DNA from: Hysterangium stoloniferum
Taxonomy: Eukaryota > Basidiomycota > Agaricomycetes > Hysterangiales > Hysterangiaceae
Assembly: GCA_015178975.1 (NCBI GenBank)
Contig: WHVD01000066.1
Location: forward strand, 372,001-436,000
Length of the DNA stretch: 64,000 nt
Direction: 5' to 3'
Shown: positions 1-64,000 of the stretch, one piece after another
How positions within the stretch are numbered: the stretch's first letter is position 1
Layout: each line of letters starts with the position of its first letter
Position numbers and translations under genes: made by a program
The notes under the pieces: model-generated
The model's input: the letters and a program-made list of their open reading frames with translations, nothing else
Told to the model about the DNA's origin: nothing
The model's database searches: none

Positions 1-2726
1 TTCTCTTGCAAGGGACTCGGGAGAGAGCTCCACTGGCGACGGTGGCCGCGGCGGAGTGGACGGTACAAGACGAACAGGGAGACGTGCTTGGGGTGGTGGA
101 GAGGATCGCTCTGACAACATCTTCTCGGCGTCACCTCCTTCTGTTTCCCCCATGCCGGATGATGCGCTTGAGGGGTTCTGTGCCCTTGAATGTCTTCGCC
201 GCTTCATGGCCGGCTGGGCCTTCCGACCCGATGAAGAATTACGCTTCAGCATTTTCTTCAAATCTAACATGGGAGGCTTTTCGATAGCAGGAAGAGCCTG
301 TACCTGTAAAGGAGGTGCAGGAGAATGAACACTGGAAGTGGGGAGAATTTGGGGGTTTGTGCCGTGAGTCGGAGTCTGTTGTGAGACAGGACGAGGTGGC
401 GACGGAGAAATGGAGGGGGAAGCCAAGGGAATACGGAGTGACAGATGCCCCAGGCGTTTTCCAGGAGATGAACAAGACGTGGCAAACGGAGATGCCAACA
501 GGCCACTTCCGGATCCGCCTGCATTGCCTAGTACAATTGATCTTCTTGTAAACGTGGGTGAATAGGTATGTGAGGGCGGAGATAATGATGACGCCTGTTT
601 GTCCAACTGGAGTGCATCAAAAAAGGAGTGAAAGGCTCGTTCTTTCGAGGCTGGGGAGGAAGATGTTATTGAAATTTTGGATAATCTTGTCTGCACGGGA
701 GAGCGCGGCGATGATGTTATAAACCTCTTACTTGGGTTCGTTTTGCGTGAGCTTGCACCAGGGCCAAGTGGCAAGTGCATTGTCTTAGGCGATACCCAAG
801 GTGAACGCGTCGACACGGCATTGCGCACATTTCCGACACTTTGTGACGACACAGCAGCGGGGGAATTTGGCGCGAAGAACATCTCAGCAGTCCGTCTTCT
901 GCCCTCTACATCATCTTCATCGGAGTCATTGTCGAATGCTGGTCGATCTTGCAGGGCATTGAGATGTTTTGCAAGACGCTTTTGACCATGAGGCCCTAAG
1001 AACATACTCATCTGTGCGATCATCCGTCCTTCTCGAGTTAAGTTGTTCGCGACTGCTGAGCCTTCGATGCATTTGTCCGTCCATTGCTTCGCAAGATCTT
1101 CTGCTCCTTCGCCGACAACATTGTCGATCTCAACCCCTACCTCGAGACTTTCAACATCATCACGGGGAGAGACATAGTCAAGGTCATCTATCTGTACACC
1201 AGCCATACGCATGTCATTCCGGATAGCTTCTTCGCCGCCATCTGTCAAACAATCGGCAAACATGCGAGGCATACATGCCCAATCGAAATTGCCTAATTGT
1301 GGGTTGAGAAAGTTAGGCACAACCAGGTTGGGCTTGAAGAGCTTGACGAAAGCCCGCAGTTCTGGAAGGGTTGAGTGCCGGGAGAGAGGACATAGCTAAC
1401 ATAACAAAAGCGTACTTGAGTGCGACATTCGGGAAAGCAAGGAGGATTATACCAAGTTTGTGACTAGTTCACCGCTTTGCAGGCTTGTCAGAGTCTTTTC
1501 AAAGTATAAATCCCATTTGGATCTACTCAGGGTTACAGGATTCACGTAGACAACGCCATATGTACCATGTTCGACCTGGTCACATCGATTCCACCGTTCG
1601 CATGCGTGAAATCGAGTTGATGTGGAATTGCGGGTTAGTACAGAGTGAAGCGAGGGGTCTGAAATTCCGGTGTAAATGGAATATTTGTACCGATCAACAT
1701 GAATCTTTCAAAATCCTAAGATTGAATTCAATGCTAGAATGGGAGAGATTTACCTTGCTATTAAAAGCGCGCCCGACTGCCTTTAGCATATCTTCGTAAC
1801 CCCATGTCCATGAGTTAATGAAAAAGCGTGTGAGAGGAGGAAAGAATGACATTAATTGGACCAATCCTGCACACGCTTCTTCCTAGTGTGTTTTTGGTGA
1901 TTGTAAGTTTTTGGGTAGAGAAGACTAAGATGTAAAAGTTGACAAACCTTGCTGAGAATGTCGTGATGTGATAGCAAGCATGCTGTGTCCAAATAAATAC
2001 CGTCCAATGTACGTAAGGGCTTTTCATTGTCTGTGCCACAGCTAGCAGAATCAGAGTAACTAAGGGAGGGAGGTATATATTTCTGTAGCCAAGGGCTGCG
2101 TTTAAGCGAATCAACGAAGGAGCTCTCCGCGCGCAAGTCTCCGGTGTGTAAGAAATTGCCTTCAGGACCCTCGACAAGAAACCTGAAAAAGTGGCGATCT
2201 TCAGACAACATCTTCTACATAGGCTCAAACACGCACATAACTGCCCCAGGACAGTGATTTGCGTCGATCAGGGTTATAATGACAGTCACATCGTCTGAAA
2301 GCTGAATCTCTGTGGGAGTGTTGAGAGCTAACGTTCGCTGCCCTCTTGATGATTAATGGACGTTGTCCACAACTACGGCAAAATATTTACCAATAAATCT
2401 CTTGAGAAAATATTAACAGGCCCTCTTGAAGGTGTCTCTATTTTGAGGTGGGAATAAGGTCTGATCTTTTCCGATTTCTCCCCGTTGTCGAACGCAATTC
2501 TGTCACTTGCTGGCTCATAATTAAGGAGCATATGTTTTGCATCATTAGAACAGATGATACGTGATCCAAACGATTTTGCGTCAAGTCCAGTGATGTGATC
2601 TGAATGGGTATGAGATAGAAGGTACAGTGCTGGTGTGCTAAAGGATGGATCCTTCGGGGTTGTAAAGTTGTCCACTCGTATGCGGTATGGGTGTAAAAAT
2701 GAGTGATGCGGAGCGCTTGGAGGCAT
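1..2726 (-). CDS. Artemis/SNM1-type metallo-beta-lactamase DNA nuclease (partial, C-terminus beyond window)
   Basis: Nuclear nuclease of the SNM1/Artemis group (metallo-beta-lactamase plus beta-CASP), which processes hairpins, crosslinks or blocked DNA ends. Exons read on the minus strand: 2726-2391, 2337-2237, 2182-1948, 1882-1754, 1704-1453, 1395-1. The introns are 49-66 nt and restore one frame of 816 visible codons. Motifs in order: LSHTHSDHITGL (metal-binding HxHxDH) in exon 1; DANHCPGAVMFL across the exon 2/3 junction; HTGDLRAE and YLDTACLLSHHDILSK in exon 3; a beta-CASP segment with FINSWTWGYE, TRFHACERW and FVKLFKPNLVVPNF in exons 4-6. TRFHACERW and the late KPNLVVPN segment resemble Artemis more than Pso2. 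The last exon continues as a long Ser/Pro-rich, probably disordered tail that is still open at base 1. Start is the first in-frame ATG. Family is secure; Artemis versus another SNM1 paralogue is inference. Confidence 0.9.
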
Positions 2727-3782
2727 GGTAGCTCAGAAACACCGTTCAAAATTAAAGTACATTGAGTGTGTTTTATAAAACAAGCATTGACGAAACTAGT
2801 TGATCAAACGCGATGATGATTCGCGTCTCGACTCGGACATACGCGACGCGTGTTCAGGGTCAGGGAAAGGATTGCATTCAATCTCCGCAATTACTTATGT
2901 TCACCACCATCACCTCAATCTCCAATCAAAGTCACTCTAACAGTTTAGGAGGGGCAAATAACTGAAGCTATCGTTATCCATCTTTTCATAACTCGTTTTG
3001 TTGGATTGAGGTTCAAAGATGGTCATATCGAGGTGATTCATTGGACTTGAACCTGACAAGATCAGCCTACGAAATACACCGCGTCAATCTGTTTTATCTG
3101 TCGATGGTTGCTGTCGCCCTATGTCCCTTTGTCTCTCATCCCTCACGCATATTTTTCCTATTACGGCTATCATTTCCTATATAGGATGGAATGAACAACT
3201 CATTAAAATCGTTTACGGACCTGAACGCTATTGAAGGAACACAGCTAGTGAGGCCATCTGTTGAGAAACATATCAACAATTTAATTTGTCGCTATTTCTG
3301 GGCTCGGCATTGGCAGTCGATCGGATTGTTGTCCTTGAAAAATTTCTTCAGTCGAGTGGAAGTATTTCGTTAGCGACAATTGCGATTATTGAAGAAACTG
3401 AAGCTCCGGTGAAGTGAAACGCCATGGACCATGAGTTAGCATCACAGCCGTGTCCTATCTCTACCGGATAGAGGTGTTAAACTTGTAGCCGAGTCGATAA
3501 ATCACCAGTTTCGCTATTTTCTCACTCTTGTCGCCATGCTTCAAACACTTTCAAGGAACTGATATTACCCAATTTTGGCCCTGATACTTTTTCCATGATC
3601 CGATCCTCGAGTATAAAATCTATTGCGCTTGGATTGACTACTCATTAACGATTCCCCTCCAAAGACACACTCTCCTTATAGGTTCTATATAATCCTCATC
3701 TACAAGACATTATACGTTTCTAACCTCCCAACCGCACCAGCTTCATTACCACTTTATCGCTGCCAAAACTGCACTCATTAAA
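2727..3782. other. Divergent intergenic region between the nuclease gene and Pmp3
   Basis: About 1.05 kb separates two divergently transcribed genes, so both promoters should lie here. No conserved coding frame was seen. The plus-strand side ends in a pyrimidine-rich tract and a TATA-like box ahead of Pmp3. Confidence 0.5.
3612..3618 (+). promoter_or_regulatory. TATA-like box upstream of Pmp3
   Basis: TATAAAA lies about 165 nt before the Pmp3 start codon and is followed by a CT-rich stretch with CCTCC and CTCTCC, as is common in fungal core promoters. The position would leave a leader of about 130 nt. Assigned by sequence only. Confidence 0.4.
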
Positions 3783-4272
3783 ATGTCTTCCCAACAACAG
3801 TTCAATAACAACAACCAACAGGGACAGGTCGGCCCGCCTAAAAACATCTCGAATGATGACCTCTTGCTGTACATTGTGTGCTTGTGAGTTTTATAACGTG
3901 CGTTCTCCTGAACATCCATTAATTCTTCAACAGCTTCTGTCCACCATTGGCCATCTTCTGGCGTAAGTATCTTTCATAAATCATTCCCATTACACTACTC
4001 ATCGTTCCCTAATCAAGTCAAGAATGGCTGTGAACAGGGTGCGTATACTTACTCCCTCATTATAGTCTTGTTTATCCTTAATTTTTATTAGAGGTTATTC
4101 TTACCCTTATTCTATGGTTGTTGTTCTGGTTCCCTGGTTTCATTTACGCTCTGTATGTGGTTCTCTCCCACTACTCAACAACCATTTTATACTGTTTTCT
4201 TCTTCCAGTTACCTCATCATGCAAAACCAAAAAGCAATGCAACAAAGGAACCAGCAAGGCAGCGTTGCTTAA
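3783..4272 (+). CDS. PMP3: Pmp3/UPF0057 small plasma-membrane proteolipid
   Basis: Small stress-related membrane proteolipid (Pmp3/RCI2 family) that in yeast modulates membrane potential and cation tolerance. The gene is cut by four tiny introns, so no long open frame shows. Splicing GTGAGT..CAACAG, GTAAGT..ATCAAG, GTGCGT..TATTAG and GTATGT..TTCCAG gives a protein of about 90 aa. It has a Gln/Asn-rich N-terminus (MSSQQQFNNNNQQ), the family signature DLLLYIVCFFCPPLAIFWLK, a first membrane helix, NGCEQ, a second helix (VILTLILWLLFWFPGFIYAL) and a polar Gln-rich tail. The PPLAxF and PGxIxALY motifs are diagnostic. The third exon is only about 20 nt; its exact acceptor is inferred from frame. It is followed by about 490 nt without a gene. 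Confidence 0.85.
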
Positions 4273-4764
4273 ATGATACTTGCGCTAGTTCTTCTACTCT
4301 GTGATTGTTGGGCCCACAGCCCTGAGGGTTGTAAAAGCTCGTATTATTGTAGGCAGCCGAAAAGTTCTGCTGTTCACCAGTTGATACCACTTGCTATAAT
4401 AAATCGGAACGCTTTCGGATGTGATTGGCTAACTCGAGCTGAGTTCAAAACTGCTCCTTGTGTAAAAGTTACTCCGGGCAAAGGATACATCTTGTTCTCA
4501 AGTGAACGAGCAAATGAATGAACACCTTCACTCCTGCAATATTATATTCAACGTAATTTTTTTCTGTTTGTCAAACCAAAAAAACATTTGAAAATTACAT
4601 AATACAATAGACCTTACCGAAGCCACGCACAAGGCGCTTCCCCACATAAGATAAAGGGAACCTGTTACTATTGGCCAACTCAGCTCGCTATTGTTCTTTT
4701 AACAAGGGGTGGCGTTGACGGCCGTGCTTTTTAAGCCGCTCGTTTTAACCCCGTGTTCTTCACT
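4273..4764. other. Intergenic region between Pmp3 and the F-box gene
   Basis: About 490 nt with an A/T-rich stretch near 4540-4610. It should hold the Pmp3 3' end and the promoter of the F-box gene. An 82-codon open frame at its start shows no recognisable protein features and is treated as untranslated sequence. Confidence 0.4.
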
Positions 4765-6640
4765 ATGGCTGACCAGTCAGTGTTACCCTACTCTCATATC
4801 GCGCTCTCTCTATTAAATGACGATCCCAACTTTAGACATAAGACCATTCTTAGGGCAAAAGACCGTATGTTCAAACAACAATTCATCTAAACTATTTGCT
4901 TGATTGTCATTAGGCTCGGTTGCCTCTGTGGAAATTGAAAATCTCAATCGAAGTATTGGCAATCTAGAAGCCTTAGAGTCAAAGTTATTGCAAGATTTAA
5001 TTGGCGTACGAGCACGTCTATCGTCGCTACAAGCTCAACGGTCGGAGCTGCAGTTGCGGATAGCGGCCGTGTGGACACTACCGAACGAAATTTTATCGTA
5101 TATTTTTGAAATGGGCGTATTACAGCAGCAAGAGGAGGGACCGCCGACACCAGTTGACAAAGCTAATGAAAAGCCCGTAAAACCAGACTTCCAAGTACTA
5201 GTCTCGCATGTAAGTCAGTTGTTCCGCGATGTCGCGCTGCACACACCCTCCCTATGGACTTTGGTACGCGTTCCGGACTTGACTCCGCGACGGCTGGACT
5301 ATCTCCGAACATTTTTAGGACGTTCAGGCTCCTCTTCTTCCCTTGAAATCATCCTGGATTGTGTTCAATGTTATCCCCTCGAACATGATGACATCGATAC
5401 AGCCATGGCTATGATGGTACCACACATATCGCGCTTGAGGCGATTCACGGCGCGATTTGATGCATTTGATGCTATGCACAATGTCCTTAAGAACCTCACG
5501 AGACCAGCGCCGTTACTTGAAGCGTTGGAGCTCAGTTTGGACTGCGGCCGAAGGTTTGATGAGACATCTGCATTTGAGCCGTCTAGTCTTCGTGCACCTC
5601 TTAAACTCTTTGACGGGCACGTTCCAAGACTCTCTGCACTTGCGCTTGATGGCGTACATGTTGCATGGGATCAATGCAACTTCCAGGACATATATGATAT
5701 CCATTTAGGATTCCATACGCACGATGTTCGACCCAGTTGGCCTGTCTTCAAGGCGATCATGGATGCCTCACCATGCCTCACCATTTTAGACCTTCGTGGC
5801 TCTGCGCCTATAATCTCCAGCGTTCCCGCTGAAGCCTTTGCATGCACACCGGCACGTATGGAGTCCTTGATGGACATGCGAATATCAGATATATCTGCAG
5901 ACTATGCGGCTAATCTGATCTCCCTCTTTGTGGCACCTAATCTGCAGTTCCTCGCGTTAACGAACCTGAAGAACGACGACTATTCTTCCCTTCTTGATCG
6001 AATAGCAGGACCGCCGGCTTTGTTCCCGAACCTCGAGTCGCTCAAGTTATCCACAGTCGAGGCCAATGAGGATTCTGTCGCAGCCCTTTTACACGCTTTT
6101 AAGACGTTAAAGCGGCTTGCGCTACACGTACGGGAAGACCAAAAATCATGGCTTGACCTGCTAGTGCAGTCTCGTGCGGACGGCGAGCTTTTATGTCCCA
6201 AGCTCGAGGTACTCAAGTGCGTTGGGATGGAGGCTGATAGTATTAAGGATATGTTGCAGAAGCGCAAGATCGCAGGGGTCCCCATCCCGAAGCTAGAAAT
6301 CGAAGATGAAACGGCTGCTTGGGCAAGCCACCATACCTTGAAGTGGCTCCGGAGTAATACAGACGTTGAGATTGTGGAGCCCTCTGAGTTTGCAGACGAT
6401 GAACTTTCGGAGTCGGGGTCGGAGCACTGGGACTCGGAAGACGAGCAGGATTTTAATCACTGGAGTGGCATTGCTCCTTATTTGTCTTTTACGTTTTCTG
6501 ACGTGGATGAAGGGTCCGAAGACGATGACGACTACGATCATTCGGAAATGGAAGAGGAGGTGGAAGAGGCACACGGAGGTAGTGAAATGGAAGTAGATTA
6601 CACTATTACCGATGTGTCTAGTGGAGAGGAGCCTTCATGA
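4765..6640 (+). CDS. F-box-like / leucine-rich-repeat-like protein
   Basis: Probable substrate adaptor of an SCF-type ubiquitin ligase, from the large F-box-like family expanded in Agaricomycetes. Two exons, 4765-4864 and 4914-6640, flank a 49-nt intron (GTATGT..CATTAG). The ATG at 4765 gives MADQSVLPYSHIALSLLNDD and stays in frame through the junction, for 608 aa. A heptad-like coiled coil (about residues 37-85: IENLNRSIGNLEALESKL..) precedes the F-box-like segment VWTLPNEILSYIFE (about residues 86-100). Leucine-rich segments such as CLTILDLRG, LQFLALTNLK, LESLKLS and LKRLALHV follow to about residue 460. The C-terminal 100 residues are strongly acidic (SEDDDDYDHSEMEEEVEE). A coiled coil before the F-box is a recurrent agaric arrangement. 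The target is unknown. Confidence 0.82.
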
Positions 6641-6838
6641 TTTGTACATTTCGAGATTTTCCTATTGTATTTCTAATGGGATTTAGATGCAACGCGACCA
6701 ACTTTTTTCCACGTGTAATGAACCCTAACACCTTCATTGGCCAAGATCGTCATATATGGCGACTGTTGTCCAAGTAATACAGTATAATACAAGTAAGGTA
6801 TACGTATACACTATTAACCCAGGTTAAACATGATAAAG

Positions 6839-8099
6839 CTACCGATCCCCTCCCACAGTCCCCATAGCATTCCGCGCAAAAGGATTACCTCCCATACCCG
6901 GAGCAAAAGGGGCAGCGAGAGGTGTCGGGAAACCACCTCCAAGGCCTGGCGTGGAAAGACCGTTGGTTAAACCGGGTGGTCCGCCGAGGCCTTGCTGATG
7001 GTTTTGCTGGTGGTGCTGGTGCTGGTGCTGGTGCTGCGGCGTTGTAGGCATCGGACCACGATCTCGTTCGGCCGCCGTTGCGCCAGCTCGATCCGGTTCT
7101 GAGACGAGGTTGCCATTAGCATATGATGACCCGAGACCATATAGCGTGCCGTTGAATTGCTCGTCATCCAGTTTATCTGCGAAATAGATTTCTCGCATTT
7201 TGAAGAAGGTGGCTGAAGTAAGCAGCGAATCCGACCCTGCTTGAGAGGATCCTATCCGCATGACCTGTATCAGAGGTTCTAAGTAAATATAAACGCGTAG
7301 CTCCAGGACGTGTTGCGTACACCAAGGTCATCAGCTACATCTTGTAAACCCCCCTTCAACGGTTTGCAAGCGCGCATGATAAACTTGACGTCGTATATTG
7401 ACGGGAACCAGATGTGTAAAATTTCAAAGAACTCCTTCTCGTCATTTGGTAGGCAGGCATTCGTGAGGAGCTTCACTAGATATCCGAAGTCGTACCCACT
7501 GAAGAGTGTCTCAGTCGCGTAAGTTGAGCAAAGGGTGGGTAAGAACATACCTGTGAAATGATATCCACTTGGTTGTATCAGACAGTACCAAACCCGATGT
7601 AATCAAGAGCTCCGCAAAGTCGTTAGGTAAAATACCATTCTCTTCGTGCCGTTGAAAGTCGATACCTGACTTCTGTAGAAGCTCCAAAGAATCAGGGGCA
7701 TACATATCTTCACTGAAAGTTCTTATCAGCATATCGCGGGCAGTTAACATATACTCAACTCACTTCAAACTAAACCGAAAGTTAAATTGCCATGTCGAGA
7801 TTTCCTGAGGATAATTACCCTCGTCGTCTGCCAACGTGATTCCGATCTGTATAAGCTTCAGCAATTCGACATTACACCGCATCGTTTGATAGTGATAGTC
7901 CGAGGATGTCTTAAATGACCCAATTGGACGGGCTACGACACCCGGAAACTCTGTATCCTGTATGTCATTCTGTCAGAAAACGTTCAAAACTGTAAACAGT
8001 AGCACCAAATACCATGGCCACGTATGGGTAGTTTTCAATGACGTTTCTAATATTCCGCATTTCACTATCAAGGTTATTTTGCCAGACATCTCGAATCAT
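6839..8099 (-). CDS. CAF1: CCR4-NOT deadenylase subunit Caf1/Pop2
   Basis: DEDD-family 3' exonuclease of the CCR4-NOT complex, shortening mRNA poly(A) tails in the cytoplasm. Read on the minus strand from the ATG at 8099 (MIRDVW), exons are joined by short introns near 7975-7945, 7757-7708, 7550-7509 and 7312-7265. Visible motifs: NIRNVIENYPYVAM then DTEFPGVVARPIGSF (catalytic D and E), WISFHSGYDFGYLVKLLT (catalytic D), FPSIYDVKFIM, LKGGLQDVADDLGV and RIGSSQAGSDSLLTSATFFKMRE (last catalytic D), ending with LYGLG. A 95-residue fungal tail follows, with a His/Gln run (HQHQHQHHQQ) and Gly/Pro-rich sequence. The ATG used is the only one in frame before the core; an acceptor-like TTCTCAG lies upstream, so a further 5' exon is possible. 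Confidence 0.9.
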
Positions 8100-9000
8100 G
8101 CTCGTTTTGGTGAAGCCCGTAGGCTCCTGAGAAGATACAGGAAAATGACTTGCAGTTAAAAACAAAAGTAGCGATCGCAATGTGCGGAGTTAGAATAATG
8201 GTGTAAGCGCGTGTAACCCGTGGTTGAGCTGAAAATTACTTGGGGAAATAAATGTGGGTGCTTTCAATAGATCTATCGAATTTAGCTACATGGTCAATAT
8301 GAGCATCGATAGATGTGCAGGCTTCAACCTCGAGATGAGGTGTTTCGCTGTAACCTGACATGTCAAAACTTGCAGTTTGTAAGTCCACAAAACAAAACCT
8401 GAACAAATGGCCTGTTGGCATGGACAAGTGAAGCGCATACCCAGTAGTAGTACTAGTAATTTTCAACCCGAGCACAACAGTCAGCGACACAAGAAGTTTC
8501 AGAGTGCTGGAGGCCGGTACTCAAAGCCTAACACTAGCATCGGGGACAGAAAGAAACGAAGAGGGGGGGGCGAAAAAACCATGGCATACACTGACGGATC
8601 GTGCGACAATAATGAAGACAAAATACGGGAGCTAGCAGTGGAGTGTGGTGCAGTCATGGAAACCCAAGAAACCTCGCCAAGTCGTTGATATTGTCACATA
8701 GTTTTGGTACCAAGGAGTTCTGGCTGTCGTTGTAAAACCTAGTATACGGCTGGATAAAGCACTTTGCGGTGAATATACATATAGAAAAATACATAAAGAA
8801 TATGTAGAAGTTTACATCCTTAATAAATATTGTGTTAACGTTTTGAATTTTGATTTTCAAGCCTAAATTGTTACGCGGATATATATATTTACTATTGGAC
8901 AGCATATATCGCGATAGAAGTCCTGAATAGTTACGGGATAATCAGTCAAATGTACACATGGTGTAATACAATTCGGTGCCGGTAACCCTCACAGCACGAC
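8100..9000. other. Intergenic region between Caf1 and the Band-7 gene
   Basis: About 900 nt holding the Caf1 5' region and the 3' end of the Band-7 gene. A G8 run at about 8565 and an A/T-rich stretch at 8760-8930 were noted. Small open frames on both strands have no conserved features. Confidence 0.4.
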
Positions 9001-11363
9001 CTACTTGCCCTCTTTACCTCCCATGGCAGCAGCCAACCCAAAGGCCATATGATCGCCTGCCCTGGCACCCGCCTCAGCCGTAGGAACAAATATCGTCTTG
9101 TTGCCATAGCTTCTGACACGTTCCACATCGAGCCTACGTAACTCCATCTCCTGGGCGAAATGGTCTTTGACATCCGCGTCCGCCAATGCCCTGAGGCGAA
9201 TGGCGTCTGCTTCAGCCTTGGCAATGAGACGAGTCGCATCAGCCCGTGCTTCAGTTTCGATCTGGAGTGCTTGGGCTGCTGCGCGGGCGGTGGTCACTGC
9301 ATTATAGGCGTCAGAATCTGCTTGTGTCTGTTTGGAAAAGGGGTTAGCACTGGTGGTGGGGTGGAGGAACAGTCAGAAATGCATTACGTTTCTGGTCTGT
9401 GCCTTGATACGAGCAACGGATAGTGCACCCTCTTCTTGCTTGATCTTATTGCTGTTTTCACGGTCGACATTCTGATTCGAATAGATCAGAAAGGTCAATA
9501 TACATGTGTGTCATTACTTACTGCAGCCTCCACTTGTGTTTGCAATGCTAAGATAATAGTGGTTGTTAAAAGGGTAGTGGATAAAGTAAAATGTTACAAA
9601 CCCCTGGTGGTCAATTTCTCCATTTGATGAGCGACATCTCCCTTGAATTGACGATCGATGACAGCTGTAATGAAGTTTATTTAGCCGATGTAACTGGTGC
9701 TATAATACCGACACTCGCCAAGATCCTTTAATACAATTCCGTATTCCAACGCTGCTTGGTGCAGTTCATCCATCGCTTGTGTCCTCAAAGCGTCAAGGAA
9801 AGCGGCCGAGGGATCATCGTTTTCACTCTTCATGTGATCACCACCGAGAGAACGTTGCTTAACCATGGCACTGTAGTCGAGGTGGCTAACAATTTGGGTG
9901 AGCACACTCTGGGCCTTGTCCTGTATCGCCATGGTCAGGAATTGATCGAGAAAGCGTAGGAGTGCAACAAACCCTCAATGCATCATAAGGGGTGTTGTAT
10001 CCATGAGTGGTGAGCTGTTTTGAGAGAAGAGAAATCAATACAGAATAACCAGACCAGAAGCATGCGACTCACCATCAATGGGCTAGTTAGTTGCCACTTG
10101 AGATAAATGGTCAGACTAACGGGGACCTGGTCTCGAGTATATCTATAATTGCGCGTTAGGTTGGTAATATGGAGCAAATAAAATTTCTACATACATATCC
10201 TTCGTCGGCATCTCGATCTGGTTCTCACCACAAGTATATAATCCTCTGAGGGTTACATTAGGATTCGTAATGTAGTGCTGGCCTGCACCAAGTAGTTCAA
10301 GATCGTCACCACGCTGAAGCACGGCGCAATTGTTAGCGGGAATGTCGAGGCTATTGAAACACGTGAGACGGAGAATGGTAGGATGAAAGAGTGATAGAGG
10401 GCTTACAACAGTGCCACGACATATTCCGTATGAGTACCGCTGATGGTGGACTTCATCTTGACTTCATGAGTAGCTCCAAGAATCTGCTTTGTAACGGGAT
10501 CTTTCACTTTGTTAGGCAAGTGTGTTTGATCTACGACAGCAAGAACGGTGTAGGAGCCCTCAAGCGCCAAAGCAACAAATCCTTTTGAAAAAATAAGTCG
10601 TCTTTCATAGATATACTGTAGGGGAGAAATCACCGGCATTCTTAACCACAAATATATGATTTTGAGGGTCAGAAATCACAGCAGCTTGATTCTGGGAGAC
10701 TTGTAGGATTGTAAGGCCAAGGAATTCCACAACGGTGTCGGATACTAGGGCAGACATTAGAACGATTGCAATAGACATCGAGCAACTAACATCCTTTGGT
10801 TCCATGCCATTGTCTGGCCCACCAATTTCTGAAGGGGAACCCAGGATAGCGACCGGGACGAGTAATGAGCTTGGGAAGACCACCGTGATTTACAAGACCT
10901 ATATTTCCGGGAGTGATTTCCTTTCCTATCCAATCTGTTGGTTTCTTTTATATGATATTTAGGATGTAACCTGTTTCTGCTACTTAAACAACTGGAAACT
11001 TACCTTCCGAGAGATCAGGCGGTTTTGGCCGCTCTGTGAAGATATGAGCTATTGTAAAATAAAGCAAAAAAGGAAGAGAGTACTCACATTTCGCAACTCC
11101 AAGTCCAACTTTTGGAGAGCCGCCACGACACCATCCTTCTCAACTTTGATGAAGTAAGGCTTGCCGTCATCCATGTAATCGCCAGCTATGACGAATGGCG
11201 CTTTGCTTTTGTTCGCGTCCTTGTATGTAGTCGTTGATTTGCCAGCGTACACTCCGTCTGAACCCAATGGAAGATCGACTGGTTTCTTCGTTGAAGATCC
11301 GTTCGCTGGGTGGTCACCACCAAAGACCGTAGTTCCACCTGCGACGCTGCGAGTGTCTGACAT
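9001..11363 (-). CDS. SPFH/Band-7 domain protein
   Basis: Membrane-scaffold protein of the SPFH (stomatin/prohibitin/flotillin/HflK) superfamily. It starts at ATG 11363 (MSDTRSVAGGTTVFGG) and is split into roughly ten exons by introns of about 50-60 nt. Recognisable segments in order: polar N-terminus; EITPGNIGLVNHGGLPKLI then PGRYPGFPFRNWWARQWHG near 10,900-10,800; VSQNQAAVISDPQNHIFVV; ALEGSYTVLAVVDQTHLPNK; TRDQVPVSLTIYLKWQLTSP (typical SPFH beta strand, about 10,140-10,080); AQSVLTQIVSHLDYSAM; and a C-terminal helical arm with RAAAQALQIETEARADATRL (about 9300-9240), rich in Ala/Glu/Arg like other Band-7 coiled-coil arms, ending MGGKEGK. No clear signal peptide was seen. Exact exon borders in the middle are not fully resolved. 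Substrate or partner unknown. Confidence 0.78.
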
Positions 11364-12429
11364 GCCAGAGGTTATGTATTTACTGATATTATGACCCTAA
11401 GGTGAGTTATAGAGAGTTATAAAGTGCGTAAGGTGGAAGAGGAAGGATTAACTGTTAGATCCTGCAATCAACGCTCCTTTGGATTTTATATGATGTTCTT
11501 CAATTGTACAAGTGTGAATGATTACGAAGGAACACTGCCATTGTTAGACGTGCACAGCTCATCAGCTGTGTCGCGTCGTGTCACGTCTATAACGGGACTA
11601 GTGCACAGGACGCATGACTTAATCACTTAGATATAAGACATGTTATATTTTGGCCGGCATCACATGCATCTCAGACTTTTGATGTTCGGCAGTGTTTGCA
11701 ACTAATGCCTCTCTCACTGCCTCCCCCTCTCCATATTTGGAACTCATACATTAAAACAGTATATATAAATAGACGGGATGAGATCAAGGAGTTCTACTTT
11801 CAAGTAAAAATTATGATATTACTATCCAACTATTGAACACGGAGGCCTAGAATTATTAATAACCTGAGATGTTATGCATACCGACCCTAATAAGTTCCAC
11901 TGTAGGTTGCGCGTTATATAACGTGTTTCGTCTTGCGGGTGTTTTCTGATGCTCAGCTTTCCGCTAGTTCCTGCCTCCTACTTATAAATCACCGGTGCAG
12001 GCATATAGGCTGTGACCTTATTGGAAACAGGCCATGTAATGGTCCGTATAAATTGGAGTGAGGCGCCTGTGGAGCTTCTGTTCTACATTCTGACGGCCCT
12101 GGGAAGTACAAGCGGTTCCAGGTCTCAGCGCTAGCTGAAGGTATTTCTATCCCTTTTATACGCATACATATGGTCTGCAACACTGCTGTTACGGCTAGTG
12201 TAAATTGTATCCCTGGCTGCGGTGCTCACAATCAATCGTCGTTTATGATGATATTATGACATAACCCTCCAGGAAGAGAGACCAACCCCCGAAAGATTGC
12301 AATGTCACCTATTTTTGCAATAGCTGCAGTACTCCCCAGTCTCTTCTGCATATCAATTAGTGTATTGGTAGAGCTCAGCTGCCTACTGTAGTGTTGCATG
12401 AGTACTATGCAATCAGTTGGGAATTTTGT
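11364..12429. other. Intergenic region at the left edge of the transposon island
   Basis: About 1 kb with no supported gene. It contains a TATA-like TATATAAATA near 11,761 and moderate A/T richness. From about 12,230 onward CpG becomes scarce, marking the start of old repeat-derived DNA. Confidence 0.4.
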
Positions 12430-13540
12430 ACATGTAGGGGAATTTGAAGAGTTCCGAGTGTTGAAAATTTGGCCATTCGGTAATAATCTCAACATGATGA
12501 CACTTGTGGGTTCCAGTATATTTTGCGCACCTTCCTCAGGTTTGTCAATGTTTATTGGTGGTTTATTTGCAATTATTCTAAAATCACCATCCTCCTTACC
12601 TGTCTCACTTGCAAGGAAACTCCATGGGAATTTGATGATGAGTGTCACACAGCCTTCAATTCTTTGAAAATCACTTTTTCATCAGCCCCTATTCTCTCAT
12701 ATTGAAAACCAGATGTTCTGCTCATTGTTGAAATGGACACCTTGGACTATGCATTAGGTGCAATTTTGTCTATCCAGGATTCCAACAGAGAAATCCACCC
12801 AGTAGCTTTTCTCTCCCAGACTTTCACTGGACCTGAGCTCAATTATGACAACCATCACAAGGAATTTTTTGCAATATTTGAAGCTTTCAAAGCTTGGTGG
12901 CATTACTTGGAGGGTGTGGAACTCTAGTTGATGTTGTTATGAACCACAAGAACCTGGAATAATTTTTGACTACTAAACTTTTGACCCACCAGCAAGCTTG
13001 CTGGTCTGAATATCTGTCTGCTTTTAATATGGTTATCTGTTTTTGAAAGCCTGATGCTTTGACTAGATGATGGTACATCTACCCTAAAGAGGGAAGTAGT
13101 GACTACACCATGGTAAATCTACACAACCTGAAACCTATTTTCACAAATTCACAACTTTCCACATCAGTCCATGCTACTTATCCCATCCATTCAGTCATGT
13201 GTGGTATTATCATTATGGTCATTGAGAAACTACACCAAGACATCTTATCAGCAATTCCATTAGACTATGTAACCAAGGCACATCTCAACAGTCCTGTGGA
13301 CCCCAACCAACAACCCTGGTGGTCTCAAGACCCACAAGGGTTTATTAGATTTGACAATTGCATTTATGTACTGGACTCTGATCACCTCCATCTCAGGATT
13401 ATCCAGTACAAACATAACCACCCACTCTCAGGACATTTTGGGCTCAACAAGACTTTGACAATGATTTACAGAGAATCTACTTGGCCCAGACTCTAAGATT
13501 TTATTAAGCAATATTGTAAATCATCCATCACTTCTTTATG
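12430..13540 (+). pseudogene. Ty3/gypsy pol relic, left part (RT end, RNase H, integrase start)
   Basis: Heavily mutated plus-strand pol remnant. Segments matching the intact pol at 16,101-19,958: RFVNVYWWFICNYSKI (RT), DYALGAILSIQDSNREIHPV (RNase H, 12,748 on), NLKPIFTNSQLSTSVHATYP and HNHPLSGHFGLNKTLTMIY (integrase zinc region, to about 13,480), then the start of the HCKSC segment. There are several stops and frameshifts, and CpG is almost absent. The same relic resumes at about 25,096 with the next integrase residues, so it was split by the Tc1 relic and everything nested within it. Confidence 0.85.
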
Positions 13541-13829
13541 CACTTGACAGCAAATTCATATTGAGCCTTGATGTGTTGAGAGACAAGAAGGGGTCTTTTG
13601 GCCTTCACCACAGCCTTCAAATTCTCTTTCTTCAATGCATTGTGAATTGTCTGTATGCAGACATTGAGGGAGAGGTGGGACTTGCCAGGGAGGCATTATC
13701 AACCTGTACAGAGGTGATAAAACAAGCCAGGTGGTGATGATCCCTGGGGGAGAGCTTGGGAGGACAACCTCTGGAAGGTGTTGGAAGTGGACCAGGGAGT
13801 TGGAAGTAAATTTCTGATACTGTAGAGTG
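13541..13829 (-). pseudogene. Tc1/mariner transposase relic, N-terminal part
   Basis: Minus-strand reading gives GCPPKLSPRDHHHLACFI followed by TSVQVDNASLASPTSPSMSA, the second helix-turn-helix of Tc1-like transposases (GRPPKLTxRDxRxLxRLI). The frame breaks towards 13,560. It is truncated on the right by element C; the 5 bp cccaa at 13,830-13,834 is that element's target duplication, and Tc1 sequence resumes at 24,650. Confidence 0.7.
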
Positions 13830-13893
13830 CCCAATGTTAACTTTGGGAATTTGGTAAACGAGCGGCAAGGACTCAGGGCTATTAGTAAGCAGG

Positions 13894-14697
13894 TGTTAGG
13901 ATACACACTCAGGCCGGGTTTCCGGAGAAACCCGCGGGATATCCGGTAGGACTTGGCTTCAGCTTATAGGCTGCGCCCTCGCTAGATCGTGTTGTCCAAT
14001 TTCAGACAGGCGGACGGGAATCCCGGGGAGTCCGGGCGGGGGTTCGTGGGTCGTGAGTCGTAGGTCGTGAGTCGAGAGTCGTGAGTCGAGATAGTCGAGA
14101 GAGATAGATGCGCCGGAGCCCGTGGGCTCCGACTAGTGCGAGCGGTCTGATGAGAGTAGGGTTTTAGAGAGGAAAATGTATTAGATTACTGGGGGGAATC
14201 TAAGCTAATTTTCTGACTGGATTGTATGTACAACATCTGCCAGTTTATATAGACCGTGGAATGCATGACATACCGAATCCAGTAATAATGAGACGAAACG
14301 AGCAAAACATAAAACGGGAATAGTAAACACCAAATTGGTGTTAGGAACGGGACGGAACGGAGCGGAGTCCGAATCGTGACAAAGCATAACCCATAACGGG
14401 AAACGGAGCGGGAGCGGAGTCCTAAATCGTGACAGGTCATTTGACTAAAATGGGAACGGGGCTCGATTAGAGCGGTGACGGGATTCTAAGCGGGTCCGGT
14501 GACTGATGCGTGGGACGAAGACGGACATAGACAGAGACGGGGTCCGGGGGAAGTCCGGTGACTGATATGTGTCTTAATGAGGTCGAACGTAACGAGTCTG
14601 GGTGGGAAATCCTATAAACAGACGATTGGTGCTTGTAGCGCGTGGGGGCGTACGAGTTAGTGCCCGGAGTCCGGCGGGATTTGTCCGGGTCGTAACA
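13894..14697 (-). repeat. 3' LTR of chromovirus copy 1 (804 bp)
   Basis: Read in element sense it begins TGTTACGACCCGG and ends GTGTATCCTAACA. It lacks a 16-bp segment present in the 5' LTR, at a site flanked by the direct repeat gagtc, consistent with slippage. The sense TATATAAACTGG box is retained. It differs from the 5' LTR only by C/T transitions at CpG sites. Confidence 0.95.
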
Positions 14698-14710
14698 GTA
14701 TCCTCCCTTT
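14698..14710 (-). other. Polypurine tract of copy 1
   Basis: Sense AAAGGGAGGATAC abuts the 3' LTR directly and would prime plus-strand DNA synthesis. Copy 2 has AAAGGGAGGGTAC at the same place and copy 3 has CAGGGGGGTAC. Confidence 0.75.
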
Positions 14711-14847
14711 ATGCCGAAGTCCCAAAGAGGCTCTAGACCTAAATAAGGTTCTTGTCGGCTACGCGCATGTGTCAAAAGTCATGTCGGTTACACGTATGTG
14801 TCAAAGAGTCATGTGATCTGGAAGGTAAGGTTCAAACGCGACGAGCC

Positions 14848-14855
14848 TATATAAA
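14848..14855 (+). promoter_or_regulatory. TATA box of the antisense gene in copy 1
   Basis: GCCTATATAAAAAATTG lies 60 nt before the antisense start codon, between the 3' LTR and the gene. Equivalent boxes precede the homologous gene in copy 2 (GCCTATATATAAATTTG), copy 3 (AGTATAAAAACC) and the 29.6-kb relic (GCCTATAAAAAAATTG), which argues for a dedicated promoter. Confidence 0.75.
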
Positions 14856-14907
14856 AAATTGAAAAAATAGAAATTTCTTCTTCTTTATTACCCCCATCTT
14901 CGTCACT

Positions 14908-15890
14908 ATGGGACCAAAACCAACACCACGCAAACCAATGCCGACAGCAGGGCCCTCCACGGGCACTCCGTATCGGGCGCCGTGGACGGCGGCCCAATTG
15001 TTGGCGCAGCGAGAAGAGCAGCACCAGCTTCGTGAAGCAGCAGAGAGAGAGGCGAGGGAGGCTGAGGAGGCCCTGGACAAGGAGTACCAGGAAGCATTGG
15101 CCGCGGAGGAAGAGGCCGCAAAGGAGAGGGAACGTGAGGCGGAGGAGGCTGCGCGAGTGGCCGCGGAGAACGCCCAGGTGGCTGCGGAGAAAGCCCGGTT
15201 GGCCGCGGAGAGGGCCGCCATTGTTGCGGGAAAAGTAAGTCCCAAATTCACTTGTCGATTTTTTACTGACTTGTGATTTTCAGCGCAAAGCGACAGAGGT
15301 GGAGTCCGAGTCCGAGGGGGAGCCAGAGAGCCCCCAAAAGGTAGGCCTCATGTCCATGGAATACCCGCAGAGACTGACCAACTCAACAGAAGGCAAGGAA
15401 GGCGGCGCCAGTCCGTCTTCCGACGCGGAACGAGCCGCGGTGTTCCGGTTGCAACGACCGGAACACGGAATGCAACCGAAAGGCCGGCTGGGGGCCGGGA
15501 TGTTATCAATGCGCGCACCTCAAGGCGAGGTGCTCGCTTGTGCACGAGCAGGCCACGGGATCCGGGGCGCGAGACATAAGCGGGACGGACGGGTTGTCCG
15601 GGTTGGACGAGGTCCTTGGACGGATCGCCGAGGGCATCGAGGCCCAAAACGAGTTGCTCCGGAAGAGCAACAAAGTCCAAATTGTGGTGGCAAAGGAGCT
15701 GTCCGGACTCCGCGAGGAGTTTTGGAAGTTCCTGGCGGAGTATGGCGGCTATGTCTTTGAAGAGCCGCAAGTCGGGAGTTCCGAGGATGCCGGATCGGAT
15801 GAGGACGGGGTTGCCGCGGAGGTCGCGGAGCTCCCAGAGGAGATAGCTGAGGAAGCAGGGAAAAAGAACAGTCCCATAAATGTAGACTGA
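14908..15890 (+). CDS. Antisense accessory protein: coiled coil, Zn2Cys6-like cluster, acidic tail
   Basis: Gene of unknown function carried by the retrotransposon on the strand opposite gag-pol, converging on the pol stop 210 bp away. Exons 14,908-15,234, 15,284-15,340 and 15,390-15,890 are joined by two 49-nt introns (GTAAGT..TTTCAG and GTAGGC..CAACAG) into 294 codons without a stop. Residues about 28-109 form an Ala/Glu/Arg-rich charged helix with VAAEKAR-type repeats. Exon 2 is acidic (EVESESEGEPESPQK). Residues 146-176 carry CSGCNDRNTEC and CYQCAHLKARC, giving C-x2-C-x6-C-x9-C-x2-C-x6-C, the spacing of fungal GAL4-type Zn2Cys6 clusters. A helical segment (LDEVLGRIAEGIEAQNELL) and an acidic end (SSEDAGSDEDG..) follow. 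Homologues at 34.7, 29.6 and 53.5 kb share exon structure and cysteines. DNA binding is inference; a structural role is possible. Confidence 0.8.
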
Positions 15891-16100
15891 AAAAGTAGTA
15901 TAGAATAAAAAATAATTTGAATTATAAAAGCAAAGCGTGAAAGAAAAACATAAAAATTAAAAGTCAAAGCCAAGGTCCGCGGGGAATCCGCTTAAAGACT
16001 TGACAAGACATGTCAGAACCTGTAAAAGCAAAGAGAGACATAGGGCGACAGGGAATAGTGAAAATGAGTCCAAACGTAACACGGGGTCCGCGGAGTGCGG

Positions 16101-19100
16101 TCAGAGAGACGATAATGGTCCAGGTTTGAGTGGGTAAGCTGTATGAAAGTCAGTAACAATTTCCGTGGCATTACTGAGTTCCGTGGCCAAAATCCATGAG
16201 GTTTCTTCATCGGTGCCCTCGTAACCCGCCCACTTGACCAAGTAAAGCAGTTTACAAGTGCGTCGACGCTTGTCAATTTTTGAATCTAAAATCTGAGAGA
16301 TTTCAAACTCGGGTTCTCCGTCAATGACGACAGGAGGAGGCGGAGATTGCACGCGATCCGGGATAGTGTTAGCAGTACAAGGTTCTAGCATAGAGACATG
16401 AAATACCGGGTGTACTGCGCGCATGCTATCCGGAAGCCGTAGAGTCCAAGAAACTGAACCTACTTGTGCGATAATTTCAAAAGGACCTAAATATTTTTCA
16501 GCAAGCTTCTTTGATGGACGGGTAGTCCGGAAGAATTGAGCTTTGACATAAACACGGTCGCCAATCTTGAAGTTTGGTGGCGGGATCCGGTGTTTGTCCA
16601 CTGAATGTTGGTATTGCTCTTGGGCGGACAATATTGCAGTCCGGAGTTCCTCGTGGAGCTCGTGGAGGTCCGTGGTGAACTCTTGAGCACGAACAGAGGC
16701 GAGATTTCGTTCTGGATGTACTGTAATATTTGGATTATATCCTTTATTTGCAAAGAACGGGGAAACGCCAGTAGTGGCCGAGGGTGCATTGTTGTAAGCA
16801 AATTCTGCAAGTGGTAACAAGGTTTTCCAATTGTCCTGTTGATAGTTGCAATATACGCGGAGGTATTGTTCCAATGTCTGGTTGACGCGTTCGGTTTGTC
16901 CGTCACCTTCCAGGTGATGTCCGGATGTGAAATGTAATGTCATGTCCAAGGATTTTCCGAGGGATCTAAAGAAGTGAGACACGAACTCTGATCCTCGATC
17001 GGAAGTCACGTGGGACGGAACTCCGTGCTTGGAAAATACGTGGATAATAAAAAGTTCCGCTAACTGCACGGACGTAATTGTATCATAAGTAGGGATGAAT
17101 ATACCTTGTTTTGAGAATCTGTCAACAACGACTAGGATAGCGGAAAAGCCTTCGGAATCCGGCAGGTGTTCAATGAAATCCATAGATATAGAATTCCACG
17201 GGTGTTCCGGTACCGGGAGTTGTTTCAAAAGGCCGTATGGCTTGTGTCGCTGAGATTTCGAGCGGGGACAAGTAGTGCAAGATTTACAATAGTGCTTAAC
17301 GAATCCACGGAGTCCGGGCCAAGTATATTCTCTTCTTATTAATGATAGAGTCTTGTTGTACCCGAAATGTCCTGAGAGTGGATGATCATGTTTGTATTGA
17401 AGGATCCTGAGGCGGAGGCCGTCGGAGTCCGGTACATAGATCCTATCGTCAAGTCTAATGAAACCATGTTGATCAAGAGACCACCGAGGTTGATCGGGGT
17501 CCACGGGATTGTCCAGATGAGCTTTAGTAACTGGGTCTAGCGGAATTGCCGATAGAATATCTTGATGTAGCTTTTCGATATCCATAATGATAATTCCACG
17601 GACAATGGGATTGACGAGGAAAGTTGCGCGGACCGATGCGGTAAGTTGTTGATTCGTGAAGATAGGTTTCAGGTTGTGCGGATTTACCGTTGCATAGTCG
17701 TTGCTCCCCTCTTTAGGATAGACGTCCCATCGTCTAGTTAAAGCGTCGGGTTTGCCGCCGAGACGGCCGGGTCGAAAACGGATAATCATGTTGAAGGCGG
17801 AGAGATATTCAGACCAGCGGGCCTGCCGACGGGTCAAGAGTTTTGTGGTAGAAAAGTATTCCAGGTTTTTGTGATCTGTTACAACGTCAATAGGAGCTCC
17901 TGAACCTTCCAAATAGTGTCGCCACGCTTTGAAAGCTGAAAAGATTGCCAGAAGTTCTTTATCATGAACGTCGTAGTTGAGCTCTGCTCCGGTAAAAGTC
18001 CGGGACAGAAAAGCCACGGGGTGAACTTCTCCGTCGGAGTCCTGGATAGAGAGAATGGCTCCAAGTGCATAGTCGGAGGCGTCCGTTTCAACAATGAGCG
18101 GGAAGTCCGGTTTCCAATGCGACAGAATAGGAGCTGTGGAAAAAGAATTTTTTAAAAGATTGAAAGCTTTTTGACACTTATCGTTAAAGTTCCACAGAGT
18201 ACCCTTACGCGTAAGACGGGTAAGGGGTACCGTGATGTCGGAATATCCACGGATAAAACGTCTATAAAAATTGGCAAAGCTGAGGAAGGATTGGATATCT
18301 TTAACTTTTCGGGGTTCAGGCCAGTCTTTGATGACTTGCACTTTAGTTTCGTCCATGCGGAGTCCATCGGGTCCCATCATGAAACCTAGGTATTCCACGG
18401 AGTCCGTGTCAAAAGTACATTTTTTACCATTTGCGAATAAACCATGTTGTCTGAGCCTCCGGAGAACCTCACGGACTTGTTTGTCGTGTTCCGCGGGATT
18501 CTCGGAGTAGATAAGAATGTCGTCCAAGTAAACAATGACGCATACATCGAGCATGTCGGAGAAAATGTCGTTGATAAAACGCTGAAAAACAGACGGGGCA
18601 TTAGTGAGTCCAAAAGGGATGACCAACCACTCGAAGGCCCCATAGCGGGTTCTAAAAGTGGTTTTCCATTCATCGCCCGCGGCAATCCGGACCAAATGAT
18701 AGGCATGCTTGAGATCTATTTTGGTGTAAATCCGGGCATTCCGCGGAGCATCGAGCAGGTCAGATATAAGTGGGAGTGGATATTTGTCCTTTTTGGTGAC
18801 AGCATTGAGTCCTCTAAAATCAACACATAGTCGAAGGGATCCATCCTTTTTTCTGACAAACAAAACAGGTGCTCCAAAAGGAGACTTTGAGGGTCGAATG
18901 AAACCTATGGACAAATGTTCATCCAGGAAATCACGGATTGCGGATAGTTCCGTGGACGAAAGCGGGTAAATATGTCCTAGGGGTGGCTGGGCGCCATCTT
19001 CAAGATCGATTTTTAAGTCGTATTCTCTGTGAGGCGGAAGCCGGTCAGCTTTTCGCTTGCTAAAAACATCCGCGAAGTCATGGTATTTCTCCGGGACGCC

Positions 19101-19958
19101 TTCTAGGTCAGCAGCTTGCTCAGATTCGGATACTGGGGTTGAGAAACGTCCAGTTGCTTCATCAATTTTTAAGTTGATAGTGAACGCCTGGGATCCATCC
19201 ATTTTTGAAGCCCTAATAAAAGCTGCAGCATTAATCAGAGAAATGGACGGAGGTGCCGTGGGTTCCGGGGAAGCTGTGGGTGCCGTAGGGATCACAGGAG
19301 TCCTCGAGACTGCAGGTGCCGGGAAGGCCATGGGTGCCGTGGAGGCCGAGACAGGCGCAGTTTCCTCGGTCGCCGCGGGAGTTCGGAATGTTATACTGTT
19401 AGCTATCCAGTCAATCAACGGATTGTAGCGGGTAAGCCAGTTATGTCCTAGAACCACCGAGCAACTTGAGTCTAACTGGGTCACATAGAAAGTGACCAAT
19501 TGAGATGTTCCACAAGGGAAACTGATGGGTAAATCACAAGCTTGGGTAACAACCAAATTACTTGTGCCATCGAAGAGGCGGAGAGCGACGGGATTTATCG
19601 AATAAGTTGACAAAGAATTTTTTTGCGTGAATTTTGTATCTAAAAAACAATGAGTCGAGCCGGAATCTATGAGAGCTGAAAAAACGAATTTCGGAAGCAT
19701 ATTAGACATAAGTTTAACGAAAAATGAATCAGAATGTGAAAGAGCGGATGCGTTGAGGCGAGTGAACTCTTGAATGCGCGGAGAGGCAACGCAACCCCTA
19801 ACCCGCGCGGAGTCCGCGGGGTTGCTTACTCTTTTTTCGAATCGGCAGCCGGTTTGTCCTTCGACGGGGTTTCCGTGGAGGCCTTGGCTGTTCGACCCTT
19901 TGAAGAGTTTGCTTTTGCCAGCGGACATTCCGGGACTCGATGACCGGGTTTCCCGCAC
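16101..19958 (-). CDS. pol: Chromovirus Pol polyprotein: protease, RT, RNase H, integrase, chromodomain
   Basis: Uninterrupted frame of 1285 codons counted from a non-ATG codon; the true product is reached from gag, whose end it overlaps in the -1 frame. Domains in order: retropepsin [13 protein letters not shown] (about residue 95); RT with [40 protein letters not shown] and VIVYLDDILIYSE; RNase H with IVETDASDYALGAILSI; integrase zinc finger HDHPLSGHFGYN..CKSCTTC; catalytic core with MDFIEHLPDSEGFSAILVVV (D), TSDRGSEFVS (D) and EGDGQTERVN (E); and a C-terminal chromodomain LLYLVKWAGYEGTDEETSWI, which in this group directs integration to chromatin marks. SGHHLEGDG has Leu where copies 2 and 3 have Pro. 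No stop or frameshift is seen, so it is potentially functional. Confidence 0.95.
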   Translation of the reverse strand: MRETRSSSPGMSAGKSKLFKGSNSQGLHGNPVEGQTGCRFEKRVSNPADSARVRGCVASPRIQEFTRLNASALSHSDSFFVKLMSNMLPKFVFSALIDSGSTHCFLDTKFTQKNSLSTYSINPVALRLFDGTSNLVVTQACDLPISFPCGTSQLVTFYVTQLDSSCSVVLGHNWLTRYNPLIDWIANSITFRTPAATEETAPVSASTAPMAFPAPAVSRTPVIPTAPTASPEPTAPPSISLINAAAFIRASKMDGSQAFTINLKIDEATGRFSTPVSESEQAADLEGVPEKYHDFADVFSKRKADRLPPHREYDLKIDLEDGAQPPLGHIYPLSSTELSAIRDFLDEHLSIGFIRPSKSPFGAPVLFVRKKDGSLRLCVDFRGLNAVTKKDKYPLPLISDLLDAPRNARIYTKIDLKHAYHLVRIAAGDEWKTTFRTRYGAFEWLVIPFGLTNAPSVFQRFINDIFSDMLDVCVIVYLDDILIYSENPAEHDKQVREVLRRLRQHGLFANGKKCTFDTDSVEYLGFMMGPDGLRMDETKVQVIKDWPEPRKVKDIQSFLSFANFYRRFIRGYSDITVPLTRLTRKGTLWNFNDKCQKAFNLLKNSFSTAPILSHWKPDFPLIVETDASDYALGAILSIQDSDGEVHPVAFLSRTFTGAELNYDVHDKELLAIFSAFKAWRHYLEGSGAPIDVVTDHKNLEYFSTTKLLTRRQARWSEYLSAFNMIIRFRPGRLGGKPDALTRRWDVYPKEGSNDYATVNPHNLKPIFTNQQLTASVRATFLVNPIVRGIIIMDIEKLHQDILSAIPLDPVTKAHLDNPVDPDQPRWSLDQHGFIRLDDRIYVPDSDGLRLRILQYKHDHPLSGHFGYNKTLSLIRREYTWPGLRGFVKHYCKSCTTCPRSKSQRHKPYGLLKQLPVPEHPWNSISMDFIEHLPDSEGFSAILVVVDRFSKQGIFIPTYDTITSVQLAELFIIHVFSKHGVPSHVTSDRGSEFVSHFFRSLGKSLDMTLHFTSGHHLEGDGQTERVNQTLEQYLRVYCNYQQDNWKTLLPLAEFAYNNAPSATTGVSPFFANKGYNPNITVHPERNLASVRAQEFTTDLHELHEELRTAILSAQEQYQHSVDKHRIPPPNFKIGDRVYVKAQFFRTTRPSKKLAEKYLGPFEIIAQVGSVSWTLRLPDSMRAVHPVFHVSMLEPCTANTIPDRVQSPPPPVVIDGEPEFEISQILDSKIDKRRRTCKLLYLVKWAGYEGTDEETSWILATELSNATEIVTDFHTAYPLKPGPLSSL

Positions 19959-21118
19959 AAGAGACAGAGGTTGTTGTCCATACGACGTTGTCTTTCTTGT
20001 GGAGTCAATTTGCCATCAGGTCCGAGTTTGCCTGAGAGGTCGGGTTTTCCGGCTTGCTTGCCGGACTGTTGACCCTTGTTGTTGTCCTTATTGTCCTTAT
20101 TGTTGTTGTTGTTGTTTGAAGACTTTTTATCGTTCTTCTTGTCGGATTGCGTGGAGTTCTGGTTGCTGGTTGACGAATTGGTGTTATTGTTTTTGTCCTT
20201 GGACTTATTTATTCTGTCCGCGGATGTCTCGCGGGCAACTTCCGCGCGACGTTCCCAATAACGTGCATCCGCGTTTTGAGCTTTGAGGCGCATACGGGAC
20301 AGGGTTTTTGGCTTGCCATCTTCTCCTTTTGAGACTTCGTCTTTAAGGCGGGACGGCAGACCGGCGTAGAATTGGTGGCGGAGAGCGGGATCGCCCCACT
20401 GACAACGAGCTGCAAGATTATTGAATTGGACGATGTAGTCCGTGATGCGCTGCGTGTCCTTCATACGAAGATTTGTGAGACTATTCTCGGCTTCTCCTGT
20501 CGGGTCATATGGGCCGAAGTTGGTTTCAAGCTCCTCAACAAAAGCTTCCCAATTTTCAAGCCAGAGCGGCTCTTCCTCGGTAATCCCGCTAAAAGCCGGT
20601 TCGAACCATTTCAACGCGGATCCCGACAAATATGAAAGTGTGTAGTTGACTTTTCGGGAGTCCGTGGAGAATGCAGCGGCGCGATCGCGGAAATTGAAGC
20701 GACATTGCATGAGGAAAGTAGAGAGTTTGTTTGGGTTGGAACCCGTGAAGGGTTCCGGAGCATTGACTTTTGACCGTGGAGGTTCTTGTTCCTTTCTTTT
20801 TCGTTCTTCTAGCAGGTGCGTCATGAATTTATCTATAGTACCTGCTAAAAACTCAGAAGTAGGATCCCTCGTGTTTGGTCGTTGAAAAGGCGGAGGATTT
20901 TCAGGAGGGATTTCGACACCTTTGCCCTTGTCGGGGGCCACGGAATCGTCCTCGCGCTCGGATTCGTCCAGGTCTTCCGGGATTTCTTCGATGCGGGCTT
21001 CTTCCATGGGTTCCGACTGGTTCGCAAGCGTCTGACTGGTATACAGAGTTAACGGGGAATGAAGAGTCGACGGTCCAGGCATTGATGACTGTGCGCGTGT
21101 ACTTCTTCTTGGTGGCAT
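19826..21118 (-). CDS. gag: Chromovirus Gag, 430 aa
   Basis: Capsid/nucleocapsid precursor that forms the virus-like particle and binds element RNA. It starts at ATG 21,118 (MPPRRSTRAQSSMPGPSTLH), 37 nt inside the internal region, and stays open for 430 codons. It has an acidic N-terminus, a Retrotrans_gag-type core (PEPFTGSNPNKLSTFLMQC.. LKWFEPAFSG.. WEAFVEELETNFGPYDPTGE), an Asn/Lys-rich linker, and one CCHC knuckle CLLCGKPGHRVPEC (C-x2-C-x4-H-x4-C). It ends SKKE-stop at a run of six A that overlaps pol in the -1 frame. Confidence 0.93.
   Translation of the reverse strand: MPPRRSTRAQSSMPGPSTLHSPLTLYTSQTLANQSEPMEEARIEEIPEDLDESEREDDSVAPDKGKGVEIPPENPPPFQRPNTRDPTSEFLAGTIDKFMTHLLEERKRKEQEPPRSKVNAPEPFTGSNPNKLSTFLMQCRFNFRDRAAAFSTDSRKVNYTLSYLSGSALKWFEPAFSGITEEEPLWLENWEAFVEELETNFGPYDPTGEAENSLTNLRMKDTQRITDYIVQFNNLAARCQWGDPALRHQFYAGLPSRLKDEVSKGEDGKPKTLSRMRLKAQNADARYWERRAEVARETSADRINKSKDKNNNTNSSTSNQNSTQSDKKNDKKSSNNNNNNKDNKDNNKGQQSGKQAGKPDLSGKLGPDGKLTPQERQRRMDNNLCLLCGKPGHRVPECPLAKANSSKGRTAKASTETPSKDKPAADSKKE
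19828..19845 (-). promoter_or_regulatory. Candidate gag-pol -1 frameshift site (or splice donor)
   Basis: The sense sequence TCG AAA AAA GAG TAA ends gag; a -1 slip on the A6 run continues into pol (GAA AAA AGA GTA AGC). The same bases contain GAGTAAGC, a good fungal 5' splice site, so splicing is the alternative. Copy 2 has A7 at this point and copy 3 has A5, with the flanking GAGTAAGCAACCC unchanged. Confidence 0.5.
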
Positions 21119-21141
21119 AATGAAAGCAATCTGCGAGTATT

Positions 21142-21152
21142 AGTCAGAAAAT
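21142..21152 (-). other. Primer-binding site for self-priming, copy 1
   Basis: Sense ATTTTCTGACT begins 2 nt after the 5' LTR end (TAACA-GT). It is the exact complement of AGTCAGAAAAT at 21,469-21,479 within the LTR, where the transcript should start. There is no tRNA-type TGG at the LTR edge. Confidence 0.8.
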
Positions 21153-21154
21153 AC

Positions 21155-21974
21155 TGTTAGGATACACACTCAGGCCGGGTTTCCGGAGAAACCCGCGGGA
21201 TATCCGGTAGGACTTGGCTTCAGCTTATAGGCTGCGCCCTCGCTAGATCGTGTTGTCCAATTTCAGACAGGCGGATGGGAATCCTGGGGAGTCCGGGCGG
21301 GGGTTCGTGGGTCGTGAGTCGTAGGTCGTGAGTCGAGAGTCGTGAGTCGAGATAGTCGAGAGAGATAGATGCGCCGGAGCCCGTGGGCTCCGACTAGTGC
21401 GAGCGGTCTGATGAGAGTAGGGTTTTAGAGAGGAAAATGTATTAGATTACTGGGGGGAATCTAAGCTAATTTTCTGACTGGATTGTATGTACAACATCTG
21501 CCAGTTTATATAGACCGTGGAATGCATGACATACCGAATCCAGTAATAATGAGACGAAACGAGCAAAACATAAAACGGGAATAGTAAACACCAAATTGGT
21601 GTTAGGAACGGGACGGAACGGAGCGGAGTCCGAATCGTGACAAAGCATAACCCATAACGGGAAACGGAGCGGGAGCGGAGTCCTAAATCGTGACAGGTCA
21701 TTTGACTAAAACGGGAACGGGGCTCGATTAGAGCGGTGACGGGATTCTAAGCGGGTCCGGTGACTGATGCGTGGGACGAAGACGGACATAGACAGAGACG
21801 GGGTCCGGGGGAAGTCCGGTGACTGATATGTGTCTTAATGAGGTCGAACGTAACGAGTCTTGACGTAACGGAGTCCGGGCGGGAAATCCTATAAACAGAT
21901 GATTGGTGCTTGTAGCGCGTGGGGGTGTACGAGTTAGTGCCCGGAGTCCGGCGGGATTTGTCCGGGTCGTAACA
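21155..21974 (-). repeat. 5' LTR of chromovirus copy 1 (820 bp)
   Basis: Promoter LTR. Sense order: TGTTACGACCCGG, a TATATAAACTGG box starting at 21,512, the predicted transcript start AGTCAGAAAAT at 21,479 (33 nt downstream), and near the end GGGCGCAGCCTATAAGCTGA, a motif shared with other LTR families in the window. It ends CCTAACA. Confidence 0.95.
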
Positions 21975-22173
21975 GCAGGTTACTAGGGTATATATGGATG
22001 AGACTTGTATTATAGTACTCATCCATTTACAACGAGTTAACTGTTACCTACTCAGACAAACGGAAAGTTATACGGTCTAAGAACAGCACCACTGAAAACT
22101 TAACATAAACGGATCACGGCTAGCTACCGTTAACCAAAGCTAGGTGCTGTGCAGACCACCTTTGATCTCGTCG

Positions 22174-22900
22174 TGTTACGACTGTGTCGCAACCTTATCG
22201 GTCCCGAGGTTATCGCCACTTATCAACGTTTTCAAGTCACCATTTCGGAAACCATTGGCCCCGAAGCTGATGTATGTTTTCGTGAAGATCAAACTCCATT
22301 TACGCCCACGTCAAAATAACTCGTATTGTCTGGTCAAACTTTTGATACATCCCTTTTATTATGTTGATCCGTTCAATCTTATGTTTCACATATGTCTATC
22401 TATATTTGTAGTCCTTGAACTATTTCCTTTTATCATAATCCCGCTCTCGGTTATCATCGGCCTCCAAACTAATCATAAACTTCCCGTTCCTAGTCAAGCT
22501 TATTGTTAATGCCATTTTCCACCCTTCTCCCCATTAGTATTTTCTAGACGCCTGTTACTTGTATATCAACCCGCTGTAGTTGTAGTTACTAGGCAATCAG
22601 AATATCGACTCAGAATACCCTCATACGTCTGTAACAGTCCCATACTAAGAACCTCCCCCCCATCCACCTTCGCGTGCGCTCGCCCACTTCCAGCCCCAAC
22701 CCCTTGGCCCGACGCTCGACTGGTCCTTTGGTTCCGATCGGTATCTCGCCGAAAGGAGCTCTTTAGGATTAGTCTTCGCCCACCCAAAATCTAAGGACAC
22801 CCTACGGATATTTGCGAGGGTGCAGCACATAAGCTGAAGCCAAGTCCTTCCGATCGGTCCCTGTCGGCCACTGACATTAGTCAGTTTTCAGTTCTTAACA
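22174..22900 (+). repeat. Solo LTR, family B (727 bp)
   Basis: Begins TGTTACGACTGTGTCGC and ends CAGTTCTTAACA. The flanking 5-mers are cgtcg and agtcg (one mismatch). It has no internal region. A second copy in opposite orientation lies at 38,575-39,298. It contains GGGTGCAGCACATAAGCTGA near its 3' end. It sits inside element C and presumably arose by LTR-LTR recombination. Confidence 0.85.
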
Positions 22901-22905
22901 AGTCG

Positions 22906-24459
22906 CTACAAATTGCCGTTCCGTGCACCGTCATTCGTCGCGTGGACTTCATTCGTCACATACCACGACTCATTCTTATTGTCATTCTCACACACCATAC
23001 GAGGCCTTCTGCAATATCCTGGATCTCGAATACGCTTCCAATAACGCTGCGGTGATCTGGCTGACCGAGGTGCCGAAGATCCTAGAGCCGTTGAGCCTGA
23101 GGATGGCAACCTGACAGGTCAATCGTGAGCTGGAAAGACAAGGTGTCTTTGCCAGAGGGAACACTATGACTGCTATGTCTTGGAGAGCTACTGTGCATCA
23201 GGATGGAGTTGCTGTAAGAAGGATCAGACTGTGGGGAGAGTTGGATGGTATGTATTCTTCACTTGAGGGAGTGGGAATGGTCACTGCGAGCCCCTCACGC
23301 TCGAGGGAGTGCAATAGATTTGGGATAGCGAGGGATAGCGAGCATTAGGCTCACAGCACAACATGTAGGGACTGCCACGTATGCAACAGCCAGGAACTGC
23401 TGTCTACATCACATGCATCATGGGTGGCTCCCGTTAACCACAGCTGAACTGCGAACATGCGAGACCTTGAATCGAGATGACTCGATGTACAAAGACCTGC
23501 GGGCAGTTCCGGGCATTGAAGAAAGTCCTCACCTTTTCGAGTCACCACCAATCACAACTACCGCCAATATTGTAATTGACGACAGCTGCGATAGAGATGG
23601 ATGCGAAAGTATGGCATGCAGGGACACCCAGCGGATGACTGAGGTAGCGGCTGACTGCAGTCTCATCGTGAGCCAGAGGGACAGAAGAGCCCTACTGGAG
23701 GGAATGCTGACCCGGGTGATTAGCTAGATGGGCGAGGGAATGTTGGTGATGGGGTGATGAATTGGAAGAAGAAAATTAAGAATTTTACTTCGAGGCGCAT
23801 CACAGGATGACGACAACTGGCGACCGACTTTCTCACCAGTGCACATACTCACACACATTTCGGATCATTTGCACCTCAATGCTGCATGATATATTTCCGA
23901 GCCTCTACGGTTGAGAGAGTGTATTGGAGTATTACGAGCACTAGGGCTTGAGTTGCAATGGTGAGGGACTGTCCACATCCACGATGATTTAAGGCTGGCA
24001 CGTAACTGCCATATATCACCACGTATCAAGAAACTGACTGCCCTTTTTTCAACGTCACACATTGTTTATCATTTATCACACATCACATTGGCACTACGAC
24101 ACTAATTCATGCCTACATTCACACAGTGGCAATTCTTACGATCCGCGTTTATCATTGCCCACCCATTGGAAGAGCCAAATTGCGATTTTACTATTCAGCA
24201 GGTTTGTCCTGGATCACTGTCGAACATCACTACTTGCCAATATCACCTGTAATATCCGCGATAGGATTTGCGATTGGATTGGGAGTGGGAGTCGAAGTGA
24301 TGGACAACTGTGTGGGAGTACTCGGGGTTCAAGGAGTGCATTTGAGAGGGACTTAGAGGTTGTTGCAGTCATCTCAGGGAGTTCAGGCAGATGAATTCAG
24401 GGAACTTAGGTTTCAGGGAGTGCTATGGTTACTGTGAGTCCCTTTTGCTCGAGGGAGTG
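22906..24459 (+). other. Internal region of element C, non-coding
   Basis: About 1.55 kb with only short open frames and no retrotransposon domain. A motif of about 40 bp ending GCTCGAGGGAGTG occurs twice, near 23,270-23,312 and directly before the right LTR at 24,416-24,459. Scattered GAGGGAGTG repeats occur. Confidence 0.6.
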
Positions 24460-24644
24460 TGTTAACTTTGGGAATTTGGTAAACGAGCGGCAAGGACTCA
24501 GGGCTATTAGTAAGCAGGTTACTAGGGTATATATGGATGAGACTTGTATTATAGTACTCATCCGTTTACAACGAGTTAACTGTTACCTGCTCAGACAAAT
24601 GGAAAGTTATACGGTCTAAGAACAGCGCCACTGAAAACTTAACA
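24460..24644 (+). repeat. Right LTR of element C (185 bp)
   Basis: TGTTAACTTTGGG to AAAACTTAACA, the same length as the reassembled left LTR and followed by the target duplication cccaa (24,645-24,649). Confidence 0.9.
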
Positions 24645-24649
24645 CCCAA

Positions 24650-25095
24650 TATGGTGTTTAGAAGCAATTGTTCTGCAAGAGTGACTTCCTGGAGAAGAGA
24701 AATGACAGAGAGACTTGTTTCAGCAGAATGCTTCTTCATAATGTGGTGGGAGGATGAAATGAGGCAAAGGTTCATATAAATGTGTTATTTAAACATGTGG
24801 TCACATGACCTTATTGAACCTAACCAGAAATTCCCACAGTCATATGAACCTTAGTTGAGTTTCATGTATCAGTTGACAGAGCAAAAAAAGTGTCCAGATG
24901 CACCATGTCCATTGTTCATTTTGTACTCTCCTGATAAGGAAAGCTATGATGTCATGCTTATGTCATCATATAGGTCAGATGTATACCTCTTACTTCAGAT
25001 TTTTTCAGATTTTTATCTATTTTATTTCTGGAGCTGTGAACCCCTCTTTCCAATTTCACCAAACATCCAGATACTTTTTTGGGTCACTCTTAATC
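24650..25095 (-). pseudogene. Tc1 relic, right part (transposase N-terminal end and flank)
   Basis: Continuation of the Tc1 relic at 13,541-13,829 once element C is removed. The minus strand reads a short Ser/Leu/Glu-rich segment where the first helix-turn-helix should be (MKKHSAETSLSVISLLQE). CpG is essentially absent. The outer boundary is set by where gypsy pol sequence resumes. Confidence 0.5.
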
Positions 25096-25250
25096 ACAGC
25101 CCATATGGCCTTCTCAAACAACTCCCAGTCCTGGGATATCTGTGGAATTCAATCTCTATATGTTTCATTGAACACCTACTGGACTCTGATGGCTTTTCTG
25201 CAATTTTAGTTGTTGACAGATTTCCAAGCAAGGTATTTTCATCCCTACAC
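25096..25250 (+). pseudogene. Ty3/gypsy integrase relic, right part
   Basis: PYGLLKQLPVLGYLWNSISI, then CFIEHLLDSDGFSAILVVDR, match the intact integrase (PYGLLKQLPVPEHPWNSISM, DSEGFSAILVVVDRFSK) and continue directly from the relic ending at 13,540. Confidence 0.85.
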
Positions 25251-27700
25251 ATGGCACCATTACATACCTGCTACTTGGAACCTCCATGGGTTTTCACCAG
25301 AACCCTGCCCATGAGCCCTGAGCTTAACAAGACAGCATTTCAATTTAAGTTCTTCAATCTTCAACATTTCATTCAGTGTCAGAATATTTGGGTGTTTGGT
25401 AAAGAGAGGAAGACAGATCAACATACAAGTTCAGGATTAAGAAAGAAAATCACTAATTTGAATTTCTTGGGATTTTTATACCCAGCACCTGGCCTCCAAA
25501 ACTATCCACCTCCAGAATATGTTCCTACAACACATAATGGATTACTGATGGCTCAATACTTTGTACCTAATTGCCTCTATGGGACTTTGGCCTTAATAGG
25601 GGGATACTGTTATGATCTGTTTGTTAGGATCCCAGTCATTCAGCCCCCTGCAACCTTGTTTTATCCTCCTCACCCTCTGGTGTCTTGCTATCAGTACCCC
25701 TGACCACAGTGTTGCCACCTACAGCACCCCAAGACTTGGTTCACCATAGCTTTCCCTTTTTGTCATTCTGTTTTGTCTCTATCCCAATGCCCTCCTGTCA
25801 CCTGTTCTATGTGTAAATGATATTTTGCCACCCCATGCCTTGTAGTTTACCCTAATTACATTGTATTCACTTGTAGTTTGATCCTTACCCCTTTCCATGC
25901 TTCTTTCACCCATCACTACTTCTTGCTTCCTTGATCAGACCTCTGCTCATCTGTTACACCTTCATATAAAGTTCCTACCATGTATGCTACTATTCTTCAG
26001 GTCTAATATCGACTCAGATTACCCCTGTTTAGTCTTTCAGCCACCTTACACTCTCTCTAATACCCTCAAAGGTGTCATCAGCAAGCTGTAACTCTTTACC
26101 CTGTGACTCTTAGCATTTCAGCCCTCTGGTCAAGTGAGCTAAGGGTTGTTTAGTTCTTATCATACTATCTGCTCTGTTTGAAATACTGGAGCATTTTAAC
26201 AGTTTGTACAAGGGTGCAACACATACATAAGTTGAAGCCAAGCTCCATCTATTTTATAGAGTGGGACCTCCCAATTAATACAATCTCTATTGTCAGCCCC
26301 CTAACATATATAGAGCCTACCTTTACCCCTTTTTATTAGATCTTAACAGTGTTCCCAGATCTTTCAATATTCTGATATAATCCCCACCTCTGGAAACCCA
26401 TCAATTACTAGACATTCTGAACTTTGTCCTTGTTCCATATTTGGTAATGTGTCTGTTGACAAGTATTCATTCATTTCCCTATTATGTTCCTGATTTGGAA
26501 CTTCTATCTTAATCCATCTTATTGTGATCTCAATTTGTAGTACAATTACCAGAAAGCCTATAATAGTTTTGGCACATTGTACTTACACCTCAGATCTGAT
26601 GTTGACTTAGTTAGCCTATTCCTCTTCTCTTACTGTACACTCAATATTTGGAACTCTTCAGAATTCCAATTATCCATAAGCTCCCCAGCAGTTATCAGCC
26701 CTCTCAAATTAAGGACATACAAGCATTTGCATAGGGGTGCAGCACATAAGCTGAAGCAAGTCCTGACCCTACTTGGAGGTATCCAAAGTCCCAGCTGTTT
26801 CCCAATAGTTCCCATAATAGGTTTCTGACATGGCACTTAACAGAATTATTATTTCCTCTGACCTCTTTACTAAGACCATCAAGGGTTCCAGGCAGAGAAA
26901 ACAGGTCTTCATGGACAGAATATTATAAAGCCTGCTCAACCAAGTTGCTACAACTTCTGATATAGTGGGATATCATAGCATGTAATTTTGAGATTGTAGA
27001 GGAGTGGGACTCCCTACCCTGTGATCTTGTCATCAATGCACATGATGTCATGCATCTCATTCCATTGGCTCAAGATCTTGAATGGTTGCACAGGCTCATT
27101 GTTCCTTGTGTCTTTGATTCCTGTGTTTCTCTATTGTCCAAAGATGATATCAGAATACTCTTCCCTTATTTGGTCAAAGTCTATTGTTTCTTTTGTTCTT
27201 AACATGTCTCCAACAATTTCAGCAAATGACCTTGTGAGATCTGGAGGACACCAAGATCTACTCTTAAGCTAAGTCTGCATTTGAACAATCTAGAGAAGTA
27301 ACTATATTTGTCCATCATTACAAAACCAGGGAACCTGATTCACTTGAACAGACTTGTTGGCCCCTGATCTCAGTTACAATACTCTTGTTACAGTTGAATG
27401 TGTTATTGCATACTGGAGCCATACACTTAAAAGTGTGGAATGTACATGTACTGTATTTAGGTGGTTTTAATTTTCACCACAACCTGCAAGGACTAGGATG
27501 TCAGGTTCATAGAAGGGGGTCTGTCATACAATGTATGTCCACCATTGTCTTGCTGCATGGACGTCGACAGACGAGCCAGCAGGGAAACCTGCTACCTCAC
27601 AGCATGACCTACATCAGCTTAGGTGATTGATGATCATGGGTTAAAGCCTCTACCTCCTGACAGGTGTACTGCCCAACTGTATACTACCCACCATTGGGTC
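25251..27700. other. CpG-depleted mosaic of old repeats
   Basis: No intact gene. Recognisable pieces: an LTR family B relic around 25,960-26,320 (ATATCGACTCAGATTACCC and a degraded GGGTGCAACACATACATAAG), an LTR relic of the copy-3 family at about 26,340-26,830 (GTCTGTTGACAAGTATTCA, GGGTGCAGCACATAAGCTGA), and a short minus-strand coding-like remnant at 27,030-27,250. CpG is nearly absent. Confidence 0.5.
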
Positions 27701-27805
27701 TCAAGATTCTTGGAATTTCATTGCACGCAAAGGTCGGCATGAATTCATTATCTTATCACTCCCTTTGGACCAGGCTCAGTAGTAGACTCCTAAACAGTAC
27801 TGGAA

Positions 27806-27874
27806 GGACGAAACGGTTGGGGTAGCAGTATCCCCCTGATGAGAGCTTTCGTCAGCTCGAAACTGTTACAGTCC
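27806..27874 (+). ncRNA. Type III hammerhead ribozyme
   Basis: All core elements occur in order. Stem III strands: GGAC (27,806), bulge GA, AACGGT (27,812-27,817). Cleavage nucleotide T27,818. Stem I hairpin GGGG-TAGCAGTAT-CCCC (27,819-27,835). Core CTGATGA (27,836-27,842). Stem II GAGC-TTTCGTCA-GCTC (27,843-27,858). Core GAAA (27,859-27,862). The closing stem III strand ACTGTT then ACA, GTCC (to 27,874) pairs with the first strands through one internal loop. The conserved 10.1/11.1 G-C pair and the A15.1-U16.1 pair are present. Position 17 is T where C is usual; T followed by G fits decay of an ancestral CpG. No host element could be named. Confidence 0.75.
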
Positions 27875-28269
27875 ATTTCTCCTAGCCATCCTCTACTCTA
27901 GCTGACAAAGTTCAATCTTTGGAGACTACTGATTGCAGTGATTGATAAGATGGTGGTCTGCCCAGTGGTGCTCTGGTGGACACTGGTGACCATGTGTTGC
28001 TATGGTCACCTTGCTAAGTTCTATATGGCTCCACCCAGCAACAATGACCCACCAGGTGCATGACAACCCACAATAACATGTGATGAAACTGTGACAACCC
28101 ATAATGCCTGAACATGATCATTATATCTTATTTCAGACAAGGGTGAAAATGGACAACCTGTGGGGTCTAGAATGTAAGAGGGGTGATTGAGATGGAAGTC
28201 TGCAGACTTGAGAGTGATGGGGAGGATCAAGCAGGACAAACTGCAGGTTCCACAAATATGCTGGTACAA

Positions 28270-29477
28270 AGTTGAGAACTAACTAGTAGAGAACTAGAGG
28301 TATGCTAAGTTGATTTTCTGATCAGATTGTAAGTACTGTACATGCATATAATAGACTATATAGAATGAAATATTATTGTACTACAAAATCCAGTGTGTTA
28401 CGACTGGAATTCCCACCAGACTCCAGGCACTAACTTATATGCACCCGTGCCCTATATGCACTGACTGTCAGTTTACTGGAATTCCCACTGGACTCCATAT
28501 GTCAGACTTGTCCACATTCGACTTTGTTACATTGTGTATCAGTCACTGGAATACCCACCGGACTCCATCCCTGTCTATGTCTGACCTCATCCCATGCATC
28601 AGTCACCGGACCCCACTCGGAAAACCCGACATCGCTCTGACTGAGCCCCATTCCTGTTTTAGTCAAATGACCTGTCACAATTTGGACTCCACTCCCGCTC
28701 CGTTTCCCATTATGGTTATGATTTGTCACGATTCAGACTCCACTCCATTCCGTCCCGTTCCTAACACCAATTTGGTGTTTACTATTCTCATTTTATGTTT
28801 TGCTAGTTTCATTTCATTATTACTGGATTTGGTATGTCATTCATTCCACGGTCTATGTATATAGTCTGGCAGATGTTGTACATACAATCCAGTCAGAAAA
28901 TCAGCTTAGATTCCCCCCAGTAATCTAATACATTTTTATGCTCTAAACTCCTCCTTGAATTACACCGCTCTCACTAGTCGGAGTCCATGGGCTCTGACAC
29001 ATCTATCTCTCAACCTCCAATTTATTTATCTCAACTCCCTGACCTCTCAACCCACAACCTCTGACCTACAACCCCTCGACCCATGAACCCCGCCCGGACT
29101 CCCCAGGTTTCCCGTCTGCCTGTTCAAAATTGGACAACACGATCTCACGAGGGCACAGCCTATAAGCTGAAGCCAAGTCCTACCGGATTTCCTGCAGGTT
29201 TCTCCAGAAACCCACCATGTACATATCCTAACACAGTGGGACAAAAAGACAAAAAACAGGCAAAAAAGAAACAAGGCTGGGATGAAACAGGAATGTACTC
29301 AGAGGACATAATAAACCAGATGTCAACCAGTTTCAGGGGTGGATTGGGACAAGATCTCCATGAATCTAAAGGATCCAGGATACCTGAACAGAGCCTGGTT
29401 GGTGGGTCACACTGTGAGGGAGAGGTAAAGACATATAAAGTAGGATCTGGGACCTGGCAGGTTTTCCAGTCCTAACA
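28270..29477 (-). repeat. Relic LTR of chromovirus relic 4 (interrupted)
   Basis: Plus-strand GTTGATTTTCTGATCAGATT (28,308 on) matches the chromovirus LTR (CTAATTTTCTGACTGGATTG) in minus orientation. It continues after the solo LTR and ends TCCTAACA at 29,477, followed by GTACCCTCCCTTTAAGGCC, the polypurine tract and internal start shared with copy 1. The left end is not defined. Confidence 0.6.
28396..29233 (+). repeat. Solo LTR, chromovirus family A (838 bp)
   Basis: TGTTACGACTGGAATTCCC to CATATCCTAACA, flanked by a perfect 5-bp duplication cagtg (28,391-28,395 and 29,234-29,238). It is homologous to the LTRs of copies 1 and 2 over its length and is inserted in the relic LTR above. Confidence 0.9.
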
Positions 29478-29644
29478 GTACCCTCCCTTTAAGGCCAATT
29501 TCACAAGGAGGCCTTAGAGCTTGTTTAAGGTACATCATTTATGTGCATGTGTCAAAATGTCAGGTGATCTGGAGGTATTGTTCAAATCACCAGGAGCCTA
29601 TAAAAAAATTGTAATAAAATATTTCTTCATTTCATACCACCACC

Positions 29645-30644
29645 ATGGGCCCAAAACCAATGCCCAGATATCCAACCACCACCACTACAACACTTCCATG
29701 TGGTCCAAATACCAGGCCCCTCTCACAGCAATGTGAGGAGGCCATGAGAAAGGAAAAGGAGGAGGAGGAGGAGGAGAAGGTGTTGGAGAAGGAGTGCCAA
29801 GTGATGTTCGCCACAGAGAAAAAGGAGGAGGAGTGGAGGAAGAGGGAGGAAGAGGAGGCTGCCAAGAGAGAAGTGAAGGAGAAGGCGGAGGTCACCCAGA
29901 TTGTGGCAGAGTGAGCTCAGATACCCAGGATATCCACAAGAATGGTGAGTAAAACTTCTCTTTTTTGACAAGTCCTTATCAACTTCCATTTTAGTGCAAA
30001 GTGGTGGAGCTCAACTCAGAGTCCAAGGGGAAGCCTGGGACACTGCTTAATAATGTAAGTAGTAACTCCATGGGATCTCCAGTCACTGACAATATTCCAC
30101 AGTGGACAAAAAAGTTGCCTCCAGCCTGGCTGGAAACCAAAAATGATCCAGGGTACTTCAGTTGCACAGACCAGGGAGTATATTGCTTCCAGAAATGGGG
30201 TTGGGGCCCAAATGCTGGCCATGCTCTCATGTATATGTAAGGTTGTGCAGGAGGCCACAGGGGGTGGTAACTGGGAGGTCAGAGGGGCCATGAAAAGGCC
30301 CAGTGCCCTTGAAGAGGTTCTAGGGTGGATAGCAGCAGGCATAGATGCCCAAAATGTGCTGCTGGAGAAAGGAAACCAGGTCCAGAAGGTGATCATGGAG
30401 AATCTCTAAGAGCTCCACAGGGAGTTCCAGGAGTTCCTGGACAACTGTGCATGAGTTGTCCAGGAGGTGGATGAAGATTATGAGGGCATCAGAGAGTGGG
30501 GAATCCAAGGGGTCCAGGGACTCTAAAGGGTCTGGAGAGTCCATGGGGGCCAAGGAAGTACAGGAGTTGGTTAAAGAGAGGAAAGAGGATGCTAAATATG
30601 ACGCTATTGTAATAGACTATATCCTTTGTTTTCAAAATGTGTGA
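29645..30644 (+). pseudogene. Decayed antisense accessory gene of chromovirus relic 4
   Basis: Homologue of the antisense gene at 14,908. ATG 29,645 (MGPKPMPRYPTT), preceded by GCCTATAAAAAAATTG. An N-terminal charged helix (EEAMRKEKEEEEEEK..) ends at a stop near 29,912. Splice junctions GTGAGT..TTTTAG and GTAAGT..CCACAG are retained. The cysteine region persists (SCTDQGVYC, then CWPCSHVYVRLC after a 1-nt frame break), with the first cysteine lost. EEVLGWIAAGIDAQNVLLEK matches the post-zinc helix. Not translatable as it stands. Confidence 0.75.
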
Positions 30645-30789
30645 AAAGAATGGGAAAGCTGCAGGACATCCACTAAGCAGAATTGAAAACAAGTAAAAAC
30701 CTGTAAAGCAAGAGACATAAGGAAACGAGGAAAAAATGATATGAATCCAAAATTGGTACAGAGTCCATGGTTAATGTGATTATAGTGAG

Positions 30790-31736
30790 TATAATAGATT
30801 GGGTTTTTCTGGGTAAGCTGTATGGAAGTCAAGCACTACCTCCGTGGCATTCCCAAGTTCTGTGGCCAAAATCCAAGATGTTTCTTCATCAGTCTTGTAA
30901 CCCACCCACTTGACCAAGTAAAGCAGTTTACAAGTATGCCAATGGTTGTCAATTTTTTGAGTCTAAAATTTGTGAGATTTCAAACTTGGGTTCTTTGTCT
31001 ATAATGACCAGAGGGGGTGGAGGTTGTACACAGTCTGGAATAGTGTTAGCTGTACAAGGTTCTAATATGGAAACATGAAATACCAGGTGTACTGTTCACA
31101 TACGTATTATCTAGGAGCCAGAGGGTCCATGATCCCAAGCCAACTTGTGCTATAATTTCAAAAGGTCCTAGATACTTTTCAGCAAGTTTCTTGGAAGGTT
31201 GAGTTGTCCATAAGAATTGAGCTTTAACAAAAACATGGTTGCCAATCTTGAAGTCAGGTGGTGGGATCTGGTTTCTATCTGTGGAACATTAATATTGCTT
31301 TTGAGTGGATATTATCACATTCCAGAGTTCTTGATGGCATTCATCAAGGTCTGTGACAATATTTTGAGCACATGTGGAGGCAAGGTTGTGCTCTAGGTAT
31401 ACTGTGATATTGGGGTTGTAACTCTTGTTAGAAAAGAAGGGTGACATGCCAGTAGTGGCAGAGGGTGCATTGTTGTATGCAAATTCCACTAGGGGGAGCA
31501 GGGGTTTCCAGTTGTCCTGTTGATAGTTGCAATACATGTCTATGCAGAGGTATTGTTCCAATGTCTGATTGATGCATTTGGTTTGTCTGTCACCTTCTGG
31601 GTGGTATCCAGATGTATAGTGTAACTTCATATCTAGAGCTTTTCTGGGGGAGCTAAAGAAATAGGATACAAAACTCAGAACCTTGATCAGAAGTGGCATG
31701 GGATGGGACACCATGCTCGGAAAATACATGGATATA
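30790..31736 (-). pseudogene. Chromovirus relic 4 pol, C-terminal part
   Basis: The minus strand reads integrase core (DMKLHYTSGYHPEGDRQT, NQTLEQYL, EFAYNNAPSATTGMSPFF) and a decayed chromodomain. It is cut on its upstream side by the Tc1 element at 31,737; the remaining pol is absent beyond that element. Confidence 0.8.
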
Positions 31737-33338
31737 CAGTAGGCAACAAAACCCTTACAATGTTTTGTACTTTTTGAAAGACATGGCTATTCCTCCAGAA
31801 GTAAATTCTGTAAAATGCCGAAAGTATTATGTAATATACTTCAACATCATACCTTCCATAAATGCACAGCCACAAGGCACCACATCCTTATTTGGTAAGT
31901 CCACATCAGACACAAACCAATAGCTCATTGTAAGGGTTTTGTTGCACACATTTTTAAAGTTCAAAATGGGTCCTAGTTACATGACTTTGTTTATAAAGTT
32001 CAACAAAGTCATGTGACCACTCTTCCTCAATGTATATAAGATGAAAGCAACCAGTTGGAATCCCACAATCACCCTACTCACAATGAAAAAGCTCTCCTCC
32101 AGCCAAATCCAACATGTTCTTACTCTACTTGACTCTGGCATTTCTGGAGCTCAAATATGTTACCAAACTCATCTCAGCAGTGCCACCATCAGTTGTATTC
32201 GCTCTGAGCATCACCCTGACCTCCCCAAATGCTCTGGTGGCTGTCCTACAAAGCTTACCACAGCCAATATTGCCTATGCTAGAAGAATAATTTGCATGGG
32301 GAAGGTTGATAATGCCACACAGGCAACCAAGAAACTTATAGACATCATCAACACTCCTATTACTTCACAAACAGTGCATCGCCACCTCAAAACCATAGGC
32401 ATGAGGGCTGTGGTAAAGAGAAAAAGGCCACTTCTCAAACCTCATCATCAGAAATCTTGATTGGAGTTTGCAGAAAGGCATTTGGAATGGACCCTGGAGG
32501 ACTGGAAGAGGGTCATATGGTCTGATGAGACTAATATTAATAGTCTGGGATCAGATGGAAAGAAATATGTGTGGAAAAATGTGGGTGAGGAGTTAAATGA
32601 TAGGTTAGTAGAGGGAACAGTCAAGTTTGGAGGAGGAAACCTGATGATGTGGGGATGCATGGGCTGGGATGGGGTTGGGTTTGCAACCAAAATTGATGGG
32701 AGGATGGATGCTGAGCTTTATGTGGAGATCCTGGATGATGAACTCCAGCAAACCCTCAAATATTACAACAAAACAGTGGCTGACATTGTGTTTCAACAAG
32801 ACAATGATCCCAAACACACCAGCAAAAAAGCCCAGAAATGGTTCACTGACCATGATGTTACAGTCCTCAAGTGGCCTGCACAATCTCCTGACATGAATCC
32901 TATTGAACATCTGTGGAATCATGTCAAAAAGAAGCTGGGGGAGTATGAACAGCCTGCAAATAGTGCTCATGAACTATGGGAGAGGGTGCAGAAGGTGTGG
33001 GAAGAGATTCCAAAGGAGGAGTGTCAGAAGCTTATTGAGAGTATGCCTAGAAGACTTGCAGCAGTGATTAGAGCAAAGGGGGGCCATACTAAATACTAAT
33101 TTCTTGTAATAATAGTCTCAAAATAGTGTGCAACAAAACCCTTACAATGAGCTATTGGTTTGTGTGTGATGTGGACTTACCAAATAAGGACATGGTGCCT
33201 TGTGGCTGTGCATTTCTGGAAGGTATGATGTTGAAATATATTACATAATATTTTCAGCAATTTACAGAATTTATTTCTGGAGGAATAGCCATGTCTTTCA
33301 AAAAGGGCAAAACATTGTAAGGGTTTTGTTGCCTACTG
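31737..33338 (+). mobile_element. Tc1/mariner element with long inverted repeats (1602 bp)
   Basis: Bounded by TA (31,735-31,736; 33,339-33,340) with terminal inverted repeats of about 214 bp starting CAGTAGGCAACAAAACCCTT. Each repeat also carries, at its inner end, an inverted copy of the terminal motif (CATTGTAAGGGTTTTGTTGC). The repeats are highly similar, so the element is fairly young. It carries a Tc1 transposase. The left flank is chromovirus integrase, but the right flank is LTR sequence. Confidence 0.92.
32041..33099 (+). pseudogene. Tc1-type DD34E transposase with one in-frame stop
   Basis: Cut-and-paste transposase. ATG 32,041 opens one frame to 33,099 (352 codons) broken only by TGA at 32,458-32,460. 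The N-terminal helix-turn-helix pair (SSSQIQHVLTLLDSGISGAQ.. GGCPTKLTTANIAYARRI) is followed by the catalytic triad: VIWSDETN (D), VFQQDNDPKHTS (D) and SPDMNPIEHLW (E) with 34 residues between the second D and E. It ends RRLAAVIRAKGGHTKY. The premature TGA fits a CGA-to-TGA change. The protein could be restored only by readthrough or mutation, so this copy is probably non-autonomous. Confidence 0.9.
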
Positions 33339-33340
33339 TA

Positions 33341-33989
33341 GAACTTGGCTTCAGCTTATGTGCTGCACCCTCACATAATTGTTATGTCCTATTTCAGACA
33401 TGAACAACCCATGGAGTTCAGAATGTAAGGGGTGATCAAGATGTGAAGTCTGCAGACTTGATAATGACAGGACGAGTCAAGTGGGATGACCCATGGGTTC
33501 TGAGGTTTCTGGAGAAACCTGTGGATAATCAGGTAGGACTTGGCTTCAGCTTATAGGCTGCACCCTCATGAGATTGTTGTGTCCAATTTCAGACAGGCAG
33601 ATGGGAAACCTGGGGAGTCTGGGAGATAGTCGAGAGGTCAAGGGTTGATGGGTCAAAAGACCAGTTGGAAAGCCCGCAGGCTCTGATGAGGTCGAGCCAG
33701 CATTGTGATATGAGAGATGGAGATGGAGCAGGGACCAGTCAGAAAGCCTGCGGGCTCTGATGAGGTCAAGCATTGTGAGATGGAGATGTGCTAAGTAACT
33801 GGGGGAGGTCTTAGTCTGAAACTTAGTTGATTTTCTGACCAAATTGTATGTACAACATTAGCTAGTTTATATAGACTGTAGAATGTATGCAATACCAATC
33901 CAGTAATAATGAGATCCAAACAAGTAATCATGAAACAAGATAAGTAAATACCAAATTAGGTGTTAGGAATGGAATGGAATGGAGGTGGA
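33341..33989 (-). repeat. Relic chromovirus LTRs (left part of an interrupted LTR)
   Basis: Two successive LTR-like stretches: GAACTTGGCTTCAGCTTATG at 33,341 and again GGACTTGGCTTCAGCTTATA near 33,536. The second is continuous with LTR sequence up to the insertion of copy 3 and resumes at 42,146-42,440, ending GGTCGTAACA. GGGCTCTGATGAGG repeats occur at 33,677 and 33,755. Confidence 0.7.
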
Positions 33990-34532
33990 TGTTAAGTGCC
34001 GTGTTGGGAACTTATTCCAGAACTATCGGAAGGTCACCGGGAAGTCGGGAACTATCAGATAGGGTCAGGACATTGGCTTCAGCTTATGTGCTGTGCCTCT
34101 ACACAAACGCTCAAAGTCCTTAATTTCAGAAGTAAGGCTTACAATGGAAGATACGGATATTCAGAGTTCCGAAGAGTTCCGAATATCGAGCGTACAGAAA
34201 GACGGGAGGAGGAATAAGAAACTAAGTCGATATCAGATCTAAAGTAAAGTACAAATTCGTGGAAACTAATATAAGTCTACTCGTTATTGTACTACAAACT
34301 AAGACCATAATAAGACGGAAACGGAAGTGTTCTTAAAATGGAAATACAATAAGACATATTAGGGAGACAATATTCCGAAATGGGAATATAACAAACAAAC
34401 GAGTGAATACTTGTCAACGGACAAATTACCAAATGCGGAACAAGGGAAGAATGTGGATGATATGGTAACTATGATGTTCCGTAGTCGGAGATCGGAAGTC
34501 GGATATGAAACATCTGGGAACGGGTCGTAACA
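33990..34532 (-). repeat. 3' LTR of copy 3 (543 bp)
   Basis: Plus strand TGTTAAGTGCCGTG to GGGTCGTAACA, followed by GTACCCCCCTG (sense polypurine tract CAGGGGGGTAC). It closely matches the LTR at 41,602, with C/T differences. Confidence 0.93.
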
Positions 34533-34660
34533 GTACCCCCCTGTTAGGCCGAAATCCCATAGAGGCGATTAGGTACTGAGTGATTGAAGCGACGGCTGAT
34601 TATTATGTGTCGTGAAATTTACACAATTCTGGAGGTGAGAGTTTCGGCTGATGTTCTGAG

Positions 34661-34668
34661 TATAAAAA
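34661..34668 (+). promoter_or_regulatory. TATA box of the antisense gene in copy 3
   Basis: TATAAAAA lies 56 nt before the antisense ATG at 34,717, matching the spacing in copy 1 (60 nt). Confidence 0.65.
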
Positions 34669-34716
34669 CCTCCAAATATTCGAATTAACGTTTTTGTTTC
34701 TTTATCCACAACTTGT

Positions 34717-35830
34717 ATGTCGATTCATCAGCCTCTATTCATTACTACCCCGGAAGATTCAGATACCGAAATTGCCGTTCTACAAAAAATGTCGAAGGTC
34801 GCAGAACTTCAACAAAAACAACAAAGGATGGAGGAGTTGAAGTGACGACAGGAGGAGGAGGAAAAGGCATTGATGCAGGAGTTGAAAGATGCGGAAGAGG
34901 CAGAAAAACGGGAGTTGGAGCGGGCGAAGGCAGAAAAAGAAGCGCAGATCCAGAAAATGGCGGAGGCTCAGAAACAGAAGGAAGAGGCGAAAAAACGTGA
35001 GGAAATAAGGGAAGGAAAGGTAAGTGAAATCCATAAATTTCCATGGTTCCAACCGATAACTATTGGGTACAGTGAAAAGCCGTGGAGGTTGAGGTAGAGG
35101 GAGAGGCTGGACCTTCGAGTCCTAAAGTAAGTGCATCTACAAAAGGCCGGTAATTGACTAACTTCTGAAACAGAAGCCAAAGGTCAAGGCTCCGGAATGG
35201 ATGGAAGTGGTCCATGAAAATCCGTGTTATCGATGTTCCATACGGAGTATGACGTGTTGGAAACAGAAGGTAAAATGGGGTGGAACTTGCTATCCCTGCG
35301 CGGTTCTTAAACTTCTGTGCACTCTCGCCTCGAAAAGGGTTCCAAAAGGAGAGAAGCCTCAGAAAACTAATGATGTGGAAGGTTCGGGAGTGGCCAAAAT
35401 TGTGGAAACTGAGGTACCGAAAATGGATAGTACGGGCATGGAGCTCCTCAAGGACACCGTCGACGCATTAGTCTTTATTGGGACGGAAGTTATGAAAATG
35501 TGAGATACACTAGATCGCCATAATGAGATCCAGGAAAAAGGTTTCCATTCGTTGATTCAAAACTTCCAGAGGCAAAACAAATTCCTGGAGAAGGTAATGG
35601 TTAGCATCGGTGTTATCGCAGTTTCCGAGAGGTTTTCCGATAAGGCACGGGAACAGCCTAATGATCCATTGGTGGAATGTGTCGAGAAAAGGTGGGATTC
35701 AGGAAATGGGCCGGAAGTATTAGAGAGTGAGGATGAAGAGGTGCAGGATATGGTGGAAAGTGCGGAAGTTGCTGATGAGATGGAAGTCGGGATGGAAGGT
35801 GGATTTGGGGTATCAGAGACTTTAAAATAG
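34717..35830 (+). pseudogene. Antisense accessory gene of copy 3 (three premature TGA codons)
   Basis: Exons 34,717-35,019, 35,073-35,126 and 35,174-35,830 correspond one-to-one with copy 1 (introns 53 and 47 nt; GTAAGT donors). The frame is 337 codons, with TGA at 34,843, 35,073 and about 35,501; the first two fall where an Arg is expected and all three are explained by CGA-to-TGA. It has an N-terminal charged helix (ELKDAEEAEKRELERAKAEK), then CYRCSIRSMTC and CYPCAVLKLLC, giving C-x2-C-x6-C-x10-C-x2-C-x6-C, and an acidic tail (ESEDEEVQDMVESAEVADE). Sequence identity to copy 1 is low outside the cysteines and flanking KAPEW-type segment, showing the architecture is older than either subfamily. 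Confidence 0.8.
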
Positions 35831-35923
35831 ATGCGAATAAATTTGACTTGTATGATTTCAAAACGAGTGTGATATCGGAAGTAACGGAAGTGTCAGAAAC
35901 TGAACAGAAAGAAAATGGAAGGG

Positions 35924-38900
35924 TCAGAGTGATAATAAAGGTCCGGGTTTGCTTGGATAAGCTGTATGGAAGTCAGTAACAATTTCCATAGCATGTCCGA
36001 GTTCCGTGGCCAATATCCATGAAGTTTCCTCGTTGGTACCTTCATAACCTGCCCATTTGACTAAATAGAGCAATTTACAAGTATGTCGGCGATTATTGAT
36101 TTTAGAATCCAAAATTTGGGAAACTTCAAATTTGGGTTCTCTGTCAATGATGACCGGAGGGGATGGAGGTTGAATACGTTCCAGGATTTTGTTAGGAACA
36201 CAGGGTTCTAACATGGAAACGTGGAAAATGGGATGAACTGCTCCCATACTATCGGGAAGTCGGAGAGTCCATGAGAGTGAACCGGCTTGTGCTATAATTT
36301 CAAAAGGGCCTAAGAATTTCTCAGCAAGTTTTTTAGAAGGTCGGGTAGTACAGAAGAATTGAGCTTTTACAAAAACCTGATCACCGATTTTAAAATTAGG
36401 AGGTGGGATCCTGTTTTTGTCCACGGAACATTGATAATATTCCTGTGCGGAAGAAATAGCTTTCCGAAGTTCTTGATGTAATTCATTGAGGTCAGTAATA
36501 AATTCTTGAGCACAGACAGAAGCCAAATCTCATTTGGGATGTACAGTGAGATTCGGATTATAGCCTTTGTTGGCGAAAAAAGGAGATACACCGGTAGTTG
36601 GATTTGGAGAGTTATTGTAGGCGAATTCCGCGATTGGAAGAAGGGATTTCCAGTTGTCCTGTTGGTAATTGCAATAGATGCGGAGGTATTGTTCCAATGT
36701 TTGATTTACATGTTCCGTTTGTCCATCACCTTCCGGGTGATATCCCGAGGTGAAGTGTAGTTTCATGTCGAGGGCTTTTCTGAGGGCCTGGAAGAAATGG
36801 GAGACAAACTTGGAGCCTCGATCGGAAGTTACGCGAGATGGAACTCCGTGTTTGGAAAATACGTGAATAATGAAAAGTTCCACTAATTGTAAGGACGTGA
36901 TTGTATCATGAGTGGGTATGAAAATGCCTTGTTTTGAGAATCGATCCACAACAACTAGAATGGATATAAAGCCTTCAGAAGTCGGGAGTTGTTCAATAAA
37001 ATCCATGGAAATTGAGTTCCAGGGTTTTTCTGGTATCGGGAGTTGCTTGAGAAGGCTGTACGGCTTATGCCTCTGGGTCTTAGAGTGTAAGCAGGTGGTG
37101 CATGACTTACAGAACTGGGTTACGAAATCTCGGAGGTTGGGCCAAGTGTATTCTCTACAGATTAAACCAAGAGTATTGTTAATGCCGTAATGTCCGGAGA
37201 TTGGATGATTGTGTTTATACTGAAGTATGCGGAGTCAGAGATTGTTGGAATCTGGAATGTAGATACATCCATCGAGACGGATAAAACCTTGAGAGTCTTG
37301 TGACCATCAGGGTTGGTCGGGATTGTCAGGAACTTCTAGGTGTGGCTTGAGAGCTGGATCGGAAGTGACAGCGGAAAGGATATCTTGATGTAATTGCTCA
37401 ATGTCCATAATCATGACGCTACGGATAATTGGATAGTAGAGGGAAGTTGCTCAAATAGATGCGGAAAGTTGTTACATTGTAAAAACCAGTTTCAAGTTAT
37501 GCGGATTAACAATGGCATAGTTACTTTCCCCCTCTTTAGGATAGACGTCCCATCATCGAGTCATGGCATCTGGTTTTCCACCAAGACGTCCGGGTCAGAA
37601 ACGGATAATCATGTTGAAAGCGGAAAGGAATTCAGACCAGCAGGCCTGCCGGCAGGTTAAAAGTTTAGTGGTAGAAAAATATTTGAGATTTTTGTGATCA
37701 GTAACAATGTCAACGGGAGTTGCGGAACCTTCAAGATAATGGCGCCAATGTTTGAAGGCTTCGAAAATTGCCAAAAGTTCCTTATCATGAACATTGTAGT
37801 TGAGTTTGGACACTTTCAGTGTCTGAGAAAGAAATGCAACCGGATGAATTTCACCGTCGGAATCTTGAATGGAAAGAATCGCGGCAATTGCATAATCGGA
37901 AGCATCGGTTTCCACAATAATTGGGACATCAGGTTTCCAATGGGAAAGAATCGGGGCAGAAGTGAAAGCATTTTTTAAAGTCTGGAAGGCGGAGCGGCAT
38001 TTGTTGTCCAAGACCCATGGTTGAGTTTTACAGGTAAGATGAGTGAGCGGTACTGTAATATCCGAGTAGTTCCGAATAAAATGATGGTAAAAGTTGGCAA
38101 AACCTAAAAATGACTGAATGTCCTTGACTTTCTGTGGTTCGGGCCAGTCACGGACAGCTTGAACCTTGGTTTCATCCATACAGAGACCATCAGGTCCGAT
38201 AATAAAACCTAAGTATTCAATAGAATCCATGTCAAAGTAGCATTTTTTACCGTTGGCAAAAAGACCGTTTTTACGGAGTCTTCGGAAGACTTCACGGACC
38301 TGTTCATTGTGGAGAGCGGGATCCTCGGAAAATACCAAAATGTCGTCCAAATAGACTATAACACATACGTCAAGCATGTCGGAAAATATATCATTAACAA
38401 AACGTTGAAAAGTGGAAGGGGCGTTGGTAAGGCCGAACGGCATAACCAACCATTCAAAGGATCCATAGCGAGTCCAAAAAGCAGTTTTCCATTCATCGCC
38501 CTCGGCAATTCGGACCAAATGATAGGCATGTTTGAGGTCTATTTTGGTGTAGATCCGAGCTTTCCGTGGGGCATTGTTAAGAACTGAAAACTGACTAAAT
38601 GTCGGTGGCCGACAGGGACCGATCGGAAGGACTTGGCTTCAGCTTATGTGCTGCACCCTCGCAAATATCCGTAGGGTGTCCTTAAATTTCAGGCGGGCGA
38701 AGACTAATCCTAAAGAGCTCCTCTCGGCGAGATACCGATCAGAACCGAAGGACAAGTCGAGTGTCGGGCCAAGGGGGTCGGGGCCGGAAGGGGGCGAGCG
38801 CATGCAAAGGCGGATGGGGGATTCTTAGTATGAGACTGTTACAGATGTATGAGGGTATTCTGAGTCAATATTCTGATTGCCTAGTAACTACAACTACAGT

Positions 38901-40264
38901 GGGTTCATATACAAGTAACAGGCGTCTAGAAAATACTAATGGGGAGAAGGGCGGAAAACGGTATTAACAATAAGCTTGACTAGGAACGGGAGGTTTATGA
39001 TTAGTTCGGAGGCCGATGATAACCGAGAGCGGGATTACGATAAAAGGAAATAGTTCAAGGACTACAAATATAGATAGACATATATGAAACATAAGATTGA
39101 ACGGATCAACATAATAAAAGGGGACGTATCAAAGTTTGACCAGACAATACGAGTTATTTTGATGTGGGCGTAAACGGAGTTTGATCTTCGCGAAAACATA
39201 CGTCAGCTTTGGGGCCGATGGTTTCCGAGACGGTGACTTGAAACATTGATAGGTGGCGATAATCTCGGGACCGATAGGGTTGCGACACGGTCATAACAGG
39301 CATCGAGTAAATCGGTAACGAGTGGAAGTGGATACTTATCTTTCTGTGTGATAGAATTTAATCCTCTGAAATCGACACAGAGTCAAAGGGAGCCATTTTT
39401 CTTTCGGATGAAAAGGACGGGTGCTCCATACAGAGACTTTGAGGGACGGATAAAACCTATTGACAGATGTTCATCCAGGAACTCCTGAATAGACGAAAGT
39501 TCCGATTGGGATAATGGGTAAATAGGTCCTAACGGAGGGTTTGAACTGGGCTCAATATCGATTTTTAAGTCGTAGGGCCTATGTGGTGCAAGCCTGTCAG
39601 CTTTTTGCTTACTGAAAATGTCTGCGAAATCATGGTATTTTTCGGGAACTCCTTCCAGGTCGGCTTTTAGCTTGGATAATTCTGGAGTCGCAAAACATCC
39701 AGATGCTTCATCAACTTTTAAGCTGATCGAAAAACACTGCAAACCATCCAGTTTACTTGCCCTAACAAATGCCGAAGCATTGATGAGAGAGATTTTTGGA
39801 GGCACGGAGGTTTCGGTAGAAGCCGTTGATGCCGTTGATGCCAAAAAGGTGTTGGCCGGAAAAGATGCTGTAGGAGGAACCGAAGTGTCGGGAATTCAGA
39901 AATTAATACTGCCCAATACCCAGTCAATCAACGGATTATATCGGGTGAGCCAGTTGTATCCAAGAACTACCAAACAGCTAGAGTCCAACTGTGTTACGAA
40001 AAAAGTAACCGTCTGGGATGTTCTACAAGGGAACCGGATAGACATGTCACAGGCTTGGGTAATTGCCGTATTGCTAGTGCCGTCAAACAGACGCAAGGAA
40101 ATTGTGGGAACAGAATGGAGTTTCAGATCATGTTTTGAGGCAAAGGTGGTATCTACAAAACAGTGTGTGGAGCCAGAATCTATCAGAGCTCGGAACACTA
40201 AATTTCCAAGAAAGTCAGAAACAAGTTTTACAAATAATGAATCGGGATTAGAGAGAGCGGACAC
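35924..40264 (-). pseudogene. pol: Pol of chromovirus copy 3 (decayed, RT split by a solo LTR)
   Basis: Protease [13 protein letters not shown] (40,180), RT beginning DIEPSSNPPLGPIYPLSQSE (39,560) up to RKKNGSL, interrupted by the solo LTR 38,575-39,298, resuming MVRIAEGDEWKTAFWTRYG.. VIVYLDDILVFSED, RNase H IVETDASDYAIAAILSIQD, integrase MDFIEQLPTSEGFISILVVV.. TSDRGSKFVSHFF.. EGDGQTEHVNQ, and chromodomain LLYLVKWAGYEGTNEETSWI ending at 35,924. Several nonsense codons and frame breaks occur (for example near 36,528 and 37,595). Confidence 0.9.
38575..39298 (-). repeat. Solo LTR, family B (724 bp), inside copy 3 RT
   Basis: Reverse orientation of the solo LTR at 22,174-22,900 (plus strand TGTTAAGAACTGAAAACTG to ACGGTCATAACA), with a perfect 5-bp duplication ggcat (38,570-38,574; 39,299-39,303). 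It splits the RT between the conserved LLDA and RIYTKIDLKHAY regions. Confidence 0.92.
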
Positions 40265-40298
40265 GTTGAGACGGATAACCTCGGAAACATGGAGAGAG

Positions 40299-41567
40299 TC
40301 AACGCAAGCCTCTGTCCATGCAGATTCTGGAGGGTTGCTTACTCTTTTTCGACTCCATGGTGGGTTTTTCCTTAGACGTTGTAGTCATAGTGGAAGTTGC
40401 TGCGTGAGCCTTGGAAGAGTTAGATTTAATGGTACAGTTGGAAACCTTGTGTCCGCCTTTCCCACAGAAAAGCCAGAGGTCGTTGTCCATACATCGTTGT
40501 TTCTCCTTCGGGGTGAGTTTACCGTCAGTACCCAACAAATGGGAAATGTCGGGTTTGTTGGAAGTTACTGTTTTTCCTTGTTGGATTTCTTGTCTTTCTT
40601 CCGGTCGGAGTTTGATTTGCCAGTATTAGTGCCAGAGTTGCCGGTGTTATTGCCTGAGTTGTTGCTGGAAGACTTGCTAGTCGACACCTTGTTATTCTGA
40701 GAACATTCCGTTGGGTTCTCTCGAGAGACCTCGGCTTTTTGTTCCCAATAACGGGCATCGGATGTTTGAGCTTTAATCCGCATGAGTTGGAGAGTTTTCG
40801 GCTTTCCATCTTTGCAGATCTCGTCTTTAAGGCGTGACAGAAGTCCCATATAGAAATGGTGTCTGAGGGTGGAATCGTCCCATCCACATCATGCGGCGAG
40901 GGTATTGAACTTGATGAGATAATCGGAAACTCGTTGGTTGTCCTTCATCTTGAGCGTCATTAATTCATTTTCCACTTTGCCGGATTGATTGTAAGGTCTG
41001 AAATTAGTTTCCAGTTCTTCCACAAAAGCGTCCCAGTCATTGAGCCATACGGGTGTCTCATTGGATATTCCAGATAGTCCGGGTTCAAACCAATCTTGAG
41101 TGGTATCCTTGAGATAAGAGAGCGTGAAATTGACTTTTCAACTGTCGGATTTAAATGCAGCGGGTTGATCACGGAAACTGAAACGGCATTGGAGAAGGAA
41201 ATTCTTCAATTTTTTCGGATCCTTGCTAGTAAATGGTTCGGGTTCTTTGACTCCGGTGCGGGATGATTCTTTACTATCCTCAGTGGATTTCAAGTAGTCA
41301 GCGAATTTCACAATGGAGTTGATAAACAACATTTCAGTCGGTTCATTGGAAGATTTCTTTTTCGATGTCTCCGGCTGATCTTCTGCTTCGTTGTCGGAAG
41401 TGTGGGGAATATTGGTATCCTTCATTACCTCAGTAATCTCCTCGGTAACTTTCTTCGACTGAAGCTGATGTTGTCGGCTCAATTGGGGTTTCGGGTTGAG
41501 TGGTGTAAAGTTGCAACAGGGATTGAAGTTGGGATGGTCCTTCGGCAGCTTTGCGTTTGGGACCCAT
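40299..41567 (-). pseudogene. gag: Gag of chromovirus copy 3 (decayed)
   Basis: Starts ATG 41,567 (MGPKRKAAEGPSQLQS), with a 1-nt frame break near 41,470 and a stop at about 41,140. The core KEPEPFTSKDPKKLKNFLLQ and DWDAFVEELETNFRPYNQSG matches copy 1 Gag. In the zinc knuckle the first Cys is now Trp (WLFCGKGGHKVSNC). At the 3' end the slip-site run is A5, so the gag frame runs on 17 codons past the copy-1 stop position. Confidence 0.85.
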
Positions 41568-41588
41568 GATGAGCGAGTCGCAGAGTTG

Positions 41589-41599
41589 AGATCTGATAT
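41589..41599 (-). other. Primer-binding site for self-priming, copy 3
   Basis: Sense ATATCAGATCT starts 2 nt after the 5' LTR and is the exact complement of AGATCTGATAT at 41,842-41,852, which lies 33 nt downstream of the LTR TATATTA box (41,885). Sequence differs from copy 1 but the geometry is identical. Confidence 0.8.
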
Positions 41600-41601
41600 A
41601 C

Positions 41602-42145
41602 TGTTAAGTGCCGTGTCAAGAACTTATTCCAGAACTATTGGAAGGTCACCGGGAAGTCAGGAACTATCAGATAGGGTCAGGACGTCGGCTTCAGCTTATG
41701 TGCTGCGCCTCTACGCAAATGCTCAAAGTCCATAATTTCAGAAGTAAGGCTTACGATGGAAGATACGGATATTCAGAGTTCCAAAGAGTTCCGAATATCG
41801 AGCGTACAGAAAGACGGGAGGAGGAATAAGAAACTAAGTCAATATCAGATCTAAAGTAAAGTACAAATTCGCGGAAACTAATATAAGTCTACTCGTTATT
41901 GCACTACAAACTAAGACCATAATAAGACGGAAATGGAAGTGTTCTTAAAATGGAAATACAATAAGACATATTAGGGAGACAATATTCCGAAATGGGAATA
42001 TAACAAACAAACAAGTGAATACTTGTCAACAGACAAATTACCAAATGCAGAACAAGGGAAGAATGCAGATGATACGGTAACTATGATGTTCTGTAGTCGG
42101 AGATCGGAAGTCGGATATTGAAACATCCAGGAATGGGTCGTAACA
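41602..42145 (-). repeat. 5' LTR of copy 3 (544 bp)
   Basis: Plus strand TGTTAAGTGCCGTG to GGGTCGTAACA. Contains the sense TATATTA box (41,885), the predicted transcript start (41,852) and the shared GCGCAGCACATAAGCTGAAG motif. Confidence 0.93.
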
Positions 42146-42530
42146 GCGGAGTCCAAAATGTGACAGGTCATTTGACCATAATGGGAATGGGGCTTGGTTA
42201 GAGAGCTGACAGGTTTTCTGGGGAGTGTCTGGTGACTGATTTGTGGGACACAGGGATGACATGTGTGGGTCCTGGGTGGGGTATTCCAGTGACTGGTACA
42301 TGAGACAACAAAGGTCAGACATGGACAGGTTTGACATCTGGGTCCTGGCAGGTATTCCAGTTAATTGATAACTGGTGTGTAAAGGGTGCAGGTGCATATA
42401 GGGTAGTGCCCAGATTCTGGTGGGTTTTCTGGTCGTAACATCTGGAGTCTGGTGGCTAGTTCATGCAATATAGAAAGTCAGATATCTATAGGATGGGTTC
42501 TGGGACCTGGCAGGTTTCCTGGTCCTAACA
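42146..42530 (-). repeat. Relic chromovirus LTR ends
   Basis: 42,146-42,440 completes the LTR interrupted by copy 3 and ends GGTCGTAACA. A second LTR end (GGTCCTAACA) follows at 42,521-42,530, resembling the one at 29,468-29,477. Both are CpG-depleted. Confidence 0.6.
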
Positions 42531-45500
42531 AAATGTGTATTGACTATCTAATGCAATACTAGTTTCTAGGGAGAAGAGTAATTGGACTACTGTTGGTAAT
42601 ATAACTGTAGTGTAAATGGAAAATAGCTAAGAGAGACTCAAACCTTAATTCTTTTATTCCACAATAGATCAAGTTACAAGTGTTCAGGTAAGAATTACTT
42701 AAATGTTGTAAGTAGTGGAATGAGATGTGGACAGAGTTCACATCAATTGAGAGGTTTGAGTTCAGGGGTAAAGGTCTCTGTCATTCTAGTGTTAGTGCAC
42801 CCACAAGTATAGATGATGCCTTGAGCTAATGGTAAGTTAAGGAATATCTTAATGGAAAAACAAAAGAAAAATAAAGGAAGAAATAAGGGAAAAAATAGAA
42901 GATAGACTATATCAGGTTACTAGAGTAAAAATTATAATAGAAATGATTATATCATCCCTCTTACAGAGTATGATATTACAGTTCTATGTGTTCAGTTATG
43001 TTCTATAATGTTCCCTGGGTTTTTCTAATATTTTTGGTATTTTCCTAGCACTGTAGGTGCAGTAGTTAGTTAAATAGCTGGATAATTAGCTAGCCTTATT
43101 TGCATGTATTTGGGCTGGTAAACAAGTGCCCATGGTACAACTTGTTAGAATTTTATGATTTACTTGGCTTGAGTTGGGTACATGGGAACTTGTTGCAAAT
43201 GTATATTGAGTGTAGTACAAGTAAGCTAAATTATATACCTACCAGTAATACCATAGCTGGTTACCCCTCAATCACATGCAACATTGTTCACAAATCCAAA
43301 GATCTAATACAACTATGCCTGTGAATGTGTGAGAAAGTAACCTAGAGCTGACTTTCATGTCACTCTCCACAGTCTATCTGAACCTTGTGGGTGGTATTCC
43401 AGCTAGATATTTAATTGGTTTATCAACATGAGGGAGCATACAGTAGGTAGAAAGAAGCATTTGCAAGCAACAACACAATAATAATGTGACAATGATGCCA
43501 TATAGTGTGTGTTGGGTTGGAAAGAGTATCTGTAAGGCTGCAAATAAAAGGGAGGGAAGCTGCATAAAGATGCATGGTAATGTCCAATAGGAAAGAAGAG
43601 AATAAATACGTGATTTGAATGAAGGAATTTCAACAAGGAAGTATGAGAAATATTGGATGAATGGTGAAGGAATGGGATCAGATCATATTGGAGAACAGTA
43701 ACCATGGGAACAAAGATAGGGAGTGAAAGCATCACATCACAAAGGTGGGTAATAGAGTGGCAGGGGTAGTGAGTTAGGAATCACATATTAGGCCTGCTAC
43801 TTCACAGGACTGAGACTTGATGTGCTTCATTCTTGTGCAATGAGAGGGAAGTGGAACAGTAGGAAACCTAGGTAACAACCCAATCATACCCCCATCTTCA
43901 AAGGATGTAGTATGAGTATGTAAAGAAGCCAACAACAGGGGATGAACATGCTCCTGAGCCATACAAGGAACCTGGGAGGCTTGTGGAGCCTGTATAATAG
44001 AATTCCCAGACCAGGTGACCCACTAGACATGTGAACTGCACTGGGTGATGATCCAGTTCACATTTCTTCAGTGATAGATGATAATGGGTGACTAGCTGAT
44101 CAAACTGATATGGGGAGATGTGGACACTCTGTAATGTATTCAGGGGTTTCTCTTAGATAGCTCAATATATGCTATAGTGCCACAGAGCTTCAACAATAAA
44201 ACAAGCAAAGGTCCAGTAATTTAAATACTGATAGATTAATGAGCTGTGCTATTAAGCTTAAACAACTCAAATCAATGTTTATTTTGATTATCGAAAGGTT
44301 CAATAGACAATATATGACTCTTTTAGCAAATAAAAGAACTATTCCTTGAGAATAGGGGCTAAAAGCTGAGTATATGCGCAGTACCTTAGCAGAGACTTGA
44401 TATAAAGCTTCGGATTCTTGTATCCTTATTTTTAGCTATTAATAGATATTTAACAAGGTGTTAAATAATTTATTAATAGAGAAAATAATTTGTGTTGGAT
44501 TATTTGAGTGCTTGTACTTGATTAATTCAATAAACTTAGGGCTGGGCCTTGAATAATCTAGTATTGGCAGGGATTTCAGTAAGGATACTTATTTTAGGTT
44601 TACTATGTATTTAGTAAGCCTAAGGGTAGCTGTGAGGCTGGGGGAAACTTAGATGATTAGCTAAGTTCAAAAGTGCTGACAAAGATTCAAGATTCTGCAA
44701 GTGTAGGTGCTTGCAGTTAGTGTATCAGACTAAGGCTATTATTGTCCTTAGGATGATTAGATAAGCTTCTGAGCTGTGCAGTAAAATATGTGAGATATAT
44801 GATGATTTTATTGGAAACTTGGCCCTCCTTATATACATTTTGATAACTAAATATTTAACTAAATATTTATTTTATGAGGTGATAGTTAGGTCATAATGAC
44901 CTCATATTCTACTTATTTTTTACCCTTTATTTATCATATGATTCCCCTCTCTGAGACAAGGTTCCAACCTTTGGCTTGAACACAAAGGTTCAAGGCCGCA
45001 GTCCCAGGACAGAAGCAAATGCTGAGTCAGTGGAATCAAATAATGACTTGAGTAAGTCATTACAGTCACATTTGTGACTGAATGATATCCCGAGGTTGGA
45101 GGCTTATCTAATAGGTCACATGACTCCAAATTTTTATTTATTTATTTATTTTGATATATTTGTATCCTGCTTCAAGCAACAATGGCTAACTGCGGCTAGG
45201 GGGGTGAAAAGGGCCCCAGAGAAACTATGCTACAGTGGTACAAAGTCCTGAGTGAGCTATGTGTGTGGAAGGGATTTTAGTAAGCAAAGGGGGGCATGTA
45301 GATATATACATGGTATAGAGCTGAGGCCTTGAGGCCTTGGGCTGAAGCCCCAAGAAAAGCCCGAGATCCTGCTAGCAGGCATTGACAAGGGCTGCAGGCA
45401 CACTGAAGTCTTGCATTGCTAGTGCATAGGTAAATGCTGGAGTCAGGGGTGGGTAGGAAGGGTAGACTACTGCCAGGCAGCAGTCATGGTTGGTAGGTGC

Positions 45501-46315
45501 CAGTGACGTTCCGCAGATGACACTGGTGCACGGCTGAAGGCTGCCGACTTTGACAGAGCAGTGAATTCAGAGGCCCCCAAACCTGTTCACTGTCATCCAT
45601 CTCTCTGCCCCTCACCATGAGCACTGGGGGCCCCAACCCCAGAGGCAGGTGGTGGTCACGGAACAAGAGAGCCTTGTCACATGACTCCAAAAATGTGCAC
45701 TGGAGCAAGCAATGTGCTGAAAAGCAATAACTAAGTAAATAAGATATAAATAATTAGTTAAAAATTATAATAAATTAACTAAGATATAATAGCATTATAT
45801 GAGTTCATATATGCTATTATTATGCAAAGTTAAAAGGAACCAGGCCTTATATTTCACAATAGAATATAATAAAAATACAATAAATTCGAGAAAATATTAA
45901 ATAATTCAAAGAAAATTAAGAGAACCTTATGAGATAATGCTGATACCTCCCATGCACTGGGATGTAGATGATAATGCCATGAGAATATTTAATTCTAATT
46001 TGACAGAGGCTGTGAATATACATCTCCTCATATTTTGATAAGTTTTTTCTTGGGAACAAGTATTGCTGGTGATGAGGAAGGGGATTGGAATGCCATGGGC
46101 CTGAGGTTGCAAGGGAGATGTTGATAAGGGGAGGGAACTGAATGGGATTTGACTGACAGTGATTTGGATGATGAGGCAATCCCAGACATGCCATAGATGT
46201 TAGACAAATGATTAATGAAATTGAATAGGTTGCATGATTAATGAGTCTGTCATCAGTGCCAAAGTACATATGCTGTATGTAAGATAGTGGGGACATGACC
46301 ACAATTGTGACTTGG
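42531..46315. other. AT-rich relic region without intact genes
   Basis: Old repeat DNA. The piece at 42,780-42,830 (GTGCACCCACAAGTATA) is related to 57,280-57,300, and TGTAATGTATT at 44,129 matches the start of the solo LTR at 56,555, so diverged members of that family are likely here. 44,150-44,900 and 45,720-45,930 are very A/T-rich. A non-LTR insertion lies at 45,131-45,675. No protein domain was recognised. Confidence 0.45.
45131..45675 (-). mobile_element. Truncated non-LTR retrotransposon or SINE (545 bp)
   Basis: Flanked by a 16-bp direct repeat gtcacatgactccaaa (45,115-45,130 and 45,676-45,691). The left edge is TTTTTATTTATTTATTTATT, i.e. an (AAAT)n tail on the minus strand. A long variable target duplication plus an A-rich tail is the hallmark of target-primed reverse transcription. 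No RT frame remains; no clear pol III boxes were found. Confidence 0.75.
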
Positions 46316-47215
46316 TGTTACGACTGGACAATCCTGCCAGACTCCGGACAATCCCGCCAGACTCCAGACAATCCCGCCAGACTCCGGACAATCCCGCCAG
46401 ACTCCGGGCACTAACCCGTACACCCCCATGCACTACAAGCACCAATTGTCTGTTTATAGGATTTCCTGCCCGGACTCTGTTACATCAAGACTTGTTACAT
46501 TTGACCTCATTACGACACATATCAGTCACTGGACTTCCCCTGGACTCCGTCTCTGTCTATGTCCATCTTCGTCCCACGCATCAGTCACTGGACCCCACTC
46601 AGAATCCCGTCACCACTCTAATCGAGCCCCATTCCTGTTTTAGTCAAATGACCTGTCACGATTTAGGACTCTGCTCCCACTCCATTTCCCATTATGGGTT
46701 ATGCTTTGTCACGATTCTGATTCCGCTCTGTTCTGTCCCGTTCCTAACACCAATTTGGTGTTTACTATTCCCGTTTTATGTTTTGTTAGTTTCATTTCGT
46801 CATTACTGGATTTGGTATGTCATTCACTCCATGGTCTATATAAACTGGCAGATGTTGTACATACAATCCAGTCAGAAAATTAGCTTAGATTCCCCCCAGT
46901 AATCTAATAACATTTTCTGCTCTAAAACCTTACTTGATTCACATCACTTTCACTAGTCGGAGCCCACAGGCTCTGGCGCATCTATCTCCCTCAACTATCT
47001 CGACTCATGACCCACGACCTCCAACTTACAACCCACAACCCCCAACTTACAACCTATGACCCACGAACCCCACCCAGACTCCCTGGGATCCCCATCCGCC
47101 TGTTTGAAATTGGACAACACAATCTAGCAAGGGCGCAGCCTATAAGCTGAAGCCAAGTCCTACCGGATATCCTGCGGGTTTCTCCAGAAACCCGCCCTGT
47201 GTGTGTATCCTAACA
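46316..47215 (+). repeat. 5' LTR of copy 2 (900 bp) with a 4x tandem repeat
   Basis: Starts TGTTACGACTGG and ends TATCCTAACA. Bases 46,325-46,406 hold four copies of a unit of about 20 bp (GACAATCCCGCCAGACTCCG) that is single in copy 1 and in the 3' LTR of copy 2. TATATAA at 46,837 and AGTCAGAAAAT at 46,870-46,880 keep the 33-nt spacing. Confidence 0.93.
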
Positions 47216-47217
47216 GT

Positions 47218-47228
47218 ATTTTCTGACT
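47218..47228 (+). other. Primer-binding site for self-priming, copy 2
   Basis: ATTTTCTGACT, 2 nt after the 5' LTR, is the complement of AGTCAGAAAAT at 46,870-46,880. Confidence 0.8.
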
Positions 47229-47251
47229 AACACTCGCAGATTGTTTTCATT

Positions 47252-48532
47252 ATGCCACCAAGAAGAAGTACACGCGCACAGTCATCATTACCTGGACCGT
47301 CGACTCTTCATTCCCCGTTAGCTCTGTATACCAGTCAGACGCTTGTGAACCAGTCGTAAACCATGGAAGAAGCCCGTATCGAAGAAGTCCCAGAAAACCA
47401 GGACGAATCCGAGCACGAGGATGAGTCTGTGGCCCCCAACAAGGGCAAAGGTGTCGAAAATCCTCTGTCTGTTCAACGACCACACTTGGGGGATCCTACT
47501 TCTGAGTTTTTAGCAGGCACTATAGATAAATTCATGATGCACCTGCTTGAAGAACGAAAGAAAAAGGAACAAGAACCTCCACGGTCAAAAGTCAATCCTC
47601 CAGAACCCTTCACGGGTTCCAACCCAAACAAACTCTCTACTTTCCTCATGCAATGTCACTTCAATTTCCATGATCATGCCACTGCATTCTCCACAGACTC
47701 CTGAAAAGTCAACTACACACTTTCATATTTGTCGGGATCCACGTTGAAATGGTTCGAACCGGCTTTTAGTGGGATTTCCGAGGAAGAGCCGCTCTGGCTT
47801 GACAATTGGGAGGCTTTTGTTGAGGAGCTTGAAACCAACTTCGGCCCGTATGACCTGACAGGAGAAGCCGAGAATAGTCTCACAAATCTTCATATGAAGG
47901 ACACGCAGCACATCACGGACTACATCATCCAATTCAATAATCTTGCAGCTCGCTGTCAGTGGGGCGATCCCGCTCTCTGCCATCAATTCTATGCCAGTCT
48001 GCCGTCCTGCCTTAAAGATGAAGTCTCGAAAGGAGAAGATGGCAAGCCAAAAACATTGTCCCGTATGCGCCTCAAAGCTCAAAATGCGGACGCACGTTAT
48101 TGGGAACGTTGTGCGGAAGTTGCCCGCGAGACCTCCACGGACAAAGTGAACAAGTCCACGGCCAATAAAAACAACAACAATAATTCATCAACCAGCAACC
48201 AGAACTCCACGCAATCCAACAAGAAGAACGACTAAAAGTCTTCAAACAACAACAACAACAAGGACAATAAGGACAATAACAAGGGTCAACAGTCTGGCAA
48301 GCAAGCCGGAAAACCTGACCTCTCAGGCAAACTCGGACCCGATGGCAAATTGACCCCACATGAAAGACAATGTCGTATGGACAACAACCTCTGTCTCTTG
48401 TGTGGGAAACCTGGTCATCAAGTCCCGGAATGTCCGCTGGCAAAAGCAAACTCTTCGAAGGGTCGAACAGCCAAGGCCTCCACGGAAATCCCATCGAAGG
48501 ACAAACCGGCTTCCAACTCAAAAAAAGAGTAA
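47252..48532 (+). pseudogene. gag: Gag of copy 2 with three nonsense codons
   Basis: ATG 47,252 (MPPRRSTRAQSSLPGPST). In-frame stops: TAA 47,357, TGA 47,702 (CGA in copy 1) and TAA 48,233; otherwise collinear with copy 1 Gag. CCHC knuckle CLLCGKPGHQVPEC kept. It ends at a run of seven A before GAGTAAGC. Confidence 0.9.
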
Positions 48533-51500
48533 GCAACCCCGCGGACTCTGTGCGGGTTAGGGGTTGCGTTGCCTCTCCGTGCATTCAAGAGTTTACTTGT
48601 CTCAACGCATCCGCTCTTTCACATTCTGATTCATTTTTCATTAAACTTATGTCTAATATGATTCCGAAATTCGTTTTTTCAGCTCTCATAGATTCCGGCT
48701 CGACTCATTGTTTTTTAGATACAAAATTCACGCAAAAAAATTCTTTGTCAACTTATTCGATAAATCCCATCAGTCTCCGCCTCTTTGATGGCACAAGTAA
48801 TTCGGTTGTTACCCAAGCTTGTGATTTACCCATCAGTTTCCCTTGTGGAACATCTCAATTGGTCACTTTCTATGTGACCCAGTTAGACTCAAGTTGCTCG
48901 GTGGTCCTAGGACATAACTGGCTTACCCGCTACAATCCGTTGATTTATTGGATAGCTAACAGTATAACATTCCGGACTCCCACAGCAGCCGAGGAAACTG
49001 CACCTGTCTCGGCCTCCACGGCACCCATGACCTTCCTGGCACCTGCAGTCTCGAGGACTCCTGTGATTCCTACGGCACTAATAGCTTCCCCGGAACCCAT
49101 GGCACCTCCGTCCATTTCTCTGATTAATGCTGCAGCTTTTATTAGGGCTTCAAAAATGGATGGGTCCCAGGCGTTCACTATCAGCTTGAAAATTGATGAA
49201 GCAACTGGACGTTTTTCAACCCCCCGGTATCTGAATCTGAGCAAGCCGCTGACCTAGAAGGTGTCCCGGAGAAATATCATGACTTTGCAGATGTTTTTAG
49301 CAAGCGAAAAGCTGACTGGCTTCCACCTCACAGAGAATACAACTTAAAAATCGATCTTGAAGATGGCGCCCAGCCACCCCTAGGACATATTTACCCGCTC
49401 TCGTCCACGGAACTTTCTGCAATCCGTGATTTCCTGGATGAACATTTGTCCATAGGTTTTATCTGACCCTCAAAGTCTCCTTTTGGAGCACCTGTTCTGT
49501 TTGTCAGAAAAAAGGATGGATCCCTTTGACTATGTGTTGATTTTAGAGGACTCAATGCTGTCACCAAGAAGGATAAATATCCACTCCCACTTATATCTGA
49601 CCTGCTTGATGCTCCGTGGAATGCCCGGATTTACACCAAAATAGATCTCAAACATGCCTATCATTTGGTCCATATTGCCACGGGCAACGAATGGAAAACC
49701 ACTTTAGAACCCGCTATGGGGCCTTTGAGTGGTTGGTGATGCCCTTTGGACTCACCAATGCTCTGTCTGTTTTTCAGCATTTTATCAATGACATTTTCTC
49801 CAACATGCTCGATGTATGCGTCATTGTTTACTTGGATGACATTCTTATCTACTCCGAGAATCCCATGGAACACGACAAACAAGTCCGTGAAGTTCTCCGG
49901 AGACTCAGACAATATGGTGTATTCATGAATGGTAAAAAATGTACTTTTGACACGGACTCCGTGGAATACCGGGTTTCATGATGGGACCCGATGGACTCCG
50001 CATGGACGAAACTAAAGTGCAAGTCATCAAAGATTGGCCTGAACCCCGAAAAGTTAAAGATGTACAATCCTTCCTCGGCTTTGTTAATTTTTACAGATGG
50101 TTTATCTGTGGATATTCCAACATCACGGTACCCCTTACCCATCTTACATGTAAGGATACTCCATGGAATTTTAACGATAAGTGTCAAAAAGCTTTCAATC
50201 TTTTAAAAAATTCTTTTTCTTCAGCTCCTATTCTGTCACATTGGAAACCGGACTTCCCACTCATCGTTGAAACGGATGCCTCGGACTATGCACTTGGAGC
50301 CATTCTGTCTATCCAGGACTCCGACGGAGAAGTCCACCCCATGACTTTTCTGTCCCGGACTTTCACCAGAGCAGACCTCAACTATGATGTTCATGATAAG
50401 GAACTCCTGGCAATCTTTTCAGCTTTCAAAGTGTGGCGACACTATTTGGAAGGCTCAGAAACTCTTATTGACATTGTAACAGATCACAAAAACCTGGAAT
50501 ACTTTTCTACCACAAAACTTTTGACCCATTGGCAGGCCCGCTGGTCTGAATATCTATCTGCCTTCAACATGATTATCCGTTTTCGACCCGGCCGTCTCGG
50601 CGGCAAGTCCGACGCTTTAACTAGACGATGGGACGTCTATCCCAAAGAGGGGAGCAATGACTATGCAATGGTAAATCCGCACAACCTGAAACCTATTTTC
50701 ACGAATCAACAACTTACCACATCGGTCCGCACAACCTTCCTCGTCAATCCCATTGTCCGTGGAATTATCATTATGGATATTGAGAAGTTACATCAAGATA
50801 TTCTATCAGCAATTCCGCTAGATCCAATTACTAAATCTCACCTTGACAATCCCGTGGACCCCGGTCAACCCCGGTGGTCTCTTGATCAACATGGTTTCAT
50901 TAGACTTGACGATCGCATCTATGTACCAGACTCCGACGGCCTCCACCTTAGGATCCTTCAATACAAACATGATCATCCACTCTCAGGGCATTTCAGGTAC
51001 AACAAAACTCTATCATTAATAAGAAGAGAATACACTTGGCCCGGACTCTGTGGATTCATTAAGCACTATTGTAAATCTTACACTACTTGTCCCCACTCGA
51101 AATCTCAGCGACACAAGCCATACGGCCTTTTGAAACAACTCCCGGTACCGGAACACCCGTGGAATTCTATCTCTATGGATTTCATTGAACACCTACCGGA
51201 TTCCAAAGGCTTTTCTGCTATTCTAGTCGTTGTTGACAGATTCTCAAAACAAGGTATATTCATCCCTACATATGACACAATTACGTCCGTGCAGTTAGCG
51301 GAACTTTTCATTATCCACGTATTTTCTAAGCACGGAGTTCCATCCCACGTGACTTCCAATCGAGGATCAGAGTTCGTGTCTCACTTCTTTAGATCCCTCA
51401 GAAAATCCTTGGACATGACATTACATTTCACGTCCGGACATCACCCGGAAGGTGACAGACAAACTGAATACGTCAACCAGACATTGGAACAATACCTCCA

Positions 51501-52257
51501 CGTATATTGCAACTATCAACAGGACAATTGGAAATCCTTGTTACCACTTGCAGAGTTTGCTTACAACAATGCACCCTTGGCCACTACTGGTGTTTTCCCA
51601 TTCTTTGCAAATAAAGGATATAATCCAAATATTACAGTACATCCAGAACAAAATCTCGCCTCTGTTCATGCTCAAGAGTTCACCACAGACCTCCACAAGC
51701 TCCATGAGGAACTCCGGACTGCAATATTGTCCACCCAAGAGCAATACCAACATTCAGTGGACAAACACCGGATCCCGCCACCAAACTTCAAGATTGGCGA
51801 CCATGTTTGTGTCAAAGCTCAATTCTTCTGGACTACCAGTCCATCAAAGAAGCTTGCTGAAAAATATTTAGGTCCATTTGAAATTATCGCACAAGTAGGT
51901 TCAGTCTCTTGGACTCTACGGCTTCCGGATAGCATGTGCGCGGTACACCCGGTATTTCATGTTTCTATGCTAGAACCTTGTACTGCTAACACTATCCCAG
52001 ATCGCGTGCAATCTCCGCCTCCTCCTGTCATTATTGATGGAGAACCTGAGTTTGAAATCTCACAGATTTTAGATTCAAAAATTGACAAGCGTCGACACAC
52101 TTGTAAACTGCTTTACTTGGTCAAGTGGGTGGGTTACGAGGGCACCAATGAAGAAACCTCATGGATTTTGGCCACGGAACTCAGTAATGCCACGTAAATT
52201 GTTACTGACTTTCATACAGCTTACCCGCTCAAACCTGGACCATTATCTTCTCTATGA
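48500..52257 (+). pseudogene. pol: Pol of copy 2 (frameshifts and stops)
   Basis: Protease [13 protein letters not shown] at about 48,690. Frame break near 49,225, stops in RT near 49,465 and 49,530, frame breaks near 49,705 and 49,975, then a long open stretch of 739 codons from 49,978 covering RNase H, integrase (TSNRGSEFVS: catalytic D now N; EGDRQTEYVN) and chromodomain (LLYLVKWVGYEGTNEETSWI). A late stop at 52,195 cuts the last residues. Confidence 0.92.
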
Positions 52258-52455
52258 CCGCACTCCGCAGACCCCGTGTTACGTTTGGACTCATTTTCAT
52301 TATTCCCTGTCGCCCTATGGTCTCTCTTTGCTTTTACAGGTTCTGACATGTCTTGTCAAGTCCTTAAGTGGACTCTCCACGGACTTTGGCTTTGACTTTT
52401 ATTCTTATGTTTTTCACGCTTTACTTTTATGTTCAAATTATTATCAATTCTATTT

Positions 52456-53530
52456 TTATTCTTCATCTACATTGATGGGGCTATCTTTTTTCCCCGCCTC
52501 TTTTTCCACCTCAGCCTTTCCCACCTCATTCATCTCCTCAGGTAGCTCCGCGACCTCCACGGGCACCTCCTCCTCATCTGAACCGGCCTCCTTGGAACTC
52601 CTGTCCTCTGGCTTGTCATATACAAAGCCGGCATACTCCATCAGGAATTTGAAGTGGTCCCCACGGATTGCATGGAGATCATTCACCATAATGACGCTGA
52701 CTTTGTTGCTCTTCTGGAGCAACTCGTTTTGGGCTTCAATGCCCTTGGTGATCTGTCCCAAGGCTTCCTCCAGACCGGAGTACTCATCCGACCCGCCATT
52801 CTCCCGTGAACCGGACCCCACGGCCTGCTCATGAACGAGTGAGCACCTCGCCTTGAGGTGCGCGCACTGGTAACACCCCGGGCCCCGGCTGGACTTCCAA
52901 TTGCACTCAGTGTTCTGGTCATTACAACCGGAACACCACAGGTCATTCCAAGCCGGTAGGCAGGCTGGTGCCGCCTTCCTTGCTTTCTGTTGATACAGTT
53001 AGCTCCACGGTATACCCATGGACCCGAGACTCACCTTGTTGGGGCTTTCTGGCTCCCCCTCGGACTCAGACTCGACTTCCGCCACCTTGCGCTGAAAATG
53101 CCAAGTCAAAAAAAAAGCGACAAGTTGATCTATGGGACTTACCTTTCCTGCAACAACCCCAGCTCTGTCCATGGCCACCCAGGCTTTCTCTGCTGCCACC
53201 CAGGCTTTCTCTGCTGCCACCCAGGCTTTCTGCTGCCACCCAGGCTTTCTCTGCTGCCACCCTGGCCTTCTCTGCAGCCACCCGTGCAGCCTCCTCCTCC
53301 TCCCTCTGCTTCTGCCTCACAGCCTCTTCCTCTGCAGCCACGGCTGCCTGGTATTCCCTATTCAGGGCCTTCTTGACCTCCCGGGCTTCTCGCTCCACCT
53401 CTTCTCACTGTCGATGTTGCTCATCCCGCTGCACCAAGATTTGGGCAGCAGACAGCGGTGCCCAGTACTGACTGCCCATCGAGGGCCTGGCGGTTGGCAT
53501 AGGCTTGCACGGCATGGGCTTTAGTCCCAT
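52456..53530 (-). pseudogene. Antisense accessory gene of copy 2 (near-complete)
   Basis: Exons 53,530-53,143, 53,091-53,035 and 52,986-52,456 match copy 1, with GTAAGT..TTTCAG and GTGAGT..CAACAG introns. Preceded by GCCTATATATAAATTTG. Exon 1 has one TGA (CGA in origin) and a 2-bp loss in the GTGGCAGCAGAGAAAGCCTG repeats that shifts frame. Exon 3 is fully open: CSGCNDQNTEC and CYQCAHLKARC preserve all six cysteines with the same spacing, followed by GLEEALGQITKGIEAQNELL and the acidic end. Confidence 0.8.
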
Positions 53531-53739
53531 GTTATCAATGATGGGGGTAATAAAGAAGAAGATATTTCTATTTTTTCAAATTTATATATAGGCTCGTCGC
53601 ATTTGAACCTTACCTTCCAGATCACATGACTCTTTGACACATACGTGTAACCGACATGACTTTGACACATGCGCGTAGCCGACAAGAACCTTATCTAGGT
53701 CTAGAGCCTCTTTGGGACTTCGGTATAAAGGGAGGGTAC

Positions 53740-54828
53740 TGTTATGACTGGACAATCCTGCTGGACTCTGGGCACTAACCCGTACGCCCCCACACACTAC
53801 AAGCACCAATTGTCTGTTTATAGGATTTCCCGCCCAGACTCCGTTATGTCAAGACTTGTTACATTCAACCTCATTATGACACATATCAGTCACCAGACTT
53901 CCCCTGGACTCCGTCTCTGTCCATGTCCATCTTCGTCCCATGCATCAGTCACTGGACCCCACTCTAATTGAGCCCCATTCCCATTTTAGTCAAATGACCT
54001 GTCACAATTTAGGACTCCACTCCCGCTCCATTTCCCGTTATGGGTTATGCTTTGTCACGATTCGGACTCCGCCCCATTCCTAACACCAATTTGGTGTTTA
54101 CTATTCCCGTTTTATGTTTTGTTAGTTTCGTTTCATCATTACTGGATTTGGTATGTCATTCACTCCATGGTCTATATAAACTGGCAGATGTTGTACATAC
54201 AATCCAGTCAGAAAATTAGCTTAGATTCCCCCCAGTAATCTAATAACATTTTCCGCTCTAAAACCTTACTTGATTCACATCACTTTCACTAGTCAGAGCC
54301 CACGGGCTCCGGTGCATCTATCTCTCTCAACTATCTCGACTCACGACCCACGACCTATTAAAAATAGTATGAGTTGACTCTATTGCAATACACAATATAC
54401 AAGGGTTTAATAAGCTTGTAATAAAAGTACTTTGTGTCTCAATATCTTGTGTCAGTTAGTGTAGCACCTCCTGACAATATAGGTTGGATGCTCTGGGAGG
54501 TGTATAGTGGTTCTGACACACATTAACCTCCAAATGCATGGTCCACAATTAGCATCTTCATATGAAAAGTTGCAATAATTGGTGGACTCCCCCTATAAAA
54601 AGGTGTGTTTCATCATCAAATTTAACACGACCTCCAACTTACAACCCACGACCCCCGACTTACGACCTATGACCCACGAACCCCACCCGGACTCCCCGGG
54701 ATCCCCGTCTGCCTGTTTGAAATTGGACAACACAATCTAGCAAGGGCACAGCCTATAAGCTGAAGCCAAGTCCTACCAGATATCCTGCGGGTTTCTCCGG
54801 AAACCCACCCTGTGTGTGTATCCTAACA
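53740..54828 (+). repeat. 3' LTR of copy 2 (812 bp plus insertion)
   Basis: TGTTATGACTGG to TATCCTAACA, preceded by the polypurine tract AAAGGGAGGGTAC and followed by cttgg. Contains the 269-bp insertion at 54,357-54,625. Confidence 0.92.
54357..54625. mobile_element. 269-bp insertion with 8-bp target duplication
   Basis: Inserted in the LTR and flanked by cacgacct (54,349-54,356; 54,626-54,633). Ends are TATTAAAAATAGT-like and CAAATTTAA, with at best weak terminal inverted similarity. An 8-bp duplication suggests a hAT-type MITE, but canonical hAT ends are absent. No coding capacity. Confidence 0.6.
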
Positions 54829-54833
54829 CTTGG

Positions 54834-54996
54834 AGCTTGCATCTTCTTAAGTTAGTTTTGATTGAACTCTCCACACCACTTGTCTGTACAACCTGTTCCC
54901 AGAGATTTCAATATTCCAATATAATCTTGCATTCTCAGATATTCCAATATTCCAATGTATCCTCTGTCTCTGGAAACTAACTAACCTCCAGACATA
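54834..54996. repeat. Relic LTR start of the copy-3 family
   Basis: CCTGTTCCCAGAGATTTCAA and duplicated ATATTCCAATATTCCAAT resemble the sense start of copy-3 LTRs (CCGTTCCCAGATGTTTCATA) and the relic at 26,340. Short and degraded. Confidence 0.4.
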
Positions 54997-56369
54997 CAGT
55001 GGGACAAAACCGTTCCAATGATTTTTTATATGTCAAGGAATGTTGAATAACTCAATGAGTACTTGACCAATTGACCTGAAATTTTTAATTTAGGTAGTCA
55101 CATATGTTGGCTATATACCCTAAGAATTCTATGACATAAGCATTATTTTTCATCAAACTATAAATCAAATACTAATGCAATCTCATTGGAACAGTTTTGT
55201 CCCTAGTATATACAGTAATCCAATACAAATCATCTAATCTAGTACTTGGTGTAACCCCCCTTGGCATCCAAAACAGCTGCAATCCTTCTAGGCATACTCT
55301 CTATCAAATTCTGACAAACAAAAGTAGGAATCCTGTCCCATTCTATCTGGACCCTTTCCCATAACTCCTGAATATTCCTGGGCTCCACTTCATACTCTAG
55401 TAGCCTCTTCTTGAGGTAATGCCAAAGGTGTTCAATTGGATTAAGATCAGCAGACTAAGGGGGCCATATAATGACATCAAAATCACTGCCATTGTCAGGG
55501 GACAATCTTAAGTTTTCCATTTTCTCTGACTCTCCTTAATATAGTTCATAAGTAAAGACTGAGAGGGGCACCTTGTTGTTATCACATTTTCAAACTCAGC
55601 TGCACCTTTAGTTAGTCACCCGCTAGCCGAGGATTCCTTAGACTTTTCTCTTCGGATTTCCTCTGCTAGGTAAGTAGTATTGTATTCTACATGTATGTAA
55701 TTAGACAGGTATAAACTCACTTCGGATTTCCTCTGCTAGGACCCCAACTCAGTCATAGTGCGAGTCAGTGCGGTCTAGAGAGTCGCCCTTACAGCCATTA
55801 AGCCAATTGGTGGCCCTCTTGCTCTTGTGTTTGGGGATCATTATCTTGCTGAAAGACTATATCCCCAGTCTTCTTCTTGTAATGCTTGAAAGATTCTTGA
55901 AGTTCATCCTCCAAAATGCTAACATAAAGTTCAGCATCCATCTTCCCATCAATCTTGGTGGCATATCCTGGTCCTTCCCAGAACATACAACCCCACAACA
56001 TCATATTCCCCCCTCACAACTTGACAGTGCCCTCAACCAGCCTATCATTGAGCCCCTCTCCTGCTTTTTTCCACACCCACTTCCTCCCATCTGACCCCAA
56101 ACAATTGATTTTAGTCTTATCTGACCAAACAACCCTCTTTCAGTCCTCCAGAGACCAGTTCTTGTGTGCCAATGCAAAGTCCAGCCTCTCCCTTCTATGC
56201 CTTTTTGTGAGTTTAAACCTTTTCCTCTTCACCACAGCCTTCATTCCAGCTTTCTTGAGTTGCCTATGAATTGTTCTTGCAGAGATAGAGTCCCCATTCA
56301 TATCTTGTAGGACTTTAGAGGCCTGAGTGGCATAGTCAATCTTTTGGGAAGTGATTTGTTGGATGATGT
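54997..56369 (-). mobile_element. Second Tc1/mariner element, truncated and decayed
   Basis: Begins after TA with CAGTGGGACAAAACCGTTCC and, like the 31.7-kb element, repeats this end inverted about 200 bp inwards (CATTGGAACAGTTTTGTCCC at 55,185). Minus-strand transposase relic: MMLWGCMFWEGPGYATKIDG, DIVFQQDNDP, ADLNPIEHLWHYLKKRL, SMPRRIAAVLDAKGGYTKY at the C-terminus (55,235). Stops and a 300-bp insertion interrupt it, and an LTR truncates the N-terminal end at 56,370. Confidence 0.8.
55494..55793. mobile_element. 300-bp insertion in the second Tc1 element
   Basis: Flanked by gccatt (55,488-55,493; 55,794-55,799) and located inside the transposase frame. Contains a 20-bp direct repeat CTTCGGATTTCCTCTGCTAG ending at 55,671 and 55,740; the spacer begins GTAAGT. 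The right half is CpG-rich unlike its host. Class not identified. Confidence 0.5.
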
Positions 56370-58410
56370 TGTTATGACTGGAAAACCCACCAGACTCCAG
56401 GCACTAACTTATATGCACCCGCACCCTACATGCACCAATTATCAGTTTACTGGAATACTCACCAGACCCCGGACATCAGACCTGTCTATGCTCGACCTTC
56501 ATCACTTCATGTATTAGTCACCAGAATACCCACTGGAACCCACTCCTGTCTATCTGTAATGTATTATTACTATTTAGTGTACTTGTAAACTCTTTTTACT
56601 TGAGTTAAGTAGCATAGCTTGAGAAAGGAGATTCAATTTCAAATTAATCTGTATGTAGGAGTTTTGTCAATTAAATCAGTATCCACTTTTATTCAACTAC
56701 GTGCCCGTGTCCCTTTTCTGAGGAGAAAGCTCAACTCAAGGAAACAAGACGGTCAACAGATTGGTAAGGAGAGTACTCAACTTAAGCACAATGTGTGGAC
56801 CTAGTAGGCAAGTGTAGCTAAATGAGCAAGTGATGTGATATTGAATGATATCCTAAATACATGATTTGAGCCTGTATTTATACTAGTCCAGGATCCTGCT
56901 TACTAAGTAATGTGACTAGGAGAATGAGTCAGTATTTCCCATACTTGACTCATAAGTGTATTTCAGAGTCATCCAACCAGCTATGACTATGTATCTGAGT
57001 CATAGCTCTGATCATAACTCATTGCATAGTGTAAAGAGTCATGTATTCGGACCAATCTGTATATGAAGAATATCGACTATTGCAGTGTGATATGAGAGAG
57101 TGAGTGAGAGAGAGAGCTAGATGATGAGTTCAAAGCCTGAGATATTAGTTAGCTCAGATAGTTCAGATAATGCTACTTATGTAGTAGCTGGCACGTTACC
57201 CTAATCACAGCTTGTAGTAGACCTAGTTTAGTGTCTTACGAGTGGTGGTTTCTGGGTAAAAAGGTGTGTCTCTCTATTTGGTGCTGAGTGCACCCACAAG
57301 TATACACAGCACTTCGAACTAATGAAATGGTGCAATATTCGAAGAATGTAAAGAATAGGAAAATATGAGTGAAATATGTAAAATATAAATAAAATAAAAG
57401 GAGTATTTTACTATAATAAAACCATGGCCAGGGCATATCCCTCACACATAGTCATATTGATATGACTCACCAATGAGTCATCTCCCTCAATATGTAGTCA
57501 AGGAGATGGGGTAGATTGCATACTATAAGGGCTAGAGATACCTTATTAGTATGTAATCCATGACTCTACTGGTTTCCATGGCAGTGCCACCTAGCTACTT
57601 AGGGTTAAGATATGCTAATTCTAGGATTTAGAGCTAGCAATAAATCTTATGTTATCAGAACAATGACATCTTAAACTCTTGAGCCAAAGTTAAAGGATCC
57701 AGTCCTCTACTATTTGACTAATGTCCCTTAAAGGTTACACAAAGAAACAAAGTGATAAAATATATGACACTATCTCCGACCCTGTCCCATGCACCAGTCA
57801 CCAGACCCTGCTCAGAAAACCCAACAGCTCTCTAACTGAGCCCTGTTCTCATTATGGTTAAATGACCTGTCACATTTCAGACTCCACTCCCACCCCATTT
57901 CTCATTATGGTCTAACGACCTGTCACATTTCGGACTCCACTCCACTCCATTCCATTCCTAACACCAAGTTTGGTGTTTACTTATATTGTTTCATATTTGC
58001 TAGTTTAGATTTCATTATTACTGGATTTGGTATGTTATACATTCCACAGTCTATATAGTCTGGCAGATGTTGTACATACAATCCAGTCAGAAAATCAGCT
58101 TAGATTCTCCACAGTAATCTCAAGTACATTTTCCACTCTAATCTCCTCTTTGAAACACGCCGCTTTACCTTGTCAGAGTCCATGGGCTCTGACCCATCTA
58201 TCACTCAACCTCTGACCTATCTATCTCGACCTCTGACTCATCTCCACCCAACCCCTCGACTTCCATGGGATTCCCGCAGTCGACTCCCCGACCTCTCAAC
58301 CCACAAACCCCTCCTGGACTCCCTGGGATTCCTGTCTGCCGATCTGAAATTGTACAACACGATCTTGTGAGGGCACAGCTTATAAGCTGAAGCCAAGTCT
58401 TGTTTGATTA
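56370..58410 (+). repeat. Chromovirus family A LTR, interrupted and 3'-truncated
   Basis: TGTTATGACTGGAAAACCC at 56,370 runs to 56,554, is broken by a 1.2-kb insertion and resumes at 57,775 with CACCAGTCACCAGACCCTG, TATATAGTCTGGCAG and TCCAGTCAGAAAATCAGC. It stops matching after GCCAAGTCT near 58,402, about 60 nt before the expected end. Confidence 0.75.
56555..57769 (+). repeat. 1215-bp solo-LTR-like insertion
   Basis: TGTAATGTATTATTACTATT to AAATATATGACA with a perfect 5-bp duplication ctatc (56,550-56,554; 57,770-57,774). TG..CA ends and 5-bp duplication fit a solo LTR. It has no coding frame above about 70 codons. Related fragments are seen near 42,780 and 44,129. Confidence 0.75.
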
Positions 58411-59194
58411 TTGTATTATTATTATTATTACCATTATGTCGTGTCACTGGAATGATATGTGTTACATGTACTGTAAGGAAGATATATTGGTGATAAAGGG
58501 AATACATACCTGTATTTTTTAGTCCAACCAGTCTCTCAGCACTGTTTAACCACTTAGAGTACATCATATAGCTGAATTTCATTTCAAAGCAAAACTAACT
58601 ATGTACATGTAGTATTTAAATTGTTTTAAGAGGGTGGGGCAAGGAGAGGCAGGTGACTATGTGTGTTAATGCGATGAGAGGAAAGGGTTTGTTGATGGGT
58701 AGTGGTATAGGTATTATAGATGCTGTCCTTGGTTTGGAAGAAGGAAAGGGCTCTGTCAAAGAGATAAAAATGGAATGGAAGGAAAGCATCGGCACTAACA
58801 CTAGTGGCATTAATGCCAGGGAATGAAATGCAGAGACGGAGAAAAAGTGGGATGATGTTGATGAGGTTGCATCACCTTGCCCCATACCCCGAGTAACTGG
58901 CAAGAACAGATACAAAAACAGAAAAATGGGTTCTCGGAATGATCAAGAGACTGAGAGAGGACAACAATCCAGCCACAAATGACCGGGAGAGTGGGAAGGA
59001 AAATGTAGTGCCTTTGGCCATGAAGATTACAATGGGTGTTAATGGTGTGGAGAATGGGAATGAGGCAATGATGCCAATACTAGCCTTTTTTTAAGCAAGA
59101 GACCACATACTGCGCCGACAGCTATGAGGCCTATCACGGGGAGCAGTGGTAACAACATTTATAATACCATTCTGCATAAAACATCTGGAGCTGG
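58411..59194. other. Unassigned relic DNA
   Basis: Contains an (ATT)n run at 58,408-58,428 and purine-rich stretches. A short plus-strand open stretch near 58,940-59,090 has no recognisable domain. It is continuous with 60,027 once the solo LTR is removed. Confidence 0.4.
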
Positions 59195-60021
59195 TGTTAT
59201 GACCAGAATTCCTGCCAGACTCCGGGTACTAACTTATATGCACCTGCACCCTATATGCACCAATTGTCAGTTTATTGGAATTCCCGTCCGGACTCTGTAT
59301 GTCAGACTTGTCCACATTCGACTTTGTTACATCGTGTATCAGTCACCGAAATACCCGCCGGATTCTGTCCCTGTCTTTGTCCGACCTCATCCTACACATC
59401 AGTCACCAGACCCCACTCAGAAAACCCACCATCACTCTAACTGAGCCTCATTCCCATTTTAGTCAAATGACCTGTCACAATTCGGACTCCACTCCCACTC
59501 CATTTCCCATTATGGTTTATGATTTGTCACGATTCAGACTCCACTCCATTCCGTCCCGTTCCTAACACCAATTTGGTGTTTACTATTCTTGTTTTATGTT
59601 TTGCTAGTTCCATTTCATCATTACTGGATTTGGTATGTCATTCATTCCATGGTCTATATAGTCTGGCAGATATTGTACATACAATCCAGTCAGAAAATCG
59701 GCTTAGATTCCCCCCAGTAATCTAATACATTTTCTGCTCTAAACTCCTCCTTGAATTACACCTCTCGTTAGTCGGAGCCCACGGGCTCCGACACATCTAT
59801 CTCTCTTATTTATCTTGACTCCCTGACCCCTTGACCCATGACCTCCAACCTACGACCCCTCGACCCATGAACCCCGCCCAGACTCCCCAGGTTTCCCGTC
59901 CGCCTGTCTGACCTTGGACAACACAATCTTGCGAGGGCACAGCCTATAAGCTGAAGCCAAGTCCTACCAGATATCCCATGGGTTTCTCTGGAAGCCTGCC
60001 ATGTACATACATACCCTAACG
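59195..60021 (+). repeat. Solo LTR, chromovirus family A (827 bp)
   Basis: TGTTATGACCAGAATTCC to ATACCCTAACG (terminal A changed to G), flanked by a perfect duplication gctgg (59,190-59,194; 60,022-60,026). Keeps TCTATATAGTCTGGCAG and CCAGTCAGAAAATCGG. Confidence 0.9.
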
Positions 60022-60026
60022 GCTGG

Positions 60027-61163
60027 GCTTTGTAGGACGCCAAGTGATTACAGTAATTAATGTTAGTGGAAACAGTTGTGTGAATGGATATGGGGTCATA
60101 GGCACATGGATGCAGGTGTCTTGGAAGAGACAGAGAGGGAGGGGAAGAAGCTTGGGAAAGTTGATAGGAGAGACAGAGTAGGGATGATAAGAAGTGGGGA
60201 GGTTGGGAGTGGTAGCAATGATGGTTGTAACTGTGATTCCCATAGGAATCTGAGAATATGTGGGGTGAGATTGAGGTGTGTGTCGAGCGCTCTTCTTGTT
60301 TTTTGTGTCTATCTCCCTAGCTGTATGCCTTTACCCACAGGTTTCTCACCTGAAGGGGAATGCAGAGGGATTGGTTTGGGATGGGAATTGTTTCATTGTG
60401 ATTTTCTTTTCTCTTTCTTACACTCATTCTTTCGTATCATTGGGCTACAATGCTGATTGCTTCTCCCATCTTTCAGGATCTAGATTATGGCTACACCTCA
60501 ATGGGAAAATTACCATGCTACATACATTCACTCTCATTCCCACCATCCTACATAATCCGCTTGAATGCAAACCAACTCTGTCAGCTGGATATCAGTCCTG
60601 GGGTGAGAGATCACACAGAATGTACACTTGTTGCAGGATAAAGTGATAACTTAAATGTATGTCTCTTCTTCCCTTGCCGTAAATCCTATAATGACTAATA
60701 ACTTCTACCTCAGCTTCCAAGGCTCCAATCACATTGTACTCCTCTGGACCCACCACTGCTGCTTCCAAATCCTTCCTGGCATGCCAATTTCCAACTCCAG
60801 GGATCTCATAGTGCATCCCAAATAGGCAGCCACCATTGTCGTTGAAGGAGAAGGGACAAATGAAGGCTTTAAGGATCTCTTGGGAGGATGGGGTGAAGAA
60901 TTAGTGGGAACAGCTGTCACGAGTCCTGGGGGCTTGAGTGTGAAGATAGGAAAGGGTGATGCGAGGAGGGTGTTTAGGATTATGATGGCAAGGAATAAAA
61001 GATTGTGAATTAAGTTTTCTTTTCAATTCCCTTGTCCTGCTCACTTTAAATATAACTCTCAGTGAGTGATACACCTTCACTGTAATATGTATTTTTCTCT
61101 ACCTAAATATAACTGAAGTGACAGTAAGTAAGCTACCACTGTAAAGTAAAAAAGAGATGTGTA
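60027..61163. other. Unassigned DNA at the right edge of the island
   Basis: No gene supported. Open frames at 60,076-60,646 (plus) lack conserved features. CTCTCAGTGAGTGATA followed by ACCTTCACT occurs twice, near 61,060 and 61,165, the second as part of a hairpin. Confidence 0.35.
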
Positions 61164-61196
61164 CCTCTCAGTGAGTGATAAACCTTCACTGAGAGG
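61164..61196. repeat. 11-bp perfect inverted repeat (hairpin)
   Basis: CCTCTCAGTGA and TCACTGAGAGG separated by 11 nt, located about 115 nt beyond the stop codon of the minus-strand gene. Could be a 3'-end structure or the end of a small inverted-repeat element. Confidence 0.5.
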
Positions 61197-61309
61197 CTAC
61201 GCAGTCGGTCTCCATTCCATATAGTTCAGCAACGACCAGTGAACTATACAGTCGCTCTATACTTATTGCGTTCAAGCTTACCAAAAATAGCTTATGTAAC
61301 GCTTATACT

Positions 61310-63982
61310 TCAACAATGCCCGGATAAATACTTAGATTTATCGTCGACCCAGAGCAAAGCTGCGGGGTATGTGGGAGCTTGGCCTCCATGCATCCACCTC
61401 TTGGACCACACTCTGTTGTCAGTCCCAATTTTCCGACGCCCAAAGCTCATTCCTGTCCTCACGTAACCGAAACCAAGTTCCTCCATGAAGTTCGAATTAG
61501 ACATTACCGGCCCACCAGTGAAAGGTGTGGCGATTGTGCATAAGAAGGAATGAGTGGTGTGATATAAACGTTCAAAGTAGTAATTTTTGTCTGGGTCGTT
61601 AATTGAGCCGCGCATTGCGCAATGTGGAAGGAGACAACCGAGAGTAGGGATGGTATTCAGGCTGCGCACCATGGTACACGCAGGTTCAAGTTCGGGAGAT
61701 GCAGCGATCAGCTTCAGAGTAAGCGCCATTATCATCTCGCCACACTCAAAGAGCAGCCAATTTGAACTCGTTTCCGTCAGAATCAGGCTGGTAAGACAGT
61801 TTCATGAGTGGATTGTAAGACGGTACTGGAAGGTGAAATATTGTAAACGTACCGTACAACGGGCTCAGTGAACGAAGAAACCACAGTCAACTGGTTGATG
61901 TGATCGGTGAGAAGCGTGCTGTCGTTGAAGAAGGTTTGCAAGGAGTAAATACTCCAATGCAGTGAGTGTGATGACTCCAAATCAAGATGAAGTGACAATG
62001 ATGCTATATTCATGTTTATGTCGTCCACTGTGCCCTGGAATACAGCTCCAGCAATATCTTGAAACCATTTATCTTGGTGGAGGCAACAGACGAGAAGCCG
62101 TATATAATCATTATAAAAATAACATCGTCGTCGACCAGATTGTCTGTTATGGTTGTCGTCAGCAGGATGAAAAGATATGATGTCGCGACTCACGGTTGTA
62201 ACAAGAATTCAAAGTAACCTCTGATCGCAGCAAGCTCCTCTATAGACAACTGACGCACCGTGCAGATTATTTCCACGATATATGCAAGGCCGACAACGAG
62301 TGAAGGGTTTTGGCCAAAGGATGATAAATAGCCGGTGATTTGAATGACAAATGTTGCTGCAACCTCATCCAAGTTGGTGTGTAGCGGTGATTTGATCACA
62401 ATATTATAAAGCGATGACTTTATTGTAGTTGACGTATCTGACCACTCGGCGCAGCACACGAAGACGTAAGCCAAATATGCCATAAGCTGGGCACTGTACC
62501 CTCTCCTCTGTATATTCGGTGAATTCCAAGAGAACTCCTGTAAAACCATCAACGCTCGTTCCCGAATTCGAGGCGGATATGTGGGTCTACGAAGACATGA
62601 GTGTATCTCAAGACTTAACGCTGAGTGATCCCTACCTCATTAAGTCAATGCTCTCTTGAATTAATCTGCCCAGTTTCGGCAGCGTGAGATGCTTGTGTAG
62701 AAACTTGCTAAAGGCCTTATCATCTTGATACCCACTCGCAATTCGTTTGTATATCCTCAACTTTGCCATCAGCGAAGCTGTCTTTACCTTGGAGATGACT
62801 TTCATCGTGATCCTCTCAAAACCGACTCCAAAATAATACCCGGGGCCAATGTCGATACTTGAAAGTGTGCCAACATGCTGTGTGAGAACCCCCCAGTCCT
62901 CACTATGACTTTGATATAGGCTGTGGTTGGAGGTGGTGTTGGTGGGTCTCCCTAGCATCCTAACAATAGTCGGTGGGTCATGGCAATTTGTCTCTCCTTG
63001 GCACTGAAAACTCGGGTTTGTAAACAGTGTACATAAAAAGGATATTTTTATTTTGCGCACCAATTCATCCACCCAAATCTCTACATGTGTCGCAGACAGT
63101 GGTATGTGCTGGTCGTCATCGCAAGCCCGGTAACACAAGCCGTGCCCGGGTTCATTACAGCTCCATCGTTCTCGAAGCTTCGCCCGGAATATTTCCCTCA
63201 TGCTGAGATTCGAGGTGGTGATGGTGGGTCTCCCTAGCATCCTAACAATAGTCGGTGGGTCCTGGTAACTTGTCTCTCCTTGGCACTGAAAACATCGGGT
63301 TTGTAAACAGTGTACATGAAAAGAATATTTTTATTTTGCGCACTAATTCCTCCACCCAAATGTCTATATGCGTAGCAGACAGTGGTATGTGCTGGTCGTC
63401 ATCGCAAGCCCGGTAACACAAGTCGTGCCCGGGTTCATTACAGCTCCATCGTTCTCGCAGCTTCTCCTGGAATATCTCCTTCATTCCCGTCTTAATGCTT
63501 TGTTCTGAGCTCAATGCAGCTGGGGAAACCAAGGGTGGTACCCCCTCAACGCCTTCGAGGAGGGTCTCAGCGGGTACACCGTCCGTCTTGTGACCGCTCA
63601 GAGTTGTCTCGTCGTAATTAGAATTTGGTGGGTAGCAGTTATACGCGGGCAAGAGGGCACTGTGACCGTTTTGGTGAGTTTGGAGGGTGCTTGGTGTGGT
63701 GAAGACTTTTGAACACTCATTGCAAGCGTACCCGTGATCCGGGTCATCACGTTTGGTAGCTGTCCTTGAAACGCGAGGACTATTTGAGCCTTGTATGTGT
63801 CGATAAGCCTGAAGAGCACACGGTGTGTCGCAACTGTCCTCGTGGCGGGTATAACTACCTTGGCTGGTTCTCTTCAAATTTGGTGTCGCCCTATCAAGCT
63901 GGTGACTCTTCTCAGAATCGGCCGAGTTTGACCGGCCATCGGGGCTCCCGAAAGTGTTTGACATAAAACTCCCATTTACCAT
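61310..63982 (-). CDS. Unknown multi-exon protein with C2H2 finger and duplicated exon pair
   Basis: Function not recognised. The frame is consistent on the minus strand from ATG 63,982 (MVNGSFMSNTFGSPDGR; an upstream start outside the window is possible) to the stop at 61,310. Introns: 63,343-63,286 and 63,060-63,004 (both GTGCGC..TTTCAG), then about 62,634-62,586, 62,194-62,145 and 61,853-61,796. Features in order: polar N-terminus; a C2H2 finger YACNECSKVFTTPSTLQTHQ with its last His just after; then a unit LRERWSCNEPGHDLCYRACD, HIPLSATHIDIWVEEL that is repeated almost exactly (LRERWSCNEPGHGLCYRACD, THVEIWVDEL); then helical sequence to a C-terminal WVDDKSKYLSGHC. The finger suggests nucleic-acid binding; the helical C-terminal half resembles nothing I can name. 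Confidence 0.72.
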
Positions 63983-64000
63983 ATTGTCCAATGTAATTGA

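Follow-up and report, generated by a model that had tools for sequence, protein, structure and literature searches.

The window analyzed here, a stretch of 64,000 nucleotides from the genome of Hysterangium stoloniferum (Agaricomycetes, Phallomycetidae), holds a complete chromovirus of the Ty3/Gypsy type, copy 1, at 13894-21974 on the minus strand (Table 1). A GCAGG duplication flanks the element (13889-13893 and 21975-21979), and its two long terminal repeats (LTRs) differ by six transitions and no transversions over 804 columns (K2P 0.0075), with a single 16-base length difference (16 gap columns). The Pfam domains of its pol are PF08284, PF00078, PF17917, PF17921, PF00665 and PF00385. A 25-mer across the polypurine tract recurs at 600 places in the genome with up to three mismatches, and the reversed control at none. 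The window also contains an element-free duplicate of the insertion site (24460-24639), in which 24460-24519 equals the left flank of copy 1 (13835-13894) at 100% and 24513-24639 the right flank (from 21974) at 97%. At 32461-33099 on the plus strand lies an open reading frame that by eye resembles a Tc1/mariner-type DDE transposase.

Table 1. Positions, in window coordinates, of the chromovirus copy 1, its antisense gene and the homologues of that gene
Feature	Positions	Strand	Remarks
3' LTR of copy 1	13894-14697	-	804 bases; repeat with 21155-21974
Polypurine tract AAAGGGAGGATAC	14698-14710	-	adjoins the 3' LTR of copy 1
Conserved upstream region of antisense gene	14714-14907	+	non-coding, from polypurine tract to ATG
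TATA-like TATATAAA	14848-14855	+	60 nt upstream of ATG
Exon 1	14908-15234	+	proline-rich start, then A/E/R/K/Q-rich segment; ATG kept in 90/94 copies
Intron 1	15235-15283	+	49 nt; GTAAGT...TCAG; branch-like CTGAC by eye; GT in 93/94, AG in 92/94
Exon 2	15284-15340	+	acidic/serine stretch flanked by two basic clusters
Intron 2	15341-15389	+	49 nt; GTAGGC...ACAG; GT in at least 91/94, ACAG in 93/94
Exon 3	15390-15890	+	cysteine cluster (codons 15441 to 15533), long helix, acidic tail, C-terminal KKNSPINVD
AATAAA 3' of stop codon	15904-15909	+	in those columns in 18/94 copies, i.e., poorly conserved
pol	16101-19958	-	1285 aa; Pfam domains of protease, RT, RNase H, integrase, chromodomain
gag	19826-21118	-	430 aa; Retrotrans_gag PF03732 E 6e-14; Ty3_capsid PF19259 E 3e-8
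5' LTR of copy 1	21155-21974	-	820 bases
Homologue in window copy 2	29645-30439	+	degenerate; span from ATG to last tblastn match
Family B homologue in window copy 3	34717-35830	+	three exons arranged alike; contains stop codons
Family A homologue in window copy 4	52465-53530	-	degenerate

A gene on the opposite strand (14908-15890) takes up most of the interval that separates pol from the 3' LTR; its three exons amount to 885 nt including the stop codon and encode 294 residues. The junction at its intron 1 is also present in the predicted protein P0002. The basic clusters, KRK...KKARK, span the border between exons 2 and 3 and by eye resemble a bipartite nuclear localization signal.

The host genome was scanned for further copies over 111 Mb in 554 contigs. 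In the family of copy 1, termed family A, a 25-mer of the cysteine region matches 231 places, and the gene search returned at least 204 matches (133 of 2129 candidates scored). The family A alignment comprises 94 copies, namely window copies 1 and 4 plus 92 loci (98 fetched, six duplicates removed); these loci were picked through gene matches, the best plus a spread of diverged ones, so that the sample is non-random and gene-less elements are not counted. Both introns retain GT-AG in 89 of the 94 copies, and the six cysteines are kept in 94, 93, 94, 93, 93 and 94 of them, in order. With intact copies defined by the ATG, both introns and at least 270 residues, 41 are intact and encode 29 distinct proteins. 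The median terminal branch is 0.003 for intact and 0.074 for broken copies, a contrast to be expected between recent insertions and old, decayed copies. The occurrence of identical proteins among copies and the LTRs of copy 1, differing at 6 of 804 sites, indicate that the element moved recently. The C-terminal end of exon 3 is conserved in family A, mostly as KKxSPI[NE][VI]D. One locus, L009, matches residues 1-294 within one 339-residue open frame free of stops, introns included; under the splicing model it has a stop after 188 residues.

The earlier note had also reported homologues in the three other copies in the window, one of them in a different LTR subfamily, and all three were recovered, each in degenerate form. 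Window copy 3 represents family B; the LTR-like stretch ahead of its gene shares about 70% identity with the counterpart in copy 1 across roughly 480 bases, and the introns of the gene lie at 35020-35072 and 35127-35173. A search with the cysteine exon of this family gave 150 matches (150 of 764 candidates scored). The 11 aligned rows, window copy 3 and ten fetched copies, share as far as they reach the order of TATA box, ATG, two introns of 47-54 nt, cysteine exon and acidic tail, with TATAAAA at a near-equivalent place upstream. GT-AG borders are present in 10 of the 11 rows for intron 1 and likewise for intron 2; rows L099 and L101 have no homologous start, and L103 and L105 diverge before the end. 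No intact gene was found among these 11 rows; the nine with a start are all interrupted by a stop within exon 1 or 2. The exon-3 identity between the families is 25-31%, and that of family B to the window exon 3 is 25-29%. Across the 24 rows of an exon-3 alignment, three cysteines never vary, the other three are kept in at least 90%, and the lysine that precedes the sixth cysteine by three residues is invariant as well. Two chromovirus families of H. stoloniferum carry the antisense gene as an accessory gene.

Selection on the reading frame was evident at several levels. Column entropy by codon position in the family A gene was 0.31, 0.29 and 0.68 (0.21, 0.16 and 0.56 without CpG sites). Among 38 distinct intact family A coding sequences, the median pairwise dN/dS was 0.16 at dS below 0.03, 0.30 at 0.03-0.08, 0.46 at 0.08-0.15, 0.19 at 0.15-0.3, 0.20 at 0.3-0.6 and 0.21 at 0.6-2. 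The comparison of L034 with the window copy (dN 0.126, dS 0.114) falls within the 0.08-0.15 bin; this locus, one of the 41 intact copies, begins at a contig end and was dropped from the frame control only, being retained in the pairwise dN/dS of the gene and of the pol C-terminus and in the upstream CpG counts. For family B, with exon 3 only, dN/dS was 0.15-0.43 in 36 pairs (nine of the ten fetched copies). The pol C-terminus gave about 0.12 in 40 intact family A copies; at about 0.2, the antisense gene is therefore constrained, but less than pol. In the frame control, which used 36 deep pairs, exon 1 had a dN/dS of 0.23, and the five alternative frames, for exons 1 and 3, had medians of 1.07-1.91, except for the complementary frame that shares third positions (0.36 in exon 1 and 0.27 in exon 3), which is closed by stops in exon 1 of 25 and in exon 3 of 93 of the 94 copies. 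Indels relative to the window copy, which are non-independent events, were multiples of three in 75 of 119 cases in exons, 6 of 239 in introns and 50 of 312 in flanks; in intact copies alone, the exon count was 8 of 14.

These comparisons give good support to a predicted antisense gene of three exons, borne by the retrotransposon and under purifying selection. The dN/dS check that the earlier note had proposed across intact copies in related genomes was run within the host genome and yielded about 0.2 in families A and B. Together with the conserved ATG, splice sites and cysteines, it confirms the intact three-exon gene that the note had placed antisense between pol and the 3' LTR. We consider it about certain that this is a real protein gene; as read from the aligned copies, the data show a selected gene with two conserved introns in that position. 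As a separate observation, the synonymous distance to the window copy was larger for the antisense gene than for the pol C-terminus, by 1.1 to 3.9 times, in seven of seven copies (L074, L042, L040, L096, L097, L091 and L092), as if the antisense gene mutates faster or has another history.

The region upstream of the gene has a median identity of 95.4% at 14714-14844 and of 94.7% at 14845-14907, compared with 93.9% for the pol C-terminus, 88.2% for part of the LTR and 87.5% for the spacer between gene and pol (medians of best local matches covering more than 70% of the query, in 49-56 of the 59 loci L039-L097). The TATA region is conserved to the same degree as the pol C-terminus and stands outside the LTR. 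The variant TATATAAA occurs in 67 of the 94 family A copies and TATATATA in 17, and a 29-mer from the TATA block was found at 327 places in the genome, its reversed control at none. Further upstream, a 27-nt direct repeat (14750-14776 and 14779-14805; 85% alike, 29-nt spacing) holds a CGG in each unit. A CGG operator was sought there, but CpGs within the CGG repeats are kept no better than neighboring CpGs, and no comparable repeat of at least 10 nt was present in the family B upstream region. The ten upstream CpGs are kept in 54-74% of the 94 copies versus 85-95% of the 41 intact ones, a pattern that fits CpG decay after insertion and perhaps reflects host methylation. In copy 1, TCCGG/CCGGA reaches 2.5-4 times its frequency in dinucleotide shuffles (11-12 versus 3 in the LTRs, 26 versus 9 in pol, 9 versus 3.6 in the antisense gene), weakly so in gag (6 versus 4), with no excess in five other stretches of the window. 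As an LTR operator, TCCGG fares poorly, being enriched in pol and the gene too and showing no excess in the family B LTR region.

In the predicted protein, A, E, R, K and Q make up 82% of residues 28-109, followed by a basic-acidic-basic segment and then by six cysteines at residues 146, 149, 156, 166, 169 and 176 (C-x2-C-x6-C-x9-C-x2-C-x6-C). Hydrophobic residues occupy 61% of the a/d positions in residues 190-250 versus 21% elsewhere (best of seven registers). The AlphaFold model, which used the 24-sequence alignment (mean pLDDT 58.8, pTM 0.25), places exon-3 residues 67-123, 3' of the cysteine cluster, in one long helix with a pLDDT of about 88; the tail after the helix is acidic, with a net charge of -10, and is modeled at low confidence. 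The fold of the cysteine region, which the earlier note had wished to see compared with PF00172, was modeled, but at low confidence (block means of 46-62 pLDDT). Many fungal Zn2Cys6 (GAL4-type) regulators have basic surroundings, a helix after the cluster and an acidic segment, and the antisense protein resembles them in these features as well as in cysteine spacing. Judged by its layout, with the cysteine spacing, basic segment, long helix and acidic tail, it would suit a dimeric nuclear DNA-binding regulator.

The cysteine pattern of PF00172 is C-x2-C-x6-C-x5-12-C-x2-C-x6-8-C, and the antisense protein matches this spacing with a central x9 in family A and x10 in family B; of the copies examined, 5 of 79 in family A and 3 of 9 in family B depart from the six-cysteine pattern. 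None of the 21 distinct copies scanned (18 of family A, three of family B) reached the gathering cut-off of 21 bits, and full membership in PF00172 is rejected. At E <= 1, Zn_clus matched 10 of the 21, each scanned as an exon-3 protein longer than the shuffles described below, with scores of 20.8 (L053), 16.2 (L058), 15.3 (L060), 13.9 (L067 and L049), 12 (L072), 11.6 (L065) and 10.7 bits (L091, L070 and L097). Of ten cysteine-keeping shuffles of L053 and L058, two also matched, with 12.6 and 11.6 bits, and only the first two or three real scores lie clearly above them. As evidence of kinship, the matches are weakened, since most are at the level of the shuffles, which were scanned at a shorter length (61 residues).

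In all ten matches, the half-clusters align in exchanged order, eight with the first half on the end of the profile and two with the second half on its start. The halves of L053 scanned apart took the same exchanged registers; the window copy, L106 and window copy 3, treated in the same way, yielded no Zn_clus match for either half. The two shuffle matches comprised one exchanged and one in normal order, so the exchanged order is suggestive only. In the PROSITE database, the N-terminal half of the cluster is described by [GASTPV]-C-x2-C-[RKHSTACW]-x2-[RKHQ]-x2-C. None of the 74 family A or 6 family B copies carries this signature on the first half of the cluster; on the second half it occurs in 59 of the 74 and in 5 of the 6, versus 4-8% of cysteine-keeping shuffles. 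An exchange of half-clusters relative to the GAL4 fold may be suggested by these alignments, but no more firmly than that. The term "Zn2Cys6-like" from the earlier note is supported by the spacing and by the retention of the cysteines in families A and B, and a cluster of this kind is likely; the protein differs from PF00172 in scoring below the family cut-off in every copy scanned and in having matches with exchanged halves.

Three protein searches, which required shared 5-residue words, returned no homologues outside the host and no Botrytis protein; one of them scored 8000 candidates, and distant relatives in other mushrooms could escape such searches. Among solved structures only weak matches appeared, a talin helix at E 0.034 being the best. 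In the literature, no antisense six-cysteine gene in a retrotransposon was recognized among the matches listed for open-access papers, in the portions available; most subscription papers and all bioRxiv preprints fall outside this scope. The statement in the earlier note that no element with this architecture was known stands in this restricted sense for the cysteine layout, but antisense genes occur in the same place in plant elements and, as brtn, in a fungal one.

In plants, an antisense aORF-3R lies between pol and the 3' LTR, and its function is described in the available text as unknown for years (PMC7264820). Antisense additional ORFs include gene23 of Grande and those of RIRE2, Retand (TRP28) and PvRetro13 (PMC7264820, PMC11963269, in excerpts). 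According to the same excerpts, Grande combines its own promoter with a nuclear protein (PMC7264820), and DNA binding is predicted for the product of the Retand gene (PMC11963269). A six-cysteine cluster is not mentioned in the accessible accounts of plant aORF-3R (PMC7264820, PMC11963269), and the main text of the Retand study contains neither "zinc finger" nor "intron" (PMC11963269). The H. stoloniferum gene occupies the position that characterizes aORF-3R and, like the plant genes as excerpted, is antisense and kept in many copies, here among those picked through gene matches in families A and B; it differs in host kingdom and in its cysteine cluster, the plant products having TRP28, SMC or unknown domains as far as described. 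Transcription from a promoter of its own has been shown for the Grande gene, according to the available text; the candidate promoter here is the conserved TATA region.

Among fungi, brtn was reportedly described by Zhao et al. in 2011 in Boty-like retrotransposons of Botrytis cinerea. Boty is characterized, in the parts of the sources available, as carrying gag-pol, a chromodomain and, in antisense orientation, an extra gene, brtn (PMC8365987, PMC4227169, PMC5987419, PMC7264820). Neither "antisense" nor "zinc" occurs in the accessible main text of a survey of fungal LTR elements (PMC3248453). Compared by description alone, and that in part, Boty resembles the present element as a fungal chromodomain element with an extra antisense gene, but its host is an ascomycete. 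Outside retrotransposons, HBZ, a bZIP protein, and APH-2 are spliced products with a dimerizing helix and an acidic activation region. HBZ of HTLV-1 and APH-2 of HTLV-2 are antisense and nuclear (PMC11963269), and the HTLV antisense promoter lies within the 3' LTR (PMC7264820), according to the excerpts available. The antisense orientation is shared, and no homology is claimed; unlike HBZ, the protein here has a cysteine cluster, and the promoter-like region is outside the LTR.

The best single reading is that the gene encodes a nuclear DNA-binding regulator of the element, and on the predicted layout we would give it about an even chance. RNA polymerase II would transcribe the gene from an internal promoter in the TATA region, the mRNA would be spliced and the protein would enter the nucleus. 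There, the six cysteines would fold around two zinc ions, and the helix after the cluster would mediate dimerization. The dimer could bind element DNA at the LTR, at its own upstream region or at both, and the acidic tail would contact the transcription machinery, thereby tuning expression of the element. The introns would persist because the gene is antisense, as the reverse-transcribed sense RNA carries no splice signals for them and new DNA copies keep them. A stronger version is doubtful: a zinc-cluster regulator made by the retroelement, with GAL4 half-clusters exchanged, antisense, obligately spliced and under its own promoter, could form an HBZ-like circuit of independent origin within a fungal retrotransposon, and introns could persist in its gene only because of the orientation.

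Several other explanations draw on the same evidence. It is possible, although not probable, that the protein acts on nucleic acid in the replication cycle, either in nuclear entry of the particle or pre-integration complex or in targeting of the chromodomain integrase. Its basic segment and zinc-type cysteines would suit any nucleic-acid binding, the gene sits beside gag-pol in two families, and a similar function has been suggested for plant antisense genes (PMC7264820, as excerpted); however, an upstream TATA region of its own and the introns imply that it is not made within Gag-Pol, and the acidic tail would better suit a regulator. On origin rather than function, the gene may be a captured fragment of a fungal zinc-cluster gene, homologous to host GAL4-type factors, which would be compatible with several functions. 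We consider this rather unlikely: the cysteine spacing and the L053 score just short of the PF00172 cut-off (20.8 versus 21) speak for it, but the protein searches found no host or other fungal homologue, and the halves align in exchanged order. It is improbable that the protein limits copy number or counteracts host silencing of the element, for instance through protection of LTR chromatin; the better retention of upstream CpGs in intact copies agrees with it, but the sequence indicates no silencing partner.

The remaining explanations dispense with the protein. The product could be the antisense RNA, acting in double-stranded RNA control, a role that has been considered for transcripts of this kind (PMC7264820, in the available text), but the purifying selection acting on the protein sequence in both families and the frame-keeping indels make it very improbable here. 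A purely RNA-based role is rejected by dN/dS, indel phase and the frame control, and RNA and protein roles can coexist. A chance open frame with accidental splice-like signals has a negligible probability, nothing having been found in its favor, and is ruled out by the same three lines of evidence in addition to the conserved ATG, splice sites and cysteines.

The nuclear regulator reading makes a specific prediction from the protein layout, namely zinc, a dimer and DNA. In H. stoloniferum, the gene offers an aORF-3R case with a conserved upstream region, conserved introns and selection in two families, and the recent movement of the element means that the system may be testable. Furthermore, it shows a route by which an element that copies itself through RNA can carry an intron-bearing gene.
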